Notes under the pieces: generated by a model
What the model was told of the DNA's origin: nothing
Database searches by the model: none
The model's input: only the letters and a program-made list of their open reading frames with translations
Program-made: the position numbers and the translations under genes
NCBI GenBank assembly: GCA_944320995.1
Contig: CALUJQ010000007.1
Span: 1 to 64,000, forward strand
From: an uncultured Barnesiella sp.
Lineage (GTDB): Bacteria; Bacteroidota; Bacteroidia; Bacteroidales; Barnesiellaceae
DNA: 64,000 nt
Direction of reading: 5' to 3'
In this document: positions 1 through 64,000 of the stretch, piece after piece
How the letters are laid out: each line of letters opens with the position of its first letter
How positions within the stretch are numbered: the first letter of the stretch is position 1

Positions 1-75
1 GTGGAATTGGTAGACACGCTACTTTGAGGGGGTAGTGGGCGTTGGCTCGTGTGAGTTCGAATCTCATCTCGGACA
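1..75 (+). tRNA. tRNA-Leu (anticodon GAG), 5' end outside window
   Basis: The window opens in the D-arm region of a leucine tRNA. The anticodon arm pairs CTACT with GGTAG around a seven-base TTGAGGG loop, giving anticodon GAG (reads CUC/CUU). A long variable region follows, as expected of a class II tRNA. The T arm is GTGAG-TTCGAAT-CTCAT and the 3' acceptor strand is CTCGGAC with discriminator A75. No CCA is encoded. The 5' acceptor strand and start of the D arm lie before base 1. Confidence 0.93.
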
Positions 76-79
76 CTGG

Positions 80-117
80 AAAGGTCAGTAACTTGTTAGT
101 TGCCGACCTTTTTTTGT
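80..117 (+). terminator. Rho-independent terminator after tRNA-Leu
   Basis: AAAGGTC pairs with GACCTTT, and inside it GTAACT pairs with AGTTGC around a TGTT loop. A T-run follows. It begins five bases after the tRNA discriminator base. Confidence 0.9.
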
Positions 118-256
118 TTTTTCCGAGGTAGTGCTGGGGGCTTCATCGTATGGCTCGATGTAGAATTCAAAAGTTCAAAAAGTCTGTTTTCGCTCACGTT
201 TCTTACGGCATTGGGATAATATATCGGTTTGGCAAAGCAAGGTACGGAAACTTCCA

Positions 257-288
257 TTTGTTTTTTCTCTCTCCACTTCCTATATTTG
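257..288 (+). promoter_or_regulatory. Bacteroidetes-type promoter for the zinc-ribbon membrane protein
   Basis: TTTG at 257-260 (-33 element) and TATATTTG at 281-288 (-7 element, consensus TAnnTTTG) are 20 bases apart. Transcription would start near 295. This excludes the upstream in-frame ATG at 150 and supports the start at 357. Confidence 0.75.
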
Positions 289-356
289 TACCCAGCGTTT
301 ATAGGGGCTGTATAACCAAGGGTGTGATAAGATTGTCGCACCATAAACAAAATACT

Positions 357-1703
357 ATGTTCAAACTGATATTCAAGCCAATTGTCTGGACCTTTTCGAA
401 GTTTATGAAACTGCCTTTGTGGGGACAAATGTCGATTCTCATTGCTATTTCGTTGACAACTCTTGTGCTGATGACCGCCAGTTTCGGGCATAAGGCCGAT
501 TACATGATTACAGCCGAGGGAGAAGGACCGATGTTTGTAGGGCGAGGAGGCGACCTGTCCGATACCATACACATTGTCCCGGGCGATTCGCTCAGGCTGC
601 TTGCCGGGTTGGGTGAGATGATTTGGGCCGAAACTCCCGACGGCCGTTTCCGTGGCGTGATTCCGGCCGGGGTGGTGGCTGTTCCCGAGGGATTGCCGGA
701 GCGCTCGCTCAAACAGGACCATAAGATTTCGTTCCGTAAATATCTCCGGATAATCGATGACCCCGATTTTTCGATGGAGAAATTGTATGCCATGACTTCC
801 ATCAACAGTGTGAGAACGACGGCCGACTCGGTTGTCGTGGTGCCCAATTATCTTCTTCTCGATGACATGTGGAACATGTTCAGGGTTTCGTTTACGTTCA
901 ATCCCGATGGGTCGTATATCGCTTCGCATTATTGGCCTACCTCTTTCCGCCGTCTTGTTTCGGCCGTTACTTCGTATGAGCCGATGATGGGCGGCAGTGG
1001 CTGGCGCGCTTGGCTGGCCGACCATTTTTCGTGGCTTATTTCGCGCCCCGAGTTCCCGGCGGTGTCGTCCAACTGGTTGTTGTCGGGTATTCTTTTGAAT
1101 ATGGTTCCCTTCTTGCTGTTGTGTATCTTGCTGTTGTTGCTGGCATGGCGGCGTCCGCTCTACTATGTGCCCAACTGGATAGTCAATTTATTGATTGTCG
1201 GTTGTCTCTTTTTCGCTTCATATTTGTGGCCCAAACTGATGTTGTTGCGGGGCTTCTCTTTCTTGTCGTCCTATCCGATTGTTTGGGTTATTACCATTTT
1301 GTCGGCGGGCCTTTTCTTGGGGCTTTATCGTGGATTGAGATGTCCTCGTTGCAAGCGGCTCGAATATCATGAACTGGTAAGTTCGGAGGTGATAGGACAA
1401 AAGTTCAAGAACCGGAAAGGCGAGTATGTCAAGAACCGTACACACACCGATACGACGACGGGATATACCGTCCACACTCGAAACGGCGTTGAGGAGAGAA
1501 GGGAAAAAGATTGGGAAGAGAAACATTACAACGAGGAGGTCGAGACGTGGGTTGACCGGGTATGTGTCGAGAAAATCAAGGAGTTGTACCGGTGCCGCCA
1601 TTGTGGCCATCAACGAGTGAAGACCCGGCGTGAAGAGTCGTGGGTGAGCCGCAAGGATACCGGTGTGAAAAACCGTCGGACCTCCGATTTCAAGCGCTTT
1701 TAA
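357..1703 (+). CDS. Membrane protein with C-terminal zinc ribbon, function unknown
   Basis: A 448-residue protein that I do not assign to a named family. An N-terminal hydrophobic helix (about residues 20-40) is followed by a polar, probably extracytoplasmic domain. Three more hydrophobic segments lie between about residues 245 and 345. The hydrophilic tail has two Cys pairs, CPRC and CRHC, which together look like a zinc ribbon split by a charged insert rich in Lys, Glu and Thr. The reading frame is open back to an ATG at 150, but the promoter at 257-288 lies downstream of that codon, so ATG 357 is chosen. A zinc ribbon on a membrane anchor suggests a scaffold or sensor role, but nothing in the context supports a specific job. 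Confidence 0.75.
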   Translation: MFKLIFKPIVWTFSKFMKLPLWGQMSILIAISLTTLVLMTASFGHKADYMITAEGEGPMFVGRGGDLSDTIHIVPGDSLRLLAGLGEMIWAETPDGRFRGVIPAGVVAVPEGLPERSLKQDHKISFRKYLRIIDDPDFSMEKLYAMTSINSVRTTADSVVVVPNYLLLDDMWNMFRVSFTFNPDGSYIASHYWPTSFRRLVSAVTSYEPMMGGSGWRAWLADHFSWLISRPEFPAVSSNWLLSGILLNMVPFLLLCILLLLLAWRRPLYYVPNWIVNLLIVGCLFFASYLWPKLMLLRGFSFLSSYPIVWVITILSAGLFLGLYRGLRCPRCKRLEYHELVSSEVIGQKFKNRKGEYVKNRTHTDTTTGYTVHTRNGVEERREKDWEEKHYNEEVETWVDRVCVEKIKELYRCRHCGHQRVKTRREESWVSRKDTGVKNRRTSDFKRF

Positions 1704-1755
1704 AGAAATATTCCACGAGGCGTGGCTTCGGCTATTCTCTCGGGGCGACCGTGCT

Positions 1756-1784
1756 GTCCCGTTCCCTTTGATAGGGGGCGGGAC
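1756..1784. terminator. Strong hairpin between convergent genes, possible terminator
   Basis: GTCCCG pairs with CGGGAC, extended inward by TTCCC/GGGGG. It lies between the ends of two convergent genes. There is no clean T-run on either strand, so termination is inferred from position and stem strength only. Confidence 0.45.
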
Positions 1785-1793
1785 GCTTTGTGC

Positions 1794-2534
1794 CTACGGG
1801 AGGCTGTCGGTCGGCAGGGTGGGGATAGTGTCGGGCCCGGTAGTGCGGGAGTAGATGCTCTTGCCTTCCCATCGACCCGAACTGCGACGACTTCTGTCGG
1901 AAATCTGTTGTAAGAGTCGGGCCGGAGCCTTAGGGTCGAGAGACCGGTATGCCTTGACGAAACGCTCCCGGCGGTTCAATATATCGATTGTCTGCTGGGC
2001 CTCCTTAAATAGCGAAGGCTCGAATGAAAATGCGATAACCCCCGGCGCCGAAAGGGTGTGGAGGAATTGCCCGTCGTGCAAGGCATAATGGTTGACGGTA
2101 ATTTCGCCTTCGGTTTCGTTTACAGGCGGGTAATTGTTCGACACCAATCGAGGGAGAAGTTTTACCAGCCTCTTTTGCTCTTTCCGGGTAGCCCGATGCC
2201 AGATTGCACACTCGCCATTTTCGGTGAAAGAGAGGATAACGCGGTCTATGTCGGGCAATTGGGCCGAGGTGCGAATCTCTTCCCAAAAACGCAACAGGGC
2301 AATTCCTCTGGAAAATACCGGGACGACAGCGGTAATCGAGTCGATAGGCATGCCGGAATCCATTTCGAGAATCGTTTTACTCTCTTCGGCGGGAATATAG
2401 TCGTAGGGTCCGGCTTCGTCATATATCTTGCCGACCCGATAATTCTGTTGGAAAATATAGCCCCCTGAAAAGATAAGGCACAAGGCTATACAGATGAGAC
2501 TGATGTTCTTTTTATTGATGCTATTAGCCCGCAT
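1794..2534 (-). CDS. Hypothetical membrane-anchored protein
   Basis: A 246-residue protein with an N-terminal signal-anchor (hydrophobic stretch at about residues 10-30 after NKK), followed by a soluble, probably periplasmic domain. No catalytic motif or recognisable domain is visible. The C-terminal 35 residues are rich in Arg, Ser, Thr and Pro and look disordered. The gene stands alone, convergent with the upstream zinc-ribbon gene. A TATATTTG -7 element lies about 90 bases upstream on its strand. Function is unknown to me. Confidence 0.65.
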   Translation of the reverse strand: MRANSINKKNISLICIALCLIFSGGYIFQQNYRVGKIYDEAGPYDYIPAEESKTILEMDSGMPIDSITAVVPVFSRGIALLRFWEEIRTSAQLPDIDRVILSFTENGECAIWHRATRKEQKRLVKLLPRLVSNNYPPVNETEGEITVNHYALHDGQFLHTLSAPGVIAFSFEPSLFKEAQQTIDILNRRERFVKAYRSLDPKAPARLLQQISDRSRRSSGRWEGKSIYSRTTGPDTIPTLPTDSLP

Positions 2535-2625
2535 GATTTATAAAGTATAGCGAAAAGAGCGCGCAGAGGCAAACGAAAACGAAGGTTTTAAGTTTGGTTA
2601 TGCCGCCCCCCGGCTCCTATTTTTA

Positions 2626-2633
2626 CAAATATA
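2626..2633 (-). promoter_or_regulatory. Candidate -7 element for the 1794-2534 gene
   Basis: On the minus strand this reads TATATTTG, an exact TAnnTTTG match. No clear -33 TTTG is seen at the right spacing, only T-rich sequence. Confidence 0.4.
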
Positions 2634-2696
2634 ACCAGAAAACAGATAAAAAACAGGTATTTATTGGGAATATTGTAGAAAAGTTTCGAGTATCTG

Positions 2697-4733
2697 TTAT
2701 TTTAATATACATATATACGAATCTGTAACTTCCCCTTTATCCCCTTTGGCAACCACTTTCACTTCATTGATACCATGGGAAAGCCTGACACGGCTCCACC
2801 TTGCTATGTGCAGGCTGTCGGTTTGTGCCTTGCCGGCGCTTGCCCCATTGATGAAGAGTTCGGCTTCGGGGTAGTTGGTGAAAGCTTTGAAAGTCTGTAT
2901 TTCCTGTGTCCGTTCTGTACAGCGTCTGCCGGTTAGGTAAAGGACCGGAATATCATCGCGCCAATTGGCCTGATAGAAATAGAATGCATCTTTTTTGACC
3001 TTGCGGTCGAATGTTACTAATCCCTTGTCATTGATTCCCGGGCGATCGCCTTCTCTGCGGTGAGCCGCTCCGAAATCGAACATGTTCCATACGAAACTTC
3101 CCCATATAAACGGACGAGAAGAGAGCTCCTTCCAGTTTTCAATATGATACTCGGTTTGCCAGTTTTCAGGATGCCACCAGCTTGCAGGATTTGATTTCAC
3201 TATCGTATCCTGCTGATGATATATGCTGGCTCCGGCTCCATATTCACTGATGGCAATACACAGTTCAGGATGTGCGGCATGGGTATGGTCCAGCCATCTG
3301 CCGAGGTTTGCGGGAATCCCGCCATACCAGCCGTCATACCTGTTCCATGCGATAGCGTCTGTCACGAAATTCAGTTCTCCGTCGGTATTCGATGCCGAAG
3401 TTGTAGGCCTTGTAGGATCCTCTTCATGGGCCAAGGAATTCAGCTCTTCGAGATATGGTACTGGATTGTCTCCGCGCATGGATAGTTCGTTGAAGATGCC
3501 CCAGAGACAGATGGAAGGATGGTTGTAATGTTGTCGTATCAACTCGACAAGTTGCAGCTTCCCGTTAGCTTTGAAAGCATCGGTATTTACAAAACCTTCA
3601 TCAGCATATCCGCCCGGTCCTATAAATGGAATCTCTGCCCATACGACGAAACCATAACGGTCCATCAGATCATACATGTACTCAGACTGAGGGTAATGTG
3701 CCAACCTCACGGCATTCACACCCATTTCGGCCATAATTGCTGCATCTTCTTCATGATGTTCCGCTTGGAGAGCATTCCCTATTTCTGGCCGGTCTTGGTG
3801 ACGGCAGACCCCTTTGAGTTGCAGATGTTCTCCGTTCAAGAAAAAGCCCTTGGACGGATCGATGTGGTAATATCTCAACCCAAGAGGTTGCTCTATCTTA
3901 TCAAGTAACTTTCCATTTGCCCACAAGGAAATCTCTGTTTTGTACATAAACGGGTCTTTAACACCGTTCCACAGGCGGGGGTTTTCAATACTGAATGAAA
4001 GTGCCTGTGTGTCGTTGTCAACGGCTTGTATGGAGATGGGGGCGAATGTTTCGGTCACCAGATTGTCTCCGTCAAACACTTTTACTTTCAACTCGGCTGC
4101 TTGGATTGTTCCCGTAGAATTGGACAACTGTATCAGCGCCTTTATGGAAGCCTGTTTCCTTGTTACTTTTTCCTGAACCAGACGTACTCCGCACGAACCA
4201 TGGTCCAGCAGGGAAATGCCTACGGGTCCCGTAATGACCAAATGAACGTCACGGTATATCCCGCCGTAAATATTGAAATCCCCTACAAGCGGCATAATTT
4301 CTAAGTTTTCCGCATTACACACTCGTACAAGGATCGAATTTTGTTTCCCATAGACGACATTGTCGGTAATCTCGAAAACGAAGGCTCCGTAGCCGCCTTT
4401 ATGTTGCCCGGCATGGAATCCGTTCACAAACAGGTCGGCAACATTGTTGGCTCCTTCAAAACGCAGAAAAAGACGTTTCCCTTTCCACTCCTGCGGAATC
4501 ATAAGTGTTTTTTCATAGTTGCCTATTCCCCGCTTATAATTTAGTTTGCCCGAAAGGGCATCTTGCGCGTTCCATGTGTGCGGGAGATTTACCCTTCGGG
4601 GCGAGTTTTTCTCCACCTGATGTGAGAACCTGAATTGCCAGTCGGCGTTCAGAAGTATCTCTTTTCTTTGAGCATGAAGGCCCTGCAACCCCATCGACAC
4701 AAGAAAAGCAGCGACTAAAAAAACGATTTTCAT
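2697..4733 (-). CDS. Secreted glycoside hydrolase family 2 (beta-galactosidase type)
   Basis: A 678-residue exported enzyme with a signal peptide ending near GLHA/Q (residues 17-22). Domain order fits GH2: an N-terminal sugar-binding jelly roll (about 25-170), an Ig-like domain (about 180-285), a TIM barrel (about 290-590) and a C-terminal Ig-like domain. Catalytic acid/base Glu416 sits in WGIFNELS and the likely nucleophile Glu497 in AISEYGAG. The substrate is a beta-galactoside, beta-glucuronide or similar; the sequence alone does not decide. It is not next to susC/susD genes, so it is either an orphan or serves a distant PUL. Confidence 0.9.
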   Translation of the reverse strand: MKIVFLVAAFLVSMGLQGLHAQRKEILLNADWQFRFSHQVEKNSPRRVNLPHTWNAQDALSGKLNYKRGIGNYEKTLMIPQEWKGKRLFLRFEGANNVADLFVNGFHAGQHKGGYGAFVFEITDNVVYGKQNSILVRVCNAENLEIMPLVGDFNIYGGIYRDVHLVITGPVGISLLDHGSCGVRLVQEKVTRKQASIKALIQLSNSTGTIQAAELKVKVFDGDNLVTETFAPISIQAVDNDTQALSFSIENPRLWNGVKDPFMYKTEISLWANGKLLDKIEQPLGLRYYHIDPSKGFFLNGEHLQLKGVCRHQDRPEIGNALQAEHHEEDAAIMAEMGVNAVRLAHYPQSEYMYDLMDRYGFVVWAEIPFIGPGGYADEGFVNTDAFKANGKLQLVELIRQHYNHPSICLWGIFNELSMRGDNPVPYLEELNSLAHEEDPTRPTTSASNTDGELNFVTDAIAWNRYDGWYGGIPANLGRWLDHTHAAHPELCIAISEYGAGASIYHQQDTIVKSNPASWWHPENWQTEYHIENWKELSSRPFIWGSFVWNMFDFGAAHRREGDRPGINDKGLVTFDRKVKKDAFYFYQANWRDDIPVLYLTGRRCTERTQEIQTFKAFTNYPEAELFINGASAGKAQTDSLHIARWSRVRLSHGINEVKVVAKGDKGEVTDSYICILK

Positions 4734-5128
4734 ACTACCTTACTCTCTTTATGGACTATATATTTAACAGCGATTTCGTAAAGATAGAAAGAAAAGTCGA
4801 GTGCAAGGACAAAAGAGAAACGAAGTTTTCGGATTTTGATTGGGTCGAGACCGATTCTATGAAATCCAAATATGGCTAAATATTTGAGAACGGCGTCTGT
4901 TTCAGTCGGAATCTGAATGAGATTTGAGAATCTTGTATTCCCGTTGTTAATAACTTCTTCATTTATTCTCGTGAATTAATCGATAGAGCCAAAAATTTTC
5001 ATTACATTTGTTCGTTAAAGAGATAGGGAAAGTTTGCTGCGGCGGCAATACGTGTTTTCAGGGCCGGTACCCGTGCGATGCTCGTCGTAGGAAAAGGAGA
5101 AGAAACAAATAAACAAAAAGATATATCT
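4734..5128. promoter_or_regulatory. Divergent intergenic region with candidate dnaN promoter
   Basis: This 395-base AT-rich gap separates the divergent GH2 gene and dnaN. TACATTTG at 5003-5010 matches TAnnTTTG and would start a transcript about 110 bases before dnaN. No good -33 element is visible. DnaA-box-like clusters or other structures were not seen. A short ORF continues in frame upstream of dnaN to 5078 but is probably leader. Confidence 0.4.
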
Positions 5129-6256
5129 ATGAAATTTATCGTATCCAGCACTTTGTTGCTATCGCATTTGCAAACCATCAGCCGGGTTATCAACTCGAAA
5201 AACTCGATGGCTATTCTCGACAACTTTTTATTCCGCCTCGAAGGTACACGTTTGTCCATGACCGCTTCGGACCAAGAGACGACGATGACTACCGCCATCG
5301 ATGTCATGGAGGCCGATGGCCATGGTGTTTTTGCCGTGAATGCAAAAATCCTGCTCGAGCCGCTGAAAGAGTTGCCCGACCAACCGTTGACTTTTGAAAT
5401 CGATGATAATAATTTGGAGATATTCCTCTATTTCCAAAACGGACGATACAACTTCATTGGCGTCAATGGCGACGAATATCCCACGAAGATGCCTATGGAC
5501 CCGTCGGCCGTATCGCTCTCTATTGAAGCGCAACAACTGCTCAACGGGATAGGTTGTACCTCGTTTGCTACGGCCGAGGACGAGCTTCGTCCTATCATGA
5601 ACGGTATATATCTCGATATATTCGAGGACAGCATCTCTTTTGTCGCCTCCGATACCCACAAGCTGGTCCGTTTCAAGAATCAAGGAGTGGCTCCCGGTGT
5701 ACGCGCCTCGTTCATTTTGCCGAAGAAACCGGCCAACCTGTTGAAGACGATACTCCCGAAAGAGAGCGGGAACGTAGAGCTCTCGTTCGACTCGAAAAAC
5801 GCCTGCTTCAAGCTCTCCGATTTTGTCTTGAACTGTCGTCTTATCGAAGGGAACTACCCCAACTACAATTCGGTAATCCCCACCAACAACACCAATCGGC
5901 TCATTATCGACCGGGCATTGTTTGTCAATGTGTTGCGCCGCGTATCGGTATTTGCCGATGCCGCTTTGGGTCTGGCCAAGTTACAGTTGCGAAACGGCGA
6001 GTTGCTTGTCTCGACCGAAAACAAAGACTATTCCATCTCGGCCGAGGAAAAAGTAGCTTGTAATTATACGGGCGACGATCTTACAATCGGATTCAAGGCT
6101 TCGTTCTTGATCGAGATTTTGAACAATATCCCGGCCACCGAGGTGCTGGTAGAGTTGTCCGATCCCACCCGTGCCGGCGTGATCCTGCCGTTGGAAAATA
6201 AAGAGAATGAAGATTTGTTGATGCTGTTGATGCCGATGATGCTCAACGATTTTTGA
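5129..6256 (+). CDS. dnaN: DNA polymerase III subunit beta (sliding clamp)
   Basis: A 375-residue clamp protein. It starts MKFIVSSTLLLSHLQ and contains the three repeated clamp folds, with the typical SFATAEDELRPIMNGIYL segment of domain 2 and the C-terminal LMLLMPMML peptide-binding strand. It tethers the replicative polymerase to DNA. An in-frame ATG at 5078 would add 17 polar residues absent from the family, so ATG 5129 is used. It heads the conserved Bacteroidetes run dnaN - exonuclease - coaBC - DUF4835 - recN - rlmB, with gaps of 15 to 55 bases and then an overlap. Confidence 0.97.
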   Translation: MKFIVSSTLLLSHLQTISRVINSKNSMAILDNFLFRLEGTRLSMTASDQETTMTTAIDVMEADGHGVFAVNAKILLEPLKELPDQPLTFEIDDNNLEIFLYFQNGRYNFIGVNGDEYPTKMPMDPSAVSLSIEAQQLLNGIGCTSFATAEDELRPIMNGIYLDIFEDSISFVASDTHKLVRFKNQGVAPGVRASFILPKKPANLLKTILPKESGNVELSFDSKNACFKLSDFVLNCRLIEGNYPNYNSVIPTNNTNRLIIDRALFVNVLRRVSVFADAALGLAKLQLRNGELLVSTENKDYSISAEEKVACNYTGDDLTIGFKASFLIEILNNIPATEVLVELSDPTRAGVILPLENKENEDLLMLLMPMMLNDF

Positions 6257-6284
6257 TAAAGTCGAAGCTATTGAATCGTAAACC

Positions 6285-7085
6285 ATGCAGTTGAACTTGA
6301 AAAATCCGCTTGTCTTCTTTGATTTGGAGACGACAGGAACCAACATAACGACCGATCGCATCATCGAATTGGCCTATGTGAAGATATTTCCCAACGGAGA
6401 GGTGGAGGAAAAAGATATATTCGTCAATCCCGGTATGCCCATTCCGCCGGCCTCGACAGCCGTTCACCACATTACCGACGAGATGGTCGCCGACAAGCCC
6501 CTCTTCAAGGATGTGGCGCGGAATATCGCCAAGGTGTTTGAGGGAGCCGATATTGCCGGTTTCAATTCAAACCGTTTCGATGTCCCTTTCCTCATCGAAG
6601 AGTTGCTTCGGGCCGGGGTGAATCTGGATATATCGAAACGCAAGTTTGTCGATGTACAGACCATCTACCACATCATGGAGCCCCGTACGCTCAAAGCCGC
6701 CTATAAGTTCTATTGCGGCGCACCGTTGGTCGATGCACACTCGGCTCTGGCCGATACGCGGGCAACCTATGAAGTCTTTAAGGCGCAGCTCGACCGCTAT
6801 ACCGAGGCGGTGAAAGACGAGTATGAAGGGAAATACCTGACCAACGACATAGACTCATGGGTGTCGTTCTCGACCCAAAACCGCAATGTCGATTTTGCCG
6901 GGCGTATCATTCTCAATGAACATGATGTGGCCGTATTCAATTTCGGGAAATACAAGGGCCGCTCGGTCGAAGAGGTATTCCAGCTCGAACCCAGCTATTA
7001 CAGTTGGATGATGCAGGGCGATTTCCCGTTGAACACCAAGAATGTCATCACCGAGATATATACCCGGGCGCGCCGCCGTTTTTAA
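6285..7085 (+). CDS. DEDDh 3'-5' exonuclease, DNA polymerase III epsilon-like
   Basis: A 266-residue DnaQ-superfamily nuclease. Exo I is FFDLETTG (Asp13, Glu15), Exo II is in GFNSNRFDVPFL and Exo III is in DAHSALADTRAT with the DEDDh His and Asp. The fold covers about residues 8-175. The C-terminal 80 residues hold a small extra domain (VAVFNFGKYKGRSVEEVF) common in this Bacteroidetes group. It lies 28 bases after dnaN, consistent with a proofreading or repair role beside the clamp. It may be a stand-alone epsilon subunit or a repair exonuclease. Confidence 0.9.
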   Translation: MQLNLKNPLVFFDLETTGTNITTDRIIELAYVKIFPNGEVEEKDIFVNPGMPIPPASTAVHHITDEMVADKPLFKDVARNIAKVFEGADIAGFNSNRFDVPFLIEELLRAGVNLDISKRKFVDVQTIYHIMEPRTLKAAYKFYCGAPLVDAHSALADTRATYEVFKAQLDRYTEAVKDEYEGKYLTNDIDSWVSFSTQNRNVDFAGRIILNEHDVAVFNFGKYKGRSVEEVFQLEPSYYSWMMQGDFPLNTKNVITEIYTRARRRF

Positions 7086-7109
7086 TGAAGCAAAAATAAA
7101 GGTTCAGCC

Positions 7110-8318
7110 ATGTTGAAAGGTAAACACATCATATTGGGTATCACGGGCAGTATAGCCGCCTATAAAGCCGCCTATCTGTTACGCCTGTTGATCAGGCAGG
7201 GCGCCGAGGTGCAAGTGGTCATGACCCCTGCCGGCAAGGAGTTTATCACACCTGTGACACTGTCGTCGCTCAGCGGGAAACCGGTGGTGAGCGAGTTCTT
7301 TACGGCAAACACCGGTGAGTGGCACAGCCATGTCGATTTAGGCCTTTGGGCCGATGCCATGGTCATTGCTCCAGCAACAGCCTCGACTATCGGGAAAATG
7401 GCCAACGGTATTGCCGACAATATGCTCGTGACCACCTATCTCTCTTGCAAAGCACCTGTCTTTGTGGCTCCTGCAATGGATCTGGACATGTATGCCCATG
7501 CTTCGACACAGCGGAATCTCGATTTGTTGCGTTCGTATGGGAACTATATCATAGAACCGGCAACCGGCGAGTTGGCCAGCCATCTTACCGGGAAGGGACG
7601 TATGGAAGAGCCCGAGCAGATTGTCGCCGCTCTCGACCGATTCTTCGACACCCCCCAACCGTTGCGGGGGAAGCGGGTAGTCATCACCGCAGGACCTACC
7701 TATGAAAAGATAGATCCCGTGCGGTTTATCGGTAATTATTCGTCGGGGAAAATGGGTTTTGCATTGGCCGAGGCCTGTGCCCAAGCGGGAGCCGATGTCG
7801 TTTTGGTGGCCGGCCCCGTAAGTTTGCGGGAGAAACATGCGGCTATTCGTCGTGTCGATGTCGAATCGGCCGAGGAGATGTATCGGGCGACAGTTGCCGA
7901 GTATGACCATGCCGATGTCGCTATCATGTGCGCGGCCGTTGCCGATTATGCTCCCGAGACAGTGAGCGACGTGAAGTTGAAACGGACGGGTGAGGATCGG
8001 GTGCTGCGTCTCAAACCCAATCCCGATATTGCCGCCGAGTTGGGCCGTCGCAAGCGTGCCGGGCAACTTTTGGTAGGGTTCGCTTTGGAGACCAACGACG
8101 AGGAGAGCAACGCCCGCACAAAGATGGAGAAAAAGAATCTCGATTTTATCGTGTTGAACTCGTTGCGCGATGCCGGTGCCGGATTCCGCTGCGACACCAA
8201 CAAGGTGACCGTAATCGGGCGGGAAGGTACTGTCGTGGAAATCCCTTGCAAACCGAAAGCCGAGGTGGCTGCCGATATTGTCGATATTCTTGTCCGGTAC
8301 CTGTCGGATAAAGCGTGA
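7110..8318 (+). CDS. coaBC: Bifunctional phosphopantothenoylcysteine decarboxylase / phosphopantothenate-cysteine ligase
   Basis: A 402-residue fusion for two steps of coenzyme A synthesis. The N-terminal flavoprotein CoaC part (about 1-185) shows GITGSIAAYKA, the catalytic His in HSHVDLGLW, APATASTIGKMANG and the PAMDLDMY substrate clamp. The C-terminal CoaB part (about 190-402) starts with VITAGPTYEKIDPVRFIGN and carries NYSSGKMG and the DVKLKR ligase segments. It is 24 bases after the exonuclease in the housekeeping operon. Confidence 0.97.
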   Translation: MLKGKHIILGITGSIAAYKAAYLLRLLIRQGAEVQVVMTPAGKEFITPVTLSSLSGKPVVSEFFTANTGEWHSHVDLGLWADAMVIAPATASTIGKMANGIADNMLVTTYLSCKAPVFVAPAMDLDMYAHASTQRNLDLLRSYGNYIIEPATGELASHLTGKGRMEEPEQIVAALDRFFDTPQPLRGKRVVITAGPTYEKIDPVRFIGNYSSGKMGFALAEACAQAGADVVLVAGPVSLREKHAAIRRVDVESAEEMYRATVAEYDHADVAIMCAAVADYAPETVSDVKLKRTGEDRVLRLKPNPDIAAELGRRKRAGQLLVGFALETNDEESNARTKMEKKNLDFIVLNSLRDAGAGFRCDTNKVTVIGREGTVVEIPCKPKAEVAADIVDILVRYLSDKA

Positions 8319-8371
8319 TGAAAGTTCCCGTTTCGAGGGTTTCCGATTTTACTTTTCAATAAGATGAGGAT

Positions 8372-9268
8372 ATGAAAAAGAATCTCTTGTATTTTGTGCT
8401 TCTCCTTTTCCCCTTTGTCTCCTCGGCGCAGGAGTTGAATTGTCGTGTAGAGGTGAACAGCGACCAGATACAAGGTACAAATAAAGAGGTGTTCACCACC
8501 TTGAAAGAGGCTATTACCGAGTATATCAATGACCGTAAATGGTCAACGGCACAAATTTCGCCCATCGAGCGGATCGACTGTTCGATGATGTTCACGGTGA
8601 AAGAGTATGCCGACAACCGTTTCGTTTGCGATTTGCAAGTACAGTCGCGACGGCCGGTTTACAACAGTTCTTATACGACTACGCTAATCAACTTCAAGGA
8701 TACCCAAGTCGAGTTCAATTATCAAGAATACGAACCTCTCGTCTTTTCCGAAACCAATATCGAGAGCAATCTCACCGCCGTGATCAATTTCTATGTCTAT
8801 ATGATTCTCGGCATCGATTTCGACAGTTTCTCGCCGATGGGAGGAACCCCCTTTTACGAGTTGGCACAACAGGTGGTCAACCTCGGGCAGTCCTCCATGG
8901 AGGCCGGCTGGAAAGCCTTTGAAGATACCCGTAACCGCCATGCCTTGTTATCGGCGTTTATCGAGCAGAGTACCGCCGGCTTCCGTCAGTTGTGGTACGA
9001 CTATCACCGAGGCGGGTTGGACGAGATGGCATTGAGTGTTGACAAGGGGCGAGCCAAGATAACCGACACGATCGAACAACTGCAAAAAGTCTATGAAGCG
9101 GCACCCATGTCGGTATTGATTCCGCTCTTCCGCGATGCCAAGATCGACGAGCTGGTCAATGTTTACTCCAAAGCCCCCTCTTCCGAGAAAGAGACCGTCT
9201 ATGAAATATTAAGCGATATGTATCCCACCGATAATGCGATACTCGAAAAGATACGTCAGACCGAATAA
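8372..9268 (+). CDS. DUF4835 family protein (PorD-like, type IX secretion associated)
   Basis: A 298-residue exported protein with a signal peptide ending at SSAQE (about residue 19). The segments ELNCRVEVNSDQIQGTNK, ERIDCSMMFTVKEY and FYVYMILGIDFDSFSPMGG are those I associate with DUF4835. That family occurs at this position beside coaBC and recN throughout Bacteroidetes and, to my knowledge, is annotated as PorD of the type IX secretion system. Its molecular role is not visible here. The candidate T9SS cargo at 25438-26271 supports the presence of the system. Confidence 0.85.
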   Translation: MKKNLLYFVLLLFPFVSSAQELNCRVEVNSDQIQGTNKEVFTTLKEAITEYINDRKWSTAQISPIERIDCSMMFTVKEYADNRFVCDLQVQSRRPVYNSSYTTTLINFKDTQVEFNYQEYEPLVFSETNIESNLTAVINFYVYMILGIDFDSFSPMGGTPFYELAQQVVNLGQSSMEAGWKAFEDTRNRHALLSAFIEQSTAGFRQLWYDYHRGGLDEMALSVDKGRAKITDTIEQLQKVYEAAPMSVLIPLFRDAKIDELVNVYSKAPSSEKETVYEILSDMYPTDNAILEKIRQTE

Positions 9269-9283
9269 GAGAAGGAGAGTATT

Positions 9284-10966
9284 ATGATTAAAAAATTGAG
9301 TATCTGCAATTACACGCTTATCGACGAGCTCCATATCGAATTTGATTCGGGCTTTTCGGTCATCACCGGAGAAACGGGTGCCGGGAAGTCGATTATATTG
9401 GGCGCGCTGTCGCTGATACTCGGGCAACGGGCCGATTTGAAAGCGCTCAAACATACCGATGAGAAATCGGTGATCGAGGGCGTGTTTGATATATCGTCAT
9501 ACAACCTGCAACCGTTTTTCGAGGAGAACGAATTGGATTACGATGCCGGCGAGTGTATCTTGCGGCGTGAGATTCTCCCTTCGGGCAAATCCCGGGCATT
9601 TGTCAACGACACTCCGGTCTCGGTCGCCCAGTTGAAAACGTTGGGCGAGCAGCTTATCGATATACATTCCCAGCATCAAAATCTTTTGCTGGCCGATTCC
9701 CGGTTCCAGTTGAAGGTGGTTGATACGATGGCCGACAATTTTGGTTTGCTCGAAGAATATCAGCAGGAATACAGGTTGTGGCGCGAACTGTTGCAAGAGT
9801 CTGAGCGATTGCAAAACGAGAATCGGTCGGGTAGGGACGAAGAGGATTATTTGCGCTTCCAACTGGCTCAGCTCGACGAGGCTCGGTTGAGAGAGGGAGA
9901 GCAAGAAGAGTTGGAGGCCGAGCAACAAACTTTGCAAAATGCCGGCGAAATAAAAGGCGAGTTGGCCGCTATACAAGAGTATCTGCATGGAGAAGAGACG
10001 GGGGTGATGACGCTGTTGAATGCGGCTATATCCCGCATGAAGTCGTTGTCCCGCATCTATCCCGAGGTGGGCGAGTGGGTTGAGCGTATAGAGTCGGACT
10101 ATATCGATTTGAAAGATATAGCTTCGACCGTCGATGCCTCGCAAGAGCGGTTGAACATAGACCCCGAGCGGCTGGTGTGGGTGGAGAACCGTCTCGATAC
10201 CTACTATTCGTTACAGCAAAAACACCGGGTATCCCATACCTGCGAATTGCTGGCTTTGCGGGATACCTTTGCCGGAAAACTCTCCCGGATAGAGAACTTC
10301 GATGAGGAGTTGGCGGCTTTGCAGAAGCGGGTTTCGGAACAGGAGCAGCGGGTGACGTCCATTGCCTCACGCCTATCGTCCGCACGGAAGAAGTGGGCAG
10401 TCCAAATATCCCGCACACTCACCGAGCGGGTAAAACCGTTGGGAATGCCCCATTTACAGTTCGAAATCGCCGTTTCGCCCCGTCAGCGGTTCGACGAGAC
10501 GGGATTCGATACGATACAGTTCCTTTTCTCGGCCAATAAAAACCAACCGTTGCAACCCGTCTCGGAAGTCGCTTCGGGCGGTGAAATCTCTCGGTTGATG
10601 CTTTCGTTGAAAGCCCTTATCGCCCATGCCATGGCCTTGCCGACGATCGTATTCGACGAAGTCGATACCGGCGTATCGGGCGAGATAGCCGATAAAATGG
10701 CACGTATTATGGAGGAGATGTCGAGCTGCATGCAGGTAATCAGCATCACCCATTTGCCGCAAGTAGCCTCATTGGGCCATACCCATTATCGGGTTTACAA
10801 GAGCGATACCGAGGAATCGACCTCGACCCATTTGGTCAAACTCTCCGACGACGAGCGGGTCGAGGAGATTGCCCGCATGTTGAGCGGTTCCTCCTTGACT
10901 TCGGCTGCATTGGATAATGCCCGGGAATTATTGAAACGTAATGATTTGAAAAATGGAAAAGAATGA
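9284..10966 (+). CDS. recN: DNA repair protein RecN
   Basis: A 560-residue SMC-like ATPase of double-strand break repair. The N-terminal head has Walker A GETGAGKSI (about residues 29-37). A long coiled coil with many Glu, Leu and Gln spans about 160-390. The C-terminal head has signature SGGEISRLMLSLK and Walker B FDEVDTGVSGEIA, then ITHLPQVA. It starts 15 bases after the DUF4835 gene and overlaps rlmB by 14 bases. Confidence 0.97.
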   Translation: MIKKLSICNYTLIDELHIEFDSGFSVITGETGAGKSIILGALSLILGQRADLKALKHTDEKSVIEGVFDISSYNLQPFFEENELDYDAGECILRREILPSGKSRAFVNDTPVSVAQLKTLGEQLIDIHSQHQNLLLADSRFQLKVVDTMADNFGLLEEYQQEYRLWRELLQESERLQNENRSGRDEEDYLRFQLAQLDEARLREGEQEELEAEQQTLQNAGEIKGELAAIQEYLHGEETGVMTLLNAAISRMKSLSRIYPEVGEWVERIESDYIDLKDIASTVDASQERLNIDPERLVWVENRLDTYYSLQQKHRVSHTCELLALRDTFAGKLSRIENFDEELAALQKRVSEQEQRVTSIASRLSSARKKWAVQISRTLTERVKPLGMPHLQFEIAVSPRQRFDETGFDTIQFLFSANKNQPLQPVSEVASGGEISRLMLSLKALIAHAMALPTIVFDEVDTGVSGEIADKMARIMEEMSSCMQVISITHLPQVASLGHTHYRVYKSDTEESTSTHLVKLSDDERVEEIARMLSGSSLTSAALDNARELLKRNDLKNGKE

Positions 10967-11702
10967 AATGATTTTTGGCATTCGGGCCGTTATCGAAGCG
11001 GTCGAGGCCGGGAAAGAAATAGATAAAATACTCATCAAAAAAGATTTGCAAGGCGATTTGTCCAAAGAACTCTTCGACTTGATAAAAGGCCGTGGCTTTT
11101 TGGTGCAACGGGTTCCGGTCGAGCGATTGAACCGGATCACCCGTAAAAATCACCAAGGGGTGGTCGCTTTTATATCGTCGGTTCCCTATCAACGGCTGGG
11201 CGATATTGTCCCTTCGCTGTTCGAGGCGGGAAAAGTGCCGTTTATCGTGTTGCTCGACGGGGTTACCGATGTGCGCAATTTCGGGGCGATAGCCCGCACC
11301 TGCGAGTGTACGGGAGTCGATGCCATTGTCCTGCCCGAACGGGGCAGCGTGAGCGTGAATGCCGACGCCGTAAAGACCTCGGCCGGGGCATTGTTGCATA
11401 TCCCGGTATGTCGCGAACGCTCTATCCACGGCGCTATTCGCTATTTGAAAGATAGTGGGGTGAAGGTGGTGGCTGCATCGGAGAAAGCTGCAACTAATTA
11501 CACACAATCCGATTACACATTGCCTGTGGCGTTGGTTATGGGGGCCGAGGATACCGGAGTCGATGCCGATAACTTGCGGTTGTGCGACGAGATAGTGGCT
11601 ATTCCTCAGGTGGGAAACATCGGCTCGCTCAATGTCTCGGTAGCTGCCGGCGTGATGATGTACGAGGTTGTGCGACAACGATTTGCCGCCGATTCGCTTT
11701 GA
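10953..11702 (+). CDS. rlmB: 23S rRNA 2'-O-methyltransferase, TrmH/RlmB family
   Basis: A 249-residue SpoU methyltransferase. An N-terminal L30e-like substrate-binding domain (IFGIRAVIEAVEAG, about 5-80) precedes the knotted SAM-binding domain. SpoU motif 1 is LLDGVTDVRNFGAIARTCE, motif 2 is VMGAEDTGV, and motif 3 is IPQVGNIGSLNVSVAAG. By family it methylates a 23S rRNA guanosine, though assignment to G2251 specifically is by homology only. It overlaps recN by 14 bases and ends the operon before a strong terminator. Confidence 0.93.
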   Translation: MEKNEMIFGIRAVIEAVEAGKEIDKILIKKDLQGDLSKELFDLIKGRGFLVQRVPVERLNRITRKNHQGVVAFISSVPYQRLGDIVPSLFEAGKVPFIVLLDGVTDVRNFGAIARTCECTGVDAIVLPERGSVSVNADAVKTSAGALLHIPVCRERSIHGAIRYLKDSGVKVVAASEKAATNYTQSDYTLPVALVMGAEDTGVDADNLRLCDEIVAIPQVGNIGSLNVSVAAGVMMYEVVRQRFAADSL

Positions 11703-11729
11703 TTCTATTCCAAACCGATGTTCATAAAA

Positions 11730-11765
11730 ACGGGAGGCCCGATTGTTGAAATCGCCGCCTCCCGT
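11730..11765. terminator. Bidirectional terminator between rlmB and the lipoprotein gene
   Basis: ACGGGAGGC pairs with GCCTCCCGT around an 18-base loop, between convergent genes. A-rich sequence precedes it and a TCTCTT run follows, so it may work on both strands. Confidence 0.7.
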
Positions 11766-11801
11766 CTCTTCACACTATAAACCTAAAACAATATATCTCT
11801 T

Positions 11802-12299
11802 TTATTTTTTATGGTGTACCGCTTTTAACCGGTAATTTTCGGGTTTAGCCGGTGCGTTCATCTGGTCGTCGAGCAGCACGACGGTCGTGTCGCTTTCTAC
11901 CCAAAGGTTCACGGTTTGGTTCGAACCGCTGTCGGGTACCAGTTTGTACACTTTGGCCATTTTGTTCTTGGGAGTTCCCTGTTGGGCAAATTTCTTGCCT
12001 TTGCTGTTAATGGTCTTCCCGTTGTTGTTATCGGCCGTAATATAGGTGGTAGTCATTTGATATACCCCGTTTACGCTGTCAATTTGTTGCGTAATGATTA
12101 CCAAGTAGTCAATACTGTCTTTTTTGCCCGAACTTGTAGGAATCATACCTTCATAGGCAAAAACGTCAACCATTCCGGTCGAGTCGGTACCTACCATTTC
12201 TACGGCTTCGCCTTCACCGATGATCTCGCCCTGTTTGTTGTTTGATTGGCAAGCCAAGAGAGCCGCCGTGGCGAACAATGTAAAAACAATTTTTTTCAT
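11802..12299 (-). CDS. Small lipoprotein, NlpE-like
   Basis: A 165-residue lipoprotein whose lipobox ALLAC places the acylated Cys at about residue 17. The body (GMVDVFAYEGMIPTSSGKKD, then strands ending VYKLVPDS and WVESDTTVVLLD) resembles the small beta-barrel of NlpE N-terminal proteins, which bind copper or sense envelope stress. The CxxC motif of true NlpE is not seen, so the comparison is tentative. The start MKKIVFTLF is chosen over an in-frame ATG 33 bases upstream because it gives a standard signal peptide. Confidence 0.7.
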   Translation of the reverse strand: MKKIVFTLFATAALLACQSNNKQGEIIGEGEAVEMVGTDSTGMVDVFAYEGMIPTSSGKKDSIDYLVIITQQIDSVNGVYQMTTTYITADNNNGKTINSKGKKFAQQGTPKNKMAKVYKLVPDSGSNQTVNLWVESDTTVVLLDDQMNAPAKPENYRLKAVHHKK

Positions 12300-12367
12300 G
12301 TCAATTGTATATTGGTTTTTCTTGAATAACATATCGCATGAAGAAAATGTTTATCGGGAGAGTGAAA

Positions 12368-12919
12368 TTATTTCAAAATATTTTTGATAGAAGCGGCATG
12401 CCAACGGGCTATACGTTCACGCCCGGTATCCGACAACAGGAATTTGCAGTCGTCGGGATTATCCATAAATAGGGTTTCGGTAAGTATGGCGGGACAGAGG
12501 GTGTCGCGCAGTATGGCAAAGTTGGCCTCCTTGCAGCCTCTGAACCGGAATTCGGGGAGATGTTCGCCCCATGTGTCGCCGAATATCCCGGCGTATCTTC
12601 TACTTTGTTGAGCTCCCGGGTAGGAGAATATTTCGCCGCCGCTCCCGCCTCCGGCATTGGCGTGTATGGATATGAGCAGGCAGTCGCCGCGGCTGGCAAA
12701 GGCATTGGCTCGTCGGCATCGTTCGGCGAGGGGAATGTCGTGGCTTTCGGAGACCAAACATTCGACGGGAATCCCTGCTTCACGGAGCATCGTTGCCGTT
12801 CGGGCTACGATGTCACGGTTGAATTGCCATTCGAGCAGTTGGGAACCATCGGGCCATACGGGTGATCTTTTCCCCGGAGTATCTTTCCCGTGGCCGTTGT
12901 CCAACAGAATTTTAATCAT
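12368..12919 (-). CDS. N-acetylmuramoyl-L-alanine amidase (Amidase_3)
   Basis: A 183-residue zinc amidase cleaving the lactyl-peptide bond of peptidoglycan. The motifs are DNGHG (zinc ligand His10), LLEWQFN (Glu30), ISIHANAG (His86) and ILTETLFMDN (catalytic Glu148). It is close to a minimal catalytic domain and has no signal peptide, so it may act in the cytoplasm, need lysis, or be exported in an unknown way. It lies just upstream of the lipoprotein gene on the same strand. Confidence 0.9.
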   Translation of the reverse strand: MIKILLDNGHGKDTPGKRSPVWPDGSQLLEWQFNRDIVARTATMLREAGIPVECLVSESHDIPLAERCRRANAFASRGDCLLISIHANAGGGSGGEIFSYPGAQQSRRYAGIFGDTWGEHLPEFRFRGCKEANFAILRDTLCPAILTETLFMDNPDDCKFLLSDTGRERIARWHAASIKNILK

Positions 12920-13155
12920 CGTTTTTTTGTTTTTATTTTGAAGGCAAATGTAGTTTGTACGGGGCGGCCGGTTATGGCGTGATGATACAGAATCGCAACA
13001 TTTAGGTACGGCGGGCTCCGTTTTTCACCTAAAAAGGGGATTGCAGGGGCTTTGGGAATGTAGTTTCTTTGTCGTGTCGCAATAACGATGATTGGCTATT
13101 GTCATAAAAGATAGGAGTTGGCTCGGTATGATTAAATTTGAAAACTGTGTTTTCA

Positions 13156-13187
13156 TTTGCCTCTGCACTCACCTTTCGTTATCTTTG
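13156..13187 (+). promoter_or_regulatory. Promoter for the hemerythrin / LuxR-type operon
   Basis: TTTG at 13156-13159 and TATCTTTG at 13180-13187 are 20 bases apart, an exact fit to the Bacteroidetes pattern. It overlaps the possible ATG at 13157, so the real start must be ATG 13217. Confidence 0.8.
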
Positions 13188-13216
13188 CCACAGTAGTAAT
13201 AAAAAGAAAGGAAAAG

Positions 13217-13912
13217 ATGTATATTCACGGAACCTACCATAGAGATACTCGCATGAGCGATTTGGTTTGTGACAATTACCCTGTGTTGTTGGTCATGAGC
13301 CGATTTGGCATCGCATTGGGTTTTGGAGACAAAAGCATCGGCGAGGTTTGTGAAGAGAACGGTGTTCATGTCGGCACTTTTCTTGCCGTTGTCAATCTGT
13401 TGTTGGACGAGGGGGAAGCCAATGATTATAAGGACAATATATCGATAGGGGCCTTGTTGGACTATCTGCACAATTCGCACGACTATTTTCTCAATTTCAG
13501 GTTGCCGACGATTCGCCGCAATCTGTTGGGGGCAATCGATTGCGGAGCGAAGGATATTTCGATAGTCATTCTCCGCTTCTTCGACGAGTATGTAGCCGAG
13601 GTACAGAAACACATGCGTTACGAAGAGACAACTGTTTTTCCCTATGTCACTACCTTGCTGCACGGCGAGCAGCCCGAGATGTACAGTATCGATGTATTTC
13701 GTAAGCGGCACGACCAAGTGGAAGCCAAGTTGACCGAGTTGAAAAATATTCTTATAAAATATTATCCGGCATCGGGGAGCAACGAGTTGAATGGTGTGTT
13801 GTTCGATATATTCACGTGCGAACAGGATTTGGCTTCGCACAATTATATAGAAGATTATCTTTTCATCCCTGCCATTCAGGCGTTGGAAAGTAAAATAGAG
13901 AGAGCGAAATGA
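13217..13912 (+). CDS. Hemerythrin-domain protein, iron-sulfur repair (RIC/ScdA) type
   Basis: A 231-residue protein. The N-terminal part (DNYPVLLVMSRFGIALGFGDKSIGEVC) is the short helical domain seen before hemerythrin domains in RIC proteins. The all-helical hemerythrin part (about residues 85-225) has di-iron ligand candidates in HNSHDYFL, QKHMRYEETTVFPY, KRHDQVE and ASHNYIEDYLFIP. By family it stores or repairs iron centres under oxidative or nitrosative stress, or senses oxygen or NO. Its stop overlaps the next gene's start (ATGA), suggesting joint production with a regulator. Confidence 0.88.
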   Translation: MYIHGTYHRDTRMSDLVCDNYPVLLVMSRFGIALGFGDKSIGEVCEENGVHVGTFLAVVNLLLDEGEANDYKDNISIGALLDYLHNSHDYFLNFRLPTIRRNLLGAIDCGAKDISIVILRFFDEYVAEVQKHMRYEETTVFPYVTTLLHGEQPEMYSIDVFRKRHDQVEAKLTELKNILIKYYPASGSNELNGVLFDIFTCEQDLASHNYIEDYLFIPAIQALESKIERAK

Positions 13913-14526
13913 AGCCTGTTGTAAAAGTAGTAATAGCAGAGCCGTCGTTGATTATCCGCAAGGGATTACTTTCGGTGTTGAAAAAATTATCGACGCTCCA
14001 TATCGAAACGGCCGAGGTGGCCGATATACAGCAACTCACCGCGTCGCTCTCGTGGCATCGTCCCGATGTCCTCATCATCAATCCCGGACTGGTGGGAGCC
14101 GTTTCGCTTTCGCAGATAAAGAAGGGTAGCGAAAGAGGAACTCCGAAATGTGTCGTTTTGCAACATTCGCTGGTCGATGCTTCTATTTTGAAATTGTATG
14201 ACGAGGTCATTTCGGTGTACGATTCGGCCGAGCAGATTAAGGAGAAATTCGATAGATTGATATATGCCGACTCTGAAAAGGCCGAACGGCAAGAGCCGCT
14301 TACCGAACGGGAAAAAGAGATAATCGTGGGCGTGGTCAAGGGTATGACCAATAAACAGATTGCCGAGAAACTGTGTCTGTCGGCACATACGGTCATTACC
14401 CATCGGCGCAATATTGCCGGGAAGTTGCAGATACACAGCCCGGCCGGGTTGACGATTTATGCCATAGTCAACAAATTTGTAGATATCGATGATGTCAAAG
14501 ATTCTATTTACAACCGTGAGGAGTGA
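13909..14526 (+). CDS. LuxR-type regulator with degenerate receiver domain
   Basis: A 205-residue protein. The N-terminal 120 residues look like a response-regulator receiver but lack the usual chemistry. The acidic pair is replaced by IAEPSLIIRKG, and the phospho-acceptor position lies in DVLIINPGL, where Asn replaces Asp. The C-terminal LuxR helix-turn-helix (about 130-195) is intact: LTEREKEIIVGVVKGMTNKQIA then SAHTVITHRRNI. It starts inside the last codons of the hemerythrin gene. It may take its signal from the hemerythrin protein or a ligand rather than from phosphorylation; that is inference. Confidence 0.87.
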   Translation: MKPVVKVVIAEPSLIIRKGLLSVLKKLSTLHIETAEVADIQQLTASLSWHRPDVLIINPGLVGAVSLSQIKKGSERGTPKCVVLQHSLVDASILKLYDEVISVYDSAEQIKEKFDRLIYADSEKAERQEPLTEREKEIIVGVVKGMTNKQIAEKLCLSAHTVITHRRNIAGKLQIHSPAGLTIYAIVNKFVDIDDVKDSIYNREE

Positions 14527-14564
14527 TTACTTCGTTATATAAGTTATTTGATGTTGTTTTTGGG

Positions 14565-14595
14565 AAAATCCGCCTATCGCTTAGGCGGATTTTTT
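14565..14595 (+). terminator. Rho-independent terminator after the LuxR-type gene
   Basis: AAAATCCGCCT pairs with AGGCGGATTTT around ATCGCTT, followed by a T-run. Confidence 0.92.
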
Positions 14596-14674
14596 CATAT
14601 CGTTTCCTGTTGGCCGAGTTCCGTCAGGAACGTGAAAAAAGGTTACATCGATACGGTTTGGCCGCCTTTGGTGT

Positions 14675-14682
14675 TAACTTTG
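14675..14682 (+). promoter_or_regulatory. Candidate -7 element directly before the HAD gene
   Basis: TAACTTTG matches TAnnTTTG and ends four bases before ATG 14687, so the transcript would start at or next to the start codon. A -33 TTTG at normal spacing is not clear. Confidence 0.4.
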
Positions 14683-14686
14683 CAGC

Positions 14687-15484
14687 ATGGAAAAGGAACA
14701 GAATATAAAAGCTTTGTTTTTCGATATAGACGGCACCCTTGTCAGTTTCGACACGCATCGCATACCTCGCTCGACGGTCGAGGCGCTGGAAGTCGCCAAA
14801 CAAAGGGGAATCAAGATTTTCATTGCCACGGGGCGTCCGCTGGTTTATATCAACAACCTCGGTGATGTAAAACACCTTATCGATGGTTATGTCACTACCA
14901 ACGGAGCTTATATCGTCATCGACGGCAAGGTGATTGCATGTCACCAGATTCCTGTCGAGGATGTGCGCGCGATGATGCGTTTCTCCGATGAACGCAAATT
15001 CCCTTGCATATTGGTAGGTGAGAGCGACACGTTGCTTTATAACCCGACCCGCGAGGTCGAAGCGTTTTTCCACCGTTTGCTCGATTTGAAGGACACTTCG
15101 ACTCCTGTTTCTCTCGATTGCTTGTTGCGGCAGCGCATAATCCAAATGACTCCTATTATAACAGCCGAGGTCGAGGCCGAGCTTATGCCTGCGTTGCCTT
15201 CGTGCGAGTCAAGTCGGTGGTATCCGGCTTTTGCCGATGTGACAGCCCGGGGGGTAGATAAGGGCGAGGGGGTGAAGTGTGTCGCCCGGCATTTTGGGTT
15301 TACGATAGCCGAGACGATGGCTTTTGGCGACGGGGGCAATGATACCCGCATGTTGCAGGTGGCCGGTGTAGGGGTGGCTATGGGGAATGCCAACGAGCCG
15401 CTCAAAGTTGTGGCCGATTATGTAACCGCTTCGGTCGATGACGACGGCGTGAAAAAGGCGTTGGAGTATTGGCAGGTCATATAA
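14687..15484 (+). CDS. HAD-superfamily phosphatase, Cof type
   Basis: A 265-residue hydrolase. Motif I FFDIDGTL holds the nucleophile Asp13 and acid Asp15. Motif II is IATGR, and motifs III/IV lie around KGEGVKCVARHFG and AFGDGGNDTRML. The C2-type cap between about 85 and 185 and the overall length fit the Cof/YbiV group of sugar-phosphate or flavin phosphatases. The substrate cannot be told. It is a single-gene unit between two terminators. Confidence 0.93.
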   Translation: MEKEQNIKALFFDIDGTLVSFDTHRIPRSTVEALEVAKQRGIKIFIATGRPLVYINNLGDVKHLIDGYVTTNGAYIVIDGKVIACHQIPVEDVRAMMRFSDERKFPCILVGESDTLLYNPTREVEAFFHRLLDLKDTSTPVSLDCLLRQRIIQMTPIITAEVEAELMPALPSCESSRWYPAFADVTARGVDKGEGVKCVARHFGFTIAETMAFGDGGNDTRMLQVAGVGVAMGNANEPLKVVADYVTASVDDDGVKKALEYWQVI

Positions 15485-15487
15485 GCC

Positions 15488-15521
15488 AAACACCCGGGGG
15501 AAATGGTTGCCCCGGGTGTTT
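15488..15521. terminator. Bidirectional terminator between HAD and fucosidase genes
   Basis: AAACACCCGGGG pairs perfectly with CCCCGGGTGTTT around a 10-base loop, between convergent genes. Confidence 0.85.
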
Positions 15522-15550
15522 GTGGTATGTGGTTCAACGAGCCTTTTGCA

Positions 15551-17419
15551 TTAAGGAATCATTACGCCAAACTCGGCGACCGATGTGTGGCTCTTCCCGT
15601 TCATCTCTTCGATAGGTTCCAGTTTTAGGTATTTTGTCTCTATGGGTTTCTCGAACGATACGAATTGGGGAATGGGGTTGTTCTTGATGTTGCTGAACTC
15701 GGCATTATGGATAACGTTTTCCCAATTTTTCCCGTCGTCGCTGCGATACAGGTTGTAGCGGAAGATGGTCCCGTCGGTATTCCCTTCGGCAACCGGTGTA
15801 TAGCAGAAACCTTTTACCGTTTTTTTCTCTCCGAGATCGATGAGGACCGGTGCGAGTCCGTTGCGGTAGGCGGCAGTCGAGGCTTTCCCGTCGATGGCTT
15901 CGGGGGCGTTTTGGTTTCCGATCATGCAACTTTGGGGCATGAAGATGGCTACATCGCCTTCGCCATTCTCTTCAATAACGGGACTTGCATAGAATATGCC
16001 GGTATGCGATATGTCGAAGTCGGCCCTTGTTTGGTCGATGGTTACGCGCAATTTCTCGGCAACAACGTCGTTGAATCGTACGAGGCGTTTGTATCCGATA
16101 GTCGTTCCTTCGGCAATCTTTTCCCAAATGCCGTTTATCGAGGCCTCTACGGTGAAAGCCTCTACCCGTTGTCCTTTGGCGATATTCTCTTGCAGCAACA
16201 GAGTGTTGACCGGGACATTCTCGGTGATTGCGATTTCAAAGGAGTCGCCGGCTTTGCCGGTTCTTGTCTGGTTGCTGTTTTCACCATAATCGGTGGCAAA
16301 AGTGCGCTCGATATATTGAGCCAGTTCTTTCAGCCGTTGGGCATCGTTTTCGTGAATCAAACCTCTTGTATCGGGCGGGATATTGAGCAACAATACCGAG
16401 TTATAACCGACCGATTCGAAATAGATATCGACAAGGTGGGCAAGCGATTTCACTTGATTGTCTTCGGCCGAGTGATAGAACCACCCCGGGCGGATGGATA
16501 CATCGACTTCCGATGGATACCAGAACAGTTCGGTCGCCCGGGCCAATACTTCGCGGCTGCCGAGGTCTTCCGACTTGTTGCGCAATCCCAACGCATTGTT
16601 TATACTGTCGGCTCGCAGATAGATACCGGGAACGAGGGCGGTTGCGCTCCATTCGGTCTCTCGGCCGAATCCTTTTTCGTTACCTACCCATCGTACGTCG
16701 TCACCCATGATGGCCATGACGGCGTTAGGTTGTAATTTTTGTATGGTTGCATAGAACGCTTCCCAGTCATATACCTGCTTTTTCCCGTTGGGACCTTCGC
16801 CGCAAGCCCCGTCGAACCATACTTCGTGAATCTCGCCATAGTTGGTGAGGAGCTCGGTAAGTTGTTTGATGAAGAATTTGTTGTATTCGGGCGAATCGCC
16901 ATAACAATCGGCATTCCGGTCCCACGGAGACAGGTAAACGCCGAATTTAAGCCCATATTTGTCGCAGGCCTCTTTCAGTTCTTTCACTACGTCGCCTTTC
17001 CCATCTTTCCACGGGGAGGCGGCAACCGAGTGGCGTGTCGCTTCGGTAGGCCACAAGCAGAATCCGTCATGGTGTTTGGCGGTGAGAATTACCATTTTGA
17101 AGCCGGCTTCTTTCAGTGTGCGAGCCCATTGCTCGGCATCCAGTTCGGTCGGGTTGAAGAGAGCCGGGTCTTCCGTGCCGTCGCCCCATTCGCGATTGGT
17201 GAAGGTGTTTATCCCGAAATGGAGAAACGCCGTTAATTCCAACTTTTGCCATTCCAACTGTTGGGGCGATGGGGTAAGGTGAGCGGCCATTTCGGCCTTT
17301 TGTTCGACAGTAGCCCCTTCGGGGAAGACGAGATGCTTTTCGTAATACTGGTTTTTACTCGTTTGGCAACTCATGAGCAATAAAGCAAGAGTTGCGGCAG
17401 CGATGCAGGTGTGTTTCAT
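15551..17419 (-). CDS. GH29 alpha-L-fucosidase lipoprotein with C-terminal CBM32-like domain
   Basis: A 622-residue lipoprotein (lipobox LLMSC, Cys18). The GH29 barrel (about 50-350) has the typical LHFGINTFTNREWGDG, AKHHDGFCLWPT and the nucleophile Asp203 in EVWFDGACGEG. After a middle beta domain, the last 150 residues look like an F5/8 type C carbohydrate-binding domain (VLIDLGEKKTVKGFCYTP and LKLEPIEEM). It would release terminal fucose from host glycans at the cell surface or periplasm. No susC/susD gene is adjacent. Confidence 0.93.
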   Translation of the reverse strand: MKHTCIAAATLALLLMSCQTSKNQYYEKHLVFPEGATVEQKAEMAAHLTPSPQQLEWQKLELTAFLHFGINTFTNREWGDGTEDPALFNPTELDAEQWARTLKEAGFKMVILTAKHHDGFCLWPTEATRHSVAASPWKDGKGDVVKELKEACDKYGLKFGVYLSPWDRNADCYGDSPEYNKFFIKQLTELLTNYGEIHEVWFDGACGEGPNGKKQVYDWEAFYATIQKLQPNAVMAIMGDDVRWVGNEKGFGRETEWSATALVPGIYLRADSINNALGLRNKSEDLGSREVLARATELFWYPSEVDVSIRPGWFYHSAEDNQVKSLAHLVDIYFESVGYNSVLLLNIPPDTRGLIHENDAQRLKELAQYIERTFATDYGENSNQTRTGKAGDSFEIAITENVPVNTLLLQENIAKGQRVEAFTVEASINGIWEKIAEGTTIGYKRLVRFNDVVAEKLRVTIDQTRADFDISHTGIFYASPVIEENGEGDVAIFMPQSCMIGNQNAPEAIDGKASTAAYRNGLAPVLIDLGEKKTVKGFCYTPVAEGNTDGTIFRYNLYRSDDGKNWENVIHNAEFSNIKNNPIPQFVSFEKPIETKYLKLEPIEEMNGKSHTSVAEFGVMIP

Positions 17420-17549
17420 TGCGCGTGATTAATTGGTTTTGCACAAAGATAATGTTTTTTGTGTTATGCGTACACAAAAATGTCGCCCTTCTTGCTAAAA
17501 AACGGGATTCTTCTTGGACGTGACGATTGGTCCGGGTGTGCCGGGGAAA

Positions 17550-18272
17550 TCACGCATTGGAGGGTGAGCTACCCGAGTTGTGGGCGATGAGGGTGTCGTA
17601 GATATGGTTGGCAAATTGGCGACCTATGGGAAGGGATATATCTTGTCCGATGAGTTTTATCTTCTTTTTGGAGAAAACTTCTACCTTCTCGATGGGGATA
17701 ATGTAAGAGCGGTGAATGCGGAGGAAGTTGCCTTCGGGAAGCAGCTCTTGAATCGCTTTCATGTTGGTGCGGGACAAAATGTATCCGCCGCTCTCCCGGA
17801 ATATTTTGGTATAGTTCTCCATGGCTTCGATATACAAGATATCGTTTACGGGAATGGTTACGTTGTTGTACTCTTGTTTGACGACGATGCTGTCGGTCGA
17901 TTTTTCACGGGTGGTTTCGATGCGTCGGAGTGCTTTTTCGACCGCTTTGGCAAATCGTTCGTAAGCAAATGGCTTGTGCAGGAAATCGACGGCGTCGAGG
18001 TCGAATCCGTTAAGGGCATATTGGGCATGGGCGGTAGTGAATATAAAACAACACTCTTTGGGCAAAGCATGGGCTATGTCCAAGCCGTTGATGCTGTTCA
18101 TTTCTATGTCGAGGAAGATCAAGTCGGGTTTGTTACGCCGAATTTCTTCCAGACCTACGCGCGGTTCGCTGAACGTGGTTAAGTCGAGGCCGCCGAATCG
18201 TTCGCAGAATTGTGAGATGACAAGCAGGGCCAGAGGTTCGTCGTCGATAGCGATACAAGTTGTCTTTTTCAT
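17550..18272 (-). CDS. LytTR response regulator
   Basis: A 240-residue regulator. The receiver domain (about 5-125) has the acidic pair in AIDDEPLA, the phospho-acceptor Asp in LIFLDIEMN and the Lys in FLHKPF. The C-terminal LytTR DNA-binding domain (about 140-235) has ILYIEAMENYTKIF and FLRIHRSYII. It overlaps the kinase gene by four bases (ATGA), so the two form one operon. The RND efflux operon starts divergently 241 bases from the kinase start, which makes it the obvious target candidate. Confidence 0.94.
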   Translation of the reverse strand: MKKTTCIAIDDEPLALLVISQFCERFGGLDLTTFSEPRVGLEEIRRNKPDLIFLDIEMNSINGLDIAHALPKECCFIFTTAHAQYALNGFDLDAVDFLHKPFAYERFAKAVEKALRRIETTREKSTDSIVVKQEYNNVTIPVNDILYIEAMENYTKIFRESGGYILSRTNMKAIQELLPEGNFLRIHRSYIIPIEKVEVFSKKKIKLIGQDISLPIGRQFANHIYDTLIAHNSGSSPSNA

Positions 18273-19276
18273 AGCAGTTGAATGGTAAGTCGGGTTTTGA
18301 ATTGTCGGTTCTCTTCGACGGTCGTTAAAGAGAACCGGTCGGGATAGAGCAATTCCAGTCGTTTACGGCAGTTCTCGATGCCGATGGCCGGAGTATTGTC
18401 GAGTTTCTCTTTCATGATGGTATTTTCGGTTTCGAAAAGCAAATGCCCGTTTTCCACGATGATTTTAATGACAATGGAGCAGTCGATATCCGACGAGGTC
18501 CCGTATTTGAAAGCATTCTCTACAAAGGTGATAAGAATCATAGGCGGAATTTGAGCCTGCTCGTCGTCGGTTTGCGTATAGAAATCGATGTGGGTATGTT
18601 TGTTTAGCCGTAGCGATTGCAGATCGACATATTGCCTGATATAATCTATTTCGTTACAGATAGGAATCGTGTCGGACGTGGTCTGGGCATACATGTATTT
18701 CAGGATATTTGAGAATTGGATGAATGCCGATTCCGTTTTGTCCGACTTGGTAAGGACCAATCCATAGAGAGCATTCAGCGTGTTGAAGAGAAAGTGCGGG
18801 TTAATCTGAGCCTTGTAGAGAGCCAGTTCGGCTTTGTTTTTCTCGGCCTCGATTTCTTGTTTCGAGATGATTTGCCGGAACAGTTCTACGGTCAACCCTA
18901 TGGCGAGGCTGAATCCGGTGACTACCAAAAAGAAAAACCATACGCTCAGTGTCCTCATGTGTTGACGTATGCCCCAGTCGAGCTTGGCGTTTGGAATAGT
19001 GTCTTTGGGGATAGGGATTTGGCTGATGCCCCATGTGACAAGCAGCAGCACAGCCATCAGCAGGACTACCTGCCCGTATTTGCGTTTCATGATGAGGGCC
19101 GGGATATTGGCCTTGCGGTAGGTGAAATAGAGCAGGTAGATATAGACGATGAGGGTGAGCATGAAACGGGTATGGTAGATAATCCACTTCTCGACCGGAA
19201 CCAACATGATGATGAGCGGCAATATGACGAGGCAGAAAATCAGGTCGATATATATGCCTATGCGAGTATATTTCAT
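18269..19276 (-). CDS. LytS-type sensor histidine kinase
   Basis: A 335-residue kinase. Four hydrophobic segments occupy about residues 8-155, followed by a coiled linker (ISKQEIEAEKNKAELALYKAQ). The His_kinase domain has INPHFLFNTLNAL with the phospho-acceptor His. The C-terminal ATPase has FVENAFKYGTSS and GIGIENCRKRLELLY-like boxes. Start MKYTRIGIYIDL is chosen. The frame runs 69 bases further upstream but adds a basic, non-conserved leader. The signal is unknown. Confidence 0.92.
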   Translation of the reverse strand: MKYTRIGIYIDLIFCLVILPLIIMLVPVEKWIIYHTRFMLTLIVYIYLLYFTYRKANIPALIMKRKYGQVVLLMAVLLLVTWGISQIPIPKDTIPNAKLDWGIRQHMRTLSVWFFFLVVTGFSLAIGLTVELFRQIISKQEIEAEKNKAELALYKAQINPHFLFNTLNALYGLVLTKSDKTESAFIQFSNILKYMYAQTTSDTIPICNEIDYIRQYVDLQSLRLNKHTHIDFYTQTDDEQAQIPPMILITFVENAFKYGTSSDIDCSIVIKIIVENGHLLFETENTIMKEKLDNTPAIGIENCRKRLELLYPDRFSLTTVEENRQFKTRLTIQLL

Positions 19277-19482
19277 AGCGTAGCCTTTAAGCGGGCAAGG
19301 TACCTTTGCATACCGATACTTTCCCCGGAAAATCATTCGAGACAAAGATAGGGCATTTGGGCGAATCTGTCAATCATACCGGTTTGCCGTTCGGCATCAC
19401 TTTTTGACCGTTTATCAATACTTATTTATTTTATTAAGGGATAATTTATACATTTGAGAAACTCTTTTTAAGGGAAAAAGAT

Positions 19483-19490
19483 TAATTTTG
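19483..19490 (+). promoter_or_regulatory. Candidate promoter element(s) of the RND efflux operon
   Basis: TAATTTTG here and TACATTTG at 19449-19456 both match TAnnTTTG upstream of ATG 19517. Neither has a clear -33 TTTG, which would fit an activator-dependent promoter. Confidence 0.35.
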
Positions 19491-19516
19491 ATAACTTCAT
19501 CACATAAAAACGAAAA

Positions 19517-20626
19517 ATGAAACGATTTTTTATTGCTACGGCTGTATTGCTTTTGCTTGCGGCATGTAAAGAACAGCGACAGAGCGAAGGAGAGAAATAC
19601 AGGATTTTTACGGTAGAACCTGTCGATCAAACACTAACCTCGAATTATACGGCTACCCTTCGCGGCCGTCAATTTGTAGAGGTACGCCCGCAAGTCAGTG
19701 GCATGATTACCGATATACGCATTAACGAGGGTGATGCCGTACGCAAAGGACAAACGCTTTTCATCATCGACCAAGTGCCCTATAAAGCTGCTCTTGAAAC
19801 AGCCATCGCCAATGTGAAGAGTGCCGAGGCCAAATTGGCTACGGCCCAACTTTTGGCCGATAGTAAAGAAGAACTTTTCAAGGAACAAGTCGTATCGGAG
19901 TATGACCTGCAAACTGCCAAAAATGCTCTGGCCGAGGCCGAGGCGGCTTTGGCTCAGGCCAAGGCCCAAGAGACCAATGCCCGCAACGACCTGTCTTATA
20001 CCGAAGTGAAAAGCCCGGTCGATGGTGTCGCCAGTATGATACCTTACCGGGTAGGAGCCTTGGTGAGCAGTTCCATCACCGAACCGCTGGTAACCGTATC
20101 GGACGATGCCGAGGTATATGCCTATTTTTCGATGTCCGAGAACCAAATTCTCGATTTGCTCCAACAGTATGGCTCGTTACAGAAGGCCAAAGAGCAAATG
20201 CCCGATGTGCAACTTATGTTGAGCAATGGTAATCTTTATGCCCAACAGGGGAAAATAGACGCTATCAGCGGGACGGTTGACGAAGGCACCGGTGCCGTAA
20301 GTCTGCGGGCCACATTTGCCAATCCCGACCGCCTGTTGCGCAATGGCGGGAGCGCATCGGTCGTTGTCCCTACGGTTTATAAAAACAGTCTGGTGATTCC
20401 GCAGTCGGCCACTTATGAATTGCAAAACCGCATCTTTGTGTGGAAAGTAGTCGATGGCAAGACCCAGTCGGCCCCTGTTACCGTATATAAATATAACGAC
20501 GGACAGAATTATATCGTCCTATCGGGTCTCACTGCCGGCGACGTGATTGTGGCCGAGGGAGCCGGACTGTTGCGCGAAGGTATCGCCGTCGATGTAGAAC
20601 AATCGTCAACCCCGTCAAACGAATAG
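19517..20626 (+). CDS. RND efflux periplasmic adaptor lipoprotein
   Basis: A 369-residue membrane fusion protein. The lipobox LLAAC puts the acylated Cys at about residue 17. It has the split lipoyl domain (VRPQVSGMITDI and SYTEVKSPVDGVASM), an alpha-hairpin rich in Ala, Glu and Lys between them (about 95-155), then the beta-barrel and membrane-proximal domains (LVIPQSATYELQNRIFVW). It links the inner-membrane pump to the outer-membrane channel encoded downstream. Confidence 0.95.
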   Translation: MKRFFIATAVLLLLAACKEQRQSEGEKYRIFTVEPVDQTLTSNYTATLRGRQFVEVRPQVSGMITDIRINEGDAVRKGQTLFIIDQVPYKAALETAIANVKSAEAKLATAQLLADSKEELFKEQVVSEYDLQTAKNALAEAEAALAQAKAQETNARNDLSYTEVKSPVDGVASMIPYRVGALVSSSITEPLVTVSDDAEVYAYFSMSENQILDLLQQYGSLQKAKEQMPDVQLMLSNGNLYAQQGKIDAISGTVDEGTGAVSLRATFANPDRLLRNGGSASVVVPTVYKNSLVIPQSATYELQNRIFVWKVVDGKTQSAPVTVYKYNDGQNYIVLSGLTAGDVIVAEGAGLLREGIAVDVEQSSTPSNE

Positions 20627-20632
20627 AGCCTT

Positions 20633-23600
20633 ATGAAGATAAAAATGTTTATCGACCGGCCCATTCTTGCCGGAGTTATTTCGGTATTGATTCTCATATT
20701 GGGATTTATCGGTTTGTCTCAACTGCCCATTGAGCAGTTCCCCGAAATCGCTCCGCCTACGGTGAGCGTATCGGCCTCTTATACCGGCGCCAATGCCGAG
20801 ACAGTCCAGAAAAGTGTCGTCGTCCCTCTCGAAGAGGCGCTCAACGGTGTGGAGAACATGACCTACATGACTTCAACCTCGTCCAACAACGGTTCGGCCC
20901 GTATCACCGTCTATTTCCGTCAGGGTACCGACCCCGATATGGCGACCGTCAACGTGCAGAACCGACTCGCTTCGGCGCAAGGTCTGTTGCCGGCCGAGGT
21001 GACCCGCAGCGGTATCAATGTGCGCAAGCGTCAGACGAGCAACATCAAGCAATTGGCCGTATATAGTCCCGACGACTCGTTCGACCGGGCTTTCTTGGCC
21101 AACTATATGAAGATAAACATCGAGCCGCGCCTCTCGCGTATCGCCGGGGTGGGCGAGGTGAATGTGTTTGGCTATGAATATGCCATGCGCATTTGGCTCG
21201 ATCCCAGTAAAATGCAAAAGTATGGGCTGGTACCTTCGGATATTACGGGTGTGCTCGACGAACAAAACATCGAAGCCGCTACGGGTACGTTGGGTGCCGA
21301 GGCCGAGAACACCTTCCAATATGTGCTTAAATATCGGGGGCGTTACGAAAATGAAGTCGATTATGAGAATATGGTCATCAAATCGCTCCCCAGCGGTGAG
21401 GTATTGCGCTTGAAAGATGTGGCGACGGTCGAGTTGGGCACGCGCTCCTACGACTACATCGGCGAGGTGAACGGCCACCCGGGCTGTATCATTATGATTT
21501 CGCAGACTTCGGGCTCGAACGCCAACGAGATTATCAAAAATATCGACCGTTCACTGGAAGAAATCTCCGAAACTTTGCCCAAAGGTATCAAGATAGTCGA
21601 TTTGATGAGCACCAAAGATTTTCTCGATGCCTCGATCAAGACAGTTGTCAAGACCCTGCTCGAAGCCATTATCCTCGTGGTGTTGGTGGTTTATGTCTTT
21701 TTGCAGAGTTTCCGCTCCACTATTATTCCGGCCGTGTCGATTGTCGTTTCGCTGGTAGGGACCTTTGCCTTCCTCTATCTGGTAGGGTTCAGCCTCAATA
21801 TGCTCACCCTGTTTGCCCTCGTGTTGGTTATCGGTACGGTGGTCGATGATGCGATAGTGGTCGTCGAGGCGGTGCAGGCGAAATTCGACGAAGGATATAA
21901 GTCGTCCTATCTGGCGACCGTCGATGCCATGGGAGGAATCACTTCGGCCTTGGTTACCACTACTTTTGTATTCATGGCGGTATTTATTCCCGTGAGCTTT
22001 ATCGGGGGAACCACCGGTACTTTTTATACCCAGTTCGGTCTCACCATGGCTGCTGCTGTGGCTATTTCGCTAATCAATGCTTTGACCCTGAGTCCCGCCC
22101 TCTGTGCCCTAATCATGACCCCTCACATGAGTGCAACGAACGGGAAACTGAGTTTCTCTTCCCGTTTCCACATGGCTTTCGACACAGCGTTTCACCGGTT
22201 GGTTATGAAATACAAGGGAGGTGTACTCTTTATGCTCAAACGCAAGTGGCTGGCCGGTGTCTTGCTGGTGGTGGCTTGTGTCGGGTTCTTCGTGTTGTTG
22301 AAGACAACCAAGACGGGTCTTGTACCCAACGAAGATATGGGAACAGTCTTTGTCGATGTGCGCACTTCGCCCGGCAACAGTGTGTTTGAAACCCGCAAGG
22401 TCATCGAGCAGGTTGACAGTTGCTTGAATACGATACCACAAATCGAGGTGCTTTCGAGCATCACCGGCAACTCGATGTTGAGCGGTCAAGGTGCCTGCAA
22501 CGGTATGTTTACCATTCGGTTGAAAGATTGGAGCGAACGACCCGACAAGGAGGACGCCGTCGATGCCATCATTGCAGAGATACAGAACCGCACGGCCTTC
22601 ATATCGAGTGCCGACATCATGGCTTTCACCCGGCCCATGATTCCCGGATATGGAGCAAGCAGCGGTTTTGAAGTTTATGTGCAGGACCAGAAAGGCGGGT
22701 CGGTTGAAGACCTTTTGAAGTACACACGTAATTTCTTGACCGAGCTCAACAAACGTCCCGAGATAGGCCGAGCCACCACCTCGTTCGATACCAAATTCCC
22801 GCAATACCTCGTCGAGGTCGATGCCGCCCGTTGCAAGCGCAACGGCATGTCGCCCACCGAGGTGCTCAGTACCCTTTCGGGCTATATCGGCGGTAACTAT
22901 GCTTCGAATATGAACCGTTTCTCCAAACTCTATCGGGTGATGGTGCAAGCTCCTCCCCAATTCCGGCTCGATACCGAGGCGCTCCACAACATCTTTGTGC
23001 GTAACGATTCGGGCGAAATGAGCCCCATTACCCAATATCTGACACTCACCCGCATCTACGGTTCGGAGGTGTTGACCCGTTTCAACCTCTTCTCGGCCAT
23101 TCAGGTAAACGGGGCCCCGGCCACCGGTTACAGTTCGGGACAGGCCATTCAAGCCGTGAAGGAGGTGGCGGCGCAGACCCTGCCTACGGGTTACGGTTTC
23201 GAGTTCGGCGGCATGTCGCGCGAGGAGTCGAATACCGGCAATACCACTACCGTAGTATTTGTGATATGTGTAGTCTTTATTTACCTCATTCTGTGCGCTC
23301 TGTACGAGAGCCTGTTTATCCCGTTGGCCGTGATTCTCTCCGTGCCTTTTGGATTGGCCGGCAGTTTCCTCTTTGCCAAAATGTTTGGATTGGAAAACAA
23401 CATTTATCTGCAAACGGGACTCATCATGCTTATCGGTTTGTTGTCGAAGACGGCAATTCTCTTGACCGAGTACGCCTCGGAGCGTCGCCGCCACGGCATG
23501 ACCATTTCGCAGGCGGCTATTTCGGCCGCACAAGTGCGGTTGCGACCTATTCTCATGACCTCGCTTACCATGATATTCGGTATGTTGCCCATGATGTTTG

Positions 23601-23776
23601 CCTCGGGAGTAGGAGCGAACGGCAATATCTCCATCGGCGTGGGGACGGTGGGCGGTATGCTCATCGGGACAATAGCCCTGCTGTTTATCGTCCCGGTGCT
23701 CTTTATCGTCTTCCAAACCTTGCAGGAGCGGTGGATGCCCGCACGTAAATTGCCGAAAATAGAAGAAAACAAATGA
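20633..23776 (+). CDS. RND multidrug efflux permease (AcrB/HAE1 type)
   Basis: A 1047-residue inner-membrane proton antiporter, full length for the HAE1 family. It starts MKIKMFIDRPILAGVISVL and has the porter-domain motif SNNGSARITVYF. The transmembrane core includes VVDDAIVVVE, with the proton-relay Asp pair, and the repeat halves are clear. It begins six bases after the adaptor gene and its stop overlaps the outer-membrane gene frame. Substrates are not predictable. Confidence 0.97.
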   Translation: MKIKMFIDRPILAGVISVLILILGFIGLSQLPIEQFPEIAPPTVSVSASYTGANAETVQKSVVVPLEEALNGVENMTYMTSTSSNNGSARITVYFRQGTDPDMATVNVQNRLASAQGLLPAEVTRSGINVRKRQTSNIKQLAVYSPDDSFDRAFLANYMKINIEPRLSRIAGVGEVNVFGYEYAMRIWLDPSKMQKYGLVPSDITGVLDEQNIEAATGTLGAEAENTFQYVLKYRGRYENEVDYENMVIKSLPSGEVLRLKDVATVELGTRSYDYIGEVNGHPGCIIMISQTSGSNANEIIKNIDRSLEEISETLPKGIKIVDLMSTKDFLDASIKTVVKTLLEAIILVVLVVYVFLQSFRSTIIPAVSIVVSLVGTFAFLYLVGFSLNMLTLFALVLVIGTVVDDAIVVVEAVQAKFDEGYKSSYLATVDAMGGITSALVTTTFVFMAVFIPVSFIGGTTGTFYTQFGLTMAAAVAISLINALTLSPALCALIMTPHMSATNGKLSFSSRFHMAFDTAFHRLVMKYKGGVLFMLKRKWLAGVLLVVACVGFFVLLKTTKTGLVPNEDMGTVFVDVRTSPGNSVFETRKVIEQVDSCLNTIPQIEVLSSITGNSMLSGQGACNGMFTIRLKDWSERPDKEDAVDAIIAEIQNRTAFISSADIMAFTRPMIPGYGASSGFEVYVQDQKGGSVEDLLKYTRNFLTELNKRPEIGRATTSFDTKFPQYLVEVDAARCKRNGMSPTEVLSTLSGYIGGNYASNMNRFSKLYRVMVQAPPQFRLDTEALHNIFVRNDSGEMSPITQYLTLTRIYGSEVLTRFNLFSAIQVNGAPATGYSSGQAIQAVKEVAAQTLPTGYGFEFGGMSREESNTGNTTTVVFVICVVFIYLILCALYESLFIPLAVILSVPFGLAGSFLFAKMFGLENNIYLQTGLIMLIGLLSKTAILLTEYASERRRHGMTISQAAISAAQVRLRPILMTSLTMIFGMLPMMFASGVGANGNISIGVGTVGGMLIGTIALLFIVPVLFIVFQTLQERWMPARKLPKIEENK

Positions 23777-23802
23777 TACGATACCAAGAATTACGATTCG
23801 AT

Positions 23803-25161
23803 ATGAAAAAGATAATGATAGGTTTGTGGTTGTTGATCGGGTTGGCCGGGTGTCAATACCGGGTGTATGAACGCCCCGAAATGCCGCAGGCCGACAGTTT
23901 GTACCGTCATGCGATAGCCGGCGGCGATACCGCATCGATTGCCGATTTGTCGTGGAGAGAGCTTTTTACCGACCCGTTGTTGCAACAACTCATCGAGACT
24001 GGCATCGCCCAAAATACCGATTTGAATATCGCCCGGTTGAAGGTGCGCGAGGCCGAAGCTCTGCTTACCGCCTCTAAACTGGCCTATTTGCCTTCCATTT
24101 CCCTTACTCCCCAAGGGACAATCAAGAGTGTGGAGGGAGGCGCAACGACGAAGACCTACAATCTGGCAGCTTCGGCCGATTGGGAAATCGACATATTCGG
24201 CCGCATAACTAACGCCAAGCGCGGGGCAAAAGCCTTTTTGGAACAGAGTGAAGCCTATAAACAAGCTGTTCATACACAGTTGGTCGCTACCATCGCCGAT
24301 AGCTATTATACCCTGTTGATGCTCGACGAGCAACTCGATATTACCCGGCGTACCGCCGAGAACTGGGCCGAAAACCTGAGGGTGATGAAGGCGTTGAAGA
24401 AAGCCGGACAGACCACCGAAATGGCCGTGGCCCAAATCGAGGCCAGCAAGCTGGCGGTCGATGCTTCGGTCTTGTCGTTGCAACAGCAGATAACTGAGAT
24501 GGAAAATTCGCTTTCGACGCTTTTGGGAGTTGTCCCGCAGCAAATCGAGCGCTCCACGCTGGCCGAGCAATCCTTCCCCGATACCCTGTCGGTAGGGATA
24601 CCGTTGCAGCTCTTGCAACGTCGGCCCGATGTGCGGCAGAGCGAGGCCGCTTTGGCCGAGGCATTCTATGTGACCAATCAAGCCTATGCCGCTTTCTATC
24701 CCTCGATTACCCTCAGTGGGTCGGCCGGTTGGACCAACGCGGCGGGAGCTGCCATCACCAATCCCGGTGAATGGCTTTTTTCGGCCGTAGGCTCTTTGGT
24801 ACAACCCCTCTTCAACCGGGGGCAAAATATCGCCAACCTCAAAGTCGCCAAGGCACAGCAAGAGGAGGCATTGCTCACCTTCCGCCAGTCGTTGCTCGAT
24901 GCCGGGACCGAAGTCAACAATGCCCTGTTGCAGTGGCAGGTGGCCCGCGGCCGGTTGGAACTTGACCGGCAACAAATCGCCTCGCTGCAATCGGCCGTAC
25001 GAAGTTCCGAACTGCTGATGCGGCACAGTTCGCAGAATTATCTCGAAGTGCTTACCGCCCGACAAACGCTGTTGAGTGCCGAACTCTCGGCCGTAGCCGA
25101 CCGCTTCGACGAAATACAGGGTGTGATCAATCTTTATCACGCTTTGGGCGGAGGATATTGA
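23803..25161 (+). CDS. Efflux outer-membrane channel lipoprotein (TolC/OprM/NodT family)
   Basis: A 452-residue protein. Lipobox GLAGC after MKKIMIGLWLLI gives the acylated Cys at about residue 17, which is why ATG 23803 is preferred over ATG 23773, although the latter overlaps the permease stop (ATGA). Two OEP repeats are present, with LQLLQRRPDVRQSEAAL and long helices. It completes the tripartite pump. Confidence 0.94.
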   Translation: MKKIMIGLWLLIGLAGCQYRVYERPEMPQADSLYRHAIAGGDTASIADLSWRELFTDPLLQQLIETGIAQNTDLNIARLKVREAEALLTASKLAYLPSISLTPQGTIKSVEGGATTKTYNLAASADWEIDIFGRITNAKRGAKAFLEQSEAYKQAVHTQLVATIADSYYTLLMLDEQLDITRRTAENWAENLRVMKALKKAGQTTEMAVAQIEASKLAVDASVLSLQQQITEMENSLSTLLGVVPQQIERSTLAEQSFPDTLSVGIPLQLLQRRPDVRQSEAALAEAFYVTNQAYAAFYPSITLSGSAGWTNAAGAAITNPGEWLFSAVGSLVQPLFNRGQNIANLKVAKAQQEEALLTFRQSLLDAGTEVNNALLQWQVARGRLELDRQQIASLQSAVRSSELLMRHSSQNYLEVLTARQTLLSAELSAVADRFDEIQGVINLYHALGGGY

Positions 25162-25188
25162 CAAAAGCCGATTTAACCTCAATAACGG

Positions 25189-25227
25189 GAGCCGGCGAGG
25201 AATTCAATCCTCGCCGGCTCTTTTTTT
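25189..25227 (+). terminator. Rho-independent terminator of the efflux operon
   Basis: GAGCCGGCGAGGA pairs perfectly with TCCTCGCCGGCTC around ATTCAA, followed by seven T. The rest of the gap up to 25437 is AT-rich with no gene seen. Confidence 0.95.
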
Positions 25228-25437
25228 GTAAAAAATATCATGAGGAGTAAATCGTGACAGATGTATAAGCGATTGAAAACAAGTGTATTCGATGAATATT
25301 TCCCTTTTGAATGAAATTTTTTCTTGGATTGTACTAGTGAACCCCGGCATTTATTTGTCTTATTAATAACAAGTCGGAAAAGAGGATTTGTCAATAGTGA
25401 GCAATTAGTATTAATCTTATTTTAATGAAAAACATTT

Positions 25438-26271
25438 ATGAAAAAGTCAAGTTTACTTTTTGTGGCCTTCATGTGTGGAGCAGGAGGAGTTATGGCTCAG
25501 AATCTGATAACGAACGGTAGTTTTGAGCAGTATGAAACTCGGAGCATAGTGAATCGAGAAGGTTATAGTCAGGAAATGCAAATGCCGACCGGTTGGAATA
25601 TCGTGAAACTGGTCGATGACGAGTCGGGTTATGATGCCGGTGTCACGAAATGGGGCGATTTCATTTTGGAAAGAAATTCAGAGTGGGCTACATGGGAGTT
25701 CAAAGGACGACAAACAGAATATTCTCGGTTGTTTTATCAAGAAATAGCCGCCCCAACCGGTGGTGATGTTACCATCTCGCTCGAAGTGAAAGGCGGAGAT
25801 TTCGTCGGTGACGAAGATCCGGTCATCAAAATTGAATGTCGCGCAGGAGATCCGCTGCCCGAATCGTCGGATTATATTCTTCTCTCCGAGGCAATACCCC
25901 ATTCGAATATAGGGAATGACTGGACTCCCGTTTCGGCAACCGTGACACTACCGGCTGCATATACTTATTATGTAGGCTTTTCGCTGGAAAATGTATCGTC
26001 GGGCTATTGGTTGCAAATGAGAAATATCTCGATGACTTACGGAACCTCGTCGAATATGAGTGTGGCAAACGATAAAAGCCCGATTGTTCGTGTCAATGGG
26101 AATTGTATTGAAGTTGACGGGAGTGAAAGCGTGACGATATACAACAGCGCCGGTATGCTCGTACAAACCGAGAACGGGACAGGCGATTTTGTCTCTAAAC
26201 CGCTGACGCAAGGAATTTATGTCGTTTGTGTAGATGGTGTATCAAAAAAAGTCGTTGTTAAAGGCTTTTGA
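25438..26271 (+). CDS. Secreted protein with carbohydrate-binding-like domain and T9SS sorting tail
   Basis: A 277-residue exported protein (signal peptide ending VMAQN, about residue 21). The main domain starts LITNGSFEQYETR and contains WATWEFKGRQTEYSRLFYQ and YYVGFSLENVSSGYW, a layout typical of beta-sandwich carbohydrate-binding modules. The last 70 residues (ESVTIYNSAGMLVQTENG, then GIYVVCVDGVSKKVVVK) look like a type A type IX secretion C-terminal signal. It is probably attached to or released from the cell surface. No enzyme motif is seen. Confidence 0.75.
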   Translation: MKKSSLLFVAFMCGAGGVMAQNLITNGSFEQYETRSIVNREGYSQEMQMPTGWNIVKLVDDESGYDAGVTKWGDFILERNSEWATWEFKGRQTEYSRLFYQEIAAPTGGDVTISLEVKGGDFVGDEDPVIKIECRAGDPLPESSDYILLSEAIPHSNIGNDWTPVSATVTLPAAYTYYVGFSLENVSSGYWLQMRNISMTYGTSSNMSVANDKSPIVRVNGNCIEVDGSESVTIYNSAGMLVQTENGTGDFVSKPLTQGIYVVCVDGVSKKVVVKGF

Positions 26272-26351
26272 CTAATTGATATTTAGAAAATATATCTTAC
26301 TTTGTGGTCTGTTACGCTCCTCCATATAGACCATATTGTAAATTCTAAATC

Positions 26352-26900
26352 ATGAAACAAAGTACAGAACGACAATTTAATAGTATTTATACAAAATGGA
26401 GAGAACGTTGTTTGGCCTTTGCCAAATCTTATCTTCATGATCCGGAGGTGGCAGGAGATGTCGTATCAGATGTGATGATACAATTGTGGCAACGGATTAT
26501 CGAGGAAGATGATATTGAAAATTATGGAGCCTATCTTTTTACATTGGTGAAGAATAGCTGTTTGAATTATTTGCAACACAAGGAAAAAGAGTTATTGGCC
26601 AGCCAGATTTTGGGTTCGACGGCTCAACGAGAATTGGAATTGAGAATTTCTTCTTTACAGTCATTCGATCCCGAATATATATTTTCAAACGAGATTTTGG
26701 TGATATACCATCGGACATTGGAAAGCCTTCCGGTTCAAACGAGAAAAATATTTTTGTTGAGCAGGCAAGAAGGTTTGTCGGTAAAAAAGATAGCTTCGCT
26801 ATGCGAACTTTCCGTAAAAGGTGTGGATTATCACATAGCTCGGGCATTAAAGGCCCTGCGTATATCTTTGCAAGACTATCTTCCATTTGTGTTTTTCTAA
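26352..26900 (+). CDS. ECF RNA polymerase sigma factor (Bacteroides expansion type)
   Basis: A 182-residue sigma-70 family protein. Region 2 (about 15-80) has DPEVAGDVVSDVMIQLW. Region 4 (about 120-175) has LPVQTRKIFLLSRQEGLSVKKIA then the helix-turn-helix SVKGVDYHIARALKAL. It is followed by a FecR gene and a SusC with an STN domain, the standard trans-envelope signalling set. Confidence 0.93.
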   Translation: MKQSTERQFNSIYTKWRERCLAFAKSYLHDPEVAGDVVSDVMIQLWQRIIEEDDIENYGAYLFTLVKNSCLNYLQHKEKELLASQILGSTAQRELELRISSLQSFDPEYIFSNEILVIYHRTLESLPVQTRKIFLLSRQEGLSVKKIASLCELSVKGVDYHIARALKALRISLQDYLPFVFF

Positions 26901-26919
26901 CTTTGTTAAATGAACGATT

Positions 26920-27864
26920 ATGGATAATGATTTACTTCAACGTTATTTCGAAGGAAATACAACGGCCGAAGAACGAGAAGAGGTCCTTTTATGGGTAGAA
27001 TCGAGTGAGGATAATCGAAAGGAGTATCTCCGCCTTCGCAGATTGTATGACATAGCTCTTATCTCGGAGAAAGAACAATCTGAAGATATTCCTCGGGATC
27101 ACGCCTTCAAACCGCTTCTTCGTTGGGGTATATCGGTTGCTGCTGTGTTTGCATGCGCTCTTCTTGTTTGGGCGATATATGAATATTCGGCCTATCGAGG
27201 AGTCGAAACCGAAATTCCTAAATTACAAGTAGTCGAGGTTGGAGTAGGTCAGCAAGTGAAACTTACCTTGCCAGACAGTACGGTTGTCTTTCTCAATTCA
27301 AATTCAAAGTTTTCTTACCCTATGACTTTTGGGAAAGACAGCCGTATTGTCGATTTAGATGGAGAGGGTTATTTTGAAGTTCGGCATCATTCGGACCATC
27401 CATTCATCGTCAGGACCAAACAGTTTGACATTCGGGTATTGGGCACCGTTTTCAACGTGATGGCCTATTCCAATTTGAATACTGTGGAAACAACATTGTT
27501 AAAAGGTTCGGTTCAAATGAGTAGTATAGACAACCAATATAGTGTGAGATTAAGGCCTTTGCAAAAAGCAACCTATACAGAGAGCGAAGGATTGACTATT
27601 TCGGTTGTCGATATAGCCGATGAAACTTCATGGAAAGACGGAATTATCACATTCAACAATGAATCGCTGCCTATGGTTTTCCGATGTTTGGAACAATATT
27701 ATCGGGTGAAGTTCATATTTGACCCGCATCAGATAGACAATTTCCATTGTACAGGGAAATTCTCGATAACCTCCGATATTAACCACATTGTGAAAGTACT
27801 GGCAGAGGTAAATAATTTTACATATCAAATAAGCAAAGATAGTACCACAATCTATATTCAATAA
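26920..27864 (+). CDS. FecR-type anti-sigma factor
   Basis: A 314-residue protein. The cytoplasmic N-terminal part (NTTAEEREEVLLWVESSEDN) would hold the sigma factor. One transmembrane helix lies at about 68-90 (WGISVAAVFACALLVWAIY). The periplasmic FecR domain (VGVGQQVKLTLPDSTVVFLN, FEVRHHSDHPFIV) and the C-terminal DUF4974-like part (SLPMVFRCLEQYYRVKFIFD) follow. It should contact the STN domain of the adjacent SusC. Confidence 0.93.
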   Translation: MDNDLLQRYFEGNTTAEEREEVLLWVESSEDNRKEYLRLRRLYDIALISEKEQSEDIPRDHAFKPLLRWGISVAAVFACALLVWAIYEYSAYRGVETEIPKLQVVEVGVGQQVKLTLPDSTVVFLNSNSKFSYPMTFGKDSRIVDLDGEGYFEVRHHSDHPFIVRTKQFDIRVLGTVFNVMAYSNLNTVETTLLKGSVQMSSIDNQYSVRLRPLQKATYTESEGLTISVVDIADETSWKDGIITFNNESLPMVFRCLEQYYRVKFIFDPHQIDNFHCTGKFSITSDINHIVKVLAEVNNFTYQISKDSTTIYIQ

Positions 27865-28014
27865 GTAGAAATCTTATTGCCGGCGTTTTGATTTTGTGTC
27901 TTTTCTTTTGTCTTCAAAAGATAAAAGCACGATTCCCATATCTTGAACAAGAGAGAGTGGCATATTCGCTATATGCTTGTAATACACCGATTTATTAACT
28001 TTAAGACTATATTT

Positions 28015-31000
28015 ATGATAAAAACTATTTTTCGTTTATCGATTCGAGGACGATGGAGGTATATGGCTGTTTGTATAGTTGTATTACTTCAAATGATAAG
28101 TGCCGGACCGATATACGCTTCTGATTTTTCGCCCAAGACCGATGCAATTTCGTTATCGTTGAAACGAGTGCCACTCTCTACTGTTTTCAAGGAAATAGAG
28201 AAGATCACAGGGTATCTTTTTGTTTACAATGAAAATACGATCGATACCAAGCAACTCCTTTCAATATCTTCGAATCGGGAGAGTTTAGAGTCGGTTCTAA
28301 ATAAAATATCGAAGATTGCAGGATTACAGTTCCGGTTTGAGCAACAAAACATTATCGTGTTGCAACAGCCGAAGTCCCAATCTCATAATGGAGATAAAGT
28401 CAGGGAGATAAACGGCGTAGTAGTGGACGGGAGCGATACACCCGTCATAGGTGCGCATATCCAAGTGATAGGAGATAGCAGTATTGTTGCGGTTACAGAT
28501 TTAGATGGGAAATTCAGTCTGAAAGTCCCCGAGCATAGCACGTTATTGATAAACAGTCTTTCGTATGTGCGACAAGAAATCGAAGTGGGAGATCAATCGC
28601 AGTTTTATATCCGCCTGCGAGAAGATGCCAAAATGCTCGATGATGTAGTGGTCGTAGGATATTCGACACAGAAGAAAGCGACACTTGTGGGATCGGTAGC
28701 CGCCATAAAGTCCGATGTGTTGGTGCAGAGCCCTGCTGCCAATATTACCAATTCTTTGAACGGGCGACTCCCGGGACTTATTGCCATGCAGCGTCAAGGT
28801 GAACCGGGAAGTGATGCCGCCGACCTCTATATTCGGGGGAAATCGACATTGGAGGGAGCTGCGGCAACCCCTCTATGCATTGTAGATGGAGTAGAGCGTG
28901 ATTTCTCTCACATAGACCCTAACGAAGTAGAGTCCATTTCTATTTTGAAAGATGCTTCGGCAACCGCGGTTTATGGTGTGCGGGGGGCCAACGGTGTTAT
29001 TATCGTCACGACCAAGCGCGGCGATGAGGGACGGGCGAAAGTGTCGTTTTCGGCACAAGTGGGATTCCAGAATCCCACGCGCAAACCGGTATGGAGAGAT
29101 GCTATTTTGCAATCGCAGTTGACGCAAGAGGCCTATTATAATGATCATAAAAATGCCGATGGTAGCGGTCAGTTTTTTTATTCCGAGGAGCAACTCGCTG
29201 CAATCCGTCGGGTGGTGGAAGGGAATGGAACAGAGTTGGAAAAATTGCAGTATCCCAATAATAACTGGTTCGATGAACTTACTCGTTCGAATGCTCCGCA
29301 ACAACAATATAACCTCAATGTACGAGGAGGAACCAAAGTCGTCAAATATTTTATTTCGTTGGGCTATCTCAATCAAGGAAGCTATTTTAAGGATTTGTCC
29401 GAGTATTATATAGGGACTAAAAATTATGATTCCAACTATAAGTTTGATCGTTATAACTTTCGTTCCAATGTAGATATACAGATAAATAAAAACTTTACTG
29501 CCACATTTAATTTGGCCGGGCGGATAGAGCAAATAAATACGCCGCCGGTTGAGACGCAGGCGATATACTCCTACTTGTATGGAATGGGCAGTTTGTCGTC
29601 GCCCATTCGCTATCCCGATATTGACGGAAATGGAACCGAAGGTTGGGCTGCTGTTTTGTCCAATGGAGATAATCCGGCAGCCATGTTGACACAAAACGGC
29701 TATTATAACACTAAAAAAAGTACGGTGGAATCGTCGATTATCCTTCGGCATAAATTGGATTTCATAACCAAAGGGTTGAGTGTTCGGGCCAATGTGAGTT
29801 TCGACAGCCAGTTCAACAATCAGGCAAGATATTGGGAGGGATATGCCACTTACCAGCCGCTATGGAATTTTGAGCCTCTTACCTTTCAACAGAAAAATTT
29901 AGCCACGGCGCTTGCCTTTTCCGGTGAAAGTTATTGGAACACCAATAAACTGTATCAAGAATACGGATTGGATTATAGCCGCGATTTTGGCGTACACAGC
30001 GTGACGGGGTTATTCCTATACAACCAGCAGGAGTATAGAAATGGAGCCAATACCCCGTATTGCTATCAAGGATTGGTGGGACGTCTGACCTATGCATACA
30101 AAGGGAAATATTTGGGAGAGATAAATATCGGCTACAATGGCTCCGAAAATTTTGCCCGAAAAAAACGCTTCGGTTTTTTCCCTGCTTTTTCGTTGGGTTG
30201 GGTGGTTTCTGAGGAGCCCTTCATGAAAGACGTTAATTTCGTTTCCAGCTTTAAGATCCGGGGATCGTATGGGGAGGTCGGGAATGATAAACTTTATATT
30301 TCAGGACAAGAACAGCGTTTTTTGTATTATAGCGATTATACCCGGGTGAACGAAAGTTGGGGAGTTAACTATGGAAGTCGTTTTGGAGAAAATTATGTTT
30401 GGTGGGGCGGTATTCACGAAGGCCGTATCGGTAATGACGATGTAACCTGGGAGAGGGCCCGGAAATCGAATATCGGTATCGATGCCTCGTTTTTCAATTC
30501 TTCGCTGAGTTTTACCGGTGATATATTTCAAGAATATCGTTCCAATATTTTAATTTCGCAGGAAACTACGGTTCCCAATATCGTAGGTGCGACATTGCCG
30601 GCAGTCAACAAAGGAAAAACGTATAATAGCGGATATGAAATGGAGTTGACATACCGGAACAAAATCGGGCAGGTAGGCTATTGGGTGAAAGGGAACTACA
30701 CCTTTGCCCGCAATAAAATATTGTCTATCGACGAACCTACCTCGGCGATTGCCCCGTGGCAACGGCAAGAAGGACGACCCATTGGCCAGCGATTTCTTTA
30801 CTAATGTATAGGCTTGTTCCAATCGGAGGAAGAGATAGCCGAATCTCCTTCATAATCGGTCATTGGAACTCCCGGTGTGGGCGATCGAAAATATTTGGAT
30901 TATAATCAAGACGGAGTAATCGATGCATTCGATGCTTTTGCGGCCTGTTATACCGATATACCCGAAATTTCTTATGGCGTTTCTTTGGGCTTAAATTGGA

Positions 31001-31440
31001 AAGGATTTGATTTTAGTATCCTGTTTCAAGGCGTAGCTCATGTAACTGTCGATTTCTGGAAAGGGCAGATTGCCGATTTGGAAGGCCGATGGAGCCCCTT
31101 CAAGACGGCCGAAGAAAATGCTGGGGCTACTTGGCCGACATTGCATTCCGATGAGGGAAGTGGCGGCTCGAAAAACAACTCTGTTTCATGTTTCGGTGTA
31201 ACGGCAAATGTTTATGACGGCTCTTACCTTAAACTTAAAAATGCAGAGATCGGCTACACTTTCCCGCAACGGTGGTTGAAACCACTACGCATCAGTTCGG
31301 TTCGCGTTTTTGCCAATGGTACGAATTTGGCTATTCTGAAAGACCATCTTAAATATCTCGATCCTGAGACGGCTGCCGGAGCGGCAACCATGTATCCACA
31401 GATGAGAGTAATTAGTTTTGGCCTTAATGTAAACTTTTAA
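28015..31440 (+). pseudogene. SusC/RagA TonB-dependent receptor, broken by two in-frame TAA codons
   Basis: Translated through two stops, this is a normal SusC of about 1140 codons. It has a signal peptide, an STN domain (LSLKRVPLSTVFKEIEKITG), a carboxypeptidase-like domain (INGVVVDGSDTPVIGAHIQV), a plug (TKRGDEGRAKVSFSA) and a beta-barrel ending in ISFGLNVNF. TAA codons occur at 30802-30804 and 30853-30855. The frame is otherwise unbroken: the 16 codons between them and those after read as expected SusC sequence (CIGLFQSEEEIA, then GTPGVGDRKYLDYNQDG). Start ATG 28015 is preferred to an upstream TTG. The truncated product would lack the end of the barrel, so it is unlikely to insert in the outer membrane. 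A sequencing artefact is possible. Confidence 0.85.
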
Positions 31441-31452
31441 TAAGGAAGTATT

Positions 31453-33240
31453 ATGGAAACGATCGCAAAACAATATATAAAGTTATATTTTTTCGTTTTA
31501 GCCTTGTTGGGCGGATATGGCTGTACCGATGATTTTTTGGAACGGGCTCCGACTTCAAATCTCTCTGAGGAACAGACATTTTCCGACTTTACATTGGCCC
31601 GTGAGTATCAATTGGCTTTGTATCAGACGTTGAGAGGCGGGCTTTGGGAGTTCAACCGGAATGAGTTTAACGAGGATTGGGGATATGATCAGATTTCCAA
31701 TATGGACGATCATGTGATGGGTTCTAAATCGGACAATAGTACCTTCGATTTGATTACTGGCGGTTGGCAAAAATGGGGCGAGAATCATGGTTGGGGCAAT
31801 GCATTGGCTGTCGCGTGCAAATGGAAATATACGTATAACGCCATTCGAGCCATCAATATCTTTTTAGAAAACTATCAAAAAGTGCCATTGGCCGACGCAC
31901 AAGAGCGGTTGGAAATGCAACACATGGTAGGTGAGGCCTATTTCTTGCGGGCTCATCATTATTTGGAACTCGTTCAGCGATGGGGGCGAGTGCCTTTGGT
32001 GACGAAAGTATTTTCGCCCGATGACGATACTCGCATTCCGCGAAGTGATTTTAATGATTGCATAGATTTGATTGTCTCGGATTGTGACAAAGCGGCATCG
32101 ATGCTCGATACGACAGTCGATGCCGAGTGGTTGGGACGTGCGACGAAAGGTGCGGCATTGGGGGTGAAAGCCCGGGCTTTGTTGTGGGCCGCCAGTCCCT
32201 ATTGGGCGCAGCATGGCTCCCAATACACATGGGAACAAGCTGCCGATGCCGCTTATGACGTAATCAATTTGAACGTATATTCTCTTTATCAAGGCAACTA
32301 TCGGGATATATTTCTTGAACCCTTCAACTCGGAGGTGATTTATTGCAAGAATACAGCACCCAAAATGATGTGGGATTTGTATTTGCGTGCGCCTTCGGCG
32401 GCTGGAGGCGACACCTACGGAAACTGGCAGGCCACACAGGAGTTTGTCGACTGTTTCGAAATTAAGAATCCCGATACCGATGAATATGAACCGTTTGATC
32501 GGAATAACGCCGATCACATGGCCAATATGTATAATCGAGACCGCAGGGACCCACGTTTCTCGGCTATCGTGTTGTACAACGGAAGTACATGGCAAGGTGT
32601 GACATGCGACTATTATAAAGGCGGACGATGGGGCTATCAGGAAAATGCGACAGGGCTTTTGAAAGGAGCGTATTATACCGGTTATAATTTGGTGAAATAT
32701 TGGGACGAACAGGTTTTGCTCACGACAATGAATGGAGTTCCCCGGCAAGGTAATCCTCATATCAACTGGATATATCTGCGTTATGCCGATATTCTTCTTA
32801 TGTATGCCGAGGCTCAGAACCATGTAGGTGGTCCCAATAGTTCGGCCGGCGATCCGTCGAAGACAGCGTTGTGGGCCATAAACGAGGTGCGTAAAAGAGC
32901 CGGGATTAGCGATCTGCCCGGAGGAATATCTCCCGAAGAGTTTGATAAACGTCTCAGAAACGAACGCTCTGTCGAATTGGTCGTGGAGGACCAGCGTTTC
33001 TTCGATGTGCGCCGTTGGGATATCGGAGAAGTATTGGCCAGAGACCTGCATGGAGTTATGGCGACGAAGAACGACGACGGCAGTTTTACGTATGACTTCA
33101 CATGGCCTGCAGGACCAGAGCGTAAGAAATATGACAATCACGATCAGTATATTCTCTATCCGATTCATCTGGAAGAGCTCAAACGCAATCCGACCTTGGA
33201 TCAGAATCCCGGCTGGATGGATATTTATAGAGAAAATTAA
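31453..33240 (+). CDS. SusD/RagB outer-membrane lipoprotein
   Basis: A 595-residue glycan-binding partner of SusC. A hydrophobic leader ends in a lipobox (GGYGC, Cys at about residue 24) followed by TDDFLERAP. TPR-type helices include YFLRAHHYLELVQRWGRVPLV, and the C-terminal segment holds LRNERSVELVVEDQRFFDVRRW, a SusD hallmark. It is 12 bases after the broken susC1 frame. It appears intact. Confidence 0.95.
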   Translation: METIAKQYIKLYFFVLALLGGYGCTDDFLERAPTSNLSEEQTFSDFTLAREYQLALYQTLRGGLWEFNRNEFNEDWGYDQISNMDDHVMGSKSDNSTFDLITGGWQKWGENHGWGNALAVACKWKYTYNAIRAINIFLENYQKVPLADAQERLEMQHMVGEAYFLRAHHYLELVQRWGRVPLVTKVFSPDDDTRIPRSDFNDCIDLIVSDCDKAASMLDTTVDAEWLGRATKGAALGVKARALLWAASPYWAQHGSQYTWEQAADAAYDVINLNVYSLYQGNYRDIFLEPFNSEVIYCKNTAPKMMWDLYLRAPSAAGGDTYGNWQATQEFVDCFEIKNPDTDEYEPFDRNNADHMANMYNRDRRDPRFSAIVLYNGSTWQGVTCDYYKGGRWGYQENATGLLKGAYYTGYNLVKYWDEQVLLTTMNGVPRQGNPHINWIYLRYADILLMYAEAQNHVGGPNSSAGDPSKTALWAINEVRKRAGISDLPGGISPEEFDKRLRNERSVELVVEDQRFFDVRRWDIGEVLARDLHGVMATKNDDGSFTYDFTWPAGPERKKYDNHDQYILYPIHLEELKRNPTLDQNPGWMDIYREN

Positions 33241-33266
33241 TAAGGCTTAACTCAATACCATTGAAT

Positions 33267-36113
33267 ATGATTCGCAATAAGACGCACATACATAACATAA
33301 TCTATGCGATTATTTTATTTAGTACTATTCCCGGCACAAGCATGTTGTATGCACAGGATAGCGGAAATAGCGATTTATTTTCTCGTTTAGATTCAATATG
33401 CACAATCGGGTATAATATCGAAAGTGAAAATTCGAGTGTCTCGTCGGTGAAAGGCGAACAGTTGGAATCGCACCCTACCGATAATTTGACCAATGCGATA
33501 GGAGGGTTTGTTACCGGATATTATGCCCAGCAAATGGGCGGAGAACCGGGTTATGACGGGAGCAATTTTTTGATACGCGGATTTCGCACATTAAGTACCT
33601 CGAATTCGCAACCGTTGGTACTGGTCGATAATTTCCCGGCCGATTTTTCAATCCTTAATCCCGAGGAGATAGAGACTATACAAATATTGAAAGATGCCGC
33701 AGCCACGGCCATATATGGGCAACGCGGCGCAAATGGAGTTATTTTGGTTACAACGAAACGTGGCCGTACCGGGAAACTGAATATCAAGGTAAACGGGAAC
33801 TTCGGGTTGCAACAACTGCAAGGACTTCCCACCTTTTTAGATTCCTATGAGTATGGAAAATTGTTTAACGAGGCCAAATTTAATGAGGGAGCCACAACCC
33901 CATTTTATTCGGCCGAAGTGTTGGACGCCTATCGCAACCAGACCGGAGCAAATGTCTACCTATATCCGAATGTCGACTATATCGGCCAGTTCTTGAAGAC
34001 CGTGACTCCCATACAGCGTTATACACTATCTCTGCAAGGGGGCAATGATGTCACTCAATATTATGCCTATTTGGGCCTTATTTCGCAAGACGGTTTTTAC
34101 AAATACTCGGTAAACGACCCGAAGTATTCAACGAATGCCAGCTCTTTCCGGGTGAATATGAGGACCAATATCGATGTGAAGATAACCAAGACACTGGATT
34201 TGAAATTCAACGTGGCCGGGCAAATAACGAGGAATAAGTCGCCCTATGTGGGAACGAGTTCGATATGGAGTACCATTATGCACGAACTTCCCAACTCCTA
34301 TCCGATCTTTACGCCGAGTGGAAATTTGGGCGGAACGAGTACCAAACAGAATAATCTGGTCGGGCAGATGTCGCGCTCGGGTTATAGAGAAATAAACAAC
34401 AGAAATGTTCAGGCGATGGCCGAAGCCACACAAAAACTCGATTTTATCACCAAAGGACTTTCTGTCACGCTCTCGGCGGCTTATAACGGATATAACACTT
34501 ATGGCTATCAAAAACAGCAGGGATATGCGGTATATTCGGTGGAATATGACGGCATAGATTATATAGAGACCCAATATGGGCTCGATACTCCGCTGGGTGA
34601 AGGGAGCGATATGAGTAACGACATGAATTATATCGTGTCGGGTTGGGGCTCGTTGAACTATAACCGGAGTTTTGGGAAACATGCGGTACAGGCCGTGGGT
34701 ATGGTATATTTCGATCGGCAATTCATACCGCGGTATTCACCGTACTCTAATGTGAATTATGTGTTATCGGCTCATTATGGTTATGACAACCGATATTTCA
34801 TTGGCGGTAATATATCCCGTTCAGGGAACGATAATTACGAGCCGGGTAAACAATTCGGTACATTCTATTCTGTTTCGGGGGCTTGGGACATAGCTCGGGA
34901 ATCTTTCTTGAAAGAGAATAAAATTGTATCGGGATTAAAGATACGAGCCTCTTATGGATTGGTAGGGAACAATATGCAGAATTCCGAAAACAGGCGCTAT
35001 TTATATCAAACCCAATACGGTAGAGGAAATGGATATACGTTTGGAAACAATATGACGAATGCCGAAGGAACGATTGAAATCCAATCGGGAAATGCTTTGT
35101 TTACATGGGAAAAGGCTCGCCAAACCAATGTGGGACTCGATGTGACGACCCGAGCTGGGATATATTTGAATCTGGATTACTACTGGGACCATAGATACGA
35201 TATTCTCACCTCACCGTTTAGTGAAATCCCCGATATTTATGGCGGGAATCTCTCGCTTGTCAATGTGGGAATTGTCGATAACCAAGGCGGAGAGTTTGTT
35301 TTGGGAATCGATAAGAAAATAGGAGAATTGAACTTGAATGCCGAAATACAAGCCTCTTACAGTAAAAATATTGTTGTAGAAAACGGCGAGGTGTTTGGCT
35401 TGGACGAGAATCAAAAGGGGATAGGCAAGCCGTCGTATGGGACATGGGGCTTGAAATGTATCGGATTCTTCCGTGATGAAGAAGATATAGCCAACAGTAA
35501 ACCGCAAAATTTTGGTGCATATGCTCCGGGCGATGCCAAGTATGAGGATATAAACGGCGATGGTATTGTCGACAGCAACGACGCCACTCGATTGGGAGGA
35601 GAAGGCATTCCCTCGATTTTTACGGCATTCAACCTCAGTCTCGGGTATAAAGGTTTCGATTTCAAAATGCAGATCGTTGGGTTGTTTGACCGAATGGTTT
35701 GGTTGCCCAATGAATTTGGAAATGCAATATTCGATGGCGGGAAGTTGGGTTCGGAGGCTTATAAACGTTGGGCCTATTATACCGATACCGAAGGGAACTT
35801 GATTGATACTCGCGATATTGCAGAGTATCCCCGGTTACTTACGGAGAAATCGATAAACAATACGCAGAATTCGACCCTGAATGTCCGGGATGCCAATTTT
35901 ATAAGAATTAAAACTTTAGAGCTGGGATACACCTTCCGTCAAGCTCAACTCAAAAAAGTAGGGTTGCAGAACATCAGAGTTTATGCCAGTGCTTATAATC
36001 CATTTCTTTTGTACGACCAACTCGGTATCGGCGATCCCGAGTATCCGGGAGCTTGTATTGGAAGTTATGGGAAGACGCGGATATTCACCGTAGGATTGAA
36101 TTTAAACTTTTAA
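33267..36113 (+). CDS. SusC/RagA TonB-dependent receptor, second copy
   Basis: A 948-residue outer-membrane transporter with a signal peptide (ending MLYAQD). It lacks the STN domain and has no clear carboxypeptidase-like domain, going almost directly to the plug (LIRGFRTLSTSNSQPLVLVDN, IETIQILKDAAATAIYG). The barrel ends in TVGLNLNF. It therefore probably transports but does not signal. ATG 33267 is chosen over TTG 33261. It follows susD1 closely, so the whole operon likely depends on the ECF/FecR pair upstream. Confidence 0.93.
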   Translation: MIRNKTHIHNIIYAIILFSTIPGTSMLYAQDSGNSDLFSRLDSICTIGYNIESENSSVSSVKGEQLESHPTDNLTNAIGGFVTGYYAQQMGGEPGYDGSNFLIRGFRTLSTSNSQPLVLVDNFPADFSILNPEEIETIQILKDAAATAIYGQRGANGVILVTTKRGRTGKLNIKVNGNFGLQQLQGLPTFLDSYEYGKLFNEAKFNEGATTPFYSAEVLDAYRNQTGANVYLYPNVDYIGQFLKTVTPIQRYTLSLQGGNDVTQYYAYLGLISQDGFYKYSVNDPKYSTNASSFRVNMRTNIDVKITKTLDLKFNVAGQITRNKSPYVGTSSIWSTIMHELPNSYPIFTPSGNLGGTSTKQNNLVGQMSRSGYREINNRNVQAMAEATQKLDFITKGLSVTLSAAYNGYNTYGYQKQQGYAVYSVEYDGIDYIETQYGLDTPLGEGSDMSNDMNYIVSGWGSLNYNRSFGKHAVQAVGMVYFDRQFIPRYSPYSNVNYVLSAHYGYDNRYFIGGNISRSGNDNYEPGKQFGTFYSVSGAWDIARESFLKENKIVSGLKIRASYGLVGNNMQNSENRRYLYQTQYGRGNGYTFGNNMTNAEGTIEIQSGNALFTWEKARQTNVGLDVTTRAGIYLNLDYYWDHRYDILTSPFSEIPDIYGGNLSLVNVGIVDNQGGEFVLGIDKKIGELNLNAEIQASYSKNIVVENGEVFGLDENQKGIGKPSYGTWGLKCIGFFRDEEDIANSKPQNFGAYAPGDAKYEDINGDGIVDSNDATRLGGEGIPSIFTAFNLSLGYKGFDFKMQIVGLFDRMVWLPNEFGNAIFDGGKLGSEAYKRWAYYTDTEGNLIDTRDIAEYPRLLTEKSINNTQNSTLNVRDANFIRIKTLELGYTFRQAQLKKVGLQNIRVYASAYNPFLLYDQLGIGDPEYPGACIGSYGKTRIFTVGLNLNF

Positions 36114-36137
36114 GAACCATAAAGACTTGATTGATAT

Positions 36138-37238
36138 ATGAAACGATATATTTTTAATATAGTTATCTTCTTGTTCGGAGTCTCTTTTTGCTCTTGCGAG
36201 TCGATGTTGGAAAAAGAATTTGACGATACTTTGACGATTGATCAAGTAAAACAAGATATAGATTTGATGAGTGGGCTTTTATGGGCGGCATACAGTGATT
36301 TGCCCCGAAACGATGCCTCTTTTAATTGCATTGGAGGAGATGCAATGCTCGATTGTGCTACCGACGATGGCATGGAATCGTCTATTTCGTCGGAGATTCA
36401 TAAAATGACGAAAGGGGCATGGGGCCCGACACAAGTGATAGACGACCAATGGAGCCGGCTGTATTCGGGGATCAGGAAATGTCAACTTTTTTTAAGTTGT
36501 ATCGATGAGAGCCCGGTTATATCGAATAATGAAATATTGGACCCGATAACCGGGAAACCGACCGAGAATTCGAACATGAGAGAGCGCATGAAGTCCGAGG
36601 CATTATTCCTTCAAGCCTTCATGTATGCCGAGTTGATCAAACGGTATAGAGATGTCCCTTTTGTCAACTCTGTATTAGATCCCGATCCCGAGGTGCTCGA
36701 TATGCCACGAACTTCGTATCATGTTATTGTGGATAGCATAGTAAGTTGGTGTGACGAGGCAGCGTTGCATTTACCGAATACTTATTCCTCTTCTACAAAA
36801 GGACATGCGACTCGAGGCGCGGCTTTAATGCTTAAATCAAGGGTGCTGTTATATGCGGCCAGCCCGTTGAACAATCCTACGAATGATCGCGAAAAATGGA
36901 AGTCGGCTGCCGATGCGGCCATGGACGTAATAACATTCAGTGAGACCAATCGAGATGTCTATAAATTGAATGCGACATTTGCCAATGTGTTTTCCTCCGT
37001 CTATGACCCGGAGATTATTTTTGCTTGTCAGTATCAAAACAGGAACGATGTGGAGTTCATGAATGTCCCTAATGGTTTTTCGAAAGGGAATGGACACACA
37101 AATCCCACCCAAGATCTGGTAGATGCATTTGAAGTAAAAGTGGGAGATAAATATGTGCCATACGATCCGGAAACTATGAATGATGACCAAATGTATCAAA
37201 ATCGAGACCCTCGATTGGCTGCTACGGTACTTTATATA
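36138..37238 (+). pseudogene. SusD/RagB lipoprotein gene interrupted by the prophage
   Basis: An intact N-terminal portion of a SusD: lipobox FCSC near residue 19, MKSEALFLQAFMYAELIKRY, and normal sequence up to NRDPRLAATVLY. After codon 366 or so the frame runs into the prophage left end at 37239 and continues as unrelated residues to a stop at 37302-37304. About a third of a typical SusD is missing; the remainder should lie beyond the prophage right end. The gene is 25 bases after susC2. Confidence 0.9.
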
Positions 37239-37248
37239 TGGGGCGTAA

Positions 37249-37553
37249 TTCGAAGCGGTTTTTTTGGAGGTTTGAGAAAACGGGCGAAAAGCGTTTGTTT
37301 ATAAGGGGTTACGGGGTTGAGTAAAAAGGGGCTTGGAAATTCGAAGCGGTTTTTTCTTTGCATGGGCTTTACATGACTTTTACAAAATCGAGAGGAAAAG
37401 GGCTTTTTGGGAGGCCATATCTTTACATTGGGTTGTAAATAGTGTTCAAATGGGGGGTATAGGGCGTTTTTATGGCTTGTGTCCGCTCCATCAGCGTCGT
37501 GGGGCGCACTGGTCGAGGGAAGGTGGTTTGACGGTTTCGCAGCCGTTTTTTTG
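37249..37553 (+). repeat. Three transposase-binding-like end sites (L1, L2, L3)
   Basis: TTCGAAGCGGTTTTTTTG at 37249-37266, TTCGAAGCGGTTTTTT at 37340-37355 and TTCGCAGCCGTTTTTTTG at 37536-37553 are all in the same orientation. The first begins 10 bases inside the proposed terminus. Mu has three such MuA sites at its left end. The region has no convincing gene; an ORF across 37333-37605 overlaps the sites and has poor composition. Confidence 0.8.
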
Positions 37554-37605
37554 TGGCATAACTCAAATTATATTCTCTATTTTATTCCAAATAATAGTTA
37601 TTTAG

Positions 37606-37613
37606 TATATTTG
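37606..37613 (+). promoter_or_regulatory. -7 element of the leftmost prophage gene
   Basis: TATATTTG, exact TAnnTTTG, 19 bases before ATG 37633. TTTA lies at the -33 distance instead of TTTG. Confidence 0.6.
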
Positions 37614-37632
37614 CAGGTGTAAAAATTGCGAT

Positions 37633-37866
37633 ATGGCAAAGGTAATACATGTGCATCTGTTGCATAATATAGACGGATCGAGACAGAAGGACTGGTATTT
37701 CAGCAGCATATCGGCGGTATATACGGTTTTAACGGCCGAACAGGTGGGCGCGACCAAGAATTACCTGCTTCATGCCGGGCTGTCCGGGAATGGCACCGTG
37801 TGCACGAAAAGGGCTATCATCAAGCAATCTACGCTTATTTCGGGCGGCAGGAAAGCCGGTACTTGA
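37633..37866 (+). CDS. Small conserved-looking protein at the prophage left end
   Basis: A 77-residue protein starting MAKVIHVHLLHNIDGSRQKD, with an alternating hydrophobic N-terminus and a basic Ser/Thr-rich tail. I recall similar small proteins in Bacteroides mobile elements but cannot name a function. It has its own promoter (37606-37613) and terminator (37916-37940), so it forms a separate unit between the end sites and the repressor operon. It might act at the end sites or be expressed in the lysogen; both ideas are inference. Confidence 0.65.
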   Translation: MAKVIHVHLLHNIDGSRQKDWYFSSISAVYTVLTAEQVGATKNYLLHAGLSGNGTVCTKRAIIKQSTLISGGRKAGT

Positions 37867-37915
37867 ATGATAAAGTAACGTCGTTAGAGAGACGTTATTC
37901 CATAAATGCTGATCG

Positions 37916-37940
37916 AGAGGGCTGAACGCCCTCTTTTTTT
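37916..37940 (+). terminator. Rho-independent terminator
   Basis: AGAGGGC pairs with GCCCTCT around TGAAC, followed by a T-run, about 50 bases after the 77-residue gene. Confidence 0.92.
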
Positions 37941-37953
37941 GTGCCTTTTTGAC

Positions 37954-38023
37954 TTAGGGATAGTATAAGAGATAGTATTTAGGGATAGTAATTTTGTGTA
38001 TTTAGGGATAGGTTTAGGGATAG
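37954..38023 (+). repeat. Four direct repeats of TTAGGGATAG
   Basis: Exact copies start at 37954, 37979, 38002 and 38014, with steps of 25, 23 and 12 bases. The array sits between two transcription units and contains TAATTTTG (37989-37996), a possible -7 element. It is probably a protein-binding array. Confidence 0.8.
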
Positions 38024-38264
38024 AAAACAACTATTATTAACACCCGCCAGAGCATAGAAAAATGTTCTAAAATGCAAATAAGTCCCGTTTTTCCCCATTT
38101 TCGAGGGGGAAAAGTGACATTTATTTTCAGTTATAAAGTTGTTGTAATATATTGATTTCTAATATATTATATAAATATCCGGTTGTATTCCATTGAAAAA
38201 AGTGTGCGCGCGGCTTACATGTGATACTATGGTAGTGTGTGATAGCAACACGAGGTATGGGAAA
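38024..38264. other. AT-rich non-coding gap with a 9-bp inverted repeat
   Basis: No gene is seen. TAATATATT (38145-38153) and AATATATTA (38161-38169) form a perfect inverted repeat with a 7-base spacer. It lies downstream of the leftward repressor operon and could be an operator or a weak terminator. Confidence 0.5.
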
Positions 38265-38792
38265 TTAAAGGTCAAATACTTGCGGATCGCCTAAGTATGC
38301 AACCAATTCAGGTTTATTATCTTTTATACAAGACAATGACAGTGCTTTGGGATTCTCTGTATACTCCTCAAATAGATTTAAATATTGAGTTTGGTCTCCC
38401 AATATACATAAGTCTCCGGTAAACATATCTTCTCTTGCGTATTTTACGATTTTAGAGAATAACTCTGTTTGGCTATACTTTAAGACTTTCGGGTGAAATT
38501 CCTTAATTAAGGCAATGTTTTGCTTTATTTTATAGAAAGACCTTTCATTTATTGATTCGACGTAACAGACTATAACCATTCTTATGGCATGTGCTACTTC
38601 GTTAATTTCTTCTTCTTGGAGTAATTGGCAAATTTCATCACCGTGAAAAGATGTTGTATCGTCAGATGATCCAAAGCTATCTTCTGTCGTCTGTTGTATT
38701 GTCAATATTTCTTCCGCTGTTGCCTTGCGAGAATTCTTTTCTTCAAAGAGACGAATTAAAATCTTAATAATAAAATCTCTTATAAACTCCAT
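38265..38792 (-). CDS. Unknown protein in the repressor operon (candidate lysogenic gene)
   Basis: A 175-residue protein with no domain I recognise. The N-terminus MEFIRDFIIKILIRLFEEK could form an amphipathic or membrane-touching helix. An acidic stretch (TTEDSFGSSDDTTS) follows, then a helical region (EVAHAIRMVIVCYVESINERSF). It begins 8 bases after the repressor stop on the same strand, so it is probably made in the lysogen together with the repressor. It is more AT-rich than the transposition and head genes. Superinfection exclusion, anti-phage defence or repressor modulation are possible; none is shown. Confidence 0.7.
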   Translation of the reverse strand: MEFIRDFIIKILIRLFEEKNSRKATAEEILTIQQTTEDSFGSSDDTTSFHGDEICQLLQEEEINEVAHAIRMVIVCYVESINERSFYKIKQNIALIKEFHPKVLKYSQTELFSKIVKYAREDMFTGDLCILGDQTQYLNLFEEYTENPKALSLSCIKDNKPELVAYLGDPQVFDL

Positions 38793-38800
38793 ACAAATTA

Positions 38801-39589
38801 TTATTCAAGTCCTACGGATCCAACGACAAGGGCAATGCCTGTTATCTCGTCGAACGGCACATCGAAAGCCGGGTATTCCTTGTTGTCGGACACCATTGTA
38901 ATATACCCGTCTTTCGCACTCGGCATAAGCCGCTTTACAATAATGCCTTGTTCCCGTGTAGCGATGACGTGACACTTGTTCCACTGCAAGAATTTGCGGT
39001 TGGTAAGAATCGTGCAGGCTATCACGTCGCCGGGAATGAAATGCGGGTACATGGAGAGGCCGGACACCTCGATCATGAAATCCACCTTGCAGTAGCGAAA
39101 TTTGGGAATAACATAATATTCCTTCACATCTTTCTCCTCAATCGAGAAATTGCCATTCCCAAAGCCGGCAGCAGCCTTTTCGGTAACCAAGGGAATAGGT
39201 TTTATGTCTGTGTTTTCCCATATTGCTGCCAGAGGTTTGGCTTTTAGCTGGCCAATACTTTTTGTTTGTGACGCCTCTTGCTCTTTTTGTAGCCGTTCAA
39301 TATAAGAATATGGAATAGCTATACTTGGTTTGGATCTACCTTTTAATTCTCCCGGTACAAGCATTGTCCCTTGTCCCATCAGTATCCAAAAAGGAGAAAA
39401 ACTGTACTTGTCACATAAGGCGGCTATTGTATCAGTTCCGGCTCTCATTCGATTATTCAGGATTTCTGAAAATTTAGAGGGTTTCAATCCAAGGCTCTCT
39501 GCTATTCCTGCTTTTGTTAGACCTTTATCTCGAAATAAGGTAGAAACGGCCTGTATAAAACGTTTGTTTATTGAGTCTTTGTCCATCAT
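38801..39589 (-). CDS. LexA-like phage repressor (XRE helix-turn-helix plus S24 peptidase)
   Basis: A 262-residue repressor. The N-terminal HTH (about 10-70) has GLTKAGIAESLGLKPSKFSE. The C-terminal S24 autoprotease (about 130-260) has nucleophile Ser179 in VSGLSMYPHF and general-base Lys219 in GIIVKRL. An Ala-Gly bond at about 141-142 (KAAAGFGNG) is the likely cleavage site. RecA-stimulated self-cleavage would link induction to DNA damage, unlike the repressor of Mu itself. It is transcribed leftward, divergent from the early operon, like the Mu c gene. Confidence 0.93.
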   Translation of the reverse strand: MMDKDSINKRFIQAVSTLFRDKGLTKAGIAESLGLKPSKFSEILNNRMRAGTDTIAALCDKYSFSPFWILMGQGTMLVPGELKGRSKPSIAIPYSYIERLQKEQEASQTKSIGQLKAKPLAAIWENTDIKPIPLVTEKAAAGFGNGNFSIEEKDVKEYYVIPKFRYCKVDFMIEVSGLSMYPHFIPGDVIACTILTNRKFLQWNKCHVIATREQGIIVKRLMPSAKDGYITMVSDNKEYPAFDVPFDEITGIALVVGSVGLE

Positions 39590-39597
39590 TCATTTAT

Positions 39598-39653
39598 TTA
39601 ATTCAAAAAATCTGTATTTTTCTTTTGTTTAATTCAGAAATTCTGTATATTTG
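39598..39653. promoter_or_regulatory. Early promoter with two repressor-operator-like repeats
   Basis: TTTAATTCAAAAAATCTGTAT (39598-39618) and TTTAATTCAGAAATTCTGTAT (39628-39648) are near-identical and 30 bases apart. The second holds the palindrome CAGAA-A-TTCTG and overlaps the rightward -7 element TATATTTG (39646-39653). TTTG at 39624-39627 is a -33 candidate with 18-base spacing. Repressor bound here would block the early operon. Confidence 0.75.
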
Positions 39654-39730
39654 CAGAGTGTTTAACTAGTAAACAGCGGCCAAATATACGAAAATGGCTG
39701 GAAATTAACGAGAATATAGAATTAAAGAAT

Positions 39731-40150
39731 ATGAAAGACGAAACAATGAAAGACTTGGAGAAGGAAGATTTGGCGATGATAGCCAAGCGCGTGAAACATC
39801 AGATCGACAGACTTGCGAAAGAGGCGGTCAACTATTCGCAGCGTATGAACGAGGATTATGAATACTTTTTCCGCTGGTATTCAGAGAGTATGTATAAGGT
39901 GATGCTTCAATTGTCAGAATACCAGAAGTTCCGTGCAGTTGTCCTCACAGGCTCGCTCGACGAAGTACGACAATATCTTGAAAACAAGGTCAAGAATATC
40001 ACATACGACCTGCTGAATGGAAGCCCAAGACTGAGCAGCACAAGCGCGACCACGAGCCTTGCCCACACATTCGAGGTGGAAGTCAAACAGGAAATCCGTG
40101 AGAACTTCCTGCATTACCTGAACTCCATGGAAACAACGGTAAAACAATAA
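39731..40150 (+). CDS. Early phage protein, unknown
   Basis: A 139-residue, highly helical, charged protein (LAMIAKRVKHQIDRLAKEAVNYSQ, VRQYLENKVKNITYDLL). No domain recognised. It is the first gene rightward of the operator region and would be the first early product. ATG 39746 is an alternative start five codons in. Its tail overlaps nothing; the next gene starts six bases later. Confidence 0.7.
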   Translation: MKDETMKDLEKEDLAMIAKRVKHQIDRLAKEAVNYSQRMNEDYEYFFRWYSESMYKVMLQLSEYQKFRAVVLTGSLDEVRQYLENKVKNITYDLLNGSPRLSSTSATTSLAHTFEVEVKQEIRENFLHYLNSMETTVKQ

Positions 40151-40155
40151 CAGCC

Positions 40156-40599
40156 ATGACACAGAAAGAATTTGAAGAGATTACGCAGAGAGTGGTGAAA
40201 CCGGAGGATTACAAAGTCATAGAAAGCCTCTATATGGCGGCCGGGGATATGGATAAAATTATGTTCTGCAAGGAGTTCAAAGCGATGTGCGCTTATGTCT
40301 ATGAAAACGGCGAGATAGAATTGCGGGAGTGCCTCCGTGAAATCGGCAAGCGACTGGTCTATCTGGAAGATGTAATACGAACCTTGAAAAGGGCGATGAA
40401 ATTCCGCAACGAGGAGATGGCCGGGTTTCTTCTCGGCAAAGCCCATGCGTATGACGATACGGACTTCCGCAATGAGGCGGTCAGATTCATCGGGGAGTCG
40501 GCAGTGGTAAAGAAGACCATCGAAATGGGGCTGCCCCTTTGGGAAGAGGACAAGAAGCACATCAGATCAATGCTGGAGGAACAATGTGAAAAAAATTGA
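40156..40599 (+). CDS. Early phage protein, unknown
   Basis: A 147-residue acidic, helical protein (VVKPEDYKVIESLYMAAGDMDK, FKAMCAYVYENGEIELRE). No known motif. Tightly spaced after the first early gene. Confidence 0.7.
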   Translation: MTQKEFEEITQRVVKPEDYKVIESLYMAAGDMDKIMFCKEFKAMCAYVYENGEIELRECLREIGKRLVYLEDVIRTLKRAMKFRNEEMAGFLLGKAHAYDDTDFRNEAVRFIGESAVVKKTIEMGLPLWEEDKKHIRSMLEEQCEKN

Positions 40600-40640
40600 A
40601 AGATAAACCGAGCGTGACAACCCGGAAGGCGTCAAGAGAC

Positions 40641-40711
40641 GGGTGGCGGCGTGGAAAGACACGCGGGGCACTGGTTGTTCGCATCGGGGTTCGATTCCCC
40701 GAGCCCCACAA
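40641..40711 (+). other. T-arm-like element in an early intergenic gap (possible tRNA remnant)
   Basis: The 137-base gap 40600-40736 ends with a perfect T arm CGGGG-TTCGATT-CCCCG (40685-40701 region) directly followed by AGCCCCAC. Upstream are a hairpin CGTG-GAAAGA-CACG and GGGGC, which can pair with GCCCC. No full acceptor or anticodon arm can be made. A frame reading through the gap gives an Arg-rich, unlikely peptide, so it is treated as non-coding. Confidence 0.4.
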
Positions 40712-40736
40712 AATCCAACCATTAAAACTTAAAGTT

Positions 40737-41045
40737 ATGAAAACAACAAATCAAACAAAGATGGAGGCGCGCATCAGACAGAAACTGCGCGCGCTGATCG
40801 GCAACGTGACACACATGCAGAATGTCGCCGACCAGATACTTGATCTCATCAAGAGCACTATGACAGAGGAAGAGCGAAACGACTCGGACACCTGCCGCGT
40901 CGTCGAGAACCTGTCGTGCGTATGCGAGGAGGCGTTACAGGTACTGTGCGAGGAACTGAAAAAGGGCACCCGGCTTTACGAAATACTCTACAATGAAAAT
41001 CAATCCACATCATTTAAGGCCTTCAATCATGGAACAGAAAAGTAA
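40737..41045 (+). CDS. Early phage protein, unknown
   Basis: A 102-residue helical protein (RIRQKLRALIGNVTHMQNVADQIL, CVCEEALQVLCEELKKG). The frame is open to 40596, but that part covers the T-arm-like element and encodes an unlikely Arg-rich peptide, so MKTTNQTK at 40737 is chosen. No function recognised. Confidence 0.65.
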   Translation: MKTTNQTKMEARIRQKLRALIGNVTHMQNVADQILDLIKSTMTEEERNDSDTCRVVENLSCVCEEALQVLCEELKKGTRLYEILYNENQSTSFKAFNHGTEK

Positions 41046-41305
41046 TCATCATCAACCTCTTTCATCTCGCACGCAAAGCAGGGGTTCATTATCTCCAGCG
41101 TGTGTAAAGCCTGCAGGCAGTAAAACGACTTACGTTCGCTCATGCTATTTGGATCTATCTCCCAACAATCCCCGCCGGGCAATCTCGACAATCTCGGCCG
41201 AGGAATATGCATCATTCTGCAAAACTCGAATAGGTCGTTTCTATTTGTCTCTAAATGACTATTGTCCCTGTAATTCACAATGTGAATGCGAATAACATAT
41301 TTCAT
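41027..41305 (-). CDS. Possible small antisense gene within the early operon
   Basis: The 306-base gap 41046-41351 on the plus strand is filled by this 92-residue minus-strand frame (MKYVIRIHIVNYRDNSH, then LEIMNPCFACEMKEVDDDYF). Its composition is protein-like, with balanced charged and aromatic residues, and it overlaps the plus-strand gene end by 19 bases. The minus strand just upstream has AATCTTTG, one mismatch from TAnnTTTG. It could be a counter-transcribed regulator or an unrelated insertion. No family recognised. Confidence 0.45.
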   Translation of the reverse strand: MKYVIRIHIVNYRDNSHLETNRNDLFEFCRMMHIPRPRLSRLPGGDCWEIDPNSMSERKSFYCLQALHTLEIMNPCFACEMKEVDDDYFSVP

Positions 41306-41351
41306 ACTATGACATTTTAAACACGCTGTAAAAATACAAAGATTTATCCAT

Positions 41352-41729
41352 ATGAGGAAGCAGATATTGACAGACAACGAGACCAAGGTTTTCCTGATGA
41401 AAACTTTCAACTGCACCCGCCAAGCGGTGTGGCAGGCGTTGCACTTCCAACGCAACAGCGAGCAGGCCCGGCGGATACGCCACCTCGCCCTGCAGCGCGG
41501 CGGCAGACTGACGGACGGTTACGCGCCGGAGTGCGAGACCTATTTCGACGAGGTGGAAAAGACAATGGTCCAGCGCTTCGGAACGCATGTAAAGATAGTC
41601 GCGCACCGGGAGACCGGGAATGTGTCCGTCATTGTGGACGGAAAACTGAAAGAGAGTTATGAGAATTTGAGCGTCTGCGACCTCATGCGGTTGCAGAGTG
41701 AGGTGGAGCGAATGGCCGCCACCTTGTAG
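41352..41729 (+). CDS. Phage protein upstream of the transposase, unknown
   Basis: A 125-residue protein. The N-terminal part (DNETKVFLMKTFNCTRQAVWQALHF) may be a helix-turn-helix for DNA binding: QAVWQAL resembles a recognition helix and ARRIRHLALQRGG follows. It ends 12 bases before the transposase gene. A role in transposase regulation is a guess from position. Confidence 0.65.
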   Translation: MRKQILTDNETKVFLMKTFNCTRQAVWQALHFQRNSEQARRIRHLALQRGGRLTDGYAPECETYFDEVEKTMVQRFGTHVKIVAHRETGNVSVIVDGKLKESYENLSVCDLMRLQSEVERMAATL

Positions 41730-41741
41730 GAGGAGAGGAGT

Positions 41742-43847
41742 ATGGAGTACTACGGAAAGATATTGTGCATATCGCATAAGGACCTGACCTACGACGACCG
41801 CCCCGTCATCGTCGACGGGGAGGCCGATTACAGCAGGAGCCGCATGTTGAAAGGAGTGCAGCCGTCGATGCTTTCCGAAGAGGAACTCGCGCCGATCATG
41901 TCGGAAGCCAATTACAAGTGGCTTAAAAGAGAATATAAAATCAATGTGGTCCGCCAAGGGAAGGGGCTCGGGAATTACGCGCTGATAGAGGTATCCACCC
42001 TGCCCCTGCGATTTCAGGAGAAGATAAGGCTGAAATACGGGGACATGAAAGACGATATTCTCAGGAACTGGTTCGGCAGCCACTTCCACATCGACCCGAA
42101 AGCCCGGGAGTTCTACTCCCGGTTCCGTTTCGACAACGGCAATGCGTTGCCGCCGGAACGCATTCAGGAGTACACGGTGAACGCCTCGGCGATAGAGAGC
42201 GTGCTGGAATTGATGGCCGACACGGTGTTGATACGCAAGGCGATGAAAGGCGGGCCGGTGAACTGGGGCGAAATGGCCGGGGCGATCAGCTACTACCAAG
42301 TCGAATTCGGGCATACGCTGCCGATCAGCGCCAACCGCTTCAAGCGGCGCGTGTGGGATTTCAAGGCCCGGGGCTATGAGAGCTTAATCAGCGGGAAGTT
42401 CATGAACCAGAACCGGCGCAAGGTGACTTACGGCATCGAGCGGGTGCTGATGGCGATAGACGCCCAGCCGGAACAACCCTATAACACGACGGTGTGGGAG
42501 CAGTACAACCTGTTCTTGTCGGGAGACACCGTGCTGTTCGACCCGGAAACGGGCGAGATACTCGACCCGGCCGATTTCACGGACCGGAAAGGCAACCCGA
42601 TTGTGCTGAGCCCCAAGACGGTGGCGAACTATCTGACCAACCCCAAGAACAGAGCGCTACGGGCGAAATATCACATGAGCCAGTGGGATTTCAACAACGC
42701 CTACCGCCCCTACCACCTGCGCCACGCGGGAGATTACTCGCTCAGCAAGATCTCGCTCGACGACCGGGACCTGCCGCGCCCCATGAAGGACGGCAACCGG
42801 GTAAAGGCCTACTACGCCTACGACGTGGTGAGCGGCGCCGTGGTGGGATACGCCTACAACCGGCTGAAAACCGCCGACCTCTTCCTCGACTGCATGCGCA
42901 ACATGTTCCGGACCCTCGACCGCAACGGCATGTACATGCCGGCGGAGTTGGAAGTGGAAAACCACTTGGTGAAGGACTTCGACGACGGACTTATGCAGGC
43001 CGGCACGGTGTTCCCGCTGATCCGCTGGTGTAACCCCGGCAACTCCCGGGAAAAGCGGGCGGAGCACTTCAACCGGGCGAAGAAATACGGCGTGGAGAAG
43101 CGCTCGCAGGCGGGCATAGGCCGCTGGTGGGCCCGGCTGGAAGCGAACCGGACGAAAGAAGAGAAAGTATATGACGAGTATAACGACACCTACAAGGTGA
43201 AGAGCTATACCTACGACGAACTGGTGGCCGACGACATTCGCTCCATCGACGAGTATAACAACCAGTTGCACCCGAATCAGAAGAGATACCCCGGCATGAC
43301 CCGCTGGGACGTGTTCTGCAAGATGCAGAACCCGAACCTCCGCCCGTGGGACAAGGCCGTGCTTTACCGCTATATCGGCTTCCACACGAGCACGACCATA
43401 CGGAACAACAGCTACTTCAAGGTGCAGTACACCGATTTCAGGCTTCCCGAACCGGAGATTATCGCCCGGCTCGAACCTCGGAATTACAAGGTGGAGGCCT
43501 ATTACCTGCCCGACAGGGACGGGAACATCGACGAGGTGTATATCTACCAGCATGGGCGCTATCTCGCCGCCTGCAAGCCCGCCCCGCGGTATAACGAGAA
43601 CACGGCCGAGCAGACCGAAGCCGACCGCGAGGCCTATATCGAACAGGCGAAGTATGTGGCCAAGTTCGACAGCATGATCAAGGAGGGTAAAATCAAGCCG
43701 GTGGGCATTCTGAGCAAAGAGGCCTCCAAGGCGGTGACCTCCGTAAAGGCCGAGGCGGTGGAGACACAGCCCGTCGACGACACGGAGGACTATTCGGCCT
43801 ACCTCAACGTGGCCTCCTTCGAGATCGACGCCGTGGCCAAAATCTAA
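41742..43847 (+). CDS. Mu-type transposase A (DDE integrase fold)
   Basis: A 701-residue transposase. N-terminal DNA-binding parts (about 1-250, with GLGNYALIEVSTLP) should bind the end sites. The rve-type catalytic core spans about 335-480: an Asp in SLDDRDLP (340/341) and a Glu in NSREKRAEHFNRAKKYG. Between them the position that is Asp in Mu (IDN) reads EVENHLVKDFDDG, so the second acid is either Glu405 or a nearby Asp. A beta-barrel domain and a basic tail follow. It would cut and join the phage ends and target DNA for both integration and replicative transposition. Confidence 0.95.
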   Translation: MEYYGKILCISHKDLTYDDRPVIVDGEADYSRSRMLKGVQPSMLSEEELAPIMSEANYKWLKREYKINVVRQGKGLGNYALIEVSTLPLRFQEKIRLKYGDMKDDILRNWFGSHFHIDPKAREFYSRFRFDNGNALPPERIQEYTVNASAIESVLELMADTVLIRKAMKGGPVNWGEMAGAISYYQVEFGHTLPISANRFKRRVWDFKARGYESLISGKFMNQNRRKVTYGIERVLMAIDAQPEQPYNTTVWEQYNLFLSGDTVLFDPETGEILDPADFTDRKGNPIVLSPKTVANYLTNPKNRALRAKYHMSQWDFNNAYRPYHLRHAGDYSLSKISLDDRDLPRPMKDGNRVKAYYAYDVVSGAVVGYAYNRLKTADLFLDCMRNMFRTLDRNGMYMPAELEVENHLVKDFDDGLMQAGTVFPLIRWCNPGNSREKRAEHFNRAKKYGVEKRSQAGIGRWWARLEANRTKEEKVYDEYNDTYKVKSYTYDELVADDIRSIDEYNNQLHPNQKRYPGMTRWDVFCKMQNPNLRPWDKAVLYRYIGFHTSTTIRNNSYFKVQYTDFRLPEPEIIARLEPRNYKVEAYYLPDRDGNIDEVYIYQHGRYLAACKPAPRYNENTAEQTEADREAYIEQAKYVAKFDSMIKEGKIKPVGILSKEASKAVTSVKAEAVETQPVDDTEDYSAYLNVASFEIDAVAKI

Positions 43848-43879
43848 CGACATTAGAAAGACATTCAAACAGCATTATT

Positions 43880-44755
43880 ATGGAAATAACGAACGAAATG
43901 AAACAACGGATTGCGGGGGCGATAGCCGCCGACCGGGGGAACTATCCCAGCGATAACCGCCATGCGACGGCTCTGGGTATATCTCCAAGCGTGTACAACT
44001 CCATCAAAAGAGGGAATTATGAAAAACAGGTGAGCGACGCCAATTGGGTGGGCATCGCCCGGAGGCTGGGCGTGCAACTACGCGCCGAGATGCCGTGGAA
44101 GGCGGCCAAGACTCCGACATACGCGTTCATCAGCAAGCAGTTGGAGATGTGTCAGGAGAGCGGACTGAGCGCCATCCTGTGCGACATGCCCAACATCGGG
44201 AAGACCTTCTCGGCGAAAGTGTACGTCAAAAACCACAAAAACGCCGTGTATGTGGATTGTTCGCAAGTAAAAACGAAACTCAAGCTGATACGCTATATCG
44301 CAAAGGAGTTCGGCGTGAGCAGTTACGGGCGATACGGCGACGTTTACGAGGATCTGGTAGCCTACCTGCGCACGATAGACACCCCGCTCATCGTGCTGGA
44401 CGAGGCCGGTGACTTGCAGTACGAGGCTTTTTTGGAATTGAAAGCCCTGTGGAACGCCACCGAGCGCTGCTGCGCTTGGTACATGATGGGCGCCGACGGG
44501 TTGAAAGAGAAGATAAACCGGGCCATCGAGGGCAAGAAGGTGGGCTACACCGAGATGTTGAGCCGGTATGGCGACACATACAGCAAGGTGACCCCCGACG
44601 ACGCCAAGGAGCGTGAGAAGTTCCTGCGGGCGCAGGCCGCCATCGTGGCCAAGGTGAACGCCCCGGAGGGCTCGGATATCGCCCGGATCGTGAACCTTAC
44701 CGGCGGAGGGCTTCGCCGGATATATACCGAAATCGAGAAGTTGAGGAGGGTATAA
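43880..44755 (+). CDS. Mu-type transposition protein B (AAA+ ATPase)
   Basis: A 291-residue ATPase that selects target DNA and activates transposase A. An N-terminal helix-turn-helix (HATALGISPSVYNSIKRGNYEK, about 28-50) precedes the ATPase. The P-loop is DMPNIGKTF (about 102-110), a variant without the first Gly. Walker B is LIVLDEAGDL (170-179). A C-terminal helical domain ends LTGGGLRRIYTEIEKL. It begins 32 bases after the transposase gene, the standard A-B order. Confidence 0.93.
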   Translation: MEITNEMKQRIAGAIAADRGNYPSDNRHATALGISPSVYNSIKRGNYEKQVSDANWVGIARRLGVQLRAEMPWKAAKTPTYAFISKQLEMCQESGLSAILCDMPNIGKTFSAKVYVKNHKNAVYVDCSQVKTKLKLIRYIAKEFGVSSYGRYGDVYEDLVAYLRTIDTPLIVLDEAGDLQYEAFLELKALWNATERCCAWYMMGADGLKEKINRAIEGKKVGYTEMLSRYGDTYSKVTPDDAKEREKFLRAQAAIVAKVNAPEGSDIARIVNLTGGGLRRIYTEIEKLRRV

Positions 44756-44756
44756 T

Positions 44757-45023
44757 ATGATGACTAAAATAACATTAGAGGATATGGGTCAGGACATCTT
44801 GTGGTTCAAGGTGGACGAAGACGGGATTGTCAAAGAGGCCGGTCCATTCCATAATGAAATATGGAACGACGCATATATTCCTTTTCGGAAAATCCGTGTC
44901 GGGCAATTGCCCCCTATATCCTTCTATCCGTATATTATATTCAATTTCCTGCAATATAGGGTCATATCAATAGAGCCAAGCCATGAAACTGAAACGAGCG
45001 TACAGCCCCAAAGAGGTGCTTAA
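44757..45023 (+). CDS. Small early phage protein, unknown
   Basis: An 88-residue protein with mixed strand character (ITLEDMGQDILWFKVDEDGIV, YPYIIFNFLQYRVISIE). It starts one base after the MuB-like stop and overlaps the next gene by 41 bases. The last dozen residues, inside the overlap, look less natural. No function recognised. Confidence 0.6.
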   Translation: MMTKITLEDMGQDILWFKVDEDGIVKEAGPFHNEIWNDAYIPFRKIRVGQLPPISFYPYIIFNFLQYRVISIEPSHETETSVQPQRGA

Positions 45024-45645
45024 CATGAAGATACCCAGCTACGACTTCACCGGGCCGTGGCTCGCCTCCATCGGCCGCCCGGCCAAGAGCGGCGTGTGGC
45101 TCGTCTGGGGGTCGAGTGGGAACGGCAAGAGTTCGTTCGTGATGCAACTCGCCAAATACCTCTGCCGCTTCGACCGGGTGATATACGACTCTCTGGAAGA
45201 GAGCACGGGATTGTCCCTGCAGATGTCGTTGAAACGGCATAAGATGGAAGAGGTGCGTAAGCGGCTGGTTATCCTCGACCGGGAACCGGTGGAAGAGCTG
45301 GAGAAGCGGCTCGGCCGCCGGGGAAGCCCCCGGGTGGTGATTATCGACAGCTTCCAGTATAGCGGGTTGACCTATCCGGCCTACCGGGAGTTGAAAGAGC
45401 GGCACCCCCACAAGCTTTTCGTGTTCATCAGCCACGCCGAGGGAACACGCCCGGCGGGCAGGACGGCCCGGAAGGTGGAATACGACGCCGATGTGAAGAT
45501 TCTGGTGAGCGGGTTCAAGGCGTGGTGCAAGAGCCGATTTATGGAGCAACCGGGCGAGCCGTATGTGATATGGGAGGAAGGCGCCGCCAAAACATGGATG
45601 GAAGATGGACAAAAAGAGGATGCGCCGGAAGAACCTGCTGTATAG
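44983..45645 (+). CDS. RecA/DnaB-fold phage ATPase
   Basis: A 220-residue P-loop ATPase. Walker A is GSSGNGKSSF (about 43-52), Walker B is VVIIDSFQYSG, and FISHAEGTRPAGRTARKVEYDADVKI resembles the core of RecA/KaiC/DnaB-type single-domain ATPases found in phage recombination or replication loci. It could load replication proteins during replicative transposition. It overlaps the genes on both sides. Confidence 0.8.
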   Translation: MKLKRAYSPKEVLNMKIPSYDFTGPWLASIGRPAKSGVWLVWGSSGNGKSSFVMQLAKYLCRFDRVIYDSLEESTGLSLQMSLKRHKMEEVRKRLVILDREPVEELEKRLGRRGSPRVVIIDSFQYSGLTYPAYRELKERHPHKLFVFISHAEGTRPAGRTARKVEYDADVKILVSGFKAWCKSRFMEQPGEPYVIWEEGAAKTWMEDGQKEDAPEEPAV

Positions 45646-45784
45646 GCTCCGAAAGAAGGGCGTGAGAGTCGACACGGGAGGGCGCTGTATTTACCTGCCC
45701 TACGGCAGCGAGCCGGATCACATCGCACAGGTCCGCCGGCTGCGAAAGGAATATGATTTTGTGGTACAATTTGAAATAGTATGA
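45605..45784 (+). CDS. Short basic phage protein (59 aa)
   Basis: This short frame encodes MDKKRMRRKNLLYRLRKKG, then VDTGGRCIYLPYGSEP and DHIAQVRRLRKEYDFVVQFE. The strongly basic N-terminus and ordered C-terminus look real. It overlaps the ATPase by 41 bases and its stop overlaps the next start (ATGA), so the chain of overlapping starts and stops argues for translation. Function unknown. Confidence 0.6.
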   Translation: MDKKRMRRKNLLYRLRKKGVRVDTGGRCIYLPYGSEPDHIAQVRRLRKEYDFVVQFEIV

Positions 45785-45963
45785 TTATGGAAAAGACGCA
45801 AGAAAACAGATGCTGCATTTGCGGCAGGAAGTTCATCGGATACGGGTATAACCCATATCCGGTGAAAGAAGAGGGACGATGCTGCGGCATGTGCAATTAC
45901 ATGGTGGTAGTGCCCAAACGATTGAACGAGCTTTACAAACGACAAAAAAATAGAAAGAAATGA
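45781..45963 (+). CDS. Small zinc-finger-like phage protein
   Basis: A 60-residue protein with CCICGRKF and CCGMCNYM, two Cys knuckles 18 residues apart that could bind one zinc. The tail is basic (LNELYKRQKNRKK). It overlaps both neighbours by four bases. It resembles the small zinc ribbons common in phage early operons, possibly nucleic-acid binding. Confidence 0.7.
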   Translation: MIMEKTQENRCCICGRKFIGYGYNPYPVKEEGRCCGMCNYMVVVPKRLNELYKRQKNRKK

Positions 45964-46268
45964 ACAAGAAAGTGTACATCAGCGGGGCGATAGCCCACTA
46001 CGACTTGGAAGAGCGCAAGGCGGCTTTCGAGAGCGCGGAACGTTTCCTCTCTTTGAAAGGCTTCGACCCGGTGAACCCGTTCAAGAACGGGCTGCCCGAC
46101 GAGGCGCATTGGCGGAAACACATGCGGGCGGACATCGCCCTGCTGCTCGGTTGTGATTATATCTACATGCTGCGGGGCTGGGAACTGTCGAAGGGCGCCA
46201 AACTGGAGCTCGACGTGGCCTCCTCGTGCGGCATCGAAGTGTTGTTTGAAAACCAGTTTAATCTTTGA
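45960..46268 (+). CDS. DUF4406 protein (nucleoside 2-deoxyribosyltransferase-like)
   Basis: A 102-residue protein: KKVYISGAIAHYDLEERKAAFE at the start and a Rossmann-like end with LLLGCDYIYMLRGWELSKGAKLELDVA. The fold matches DUF4406, related to nucleoside 2-deoxyribosyltransferases. The Asp and Glu in CDYIYML and AKLELD are candidate active-site positions. It might process modified nucleotides in infection, but activity is unproven. Confidence 0.85.
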   Translation: MNKKVYISGAIAHYDLEERKAAFESAERFLSLKGFDPVNPFKNGLPDEAHWRKHMRADIALLLGCDYIYMLRGWELSKGAKLELDVASSCGIEVLFENQFNL

Positions 46269-46271
46269 GCT

Positions 46272-46553
46272 ATGGAGGAAAAACAAAAGGTACAGGTCAT
46301 ATTTGAATTCGATCGGGAAGACTTTGAATCACTCCTATCCTTGAAAAGTCAGGAGGAAAAAGAAACCGCAGAAGAGGTGTGGAATGCCATGAGTAAGGAA
46401 CCGGTAGTTGTCAATGTTGACTCACTCGACGAAAAAGACAGACATGATGTGAAAGTCATTATGGTGAGTTGGGCAATGTATACAACCGTAGACAAATTGG
46501 GGAATAATATGAAACAGGAAGTAACTTTTGAAAACCAATGCAACTATGAGTAA
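46272..46553 (+). CDS. Small acidic phage protein, unknown
   Basis: A 93-residue protein rich in Glu, Asp and Lys (VQVIFEFDREDFESLLSLKSQEE). No motif recognised. Starts three bases after the DUF4406 stop and overlaps the next gene by eight bases. Confidence 0.6.
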   Translation: MEEKQKVQVIFEFDREDFESLLSLKSQEEKETAEEVWNAMSKEPVVVNVDSLDEKDRHDVKVIMVSWAMYTTVDKLGNNMKQEVTFENQCNYE

Positions 46554-46809
46554 AACAGTATTAACACGAGGAGTGGTGGTCATTACTCTGACCGCTAAGG
46601 TTTATAAGGGCAAGGTTGTCACTACATACCATTCACGCATAGGCTTCTGTGGAGAATTTAATAAACTGATTTTGACGGAAATAAAAAAGAAGTTTAAGGA
46701 AGTGTATGAAGAACAGTATAAATCGGAGTATAAAAACGCGGATAAAATCATATGCTCCGCTACGGCAAAGACGACGGAATGTGATATGATATTGAATGGA
46801 GGAGAATGA
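46546..46809 (+). CDS. Small phage protein, unknown
   Basis: An 87-residue protein (MSKTVLTRGVVVITLTAKV, then FNKLILTEIKKKFKEVYEEQYK). ATG 46546 is chosen; a TTG 18 bases upstream is possible. The locally high AT content differs from its neighbours, hinting at later acquisition. The stop overlaps the GemA start (ATGA). Confidence 0.6.
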   Translation: MSKTVLTRGVVVITLTAKVYKGKVVTTYHSRIGFCGEFNKLILTEIKKKFKEVYEEQYKSEYKNADKIICSATAKTTECDMILNGGE

Positions 46810-47315
46810 ACATGGCACAGGAAATAACCAATTTCGCCCGGTTTTACGCCCTGTTCGCCAAGGTGCCCTATTACGGCGACCGGGAAGAGTTCAAGCGCTC
46901 GATCGTGCGGCAATACACTTGGAACCGCACCGAGAGCCTGCGCGAGATGACCCGGGCGGAGTACAACGAGTGCTGCGCCGCGCTGGAGCGGTTGACCGGG
47001 CAGGACGAATGGCGCAAGAAATTGCGCGAGGAGTTGCGGTTCCGCCGCAGCGTATGCCTGAAACTCATGCAGCAGATCGGAGTGGACACCACGGACTGGG
47101 CGAGAGTTAACGATTTTTGCGGGAATCCCCGGATCGCCGGCCAGCCATTCGGGAGGCTCGGCACCGAAGAACTGGAACAACTGGCCGTCAAGTTGCGCTC
47201 GATCAAGCGGAAGGGCGGTCTGAAAAAGGAGATGGAAAAGAGACAGGAACACGAAGTGAAACAACCGGGCAGGGCCGTCTATGTCATCATCGACCCCAAC
47301 GCCCCTAAAAACTAA
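46806..47315 (+). CDS. GemA-like regulatory protein (Mu gp16, DUF1018)
   Basis: A 169-residue protein with the family pattern ITNFARFYALFAKVPYYGD, YTWNRTESLREMTRAEYNECC and a C-terminal WARVNDFCGNPRIAGQPFGRL. In Mu, GemA affects host gene expression and DNA topology. Its presence in the early operon is one of the better markers of Mu relationship. The overlap with the previous stop supports the start at 46806. Confidence 0.88.
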   Translation: MNMAQEITNFARFYALFAKVPYYGDREEFKRSIVRQYTWNRTESLREMTRAEYNECCAALERLTGQDEWRKKLREELRFRRSVCLKLMQQIGVDTTDWARVNDFCGNPRIAGQPFGRLGTEELEQLAVKLRSIKRKGGLKKEMEKRQEHEVKQPGRAVYVIIDPNAPKN

Positions 47316-47320
47316 CAGAT

Positions 47321-47506
47321 ATGAAAACAGAAGCGAGAAAAATCCTTGACGGGATTAAAATTCAACTCCTCGAAGCGGCGACATGGCTGTCGGCCGAAGA
47401 ACGGGAGGAGTTTTTCAGCGAAATCAACGAATGGACCTACGAGCAGTATGAAGCGGCGCTGGTCTGCCAAGAGGCCGAAATGCAGAATTACGAGGACGAC
47501 GTATGA
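47321..47506 (+). CDS. Small acidic phage protein, unknown
   Basis: A 61-residue helical protein (LDGIKIQLLEAATWLSAEEREEFFSEI). Six bases after GemA. Function unknown. Confidence 0.55.
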   Translation: MKTEARKILDGIKIQLLEAATWLSAEEREEFFSEINEWTYEQYEAALVCQEAEMQNYEDDV

Positions 47507-47551
47507 CCTCAAACAATCGAACTAAAAAGACAGTGACTAACCCTAAAAACA

Positions 47552-48229
47552 ATGAACATCATGGAAGAGAAAAACAAACAGACCGTATTGATGACGGAAG
47601 AGGAAAAGGCCGAGTTCGAGGCCTTCCAACAGGCGAAAGCGAGAAAGGCGGCCGAGGAGAAGGCCAAGGCCGACCGAGAAATGTACCGGCAAATGGTGGA
47701 CGAGGAGATCGAGAACTCCATTCCCGTGTTGCTGGGCATCAGCGAGGAAATCAAGGCGAGCAAGCAGAAGGTGCTCGACAATTTCAAGACCATACTGGCC
47801 ATGAAGGCCGACCTGTTCAGGACGAAGGCGCGCGACGACCAGCGCAGCCACACCTTTACCAACAGCGCGGGCGACAAGCGCATCACGCTGGGCGTGTATG
47901 TGACGGACGGCTACCGCGACACGGTGGAGGACGGAATCGCCATCGTGAAGGAATACATCGCCTCGCTGGCCAACGACGAGAGGACGCAGGCCTTGGTGAA
48001 CATGGTGTTCCGGCTGTTGAGCCGCGACGCCAAGGGCACCTTAAAGGCCAGCCGCATCGTGCAGCTACGCAAGGTGGCCGAGGATACCGGCGACGCCCGC
48101 TTCTTGGAGGGCGTGCGCATCATCGAGGAGAGTTACCAGCCGGAGGTGAGCAAGCAGTTTATCCGAGCCGAGATGAAAGACCGGAACGGCATGTGGCGGC
48201 CCATACCGCTGGGCATGACCGAGTCGTAA
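47552..48229 (+). CDS. DUF3164 phage protein
   Basis: A 225-residue protein: a charged helical N-terminus (EEEKAEFEAFQQAKARKAAEE), then SHTFTNSAGDKRITLGVYVTDGY and RNGMWRPIPLGM at the end, which match my recollection of DUF3164 in Mu-like phages. Role unknown, possibly DNA handling in early infection. It is followed by a strong terminator and so ends the early operon. Confidence 0.85.
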   Translation: MNIMEEKNKQTVLMTEEEKAEFEAFQQAKARKAAEEKAKADREMYRQMVDEEIENSIPVLLGISEEIKASKQKVLDNFKTILAMKADLFRTKARDDQRSHTFTNSAGDKRITLGVYVTDGYRDTVEDGIAIVKEYIASLANDERTQALVNMVFRLLSRDAKGTLKASRIVQLRKVAEDTGDARFLEGVRIIEESYQPEVSKQFIRAEMKDRNGMWRPIPLGMTES

Positions 48230-48280
48230 AACCGGAGGCCGCCGGGAAACCGGGCGAAAAGCGTTGCCCCCGTAAACAAG

Positions 48281-48314
48281 GAGTGCCGAAAAGTGAAAAA
48301 TCGGCACTCTTTTT
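48281..48314 (+). terminator. Rho-independent terminator ending the early operon
   Basis: GAGTGCCGA pairs perfectly with TCGGCACTC around 11 bases, then five T. The gap from 48230 also holds CGGGCGAAAAGCGTT (48251-48265), the same 15 bases as 37281-37295 at the prophage left end. Confidence 0.92.
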
Positions 48315-48337
48315 ATGAAAAACGGGTGAAAATCAAT

Positions 48338-48345
48338 TATATTTG
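48338..48345 (+). promoter_or_regulatory. -7 element directly before an 88-residue gene
   Basis: TATATTTG ends four bases before ATG 48350, implying a leaderless transcript. T-rich sequence occupies the -33 position. Confidence 0.55.
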
Positions 48346-48349
48346 CATT

Positions 48350-48616
48350 ATGGGCAAAGGGAGAGACAAAGAGTTGATCAGGCTGAGGGACGAGGCGCTG
48401 TGCCGTCGTTACTACTACTGGACCGAGGTGCAACGGTTGCGGTTCGACGACGCGCTGCGCATTCTCTCGGAGCGGGAGTTCTTCATCTCCGAGGAGCGCA
48501 TCATGGCCATTATCCGTCGCAAGTCCCGCGAGGGGACCGACAAGGATTTCAAGCCCCTGCCCAAAGTGAAAGTCCCCCGGCTGACGGCCTCCCAGCTCGA
48601 ACTGTTCAAGGTATAG
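48350..48616 (+). CDS. Small phage protein, possible regulator
   Basis: An 88-residue, strongly charged helical protein (LIRLRDEALCRRYYYWTEVQRLRFDDALRIL) with a helix-turn-helix-like stretch (SEREFFISEERIMAIIRRK) and a proline-rich tail. It has its own promoter after the early terminator, in the position where Mu places the middle regulator Mor. A regulatory role is inferred from position only. Confidence 0.65.
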   Translation: MGKGRDKELIRLRDEALCRRYYYWTEVQRLRFDDALRILSEREFFISEERIMAIIRRKSREGTDKDFKPLPKVKVPRLTASQLELFKV

Positions 48617-48622
48617 CGATGA

Positions 48623-48708
48623 GCCAACCCCGTGGCATTGCTGTAATGGCATGCCGGTTCTTTACTTATAGACTTAGCGACGAGAAGTGGCACACCGTTA
48701 TTTTTTTT
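48623..48708 (+). repeat. First, partial copy of the RNA element before the KilA-N gene
   Basis: CCAACCCCGTG (48624-48634), GCTGTAATGGC (48640-48650), CTTAGCGACGAGAAGTGG (48673-48690) and a T8 run (48701-48708) repeat in the same order in the second copy at 48839-48923. The matching blocks are near-exact and the spacers differ. Confidence 0.7.
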
Positions 48709-48754
48709 GTTGAAATGTATGGTCTTTGAAAAATAATTCGTATGTTTGCGGTGC

Positions 48755-48923
48755 TCTGAGATAACAACTACTGGACAGCGAGTCTGTCCGATGCATCGCA
48801 TACGGGCATTTTTTATGCCTTGCAAGATACGACGGCATCCAACCCCGTGCCTGCGCTGTAATGGCGTTGGCAAGTCCAGTAGTTATGGCTTAGAGCGACG
48901 GGAAGTGGACGCCGTCTTTTTTT
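48755..48923 (+). ncRNA. Candidate structured RNA upstream of the KilA-N gene
   Basis: No protein fits the 339-base gap 48617-48955. TATGTTTG (48741-48748) would start a transcript near 48755. AACTACTGGAC (48766-48776) pairs perfectly with GTCCAGTAGTT (48874-48884), closing a domain with an inner hairpin GGCAT-TTTTT-ATGCC. The 3' end is a terminator: GACGG (48897-48901) pairs with CCGTC (48912-48916), followed by T7. The KilA-N start is 32 bases further on. It may be a trans-acting small RNA or an attenuating leader. I do not recognise it as a named family. Confidence 0.65.
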
Positions 48924-48955
48924 CTGTCCGCACTGCTCAAAAAATAACTACAATT

Positions 48956-49645
48956 ATGCGCAAGAATCAAGAGAACAAGGTCCTGCGCCTTGAAATGGTG
49001 GAAGTGAACCAAAGTCGCTTCGCCGCAGAAATCCTCAGCGGAAACGCAAGTATCAACCTTACACAGATGTCGCAGCCATTTGGCAGGTCGTTTAGACCCG
49101 GTAACTGGTTAAAGACAGAAGAAGCCCGGCGTTATATAGACGCTATTGCCGTGGCTACAAATAGAGCCACGGCTGATTTAGTGGAGATTAGACAAGGGGG
49201 AAGCCCGGAGAATCAAGGAACATGGTGCAAAGACTACCGCATCGCCTTGCGTTTCGCGCAATGGCTCAGCCCGGAATTCAGCGTCATGGTGGACGAGGCG
49301 ATACTGCGCCTGCTGTCGGGGAAACGCATAGGAGTATCCCGCCATCGCCGTTTGCAACCGAAAGACCGGGACGAGGTTTTGAAGGCGTTTTTTGCGGAGT
49401 TGCCCCAATGGGTGACGTTGAACGATGAGCGCGAGGTGGCCGAGTTTTTCGGCGTGAGCCGCCACCATGTGCACGAGGTGCTGATGGGCCGCCGCACGGG
49501 CTATGCCGTACTGGCCGCGTTGACCTCGCACGGGAGCGAGAACCGGAAGCGGGGAATCCGCCGCCCGGATCTGAGTCCGGAGGCGACAGCCCGGAAAACC
49601 CTGCAACTGGCTTTGGATTTCGCGAACGAAACGAAGGAGGGTTGA
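48956..49645 (+). CDS. KilA-N domain protein
   Basis: A 229-residue protein. The KilA-N domain (about 10-125) shows ASINLTQMSQPFGRSFRPGNWLKTEEARRYI and WCKDYRIALRFAQWLSPEFSVMVDE. A second part (about 140-200) holds a helix-turn-helix-like EREVAEFFGVSRHHVHEVL. KilA-N proteins are phage DNA-binding regulators or antirepressors. The start ATG 48956 follows the terminator of the upstream RNA; upstream in-frame codons fall inside that RNA. Confidence 0.85.
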   Translation: MRKNQENKVLRLEMVEVNQSRFAAEILSGNASINLTQMSQPFGRSFRPGNWLKTEEARRYIDAIAVATNRATADLVEIRQGGSPENQGTWCKDYRIALRFAQWLSPEFSVMVDEAILRLLSGKRIGVSRHRRLQPKDRDEVLKAFFAELPQWVTLNDEREVAEFFGVSRHHVHEVLMGRRTGYAVLAALTSHGSENRKRGIRRPDLSPEATARKTLQLALDFANETKEG

Positions 49646-49648
49646 GCG

Positions 49649-49876
49649 ATGGTACGGTTCGAGAAAGACAAGATCGTGGTGGAGATACCCTCGATGTTCC
49701 CGGCCGCCGACTGGCTGGAACATGTGCGCAACCTGACGTACGCCGTCGGCGCGCTGGATAAGGACCGGGTGGACAACGATAACGACTGCATACACACTCT
49801 GTGCAGTTTGATACTGGAAATGATGCCGGAAGAGGGAGACCTGCTCGAGATGCTGCGGGCGAAAGGGCTCCGGTAA
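49649..49876 (+). CDS. Small acidic phage protein, unknown
   Basis: A 75-residue protein (IVVEIPSMFPAADWLEHVRNL, DCIHTLCSLILEMMPEEGD). Three bases after the KilA-N gene, likely co-transcribed. No family recognised. Confidence 0.6.
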   Translation: MVRFEKDKIVVEIPSMFPAADWLEHVRNLTYAVGALDKDRVDNDNDCIHTLCSLILEMMPEEGDLLEMLRAKGLR

Positions 49877-49895
49877 TCTTCGGCGGAGATAAGAC

Positions 49896-49927
49896 AAGGG
49901 GTGGCCGTTTGGAGCGGTCACCCCTTT
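49896..49927. terminator. Bidirectional terminator between plus and minus blocks
   Basis: AAGGGGTGGCC pairs with GGTCACCCCTT with one mismatch, followed by T-runs on both strands, between convergent genes. Confidence 0.85.
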
Positions 49928-49941
49928 TGTGTTTTACAGCG

Positions 49942-50391
49942 TTACGACTCCATGGCCGACTCATCGTGCAGGGCGAACGAGAAGGTCGTCTCAAAGACCT
50001 TGATATAGCCCGGCAGGGCGTACTCCCGGCTCTTCTCCCGCACGAGGGGCGAGGAGTTCTCCGTGCACTGCAAGCATTGTAAGGTTTGGTACAACTTGTT
50101 TGCCGTCTGTTGATGTTCGCGCACTTTGTCGTAGGTGCCCGAGGCGTAGCTGGTGTCGTGGTAGCAGTCGATGGCGAGGCGTACGGTGATAAACGACTCG
50201 CTGTTCTGTGCCCCGTAGCCGAGGTCGTTCCAGTTCGAATCGATGTTCCCGATCAGCACACAGGGGAAGGTGACCGGGTAGTGGTCCTCTTCCGCACCCA
50301 TTTCCAACTGGCCGTAGTCCTCGTCGATGAGTGACAACTCCGGCATTTCACGGGCGATTTGCTCCATGATGGTGATAAAGATTTCTTCCAT
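49942..50391 (-). CDS. Phage tail completion/terminator-like protein
   Basis: A 149-residue protein at the 3' end of the minus-strand head block. The pattern of a short domain used for head-tail joining is visible: FITIMEQIAREMPELSLIDEDYGQL at the start, ITVRLAIDCYHDTSY in the middle and FETTFSFALHD at the end. This matches tail terminator proteins in general layout rather than by clear sequence motif. It is next to the gpG-like gene. Confidence 0.6.
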   Translation of the reverse strand: MEEIFITIMEQIAREMPELSLIDEDYGQLEMGAEEDHYPVTFPCVLIGNIDSNWNDLGYGAQNSESFITVRLAIDCYHDTSYASGTYDKVREHQQTANKLYQTLQCLQCTENSSPLVREKSREYALPGYIKVFETTFSFALHDESAMES

Positions 50392-50395
50392 GACT

Positions 50396-50998
50396 TTATG
50401 AATTAAAAATGTTGGTGATTTTTTCTGCCATTTTCTTTTCTATTTTCTCGTTGAGTTCCTCGCTCTCTCCGAGAAACTGCCGCTGGGGTAGGTGTATGTT
50501 CAGTTTCTTTTTCTTGGTGAGGGCGAGTCCCTTCCACATCTGCGCCTGCGGGTTGGCGGCAACCTCCTTCAATCGCAACGATTTCGTCTTTTTCGATGCG
50601 TTCTTCCGGATGCCGGCCGACTTGTAGAACTGTCGCCAAGCCCATTTCCGCATCTTGTCGGTCACGGCGGGCTGCACAGTTCCTCCCCAGTTGTGAATGG
50701 GGGCATAGACCACATCGTTCGATATTTTCACCCGATAGTCCGTCGGTATGTATTTGATGGATTTAAATAGGACTTTCCGCTCGGAAAGCAGGGTGCCGTA
50801 GTTGCCGGCGGCGTCGGTTCTTCCGGAGGAGAGCCGCTTGGCTTTCGGCCACGGGTGCAGCCCCCCGTTGACGAACCCCCCTTGCCGGAAGTTGTTTTGA
50901 AAGTGTTCTTTGGCCATTCTCCCGGCGATGACCGGCATCTCCCGGCGCATAAGTTTTTCCAGCGCCTTGCGCTCCTTCTCCATAAATTTTTCGGCCAT
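50396..50998 (-). CDS. Phage virion morphogenesis protein (Mu gpG-like tail completion)
   Basis: A 200-residue basic protein. GGFVNGGLHPWPKAKRL, GTLLSERKVLFKSIKY and VVYAPIHNWGGTVQP, with a C-terminal LPQRQFLGESEELNEKIEKK, are the hallmarks of the virion morphogenesis family that joins heads and tails. It lies 4 bases from the next minus-strand gene. Confidence 0.88.
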   Translation of the reverse strand: MAEKFMEKERKALEKLMRREMPVIAGRMAKEHFQNNFRQGGFVNGGLHPWPKAKRLSSGRTDAAGNYGTLLSERKVLFKSIKYIPTDYRVKISNDVVYAPIHNWGGTVQPAVTDKMRKWAWRQFYKSAGIRKNASKKTKSLRLKEVAANPQAQMWKGLALTKKKKLNIHLPQRQFLGESEELNEKIEKKMAEKITNIFNS

Positions 50999-51013
50999 TT
51001 TTCCTCCTGTTTA

Positions 51014-51044
51014 TTTGTTATTTAAATAATAACCGTTATATTTG
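51014..51044 (+). promoter_or_regulatory. Plus-strand promoter inside the minus-strand head block
   Basis: TTTG (51014-51017) and TATATTTG (51037-51044) are 19 bases apart, a full Bacteroidetes promoter. No plus-strand protein gene follows; the tRNA-like element at 51054-51134 does. Confidence 0.75.
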
Positions 51045-51053
51045 TGCTATAAA

Positions 51054-51134
51054 TAGTCCTTAGTGATGCCGCCACGGGAGGCGGAAGCGCGAAAGCCCTT
51101 ATATCGGAGGTTCGAATCCTACCCGTTAAGGGCT
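51054..51134 (+). ncRNA. Candidate tRNA-like small RNA
   Basis: The RNA would start near 51051. TAGTCCTTA (51054-51062) pairs with TAAGGGCTA (51126-51134) over nine positions with one G-U. Inside are a hairpin CCGCC-ACGGGA-GGCGG and a T-arm-like AGG-TTCGAAT-CCT (51108-51120). AGCCCTTA (51094-51101) can pair perfectly with the same 3' strand, so two alternative folds exist. An anticodon arm is weak (AAGCG/CCCTT with a mismatch). T-rich sequence follows. It may be a degenerate tRNA, a tRNA mimic or a switch-like RNA antisense to the end of the head gene. Confidence 0.55.
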
Positions 51135-52383
51135 ATTTTATTTTTATGATGTTTTGCATTCCCAAATTCCTTTCTTCTATTATTCCAGCCGTGATAAAGG
51201 CGTTCACTGTTTTCTTCACGCCCCATATCTTTGTCCGGTAATTCAACTCCACCACAAATTTTTGCACTTTGTTCCCTTGTCGGGTGATAAACTGAATATT
51301 CCTTTTCTGTCCATCCCAATAGACCTCGCACCTTCTCATTAACGAAGGGAAAGCTATAAGTTGTTCTGCGGTCACACTCTTCCCGGCTTTTTGTTTTACC
51401 GTGCGCAAGGCGTGTTGTATTTGTTTATCGGTCATGTACACCTCGTCCGTCAGAAGCTCTATACCCTCTTTAAGGAGGAACTTCTTTATATCTGCCGACA
51501 GACTACCGATCATAACGGAGAGCCCTTGGGTATAACCGGTTTCTATCTGTTCGATAATATCCCGTATGCTTTCCTCTGCCTCGCGAACAGCATCTAATTC
51601 ACCCATTAGCTTTTTCACAGCCTTTTTGGCTCCCGGATAGGCGTTCGCTATATATGGGTGACTATCGGAAAACAGTTTGCCGTCCTTACCCGGGTTGTTG
51701 TCCAGTCCGGGGTGCGGGTTGTCCTTCGTCGTGAAGCCGGGGATTTCGGTCACCGGGTCGTCCGTCGAGGAGAGGTCGCACTTGCAGTTCCAGCGGTCAC
51801 CCGGCCGGTGCTGGCTCCAGAATGGGTCGTCGATGGGGCGCACCGTATTCCAGAATACCATGTGGTCTTTCCCGGGGTTGACCGAGGTGGAGGGCATCCA
51901 CCGAAGGTTCGGCAATACGTCTTTCTCCCGCTCGAACTGCTGCCAGTCGGCCGCCTGATGCGCCCGTAAGACCGCCGTGTTATATTCGGTTCGCAGCCAA
52001 TGCCCCACTTGATGCGAGGCGATGGGCATCACCTCTTTCCGCCACTGTCCGAACGGTTTTAGATTGCCGTTCGAATCCAATAATAATCTGGCCATGTCGT
52101 TCTGCATGCGGTGCACCTTAAAGGCTGCGAACACCTCGTTGTTCCGCAATATGGCCGCACGGAAGTCATCGTCAGGGCCCACGGCTGACTCGTCGAAGCC
52201 CTTTTGTGCGGCCTCGTCTATCTTGTCGCAGATCTCGTTGAAGAGATTTATTTCGATGTCCGTCGCCGGGTGGAAGCTCTTGCTGTATATGTTCCGCAAG
52301 GCCCGGCGCAGCACCTCACCGGAGAACTCGAAGCTCGAGGAGACGTCGCCCTTCTTCGCCCCGTAAAGACGGTCGACTACCAC
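51133..52383 (-). CDS. Phage head morphogenesis protein (Mu gpF-like) with nuclease-like C-terminal domain
   Basis: A 416-residue minor head protein. The gpF/SPP1 gp7 part (about 30-220) has LRTEYNTAVLRAHQAADW and PIDDPFWSQHRPGDRWNCKCDLSST. The last 120 residues (TDKQIQHALRTVKQKAGKS, then VQKFVVELNYRTKIWGVKKT) resemble the phage-associated Barnase-EndoU-ColicinE5/D-RelE-like (PBECR) nuclease domains often fused to this family, with a His in the first motif. Packaged nuclease activity is inferred. It overlaps the portal gene by seven bases. Confidence 0.85.
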   Translation of the reverse strand: MVVDRLYGAKKGDVSSSFEFSGEVLRRALRNIYSKSFHPATDIEINLFNEICDKIDEAAQKGFDESAVGPDDDFRAAILRNNEVFAAFKVHRMQNDMARLLLDSNGNLKPFGQWRKEVMPIASHQVGHWLRTEYNTAVLRAHQAADWQQFEREKDVLPNLRWMPSTSVNPGKDHMVFWNTVRPIDDPFWSQHRPGDRWNCKCDLSSTDDPVTEIPGFTTKDNPHPGLDNNPGKDGKLFSDSHPYIANAYPGAKKAVKKLMGELDAVREAEESIRDIIEQIETGYTQGLSVMIGSLSADIKKFLLKEGIELLTDEVYMTDKQIQHALRTVKQKAGKSVTAEQLIAFPSLMRRCEVYWDGQKRNIQFITRQGNKVQKFVVELNYRTKIWGVKKTVNAFITAGIIEERNLGMQNIIKIK

Positions 52384-53762
52384 TCTAAAACTGCCCCGCC
52401 GCCCGACGGGGCTTTTCCGAAAAAACGGGCCAGCCGGTCGCGGAAGGATTTTTTACGCTTAGGCTCCGGGTCGGGTTCCGGGTTAGGTTCAGGCTCGGGT
52501 TCTTCTTCCTCCGCTGCCGGTTTTTGTTGCTGTTGTTGAAGCCGCTTGGCGGCAGCCTCTTCCTTTTTTTGCGCCTCTTCCCGCTCCCTTTTCAACTGGT
52601 CGTAGTCGGCCGGTTTCTCGATGCCGAACTCCTCGTAAAGGTAGTCGTCGGAGACCGGCAGGTTGAACTGCCGGGCGATCTGCGTGAGGATATTGACCTT
52701 CGCCGTGGGGTCTATCTCCTTCTTCTCCGGGAAACAGAAGTTCCCCCCGGCCGTGTCGATGCCCATGCGGGCGAAAATGTCGGCCATGTCGTAGTTGAGC
52801 ACGTCGAGGAGATAGCGCTTGTCGGCCTCGGTCACCTTGTCCTCCACCTTCTTGTGGACGGTGCCGAGGGCCTGCGTGCCGTTTTCCGAAGATTCGGTCG
52901 TCAGCGTGTTGCCGAGCACGAGCTTCGAAATCTCGTTGTTGCACCGCTCGCAGAGCCTTTCGTAGACATCGGCCGAACCGGTTTTGTTGCCGGCCTCGAT
53001 AAAGTTGAGTTTGGTGCCCTCGTCGTGGAAGAACTGCGCGAGGCTGCCGATGTTCGCGGCGTCCTCTATCGCCCGCTGGCGGGACTGCTCGTCGTCGGAG
53101 TCGTAGATATACTCCTGAATGGGCATGCCGAAGAGCTCGGAGAACTGCGACCAGTCGCCGGTGGTGTTGCGCTTGTAGATGACCCACGGCGCCGCCTTGG
53201 CCAGCAGCCCCAAGTCGTCGGGACTGCCGATGAACAGCAGATCGGAGTAATTATCCCACGGCAGGCCGACGATGTCCGTCTGATGCCTAAGGATAAGCTT
53301 TCTTACCGGATCCACATGCTTGCGGGGAATCAAGTCGTAGTCCACCCATTCTCCCTCCCGGTAGAACTGGCAGAGGGAAAAGCCCCAGAACTTGGCGTCG
53401 ATGATGTCGCCGACCAGCCGGTTGAACCACGGGGAACGAATCTGTTCGTTCACCGCGTCGTCGGGCTTGCCGTCCCGCCGGAACTCGATGTCGGAGCAGA
53501 GCACGGCGTTATTCCGCTTCTCGATGACGCAGGTGAGGTGCGTGTCCATGAGGATGTCGGCATACAGGTCATATAACTTGTAACGCCTTGAATAGTCCAC
53601 GTTCTCGGCGGCGCGGACGGCCGTCATATAGTCGGCGATGTCGATGCCGAATCGTTTGGGCTGGGTGAGCACGATGACATTCGGGCCCTTCTGCCCGGGA
53701 AGCGTCAGGTTGCCCCCGACGGTGATGATGCCCTGTTTGTTCTTTCTTTGTTTCTTTGCCAT
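52377..53762 (-). CDS. Phage portal protein (DUF935, Mu gp29-like)
   Basis: A 461-residue portal. KRFGIDIADYMTAVRAAENVDYS, LYADILMDTHLTCVIEKRNNAV, FWGFSLCQFYREGEWVDY and ERCNNEISKLVLGNTLTTES are typical DUF935 segments. The C-terminal 60 residues are a low-complexity run of Glu, Pro and Gln. The portal forms the dodecameric DNA gate and docks the terminase encoded just upstream. Confidence 0.93.
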   Translation of the reverse strand: MAKKQRKNKQGIITVGGNLTLPGQKGPNVIVLTQPKRFGIDIADYMTAVRAAENVDYSRRYKLYDLYADILMDTHLTCVIEKRNNAVLCSDIEFRRDGKPDDAVNEQIRSPWFNRLVGDIIDAKFWGFSLCQFYREGEWVDYDLIPRKHVDPVRKLILRHQTDIVGLPWDNYSDLLFIGSPDDLGLLAKAAPWVIYKRNTTGDWSQFSELFGMPIQEYIYDSDDEQSRQRAIEDAANIGSLAQFFHDEGTKLNFIEAGNKTGSADVYERLCERCNNEISKLVLGNTLTTESSENGTQALGTVHKKVEDKVTEADKRYLLDVLNYDMADIFARMGIDTAGGNFCFPEKKEIDPTAKVNILTQIARQFNLPVSDDYLYEEFGIEKPADYDQLKREREEAQKKEEAAAKRLQQQQQKPAAEEEEPEPEPNPEPDPEPKRKKSFRDRLARFFGKAPSGGGAVLEW

Positions 53763-53774
53763 AGTCTTGTGTGA

Positions 53775-54200
53775 TTACCAGTGATTCGTCCTCTTTCGGT
53801 TGCTCTCGATGTGGAAGTTCGCGTTTTTGGCCCGTTCCTCCGCCGGCAGGAGCGGCGCCCCCTCGATGGAGATCTCCTCGGCGGCCACCGCCTTCATCCA
53901 CTCCACGGCCCGCTCGTAGCGGTCCTTGCGCATGGGCGAGAGCTTCTGGGGGTTGTGGATACAGAAAATGTGATAGACCGCGATGTCGATGACCATCATC
54001 AGCACCAGTTGGTTGCGCCCGTCCCCGGTGGCGGAGAAAAGCTTGTCGCAGTCGTAGCGTTTCGACAGGTAACAGCGCATCTCGGCGACAGCCCTGTCCT
54101 CGCAGATTTCGATGAGAGGCTCGTCCTCCCGCACGAGGGCGTCCAGAATGTCGCGGTGGATACTCGCGTCATAGTCCCTCAATTCGACAAATTGGCTCAT
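53775..54200 (-). CDS. DUF1320 protein (Mu gp36-like)
   Basis: A 141-residue protein: IHRDILDALVREDEPLIEICEDRAVAEMRCYLSKRYD and LVLMMVIDIAVYHIF, then RYERAVEWMKAVA match the DUF1320 pattern of Mu gp36, a head-tail connector component. Here it sits between terminase and portal. Spacing is 12 bases to the portal gene. Confidence 0.85.
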   Translation of the reverse strand: MSQFVELRDYDASIHRDILDALVREDEPLIEICEDRAVAEMRCYLSKRYDCDKLFSATGDGRNQLVLMMVIDIAVYHIFCIHNPQKLSPMRKDRYERAVEWMKAVAAEEISIEGAPLLPAEERAKNANFHIESNRKRTNHW

Positions 54201-54219
54201 AGGTATAGGGGTTAAAGGG

Positions 54220-55752
54220 TTATAATCTTCGTTTGTTCCGGCTCCGCATCTCCCTCCGGGTTTTGACTACCGGCGGTTCCGCCCGGTGCATGATCTCGTC
54301 GATGACACGGTTACCGCCCTCCACGGCGTCGGGGCCGTCCGCCGGATAGAGCAGGGAGAGGGTGAACAGTTTGAACTGGTCCTCCAGCTCCTTCATGTGC
54401 GGGTTGTCCCGTTCCGCCTCGTTGAGAATGAGGTTCCCCTCCCGGTTCAAGGGCTCGAGGTTTGCCTCGATACGGGTGCCCTTGTCGGTTTTCTTCTTCT
54501 CGTCGCCCCGGATATAGAGCGATACATGTTGCTCCCGCCGAACTTTGGCCACGAGCGGTTTAAATACCTGCTGGAAGAAGGGGTCTTGCAGTTTGTTGTT
54601 CTCCATGTAGCAGTAGACGGGAGCTTTCCCGCCGACGAACTCCAACATCCTGACATACCAGCCGATGAACTCGGCGTTCAGGGCTTGGGCGAGGAAGGTC
54701 TTGATGACATAGAGGCGGCCGCCGAGTTTGCCGAGCAGCGAGACCGTCTTGAAGGACTTGCCCTTCTTGCCCTTGCTCTCGCCCGGCGCCGGGTCGCCGT
54801 AAGCGACCAGAAATTTGAATTTCGACAGGGGCGGCACCTTGCCGTAGGAGATGGTCTCGAATACCTCGCCGACGGAGATGGGGTTGTTGAAGTATTCTCC
54901 CTGCGCCGCCTTGGTGGAGATTTTAGATAGGGTGCGGTCGATAAACTCCTCCGAGTTCTTCTCCGGCCAAGTGGAGCGGCCGTTTCGGTCTCGAATATTC
55001 ACGATGTCCCAGTGGTCGGCCATGTTCCCGGCCCGCACCACGCAGCAATCCTTGGCGATGATGTTGCCGCAGAAAATGATAAGGGTCGGTTCCGAGATCG
55101 AGCGGGTCGGATAGAGGGCATTCTCCCACCAGTCCCAGCGCTTTTGAATCGTGTCCGGGTTCTTAGTGTCCTCGTCGGTGTCGAAGTCGTCCACGAGCAG
55201 CACGTCGGGGCGGATGGCCTCGTTGCGCGAGCCACGGGGCGACTGTCCGGCGCCGATCGCCCGGAACGCCACGCCCCCTTTGGTGACGAACTCGTCCTCC
55301 GTCCACGAGCCGGGGGTCTCCTGCTTGCCGTAATAAGCCTGTATGCGGCCGTTGGCCTCCAAGTTGGCCCGGTAGGGAGCCAGCAGCCTGACGGCGTTGT
55401 CCTTGCTGTTGGAGGTCATGATGACGTTCTTCTTCCGCCCGGTGAGCGTGACATACATGACGACGAACATGGTGACCGTTGACTTGGCGAGCTCGCGGCT
55501 CCACGACAGCACCTCGAACCATTCGTCGTGCGCGACAATGCGCTGTATGGCCCGCTTCTGGAAATCGGCGAACTCATACTTGGCGTAGTGCGGAAAGAAG
55601 AATTTAATCCACTCCACCGGGTGCCTTTCGAGGTACCGGCGGTGCTTCTCCCGGTCGGCGGCGGAGAGGGAACGGTCCACCGGCGTGGCCCTATCGATAT
55701 CCTCCTTGAACTTCTCCCAGTCGAGGAGGGCTGTTCTGTCGATCTGTTTCAT
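54220..55752 (-). CDS. Phage terminase large subunit
   Basis: A 510-residue packaging motor. The ATPase part has a Walker A-like SWSRELAKST (about 80-90) and Walker B VLLVDDFDTDED (about 190). The C-terminal RNase H-like nuclease has an Asp in VAYGDPAPGESKGK, then YCYMENNKLQDPFF and a later acidic residue. It follows the small terminase gene with a short gap, the usual order. Confidence 0.92.
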   Translation of the reverse strand: MKQIDRTALLDWEKFKEDIDRATPVDRSLSAADREKHRRYLERHPVEWIKFFFPHYAKYEFADFQKRAIQRIVAHDEWFEVLSWSRELAKSTVTMFVVMYVTLTGRKKNVIMTSNSKDNAVRLLAPYRANLEANGRIQAYYGKQETPGSWTEDEFVTKGGVAFRAIGAGQSPRGSRNEAIRPDVLLVDDFDTDEDTKNPDTIQKRWDWWENALYPTRSISEPTLIIFCGNIIAKDCCVVRAGNMADHWDIVNIRDRNGRSTWPEKNSEEFIDRTLSKISTKAAQGEYFNNPISVGEVFETISYGKVPPLSKFKFLVAYGDPAPGESKGKKGKSFKTVSLLGKLGGRLYVIKTFLAQALNAEFIGWYVRMLEFVGGKAPVYCYMENNKLQDPFFQQVFKPLVAKVRREQHVSLYIRGDEKKKTDKGTRIEANLEPLNREGNLILNEAERDNPHMKELEDQFKLFTLSLLYPADGPDAVEGGNRVIDEIMHRAEPPVVKTRREMRSRNKRRL

Positions 55753-55763
55753 GGGCCTCCCGT

Positions 55764-56207
55764 TTATAGTTTATCCTTGATATAAGCGTCGGCCAGCCTC
55801 GTCAGTTCTTTGGCCTTGTCGAGGTCGAGGGGCCGCAGCCACTCGATGAAGGCGGTGAGCACGCTGATGATGTCGGCGATACCCGTCTCCTGCTCCATAT
55901 TCCGAATAGCGGCCGACAGCTTGCCGAGAATGTCGGCCTCCTTGGAACTGGGGAAGCGCTCCCCCTCCGCCCGTGCCGAGATGGCCCGGTTGATTTCGGC
56001 CACCTGCCGGTAGAGGTTGGCCACCTGTTCCTGCCGGGTCAGGGTCAGCCCGGCCTTCTGCTCCTCCCATTTCCCGGCGCGCACCCAGTTGGAAACCGTC
56101 ACGCGGGATACCCCCACACGCTCTGCGATTTCCTGCTGAGTGAGGTTTTCCCGCAGGTATAAAGTCTTTGCCCACTCTTTCTTTTGGGCATTCGTCAAAT
56201 CTGCCAT
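55764..56207 (-). CDS. Phage terminase small subunit-like DNA-binding protein
   Basis: A 147-residue protein with an N-terminal helix-turn-helix (TQQEIAERVGVSRVTVSNWVRAGKWEEQ, about 24-50) and a helical C-terminal oligomerisation part. Position before TerL and size fit a small terminase that selects phage DNA for packaging. It is the first gene of the minus-strand head operon. Confidence 0.8.
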   Translation of the reverse strand: MADLTNAQKKEWAKTLYLRENLTQQEIAERVGVSRVTVSNWVRAGKWEEQKAGLTLTRQEQVANLYRQVAEINRAISARAEGERFPSSKEADILGKLSAAIRNMEQETGIADIISVLTAFIEWLRPLDLDKAKELTRLADAYIKDKL

Positions 56208-56407
56208 AATGCGTTACTGCTTGTGATTACACTGCAAAAATGCCCTAAAAATCCCGCGAAATAAAAACCTTTCCGCACGGTGGAAACTTGTGAAAACACC
56301 ATGACGTCACAGCGTTACACGATAAAAATGTAATTTTTATGGCCTGTTGTTTTGTCGCATTTTTGCGTTGTGAACCGGTGCGGACACGCGCCAAAAACCA
56401 AAGGACA
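56208..56407. promoter_or_regulatory. Divergent late control region
   Basis: The 200-base gap feeds the minus-strand packaging operon and plus-strand capsid operon. GCATTTTTGC occurs at 56357-56366 and, inverted, at 56234-56243, each before one operon and near the expected promoter place. TGACGTCA (56302-56309) is a palindrome at the centre. TTACA/TGTAA at 56315-56333 is another inverted repeat. No standard TAnnTTTG is clear, which would fit activator-dependent late promoters. Confidence 0.55.
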
Positions 56408-57445
56408 ATGAGCAGATTTTTCAACATACAGACCGACGCGGAGGGAGCGAGCACGATCTTCCTCTACGGCGACATCGGGGATTCTTACGAAGTGCAGAGC
56501 GGGCGGGTGGCCCGGGAACTGTTGGAAGCCGAGAAGGCGGGCCGCCGGGTCAATATCCGCATCAACAGCAATGGCGGCGAAGTCTATTGCGGCATCGCCA
56601 TTTACAACGCCATCAAGAACAGCAAGGCCGACGTGCACATCTATGTGGACGGCATCGCGGCCAGCATGGCCAGCGTAATCGCCCTGTGCGGCCAGCCGGT
56701 GGAGATGAGCAAGTACGCGAGGCTGATGCTGCACAGCGTGAGCGGCGGCTGCTACGGAAACAAAAAGGAGATGCAGAAGTGCATCGAAGAGATAGAGAGT
56801 CTCGAGGATAGCCTTGGGGATATATACGCCGCCCGACTCGGCATGACGAAAGAGGAGGTCAAAGCCCGGTTTTTCGACGGTGAGGACCACTGGCTGACGG
56901 CGGAAGAGGCGCTCCGGCTCGGCTTTATCGACGGCATCTATGACGCGGAACCGGTTCCGGCGGGCAGCACCCCGGAACAGATATACACTTTATTCAATAA
57001 CCGGCTCGCAGAGCCACAAAACAAAAGCAAGATGAACTTGGAGGAAATTCGAAAACACCCCTCGTTTGCCAATTGCAAGAGCGAGGAGGAAGTAATCGCG
57101 CAGGCTCAGGCCTACGCCAAGGAAGCGGGCCGGGTAGCCGGTCTGGAAGAGGAAAACACCGATCTGAAAACCCGGTTGAAAGCGTTCGAGGACAAGGCGG
57201 CCGCCGATGAAGAAGCCGCCCGAAAGGCCCTGCTCGACGCCGCCGAGGCGGACGGCCGCATCAACGCCGAGACCCGTCCGGTGTATGAGAACATTTTGAA
57301 GTCCAACCCGGAAGAGGGAGAAAAGGCGTTGAAGGCGCTCACGCCGAAACGTAAGGTCATGGAAGACCTGAAAGTGGAGCCGGGAGACGAGAGCCCGTGG
57401 AACAAACGTATGAAAGAACTCAAAAACAAACTTAACAAGCAATAA
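56408..57445 (+). CDS. ClpP-like head maturation protease with C-terminal scaffold-like part
   Basis: A 345-residue protein. The ClpP-fold protease (about 1-190) has the oxyanion loop INSNGGEVY, nucleophile Ser86 in DGIAASMAS and His109 in LMLHSVSGG. After about residue 205 comes a coiled helical part (LEEENTDLKTRLKAFEDKAA) typical of an internal scaffold in protease-scaffold fusions. ATG 56408 is chosen; a frame from 56339 would add Cys-rich residues before it. It is the first gene of the plus-strand late block. Confidence 0.9.
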   Translation: MSRFFNIQTDAEGASTIFLYGDIGDSYEVQSGRVARELLEAEKAGRRVNIRINSNGGEVYCGIAIYNAIKNSKADVHIYVDGIAASMASVIALCGQPVEMSKYARLMLHSVSGGCYGNKKEMQKCIEEIESLEDSLGDIYAARLGMTKEEVKARFFDGEDHWLTAEEALRLGFIDGIYDAEPVPAGSTPEQIYTLFNNRLAEPQNKSKMNLEEIRKHPSFANCKSEEEVIAQAQAYAKEAGRVAGLEEENTDLKTRLKAFEDKAAADEEAARKALLDAAEADGRINAETRPVYENILKSNPEEGEKALKALTPKRKVMEDLKVEPGDESPWNKRMKELKNKLNKQ

Positions 57446-57447
57446 CA

Positions 57448-58653
57448 ATGGCGATAGTAGTAAAAAACACCAATTACAACGGCGAGGTGCTGGAGCAGCT
57501 GCTGACCCTCGCCGCCACCGGCAACGAGATTGTGGAGAAAGGCCTTATCATGGTCATTCCCGGCGTGGAAAAGAAAATCAGCCTGCCCCGCCTGAGAAGC
57601 GGGAAGATGCTCCAGAAGCGTAAAGAGAACCCCGGCGTGGAAGATTCGAAGGGCAATTTCAATTACGACGAAAAGAGCCTCGACCCGAAGGACTTCATGG
57701 CCTTCACCGTGTTCAACCCCCGCGCCTTCGAACAAATCTGGCGCAAGTGGCAGCCGAAAGGCAACCTCGTGTTCGCCGAATTGCCTCCCGAAGCCCAGAA
57801 CGCACTGTTGGCCGAACTGGCCAAACAGGTACAGTTCGAATTAGGTGACCATTACATCAACGGCGAATACGGAAACGATGATGACCATCTGTTTAACGGT
57901 ATCCTCACCCAAATGGCCAAAGATACGGAACTCATCATCGTGGACAGCGAGGAAACAACCATGCTCGGCAAGTTGAAAGCCGTTCGGAGCGCTATCCCCA
58001 AAGCAATCCGCAACAACCCGAACCTGCGCATCATCATGAGCATCGACGATTTCGACAAGTACGACGACGAGCTGACCGAGCGCGAGGCCAAGAATGCCAG
58101 CGAGACGGACGTCAACGCCAGACGTTACAAGGGCATCGCCATCGAGACGCTGGCCGCATGGCCCGACGGCCTGATCGTGGCCACGCTGTGCTCGATGGGC
58201 GCCGACGGCAACCTGTTCGCCGCCGTCAATCTGCAAGACGACGAGAATGTCATTCAAATCGACAAGATTGCCAATGCCAGCGAGTTATACTTCTTCAAGA
58301 TGCTGATGAAAGTCGACACCAACATCGCCTTCGGTGAGGAGACCGTGGTACTCGACAGCCGCGACACCCCCGTGTTCAAGCCGGCCGCCAAGACCATCTC
58401 GGCCGACCCGACTACGGTGACTATTCCGGCCGAAGGCGGGAGCAAGGCTGTGACCGTGACGGCCAGCGGTGAATATACCGTAGGGGTGGCCCCGGCCGGG
58501 TTTGAGGTCGAGGAGACCGAGACCGGCGTGACCATTTCGGCGGAAGCCAACGACACGGGTAACGCGAAAAGCGGAACGCTGACCATCACCCTGAACTCGG
58601 ACGAATCGAAAACCGCGAAGATAACCATCTCGCAAGCCAAACAAGAAGCCTAA
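57448..58653 (+). CDS. Major capsid protein with C-terminal BACON-like domain
   Basis: A 401-residue protein two bases after the protease. The N-terminal 310 residues read as a phage major head protein (KGLIMVIPGVEKKISLPRLRSG, FAELPPEAQNALLAELAKQ, LYFFKMLMKVDTNIAFGEET) and would take the HK97 fold. Residues 315-401 are a separate beta-sandwich (ADPTTVTIPAEGG, VTVTASGEYTV, TLTITLNSDESKTAKITI, then SQAK) that looks like a BACON or Big-type Ig fold, probably displayed on the outside of the capsid. Confidence 0.88.
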   Translation: MAIVVKNTNYNGEVLEQLLTLAATGNEIVEKGLIMVIPGVEKKISLPRLRSGKMLQKRKENPGVEDSKGNFNYDEKSLDPKDFMAFTVFNPRAFEQIWRKWQPKGNLVFAELPPEAQNALLAELAKQVQFELGDHYINGEYGNDDDHLFNGILTQMAKDTELIIVDSEETTMLGKLKAVRSAIPKAIRNNPNLRIIMSIDDFDKYDDELTEREAKNASETDVNARRYKGIAIETLAAWPDGLIVATLCSMGADGNLFAAVNLQDDENVIQIDKIANASELYFFKMLMKVDTNIAFGEETVVLDSRDTPVFKPAAKTISADPTTVTIPAEGGSKAVTVTASGEYTVGVAPAGFEVEETETGVTISAEANDTGNAKSGTLTITLNSDESKTAKITISQAKQEA

Positions 58654-58656
58654 CCC

Positions 58657-59118
58657 ATGGGGAAATTGAAATATCTGGTTCTGCACTGCACCGCCACCCC
58701 CGAGGGGCGTGAGGTGAGTTCTGACGAGATTCGCCGGTGGCACACCTCGGCACCCCCTGCCGGGCGAGGCTGGAAGCAAGTCGGCTACACCGACATGATT
58801 CACCTCGACGGCCGGGTGGAGCGGCTGGTGGACAACAACGAGGATGCGCAGGTAGATTCTTGGGAGATTACCAACGGGGCAAAAGGGTACAATACGACAG
58901 CCCGGCACGTTGTGTACGTCGGCGGTGTCGCCGCCGACGGCAAGACTCCCAAGGACACCCGTACCTCGGCGCAGCGTAAAGCCATGGAGGCCTATGTGAA
59001 GGATTTCCACCGCCGATTCCCTAATGTGGAGATAGTCGGCCATAACGATCTGGCGGCGAAAGCCTGCCCTTCATTCGACGTTCGGAAATGGATGAAAGAG
59101 ACAGGTATCGAACCCTAA
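58657..59118 (+). CDS. Endolysin, N-acetylmuramoyl-L-alanine amidase (Amidase_2)
   Basis: A 153-residue lysozyme related to T7 amidase. Zinc ligands His10 (LVLHCTATPEGR), His129 (IVGHNDLAAKACPSF) and Cys137 are present, and the active-site Tyr is probably near GYTDMIHLDG. It has no signal sequence, so release needs a holin-type partner. It lies between the capsid gene and two spanin-like frames. Confidence 0.93.
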   Translation: MGKLKYLVLHCTATPEGREVSSDEIRRWHTSAPPAGRGWKQVGYTDMIHLDGRVERLVDNNEDAQVDSWEITNGAKGYNTTARHVVYVGGVAADGKTPKDTRTSAQRKAMEAYVKDFHRRFPNVEIVGHNDLAAKACPSFDVRKWMKETGIEP

Positions 59119-59130
59119 AAAACGACACAG

Positions 59131-59592
59131 ATGGAACTCAGTGAATTTTTGAACATCGCACTGGGTGGCGGCCTGCTGGCGACCATCATCGGCCTGCTGA
59201 CGCTGAAAGCCACCGTCCGCAAGGCGGGGTCGGAGGCTGAAAAGGCGAAGGCGGAAGCCGAGGCGGTGCGGATAGACAACGCTGAGCACGCCACCCGTAT
59301 GTTAGTGAGCAATATTGTCGAACCTTTAAAAGACGAACTCAATGCGACCCGTAAAGATTTGCAGGCGACGAAGCGGGAGATGGCCCGCCTCCGGAAGGCT
59401 GTCGATACTGCCAATAGTTGCAAGTATCATGACGATTGCCCTGTGCTCCGGGGGGTGCGCGAGCACCCGAAAGACGGCGCGGGAGGCGACCCGGACGGAA
59501 GCGGGCCGGGCGACCGACTCGACAAGCGCAGTCCTCCTGATTCGGACGGAGAAGGTGCCGATGTCGGAGGTGACGCTGGAGATCCCGGCTGA
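59131..59592 (+). CDS. i-spanin/holin-like protein with N-terminal TM helix and coiled coil
   Basis: A 153-residue protein. Residues 8-25 (NIALGGGLLATIIGLLTL) are a single TM helix. Residues 28-98 are Ala/Glu/Lys-rich and coiled-coil-like. The last 50 residues are Gly/Asp/Pro-rich and lie in the overlap with the next frame. The arrangement resembles an inner-membrane spanin (Rz) or a single-TM holin. It follows the endolysin by 12 bases, so it belongs to the lysis cassette. Confidence 0.7.
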   Translation: MELSEFLNIALGGGLLATIIGLLTLKATVRKAGSEAEKAKAEAEAVRIDNAEHATRMLVSNIVEPLKDELNATRKDLQATKREMARLRKAVDTANSCKYHDDCPVLRGVREHPKDGAGGDPDGSGPGDRLDKRSPPDSDGEGADVGGDAGDPG

Positions 59593-59905
59593 CAGCATCC
59601 TAATGCTGCCCTCCGAGGCCTCGTTTACGGGGAAAAGCGGCCGGGCGAACGTGGAGGTCGGCCGCCGGGGAGACGCCATCGTCGTGCGGGCGAGTTGCGA
59701 CAGCCTGCAAGTACGGCTCGAGTATTACGAGCGGCAGTCCGCCTCCTATCGGGAGGCCTACGGGCAGATGAGAGCCCTCTATGAGGAGGAGCGCGAACGG
59801 CGTTCGAATCCCGTTCGAACCTTTTTCACCGGGTTCGGCATCGGCATAGCGATAACGATTTTAACAACAATAATCATCAAAAACAAAGTGAAATATGGCA
59901 ACTAA
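59342..59905 (+). CDS. Overlapping lipoprotein with C-terminal TM helix (u-spanin-like)
   Basis: This frame starts inside the previous gene (251 bases of overlap, different frame). A basic region is followed by hydrophobic LSILPIVASIMTIALC and a lipobox ending SGGC (Cys39 from ATG 59342; ATG 59429 would leave too short a signal). The periplasmic part is strand-rich (VTLEIPADSILMLPSE) then helical (YERQSASYREAYGQMRALYEEE). A C-terminal TM helix ends the protein (FFTGFGIGIAITILTTIII). A lipid anchor plus C-terminal TM is the design of unimolecular spanins that fuse both membranes in lysis. Confidence 0.7.
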   Translation: MRPVKICRRRSGRWPASGRLSILPIVASIMTIALCSGGCASTRKTAREATRTEAGRATDSTSAVLLIRTEKVPMSEVTLEIPADSILMLPSEASFTGKSGRANVEVGRRGDAIVVRASCDSLQVRLEYYERQSASYREAYGQMRALYEEERERRSNPVRTFFTGFGIGIAITILTTIIIKNKVKYGN

Positions 59906-60386
59906 AAAGTTTATCTACGGCATAGCCGTGGTCAAGTTTAACAGCAAAGAGATCGGTTACATCGAGAAAGGTAGCTGGGACTGGGGCGGCACGAAGCCCG
60001 AGAGCACCGACATCGAGGCCGAGCAGGTGCCCGACGCGCCGGTGCTGACGCTGGCCAACAAAAATGCAACCATTGCTCCCACGTTCAATCTCATTCAACT
60101 GGATTATGAAAACATACAGGCCGTACTGGGTGGCACGCTGGTAGGAAGTGCCGGCAGTTACACCGGATGGAAAGCCCCGACCGACCTTGTGGAATTGCGC
60201 GGCCCGTGGGAAATCCAGTTCGTGAGCGGACAGACGATGAAGATTCCCAACGGTACCATTATGGCCAACTTGGGCGGCAAGCTGACGCTGACCGAGGTTT
60301 CCAAGATAGAGTGCCAGCTGAAAGTGAACAAGCCGGAGGAAGCGGACACCGCTCCTTACGAAATCAACGACACCCCATCGGATTAA
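59895..60386 (+). CDS. Tail tube-like protein
   Basis: A 163-residue beta-rich protein (KKFIYGIAVVKFNSKEIGYIE, VPDAPVLTLANKNATIAPTFNL, WEIQFVSGQTMKIPNGTIMANLGGKLTLTE). Size, fold impression and its place just before the chaperone fit the major tail tube subunit of a long-tailed phage. No sheath gene is visible between it and the chaperone, so a siphovirus-like tail is likely. It overlaps the spanin-like gene end by 11 bases. Confidence 0.75.
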   Translation: MATKKFIYGIAVVKFNSKEIGYIEKGSWDWGGTKPESTDIEAEQVPDAPVLTLANKNATIAPTFNLIQLDYENIQAVLGGTLVGSAGSYTGWKAPTDLVELRGPWEIQFVSGQTMKIPNGTIMANLGGKLTLTEVSKIECQLKVNKPEEADTAPYEINDTPSD

Positions 60387-60389
60387 CGT

Positions 60390-61102
60390 ATGGACGAGAA
60401 AGTCGCACGCCTCATACAGCGCGAGGGGGCGGCCGCCCTATTGGACCGGGGCGTGTCCGTCCCCTTGAAGGATATCCGCCTCCCGTTCTGCAAGCCTCTG
60501 CGCCTGCGCGTCGTCATGCGACGGCCCCGGTTGGGTGGTCTGATTCGTTTGGCCCGGGTTTATCTCTCTTTGGGGGTGACGGCGAAACAGATGAACAAGT
60601 TTACGAAGGAGGAGGAAATGGCCTTTCTCGTATCGCACGGCAAACAGGTGAGCCGCATGGTGGCCTATACGCTGTGCCGCGGCTGGATCAGCCGGCGGCT
60701 GCTAATCGGGGCAACGGCATGGCTGGTGCGCAACTGGGTGGAGACCGAGTATATCTCGGCCGCCATGCGCAGCTTCATCTTCCTGCTGGGCACCGACCCT
60801 TTTACGAATATTATCAGATCAGTCGAGCGGACGAATCCGATGAGACTGAGGCTGAGCCGCCCAAGAAAGGGGAGTTAAAGACGGTATTCGAGCCCTCCCA
60901 TAGCCCCTTCGGATTTGTCTGGCAGGTGGCCGACGCCACCGGCTGGTGTGTAAAGTACATACTGGAAGGTGTAAACTTTCAAACCTTAATCATGATGCTG
61001 GCCGACGCCCCGCGCTATGTACGCAGGAAACAGGAGGAGAAGAGTGCGGAGGACGAGGCTAACGACATCGTGGGATTCTTTCAAAGCAACTTAAAAAAGT
61101 GA
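60390..61102 (+). CDS. Tail assembly chaperone with -1 programmed frameshift
   Basis: The zero frame runs 60390-60878 (162 residues, VARLIQREGAAALLDRGVSVPLK at the start). A second frame, shifted by -1, runs on to 61102 without its own likely start and encodes FEPSHSPFGFVWQVAD and ADAPRYVRRKQEEKSAEDEAND. Two X-XXY-YYZ slippery heptamers are correctly phased: CCCTTTT at 60797-60803 and AAAGGGG at 60866-60872, the latter just before the zero-frame stop. This is the classic gpG/gpGT design. The chaperone should guide the tape measure protein encoded directly after. Confidence 0.85.
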
Positions 61103-61103
61103 C

Positions 61104-64000
61104 ATGGCAAAACCGGTAGAGATAGAGGTACTGATGAAGGACCGCATGTCGGGGGCGCTCGACAAGGCGGGCCACAAGGTCGACGAACTGAAAGGCAAGG
61201 TGACCACCGCCAATGCGGAGTTGGACAGGCAGGCTCAGAAGCTGCGCGAATCGATAGCCGGACTCCGAGCGCAGATGGAGGAGTTGCGCAAGGCTGGGCA
61301 GACGGCCAACCCGAATCTCGACCAGAGCGAGAACATCGCCGAAATCGAGGCGCTTGAAAAGCAGATCGCCGAGTTGGAAGCCCGGTTGAAGCGGCTGGAC
61401 GATACCGCCGATAAGACGCAGCCGGTGCCCCGGGGCATGAACGGCGCCAAGGCGCAATTCAACGGTCTGAACATGAGTATCCAACAGATCGCCCGGGAGA
61501 TGCCCTCCTTGGCTATGGGTCCCCAGATGTTCTTTCTTGCCATCTCCAACAACCTGCCCATCTTCGCCGACGAGGTGCAAAGGGCGAAGCGTGAATATGA
61601 GGGTTTGGTGAAGTCCGGACAAAAGGGTGTACCCGTTTGGCGCCAAATTCTCAACTCTCTGCTTTCGTGGCAAACAGCTATGACCACAGGCATCATGTTG
61701 TTGGTCATGTACGGCAACGAGTTGGTCGACTGGGTTAAAGGTCTGTTCAGCGCCAAGGATGGAGTCGACGCCTTAAAAAAGGCCATGCAGGAGAAAAACG
61801 AGGTAGAAAAGGAGGGGCATGCCGTTTCTATACGCACCCGCGCCGAACTGGACAACACGATTCGCGAGTTGAGGGATTTTATAGGCACCAAAGAGCAGGA
61901 GAAGAGCAAGGTCGATGAGTTGAACCGTAAATATGGCGATGCCTTCGGCTCCTACAAAACATTGGCTGAATGGTATGATGTGCTTATACAAAAGGGTGAT
62001 GCCTATATTGAATCTTTGTTCAATCAGGCCAAGACCCAGTCGTATATAAAGAAGGCCGTAGAGGCTGACGAAAAGGCCAACGAAATACACAGCAAAGGCA
62101 AGGAAGAATACCGCCCGTTTTGGGGTGCTGGTGGAAAGGCCTACATGTTTTTGGGTGGAAGCAATATCGGTCACTACGGAAGCGACCCGGCTGAGACCGC
62201 TTTCAACAAGGCACTGCAAGAAATAGAGAATGAAAAGCAACACTATCTGAACCAAGCCGAATGGTTTCAGCAAGAATATTCTCGAATTACAAAAGAATCA
62301 GGACTTTCTGACTATCGGACGATTACGCCCGATAACAATCAAGAAGAAAATGCCGCCAAGAAACAGGCCGAGAAGAAAACGCAGGCACAACAAAAGTTGA
62401 ATGACGAGTTGCTGGCGTTAGAACGGCAGAATCAACAGAACTGGCTCGACTTGCAGGAAGATGGCACGCAGAAGCGGCTGGCACAGATAGAGGCCGACTA
62501 CGACCGGCAGAAATCTGAAATCGAGAAAAAGGCCCGTGAACTGGCCGAACTGAACAAGAAAGCCGGAATTGCCGGAATCAATGCCTCCGGGTTGACCGGC
62601 AGGCAGCAGGAGGAAATCGACCGCGCCAATACCCTCGCCGAAGATGCACGAGATAAGGAGCGCACGGCGGTTTACCGGAAAGAGGCCGCCGCCATGCGCG
62701 ACTATCTGAAAGAGTATGGCTCCTACCAGCAGCAGAAGCTGGCCATTGCCGAGGAGTATGCCGAAAAGATACGACAGGCACAGTCCGAGGGCGAGCGACT
62801 CTCTCTCGAAAAAGAGCGGGCCTCGGCCATCAACCGGCTGGAACTGTCGGCTATTCAACAGCAGATCGACTGGGGAAGCGTGTTCGGCAATTTCGGGGTG
62901 ATGTTCCGTGAACAGGTGCAGCCAACCATCGACCGGCTGAAGGCCATCGCCCAAAGCCAGGAGTTTCAGTCCTCGGCCGGCATCGACGAGAAAGAAACTT
63001 TGTATGGACTGATTTCCAATCTGCAACAGTCCGAGACGATTTGGGACGGGGAGATTTTCCGCCGCATCAACGATGACCTCGCATCCTATCAAAACGCCAT
63101 GCGCAACTATATGGCCGCACAACAGCGGGAACTCGAGGCTACCGAGGCATTGTCCACCGCCAAGGAAAAACTGAGAGAGGCCGAGAGTAGCGGCGACGCC
63201 CGAAGTATCGATGCGGCTGAACTCTATGTAGGGGAAGCTGCGAAGAACCTCAACAAAGCCTCGCAAGACGTCCAGCTGTTCGGCGCACAGGTACAAAGCA
63301 CCACGACCAACCTCCGGGAGTCCTCAGAACAAGCGGCCAGCATGTTCGTCAACCTCGAATCGGGAATTAGGAACCTTTCGTCGGGAAACCTCAGTGGCAT
63401 AGGTCAAGGCTTCATGCAACTCGACAAGTTGTTCAACGGCGGCAAACTCACCGAGCAACTCGGGGGCTCTCTTGCGAATGGCGTTGAGAAACTTTTCGGA
63501 AATAACAGTGCTATCGAGGCCCTACAAGAGGGGTTGGGAAATTCCGGCTTTGTTGGTTCTATCATTTCAGCCATACTTTCCATTCTGGACGATTTGGCCG
63601 AAGAGGGTGTGGGCGGAATCGTATCGGGATTAATAGATACCGTATTGGGGGCTGTCAGTGGCATTATCGACAACCTCTTTTCCTTAGAACTCTTTCAGCA
63701 GATTGGCGAATCTCTCCTAAAAGGGGTAGCCAATATCCTCGACGCAATTACCTTCGGTGGGTTGGGCAAACTGGCAGGGAATGGAGATAGCGACCCCCGC
63801 TTGGAGGAGGAGATGGAGCACCTGAGCAGCGCCAACGAGGCGCTGGCCTACTCCATAGACCGCCTCTCCGAAAAAATCGAGGAGGCCTCCGGACAGGAGG
63901 CGTCCGACCTCTACGAGGAGCAGAAGCGGCGCATCGACGAGTCCGAGGCCAACACCCGGCAGCAGATGCAGCGCGAGGGGGCGGCCTACACCAACGGCTT
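61104..64000 (+). CDS. Tail tape measure protein, 3' end outside window
   Basis: The frame stays open from ATG 61104 to the window end (965 codons seen). The N-terminal 120 residues are charged and coiled-coil-rich (VEIEVLMKDRMSGALDKAGHKVD). Hydrophobic segments follow (MTTGIMLLVMYGNELVDW and IISAILSILDDLAEEGVGGIV), together with long Gln/Glu/Lys helices between about 440 and 760. This fits a tape measure protein that sets tail length. It starts one base after the chaperone frame stop. Confidence 0.93.
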   Translation, partial: MAKPVEIEVLMKDRMSGALDKAGHKVDELKGKVTTANAELDRQAQKLRESIAGLRAQMEELRKAGQTANPNLDQSENIAEIEALEKQIAELEARLKRLDDTADKTQPVPRGMNGAKAQFNGLNMSIQQIAREMPSLAMGPQMFFLAISNNLPIFADEVQRAKREYEGLVKSGQKGVPVWRQILNSLLSWQTAMTTGIMLLVMYGNELVDWVKGLFSAKDGVDALKKAMQEKNEVEKEGHAVSIRTRAELDNTIRELRDFIGTKEQEKSKVDELNRKYGDAFGSYKTLAEWYDVLIQKGDAYIESLFNQAKTQSYIKKAVEADEKANEIHSKGKEEYRPFWGAGGKAYMFLGGSNIGHYGSDPAETAFNKALQEIENEKQHYLNQAEWFQQEYSRITKESGLSDYRTITPDNNQEENAAKKQAEKKTQAQQKLNDELLALERQNQQNWLDLQEDGTQKRLAQIEADYDRQKSEIEKKARELAELNKKAGIAGINASGLTGRQQEEIDRANTLAEDARDKERTAVYRKEAAAMRDYLKEYGSYQQQKLAIAEEYAEKIRQAQSEGERLSLEKERASAINRLELSAIQQQIDWGSVFGNFGVMFREQVQPTIDRLKAIAQSQEFQSSAGIDEKETLYGLISNLQQSETIWDGEIFRRINDDLASYQNAMRNYMAAQQRELEATEALSTAKEKLREAESSGDARSIDAAELYVGEAAKNLNKASQDVQLFGAQVQSTTTNLRESSEQAASMFVNLESGIRNLSSGNLSGIGQGFMQLDKLFNGGKLTEQLGGSLANGVEKLFGNNSAIEALQEGLGNSGFVGSIISAILSILDDLAEEGVGGIVSGLIDTVLGAVSGIIDNLFSLELFQQIGESLLKGVANILDAITFGGLGKLAGNGDSDPRLEEEMEHLSSANEALAYSIDRLSEKIEEASGQEASDLYEEQKRRIDESEANTRQQMQREGAAYTNG

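Follow-up and report, generated by a model that had tools for sequence, protein, structure and literature searches.

A leader RNA with the layout of a C4-type antisense module precedes a KilA-N gene in a Bacteroidota prophage

What does the long untranslated stretch in front of a prophage KilA-N gene encode, and why does part of it occur twice? The window analysed here, 64,000 nucleotides of contig CALUJQ010000007.1 from an uncultured Barnesiella sp., carries around this stretch a prophage that looks Mu-like, with a DUF3164 protein, an AAA/HTH protein and a tail morphogenesis protein. The gap in question separates a small early gene, whose stop codon lies at 48616, from the ATG of a gene encoding a 229 aa protein with a KilA-N domain (48956-49645; Pfam PF04383, E 7.6e-14), a probable antirepressor. 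The KilA-N reading frame is open upstream as far as a TTG at 48746; its homologues start at the equivalent of 48956. All features of the leader and its gene lie on the + strand. Further upstream, past the DUF3164 gene and before the small gene that follows it, a strong inverted repeat (GAGTGCCGA..TCGGCACTC, ~48275-48315) flanked by A/T runs is probably a terminator, and the weak LhrC match obtained there in a relaxed-threshold Rfam scan was dismissed as chance.

The first-pass annotation had described the gap as a structured RNA with a duplicated 3′ half, and the building blocks on which this description rested are all present. The blocks CCAACCCCGTG (48624 and 48839), GCTGTAATGGC (48640 and 48855), CTTAG..CGACG-GAAGTGG and the T-runs follow each other in the same order in both copies, and the repeats between the copies include stretches of 27 nt at 85% (D2) and 15 nt at 93% identity (D4). 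An 11-bp perfect stem (48766-48776 with 48874-48884) was recovered as an inverted repeat and is in fact longer than first described, being extended by CTTAGAGC/GCTCTGAG. The terminator likewise holds; its stem is formed by GACGGCAUCCA..CCCGU and ACGGG..UGGACGCCGUC, and this last stem and its T-run end at 48923, 32 nt short of the KilA-N ATG at 48956. The duplication itself stands, but it is not one of a 3′ half: by reading, copy 1 retains 15 of the 18 outer-stem pairs, and since most of the closing stem is thus kept, the duplicated unit is the whole RNA core without its 5′ partner.

The leader begins with a -7 promoter element of the Bacteroidota TAnnTTTG type (TATGTTTG, 48741-48748), upstream of which we saw no convincing -33 element in the window sequence; most homologues also have a TTTG box ahead of the leader. 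The last base of the box is included in a stem, P0, whose 5′ strand (GCGGTGC, 48748-48754) pairs with GCATCGC at 48793-48799. This heptamer covaries with its partner ~40 nt downstream (20 elements, 0/20000 permutations); the RNA start is expected a few bases after the box and part of P0 may sit upstream of it. Next comes A (48753-48776), composed of a1 (GCTCTGAG, 48753-48760) and b1 (AACTACTGGAC, 48766-48776), the 5′ partner of an antisense stretch B. Two hairpins follow: H1 (GGACAG..CTGTCC, 48773-48789), apparent from the sequence and from constrained folds and found in homologues, and H2 (GGCATTTTTTATGCC, 48805-48819), which has a T-rich loop and is the most conserved section of the 5′ half of the leader. 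Copy 2 of the C4-like core (48825-48926), as delimited with our covariance model R1, then combines an outer stem P1, a hairpin P2, the antisense stretch B and the terminator. The 5′ strand of P1 (GACGGCATCCA plus CCCGT, 48831-48848) shows covariation; P2 (48849-48871) has a near-invariant loop, CTGTAATGG, at 48856-48864; B (48874-48896) consists of b′ (GTCCAGTAGTTAT, 48874-48886) and a′ (CTTAGAGC, 48889-48896); and the 3′ strand of P1 (ACGGG..TGGACGCCGTC) forms together with the T-run at 48917-48923 an intrinsic terminator (48898-48923). Directly upstream of the ATG lies C (48935-48951), with a2 (GCTC, 48935-48938) and b2 (ATAACTAC, 48944-48951). In the window C is a direct repeat of A and the complement of B. 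Going beyond the first-pass annotation, we find a leader RNA that is antisense to the start region of its own gene, arranged as in c4 of phage P1.

Is this an isolated curiosity or a family? The 333-nt leader folds with a z-score of -2.8. Rfam 15 gave no match in the window, nothing meaningful at a relaxed threshold, and left the element unmatched in the homologous loci; retron and ribozyme identities were dropped for the same lack of an Rfam match. When 393 genomes of the order were searched by blastn with the leader, four real relatives came up; blastn against named phages and plasmids found no match. Because tblastn with the KilA-N protein gave no confirmed relatives in viral and genome collections, homologues were sought by RNA motif, and the pattern matched 13 viral and 20 genome contigs. 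Three of these matches, on Poribacteria, Bacillota and Gastranaerophilales contigs (L028, L037 and L041), were without a model match and were set aside as chance. The remaining homologues share the order TTTG box, A, first hairpin, T-rich hairpin GGGCATTTTTTATGCCC, core, T-run, C and ATG, with the T-run following the outer stem in nearly all of them. R1 was built from 25 elements, including copy 2 of the window and leaving out copy 1; it scores copy 2 at 86.5 bits (E 1.7e-16) and copy 1 at 64.7 bits (E 2.6e-11), and it has matches in 11 of the 393 genomes when the host genome is counted. Of the five elements that a second-round model, R2, finds with confidence in the host genome, two lie in the window and three on contig C13. 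Tannerella forsythia is among the relatives, and one in Larkinella extends the family beyond Bacteroidales. The leader (48741-48955) is a member of an RNA family spread over phages and prophages of Bacteroidota, mostly in front of Bro-N or KilA-N genes, which are of antirepressor type. On one of the viral contigs (L015, 3906-3983) we also observed an Rfam RT-17 RNA match exactly at the gathering score.

The structure of the core is well defined over the 25 elements: an outer stem P1 of 13 + 5 pairs and a hairpin P2 of 7 pairs, a fold that RNAalifold recovers unaided. Its covariation score is 0.61, compared with 0.19 when shuffled. Two-sided changes occur in 15 of the 25 core pairs, namely in 9 of the 13 outer pairs of P1, whose five inner pairs always form, and in 6 of the 7 pairs of P2. 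Over both stems we counted 149 compensatory two-sided cells against 55 in shuffles, and 90% of the cells are paired compared with 35-47% in slid controls. Strong covariation across the 25 elements, together with conserved relatives upstream of other KilA-N and Bro-N genes, supports the initial proposal of an attenuator or trans-acting RNA that acts on KilA-N and the lytic decision. The accompanying proposal, that the shared blocks mark a binding site, fares less well. Most blocks belong to the outer stem or to the part that closes P2 and need no protein site to account for them; possible protein sites are left only in the YUGUAAUGG loop of the hairpin and in the AAG bulge.

The stretch B, located between P2 and the 3′ strand of P1, is complementary to both A and C in nearly every full element, the few members without a good C being L125, L126 and L132. 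Exchanging partners between loci destroys both pairings alike: over 25 elements the B:A duplex averages -29.65 kcal/mol with its own partner and -15.24 kcal/mol with a swapped one, and the corresponding values for B:C are -17.25 and -10.93 kcal/mol (0/20000 permutations in each case). The same holds for 13 held-out elements that had been found by the covariance model only, in which B:A ranks first in 13/13 (0/20000) and B:C gives 1/20000. When C was shuffled within its locus, 15 of 24 elements reached 0.01 or better. In the window itself the duplexes of copy 2 amount to -31.4 (B2:A2) and -15.4 (B2:C2), the latter pairing (8 + 4 bp) being marginal, since 19% of shuffled targets pair equally well and it ranks 6 of 25; with a shuffle value of 0.19 for the window alone, the assignment of its own C leans on the family.

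How fast this pairing code can change is illustrated by contig C13 of the host, where three paralogous modules with proteins 91-99% identical carry three different, internally matched codes (a1/a′/a2: GCGTAAC/GTTACGC/GCGTAAC, GCTGTAC/GTACAGC/GCTGTAa and GCACTAC/GTAGTGC/GCACTAC). With the locus of a sister species (L124) this makes four different codes in which a1, a′ and a2 have changed together; one of these modules (L133) is mismatched at a2. Each C13 module precedes a 95-aa protein that has a hydrophobic stretch and no Pfam match, and the three elements (C13:24159, 31892 and 40995, within locus L135, G000:C13:23501-43400) lie near an amidase gene and an ORF that, by reading, is terminase-like. 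Two Prevotellaceae/Bacteroidaceae contigs (L038 and L039) have identical cores; in L038 the match has been lost at A and at the b target, which could reflect recombination, an orphaned module or an assembly error.

In the reading that we consider likely, 48741-48955 forms an antisense immunity module of the C4 type; it would keep the KilA-N gene silent, and competition of A:B with the terminator stem would probably add attenuation. Sequence statistics show the RNA structure, its conservation, the covariation of A, B and C and the gene context; from there we infer that the RNA is transcribed, acts in trans, blocks translation and attenuates, and that the KilA-N protein is an antirepressor. A single promoter would give rise to a leader RNA containing in this order A (a1b1), H1, H2, the core, C (a2b2) and the KilA-N start. 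The core would be closed by P1, followed by the T-run, and present B in its loop, and termination would yield a short antisense RNA. By pairing via B with C on read-through mRNA or on the mRNA of a superinfecting phage, this RNA would block translation of KilA-N in the lysogen. As long as B is free, P1 and the T-run should act as terminator with A held in a loop closed by P0, and antisense RNA bound to A would favour termination. Since A in cis is about as good a partner for B, and a nested fold cannot contain both A:B and P1, A:B is probably an antiterminator. Over 21 leaders the folds with P1 formed and those with A:B are nearly isoenergetic (means of -62.6 and -64.2), as expected of a switch, the difference of ~2 kcal/mol being within folding error and the calculation ignoring pseudoknots, one of which could hold both helices.

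These same energies could also be claimed for an attenuator acting in cis only, where a protein, translation or a metabolite sets the balance between the A:B antiterminator and the P1 terminator, and where the likeness of C to A is a by-product of a duplication of the leader start. Such an element should have a terminator with a T-run right before the gene, as is found, and two mutually exclusive, nearly isoenergetic nested folds; moreover, B:A is on average far stronger than B:C. We nevertheless think this explanation unlikely. It has no need for a fast-changing code common to three sites, B:C covaries with B throughout the family (0/20000; 1/20000 in the hold-outs) with C lying at the start codon, and orphan cores lacking A or C persist structurally intact. 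The fast-changing triple of A, B and C is left unexplained if the leader is taken to bind a protein, KilA-N or another phage protein, which would recognize the loop YUGUAAUGG or the AAG bulge and autoregulate translation or termination. The near invariance of the P2 loop and of the bulge near GGGAAGUGG is what such a site would predict, but the same core stands before Bro-N, KilA-N, pRha and unrelated 95-aa proteins, so that the downstream protein is not the common ligand, and we regard this reading as very improbable.

Least credible of all, and in our view extremely unlikely, is an element that functions as DNA, be it a set of operator repeats or an insertion remnant. It would account for the direct repetition of A in C and for the overlap of P0 with the promoter. 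Against it stand the compensatory changes in the stems P1 and P2, G-U pairs among them, which fit an RNA, as do the T-run after the stem and the strand-specific order of the parts relative to the gene.

The antisense module that we favour has an obvious counterpart in phage P1, where C4 silences ant (PMC5320573, PMC8201110, PMC8546580). There C4 acts on its target mRNA through the a′ and b′ loops, the second of which covers part of the ribosome-binding site (same references). In P1 and P7, processing by RNase P at the outer stem's 5′ end leaves an RNA of ~77 nt (cited in PMC5320573). The annotation of the phage P1 record gives the immI order as a1, b1, the 77-nt C4, a2, b2, icd and ant, the antirepressor operon being icd-ant with kilA nearby. 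The window and more than 20 homologues share with C4 of P1/P7 (RF01695; a1b1 targets RF03163) the succession of promoter, a1b1, antisense RNA, a2b2 and an antirepressor-type gene. They also share a two-part antisense, a′ plus b′, that is complementary to the gene start region and changes with its target (at the level of the family, the window alone being marginal), an outer stem around a hairpin and an unpaired a′, and a b site adjoining the translation start. However, the Rfam C4 model RF01695, which gives phage P1 a score of 68.8 bits, is without a match in the window (E<=10), in 11 homologous loci (gathering score), in 13 loci (E<=1) or in the host genome. RF03163 gave no match either, and R1 and R2 do not match phage P1. 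In the Bacteroidota family the conserved CCCC belongs to the 5′ strand and GGG to the 3′ strand, an arrangement opposite to that of phage P1; B/b′ is in an open stretch with no conserved third hairpin, whereas b′ of C4 sits in the loop of the P3 hairpin; the core carries a fused intrinsic terminator; orphan cores adjoin full modules; and the hosts belong to a different phylum, Bacteroidota. The model mismatch, reversed C and G strands, b′ outside a hairpin loop and built-in terminator together argue for C4-like working without membership in RF01695.

Antisense-driven transcription attenuation is familiar from the replication genes of plasmids pT181 and pIP501. Their leaders, like the one described here, contain alternative terminator and antiterminator structures that an antisense RNA could bias. 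In the present case the antisense and the mRNA would share their promoter and their (+) strand, the antisense not being counter-transcribed, and attenuation is proposed from energies only. Antirepressor genes are also controlled by other antisense RNAs such as sar of P22; there, as is proposed here, a small RNA keeps an antirepressor silent.

Copy 1 (48610-48708), at the 3′ end of the upstream early operon, has its own T-run and an antisense sequence, TTCTTTACTTATAGACTTAGC, that fits the targets of copy 2 poorly (-10.6 with A2, -4.7 with C2). By its pairing potential it is an orphan antisense core with a putative target different from that of copy 2. A small early ORF (46544) has a near-match to this antisense at its beginning; the match was within chance and was discarded. 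Genome-wide, matches to the expected target were no better than those of a control pattern; 61 pattern matches in the viral collection included none with a core, and a duplex scan of the window gave chance-level sites only. Orphan cores recur: in the sister species locus L124 one lies directly upstream of a full module, as in the window, and in L013 an insert resembling an orphan separates core and target. Such cores without A or C persist with their structure intact. It is conceivable, and we offer it tentatively, that the switch is self-reinforcing, the antisense binding A on nascent leaders, freeing B, forcing termination at P1 and so making more of itself while blocking C on escaped mRNAs, and that orphan cores (copy 1, the first core of L124 and the L013 insert) are directed against regulators of other phages, prophages thereby stacking cross-immunity RNAs with different codes.

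The genes downstream are varied. Pfam assigned 16 of the 30 proteins to Bro-N, three to KilA-N and one to Phage_pRha, two of these also having an ANT (KilAC antirepressor) domain; the other 10 had no Pfam match and no recognised regulator domain. Two of the proteins (L002:1629-2336 and L017:1817-2461) share their first 13 residues (MNKKESPAQAVNE) and continue as Bro-N in one case and KilA-N in the other. The RNA module, comprising the leader and first codons, hence appears to have been exchanged, or shuffled, between regulator genes.

Known C4 RNAs are listed for Proteobacteria and phages only (PMC2864571), and a literature search, with the supplementary tables of a large microbiome RNA survey (PMC8040213) outside its scope, found no description of the present family. 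C4-type superinfection immunity as such has already been described for Proteobacteria and phages, and what would be new here is a Bacteroidota family with a different core. A family with the C4 layout and another core in the dominant phylum of the human gut would mean that this type of control is far older than thought, or that it evolved twice. Because the sequence reveals the pairing codes, gut prophages could be sorted into predicted immunity groups, and these predictions could be tested directly.
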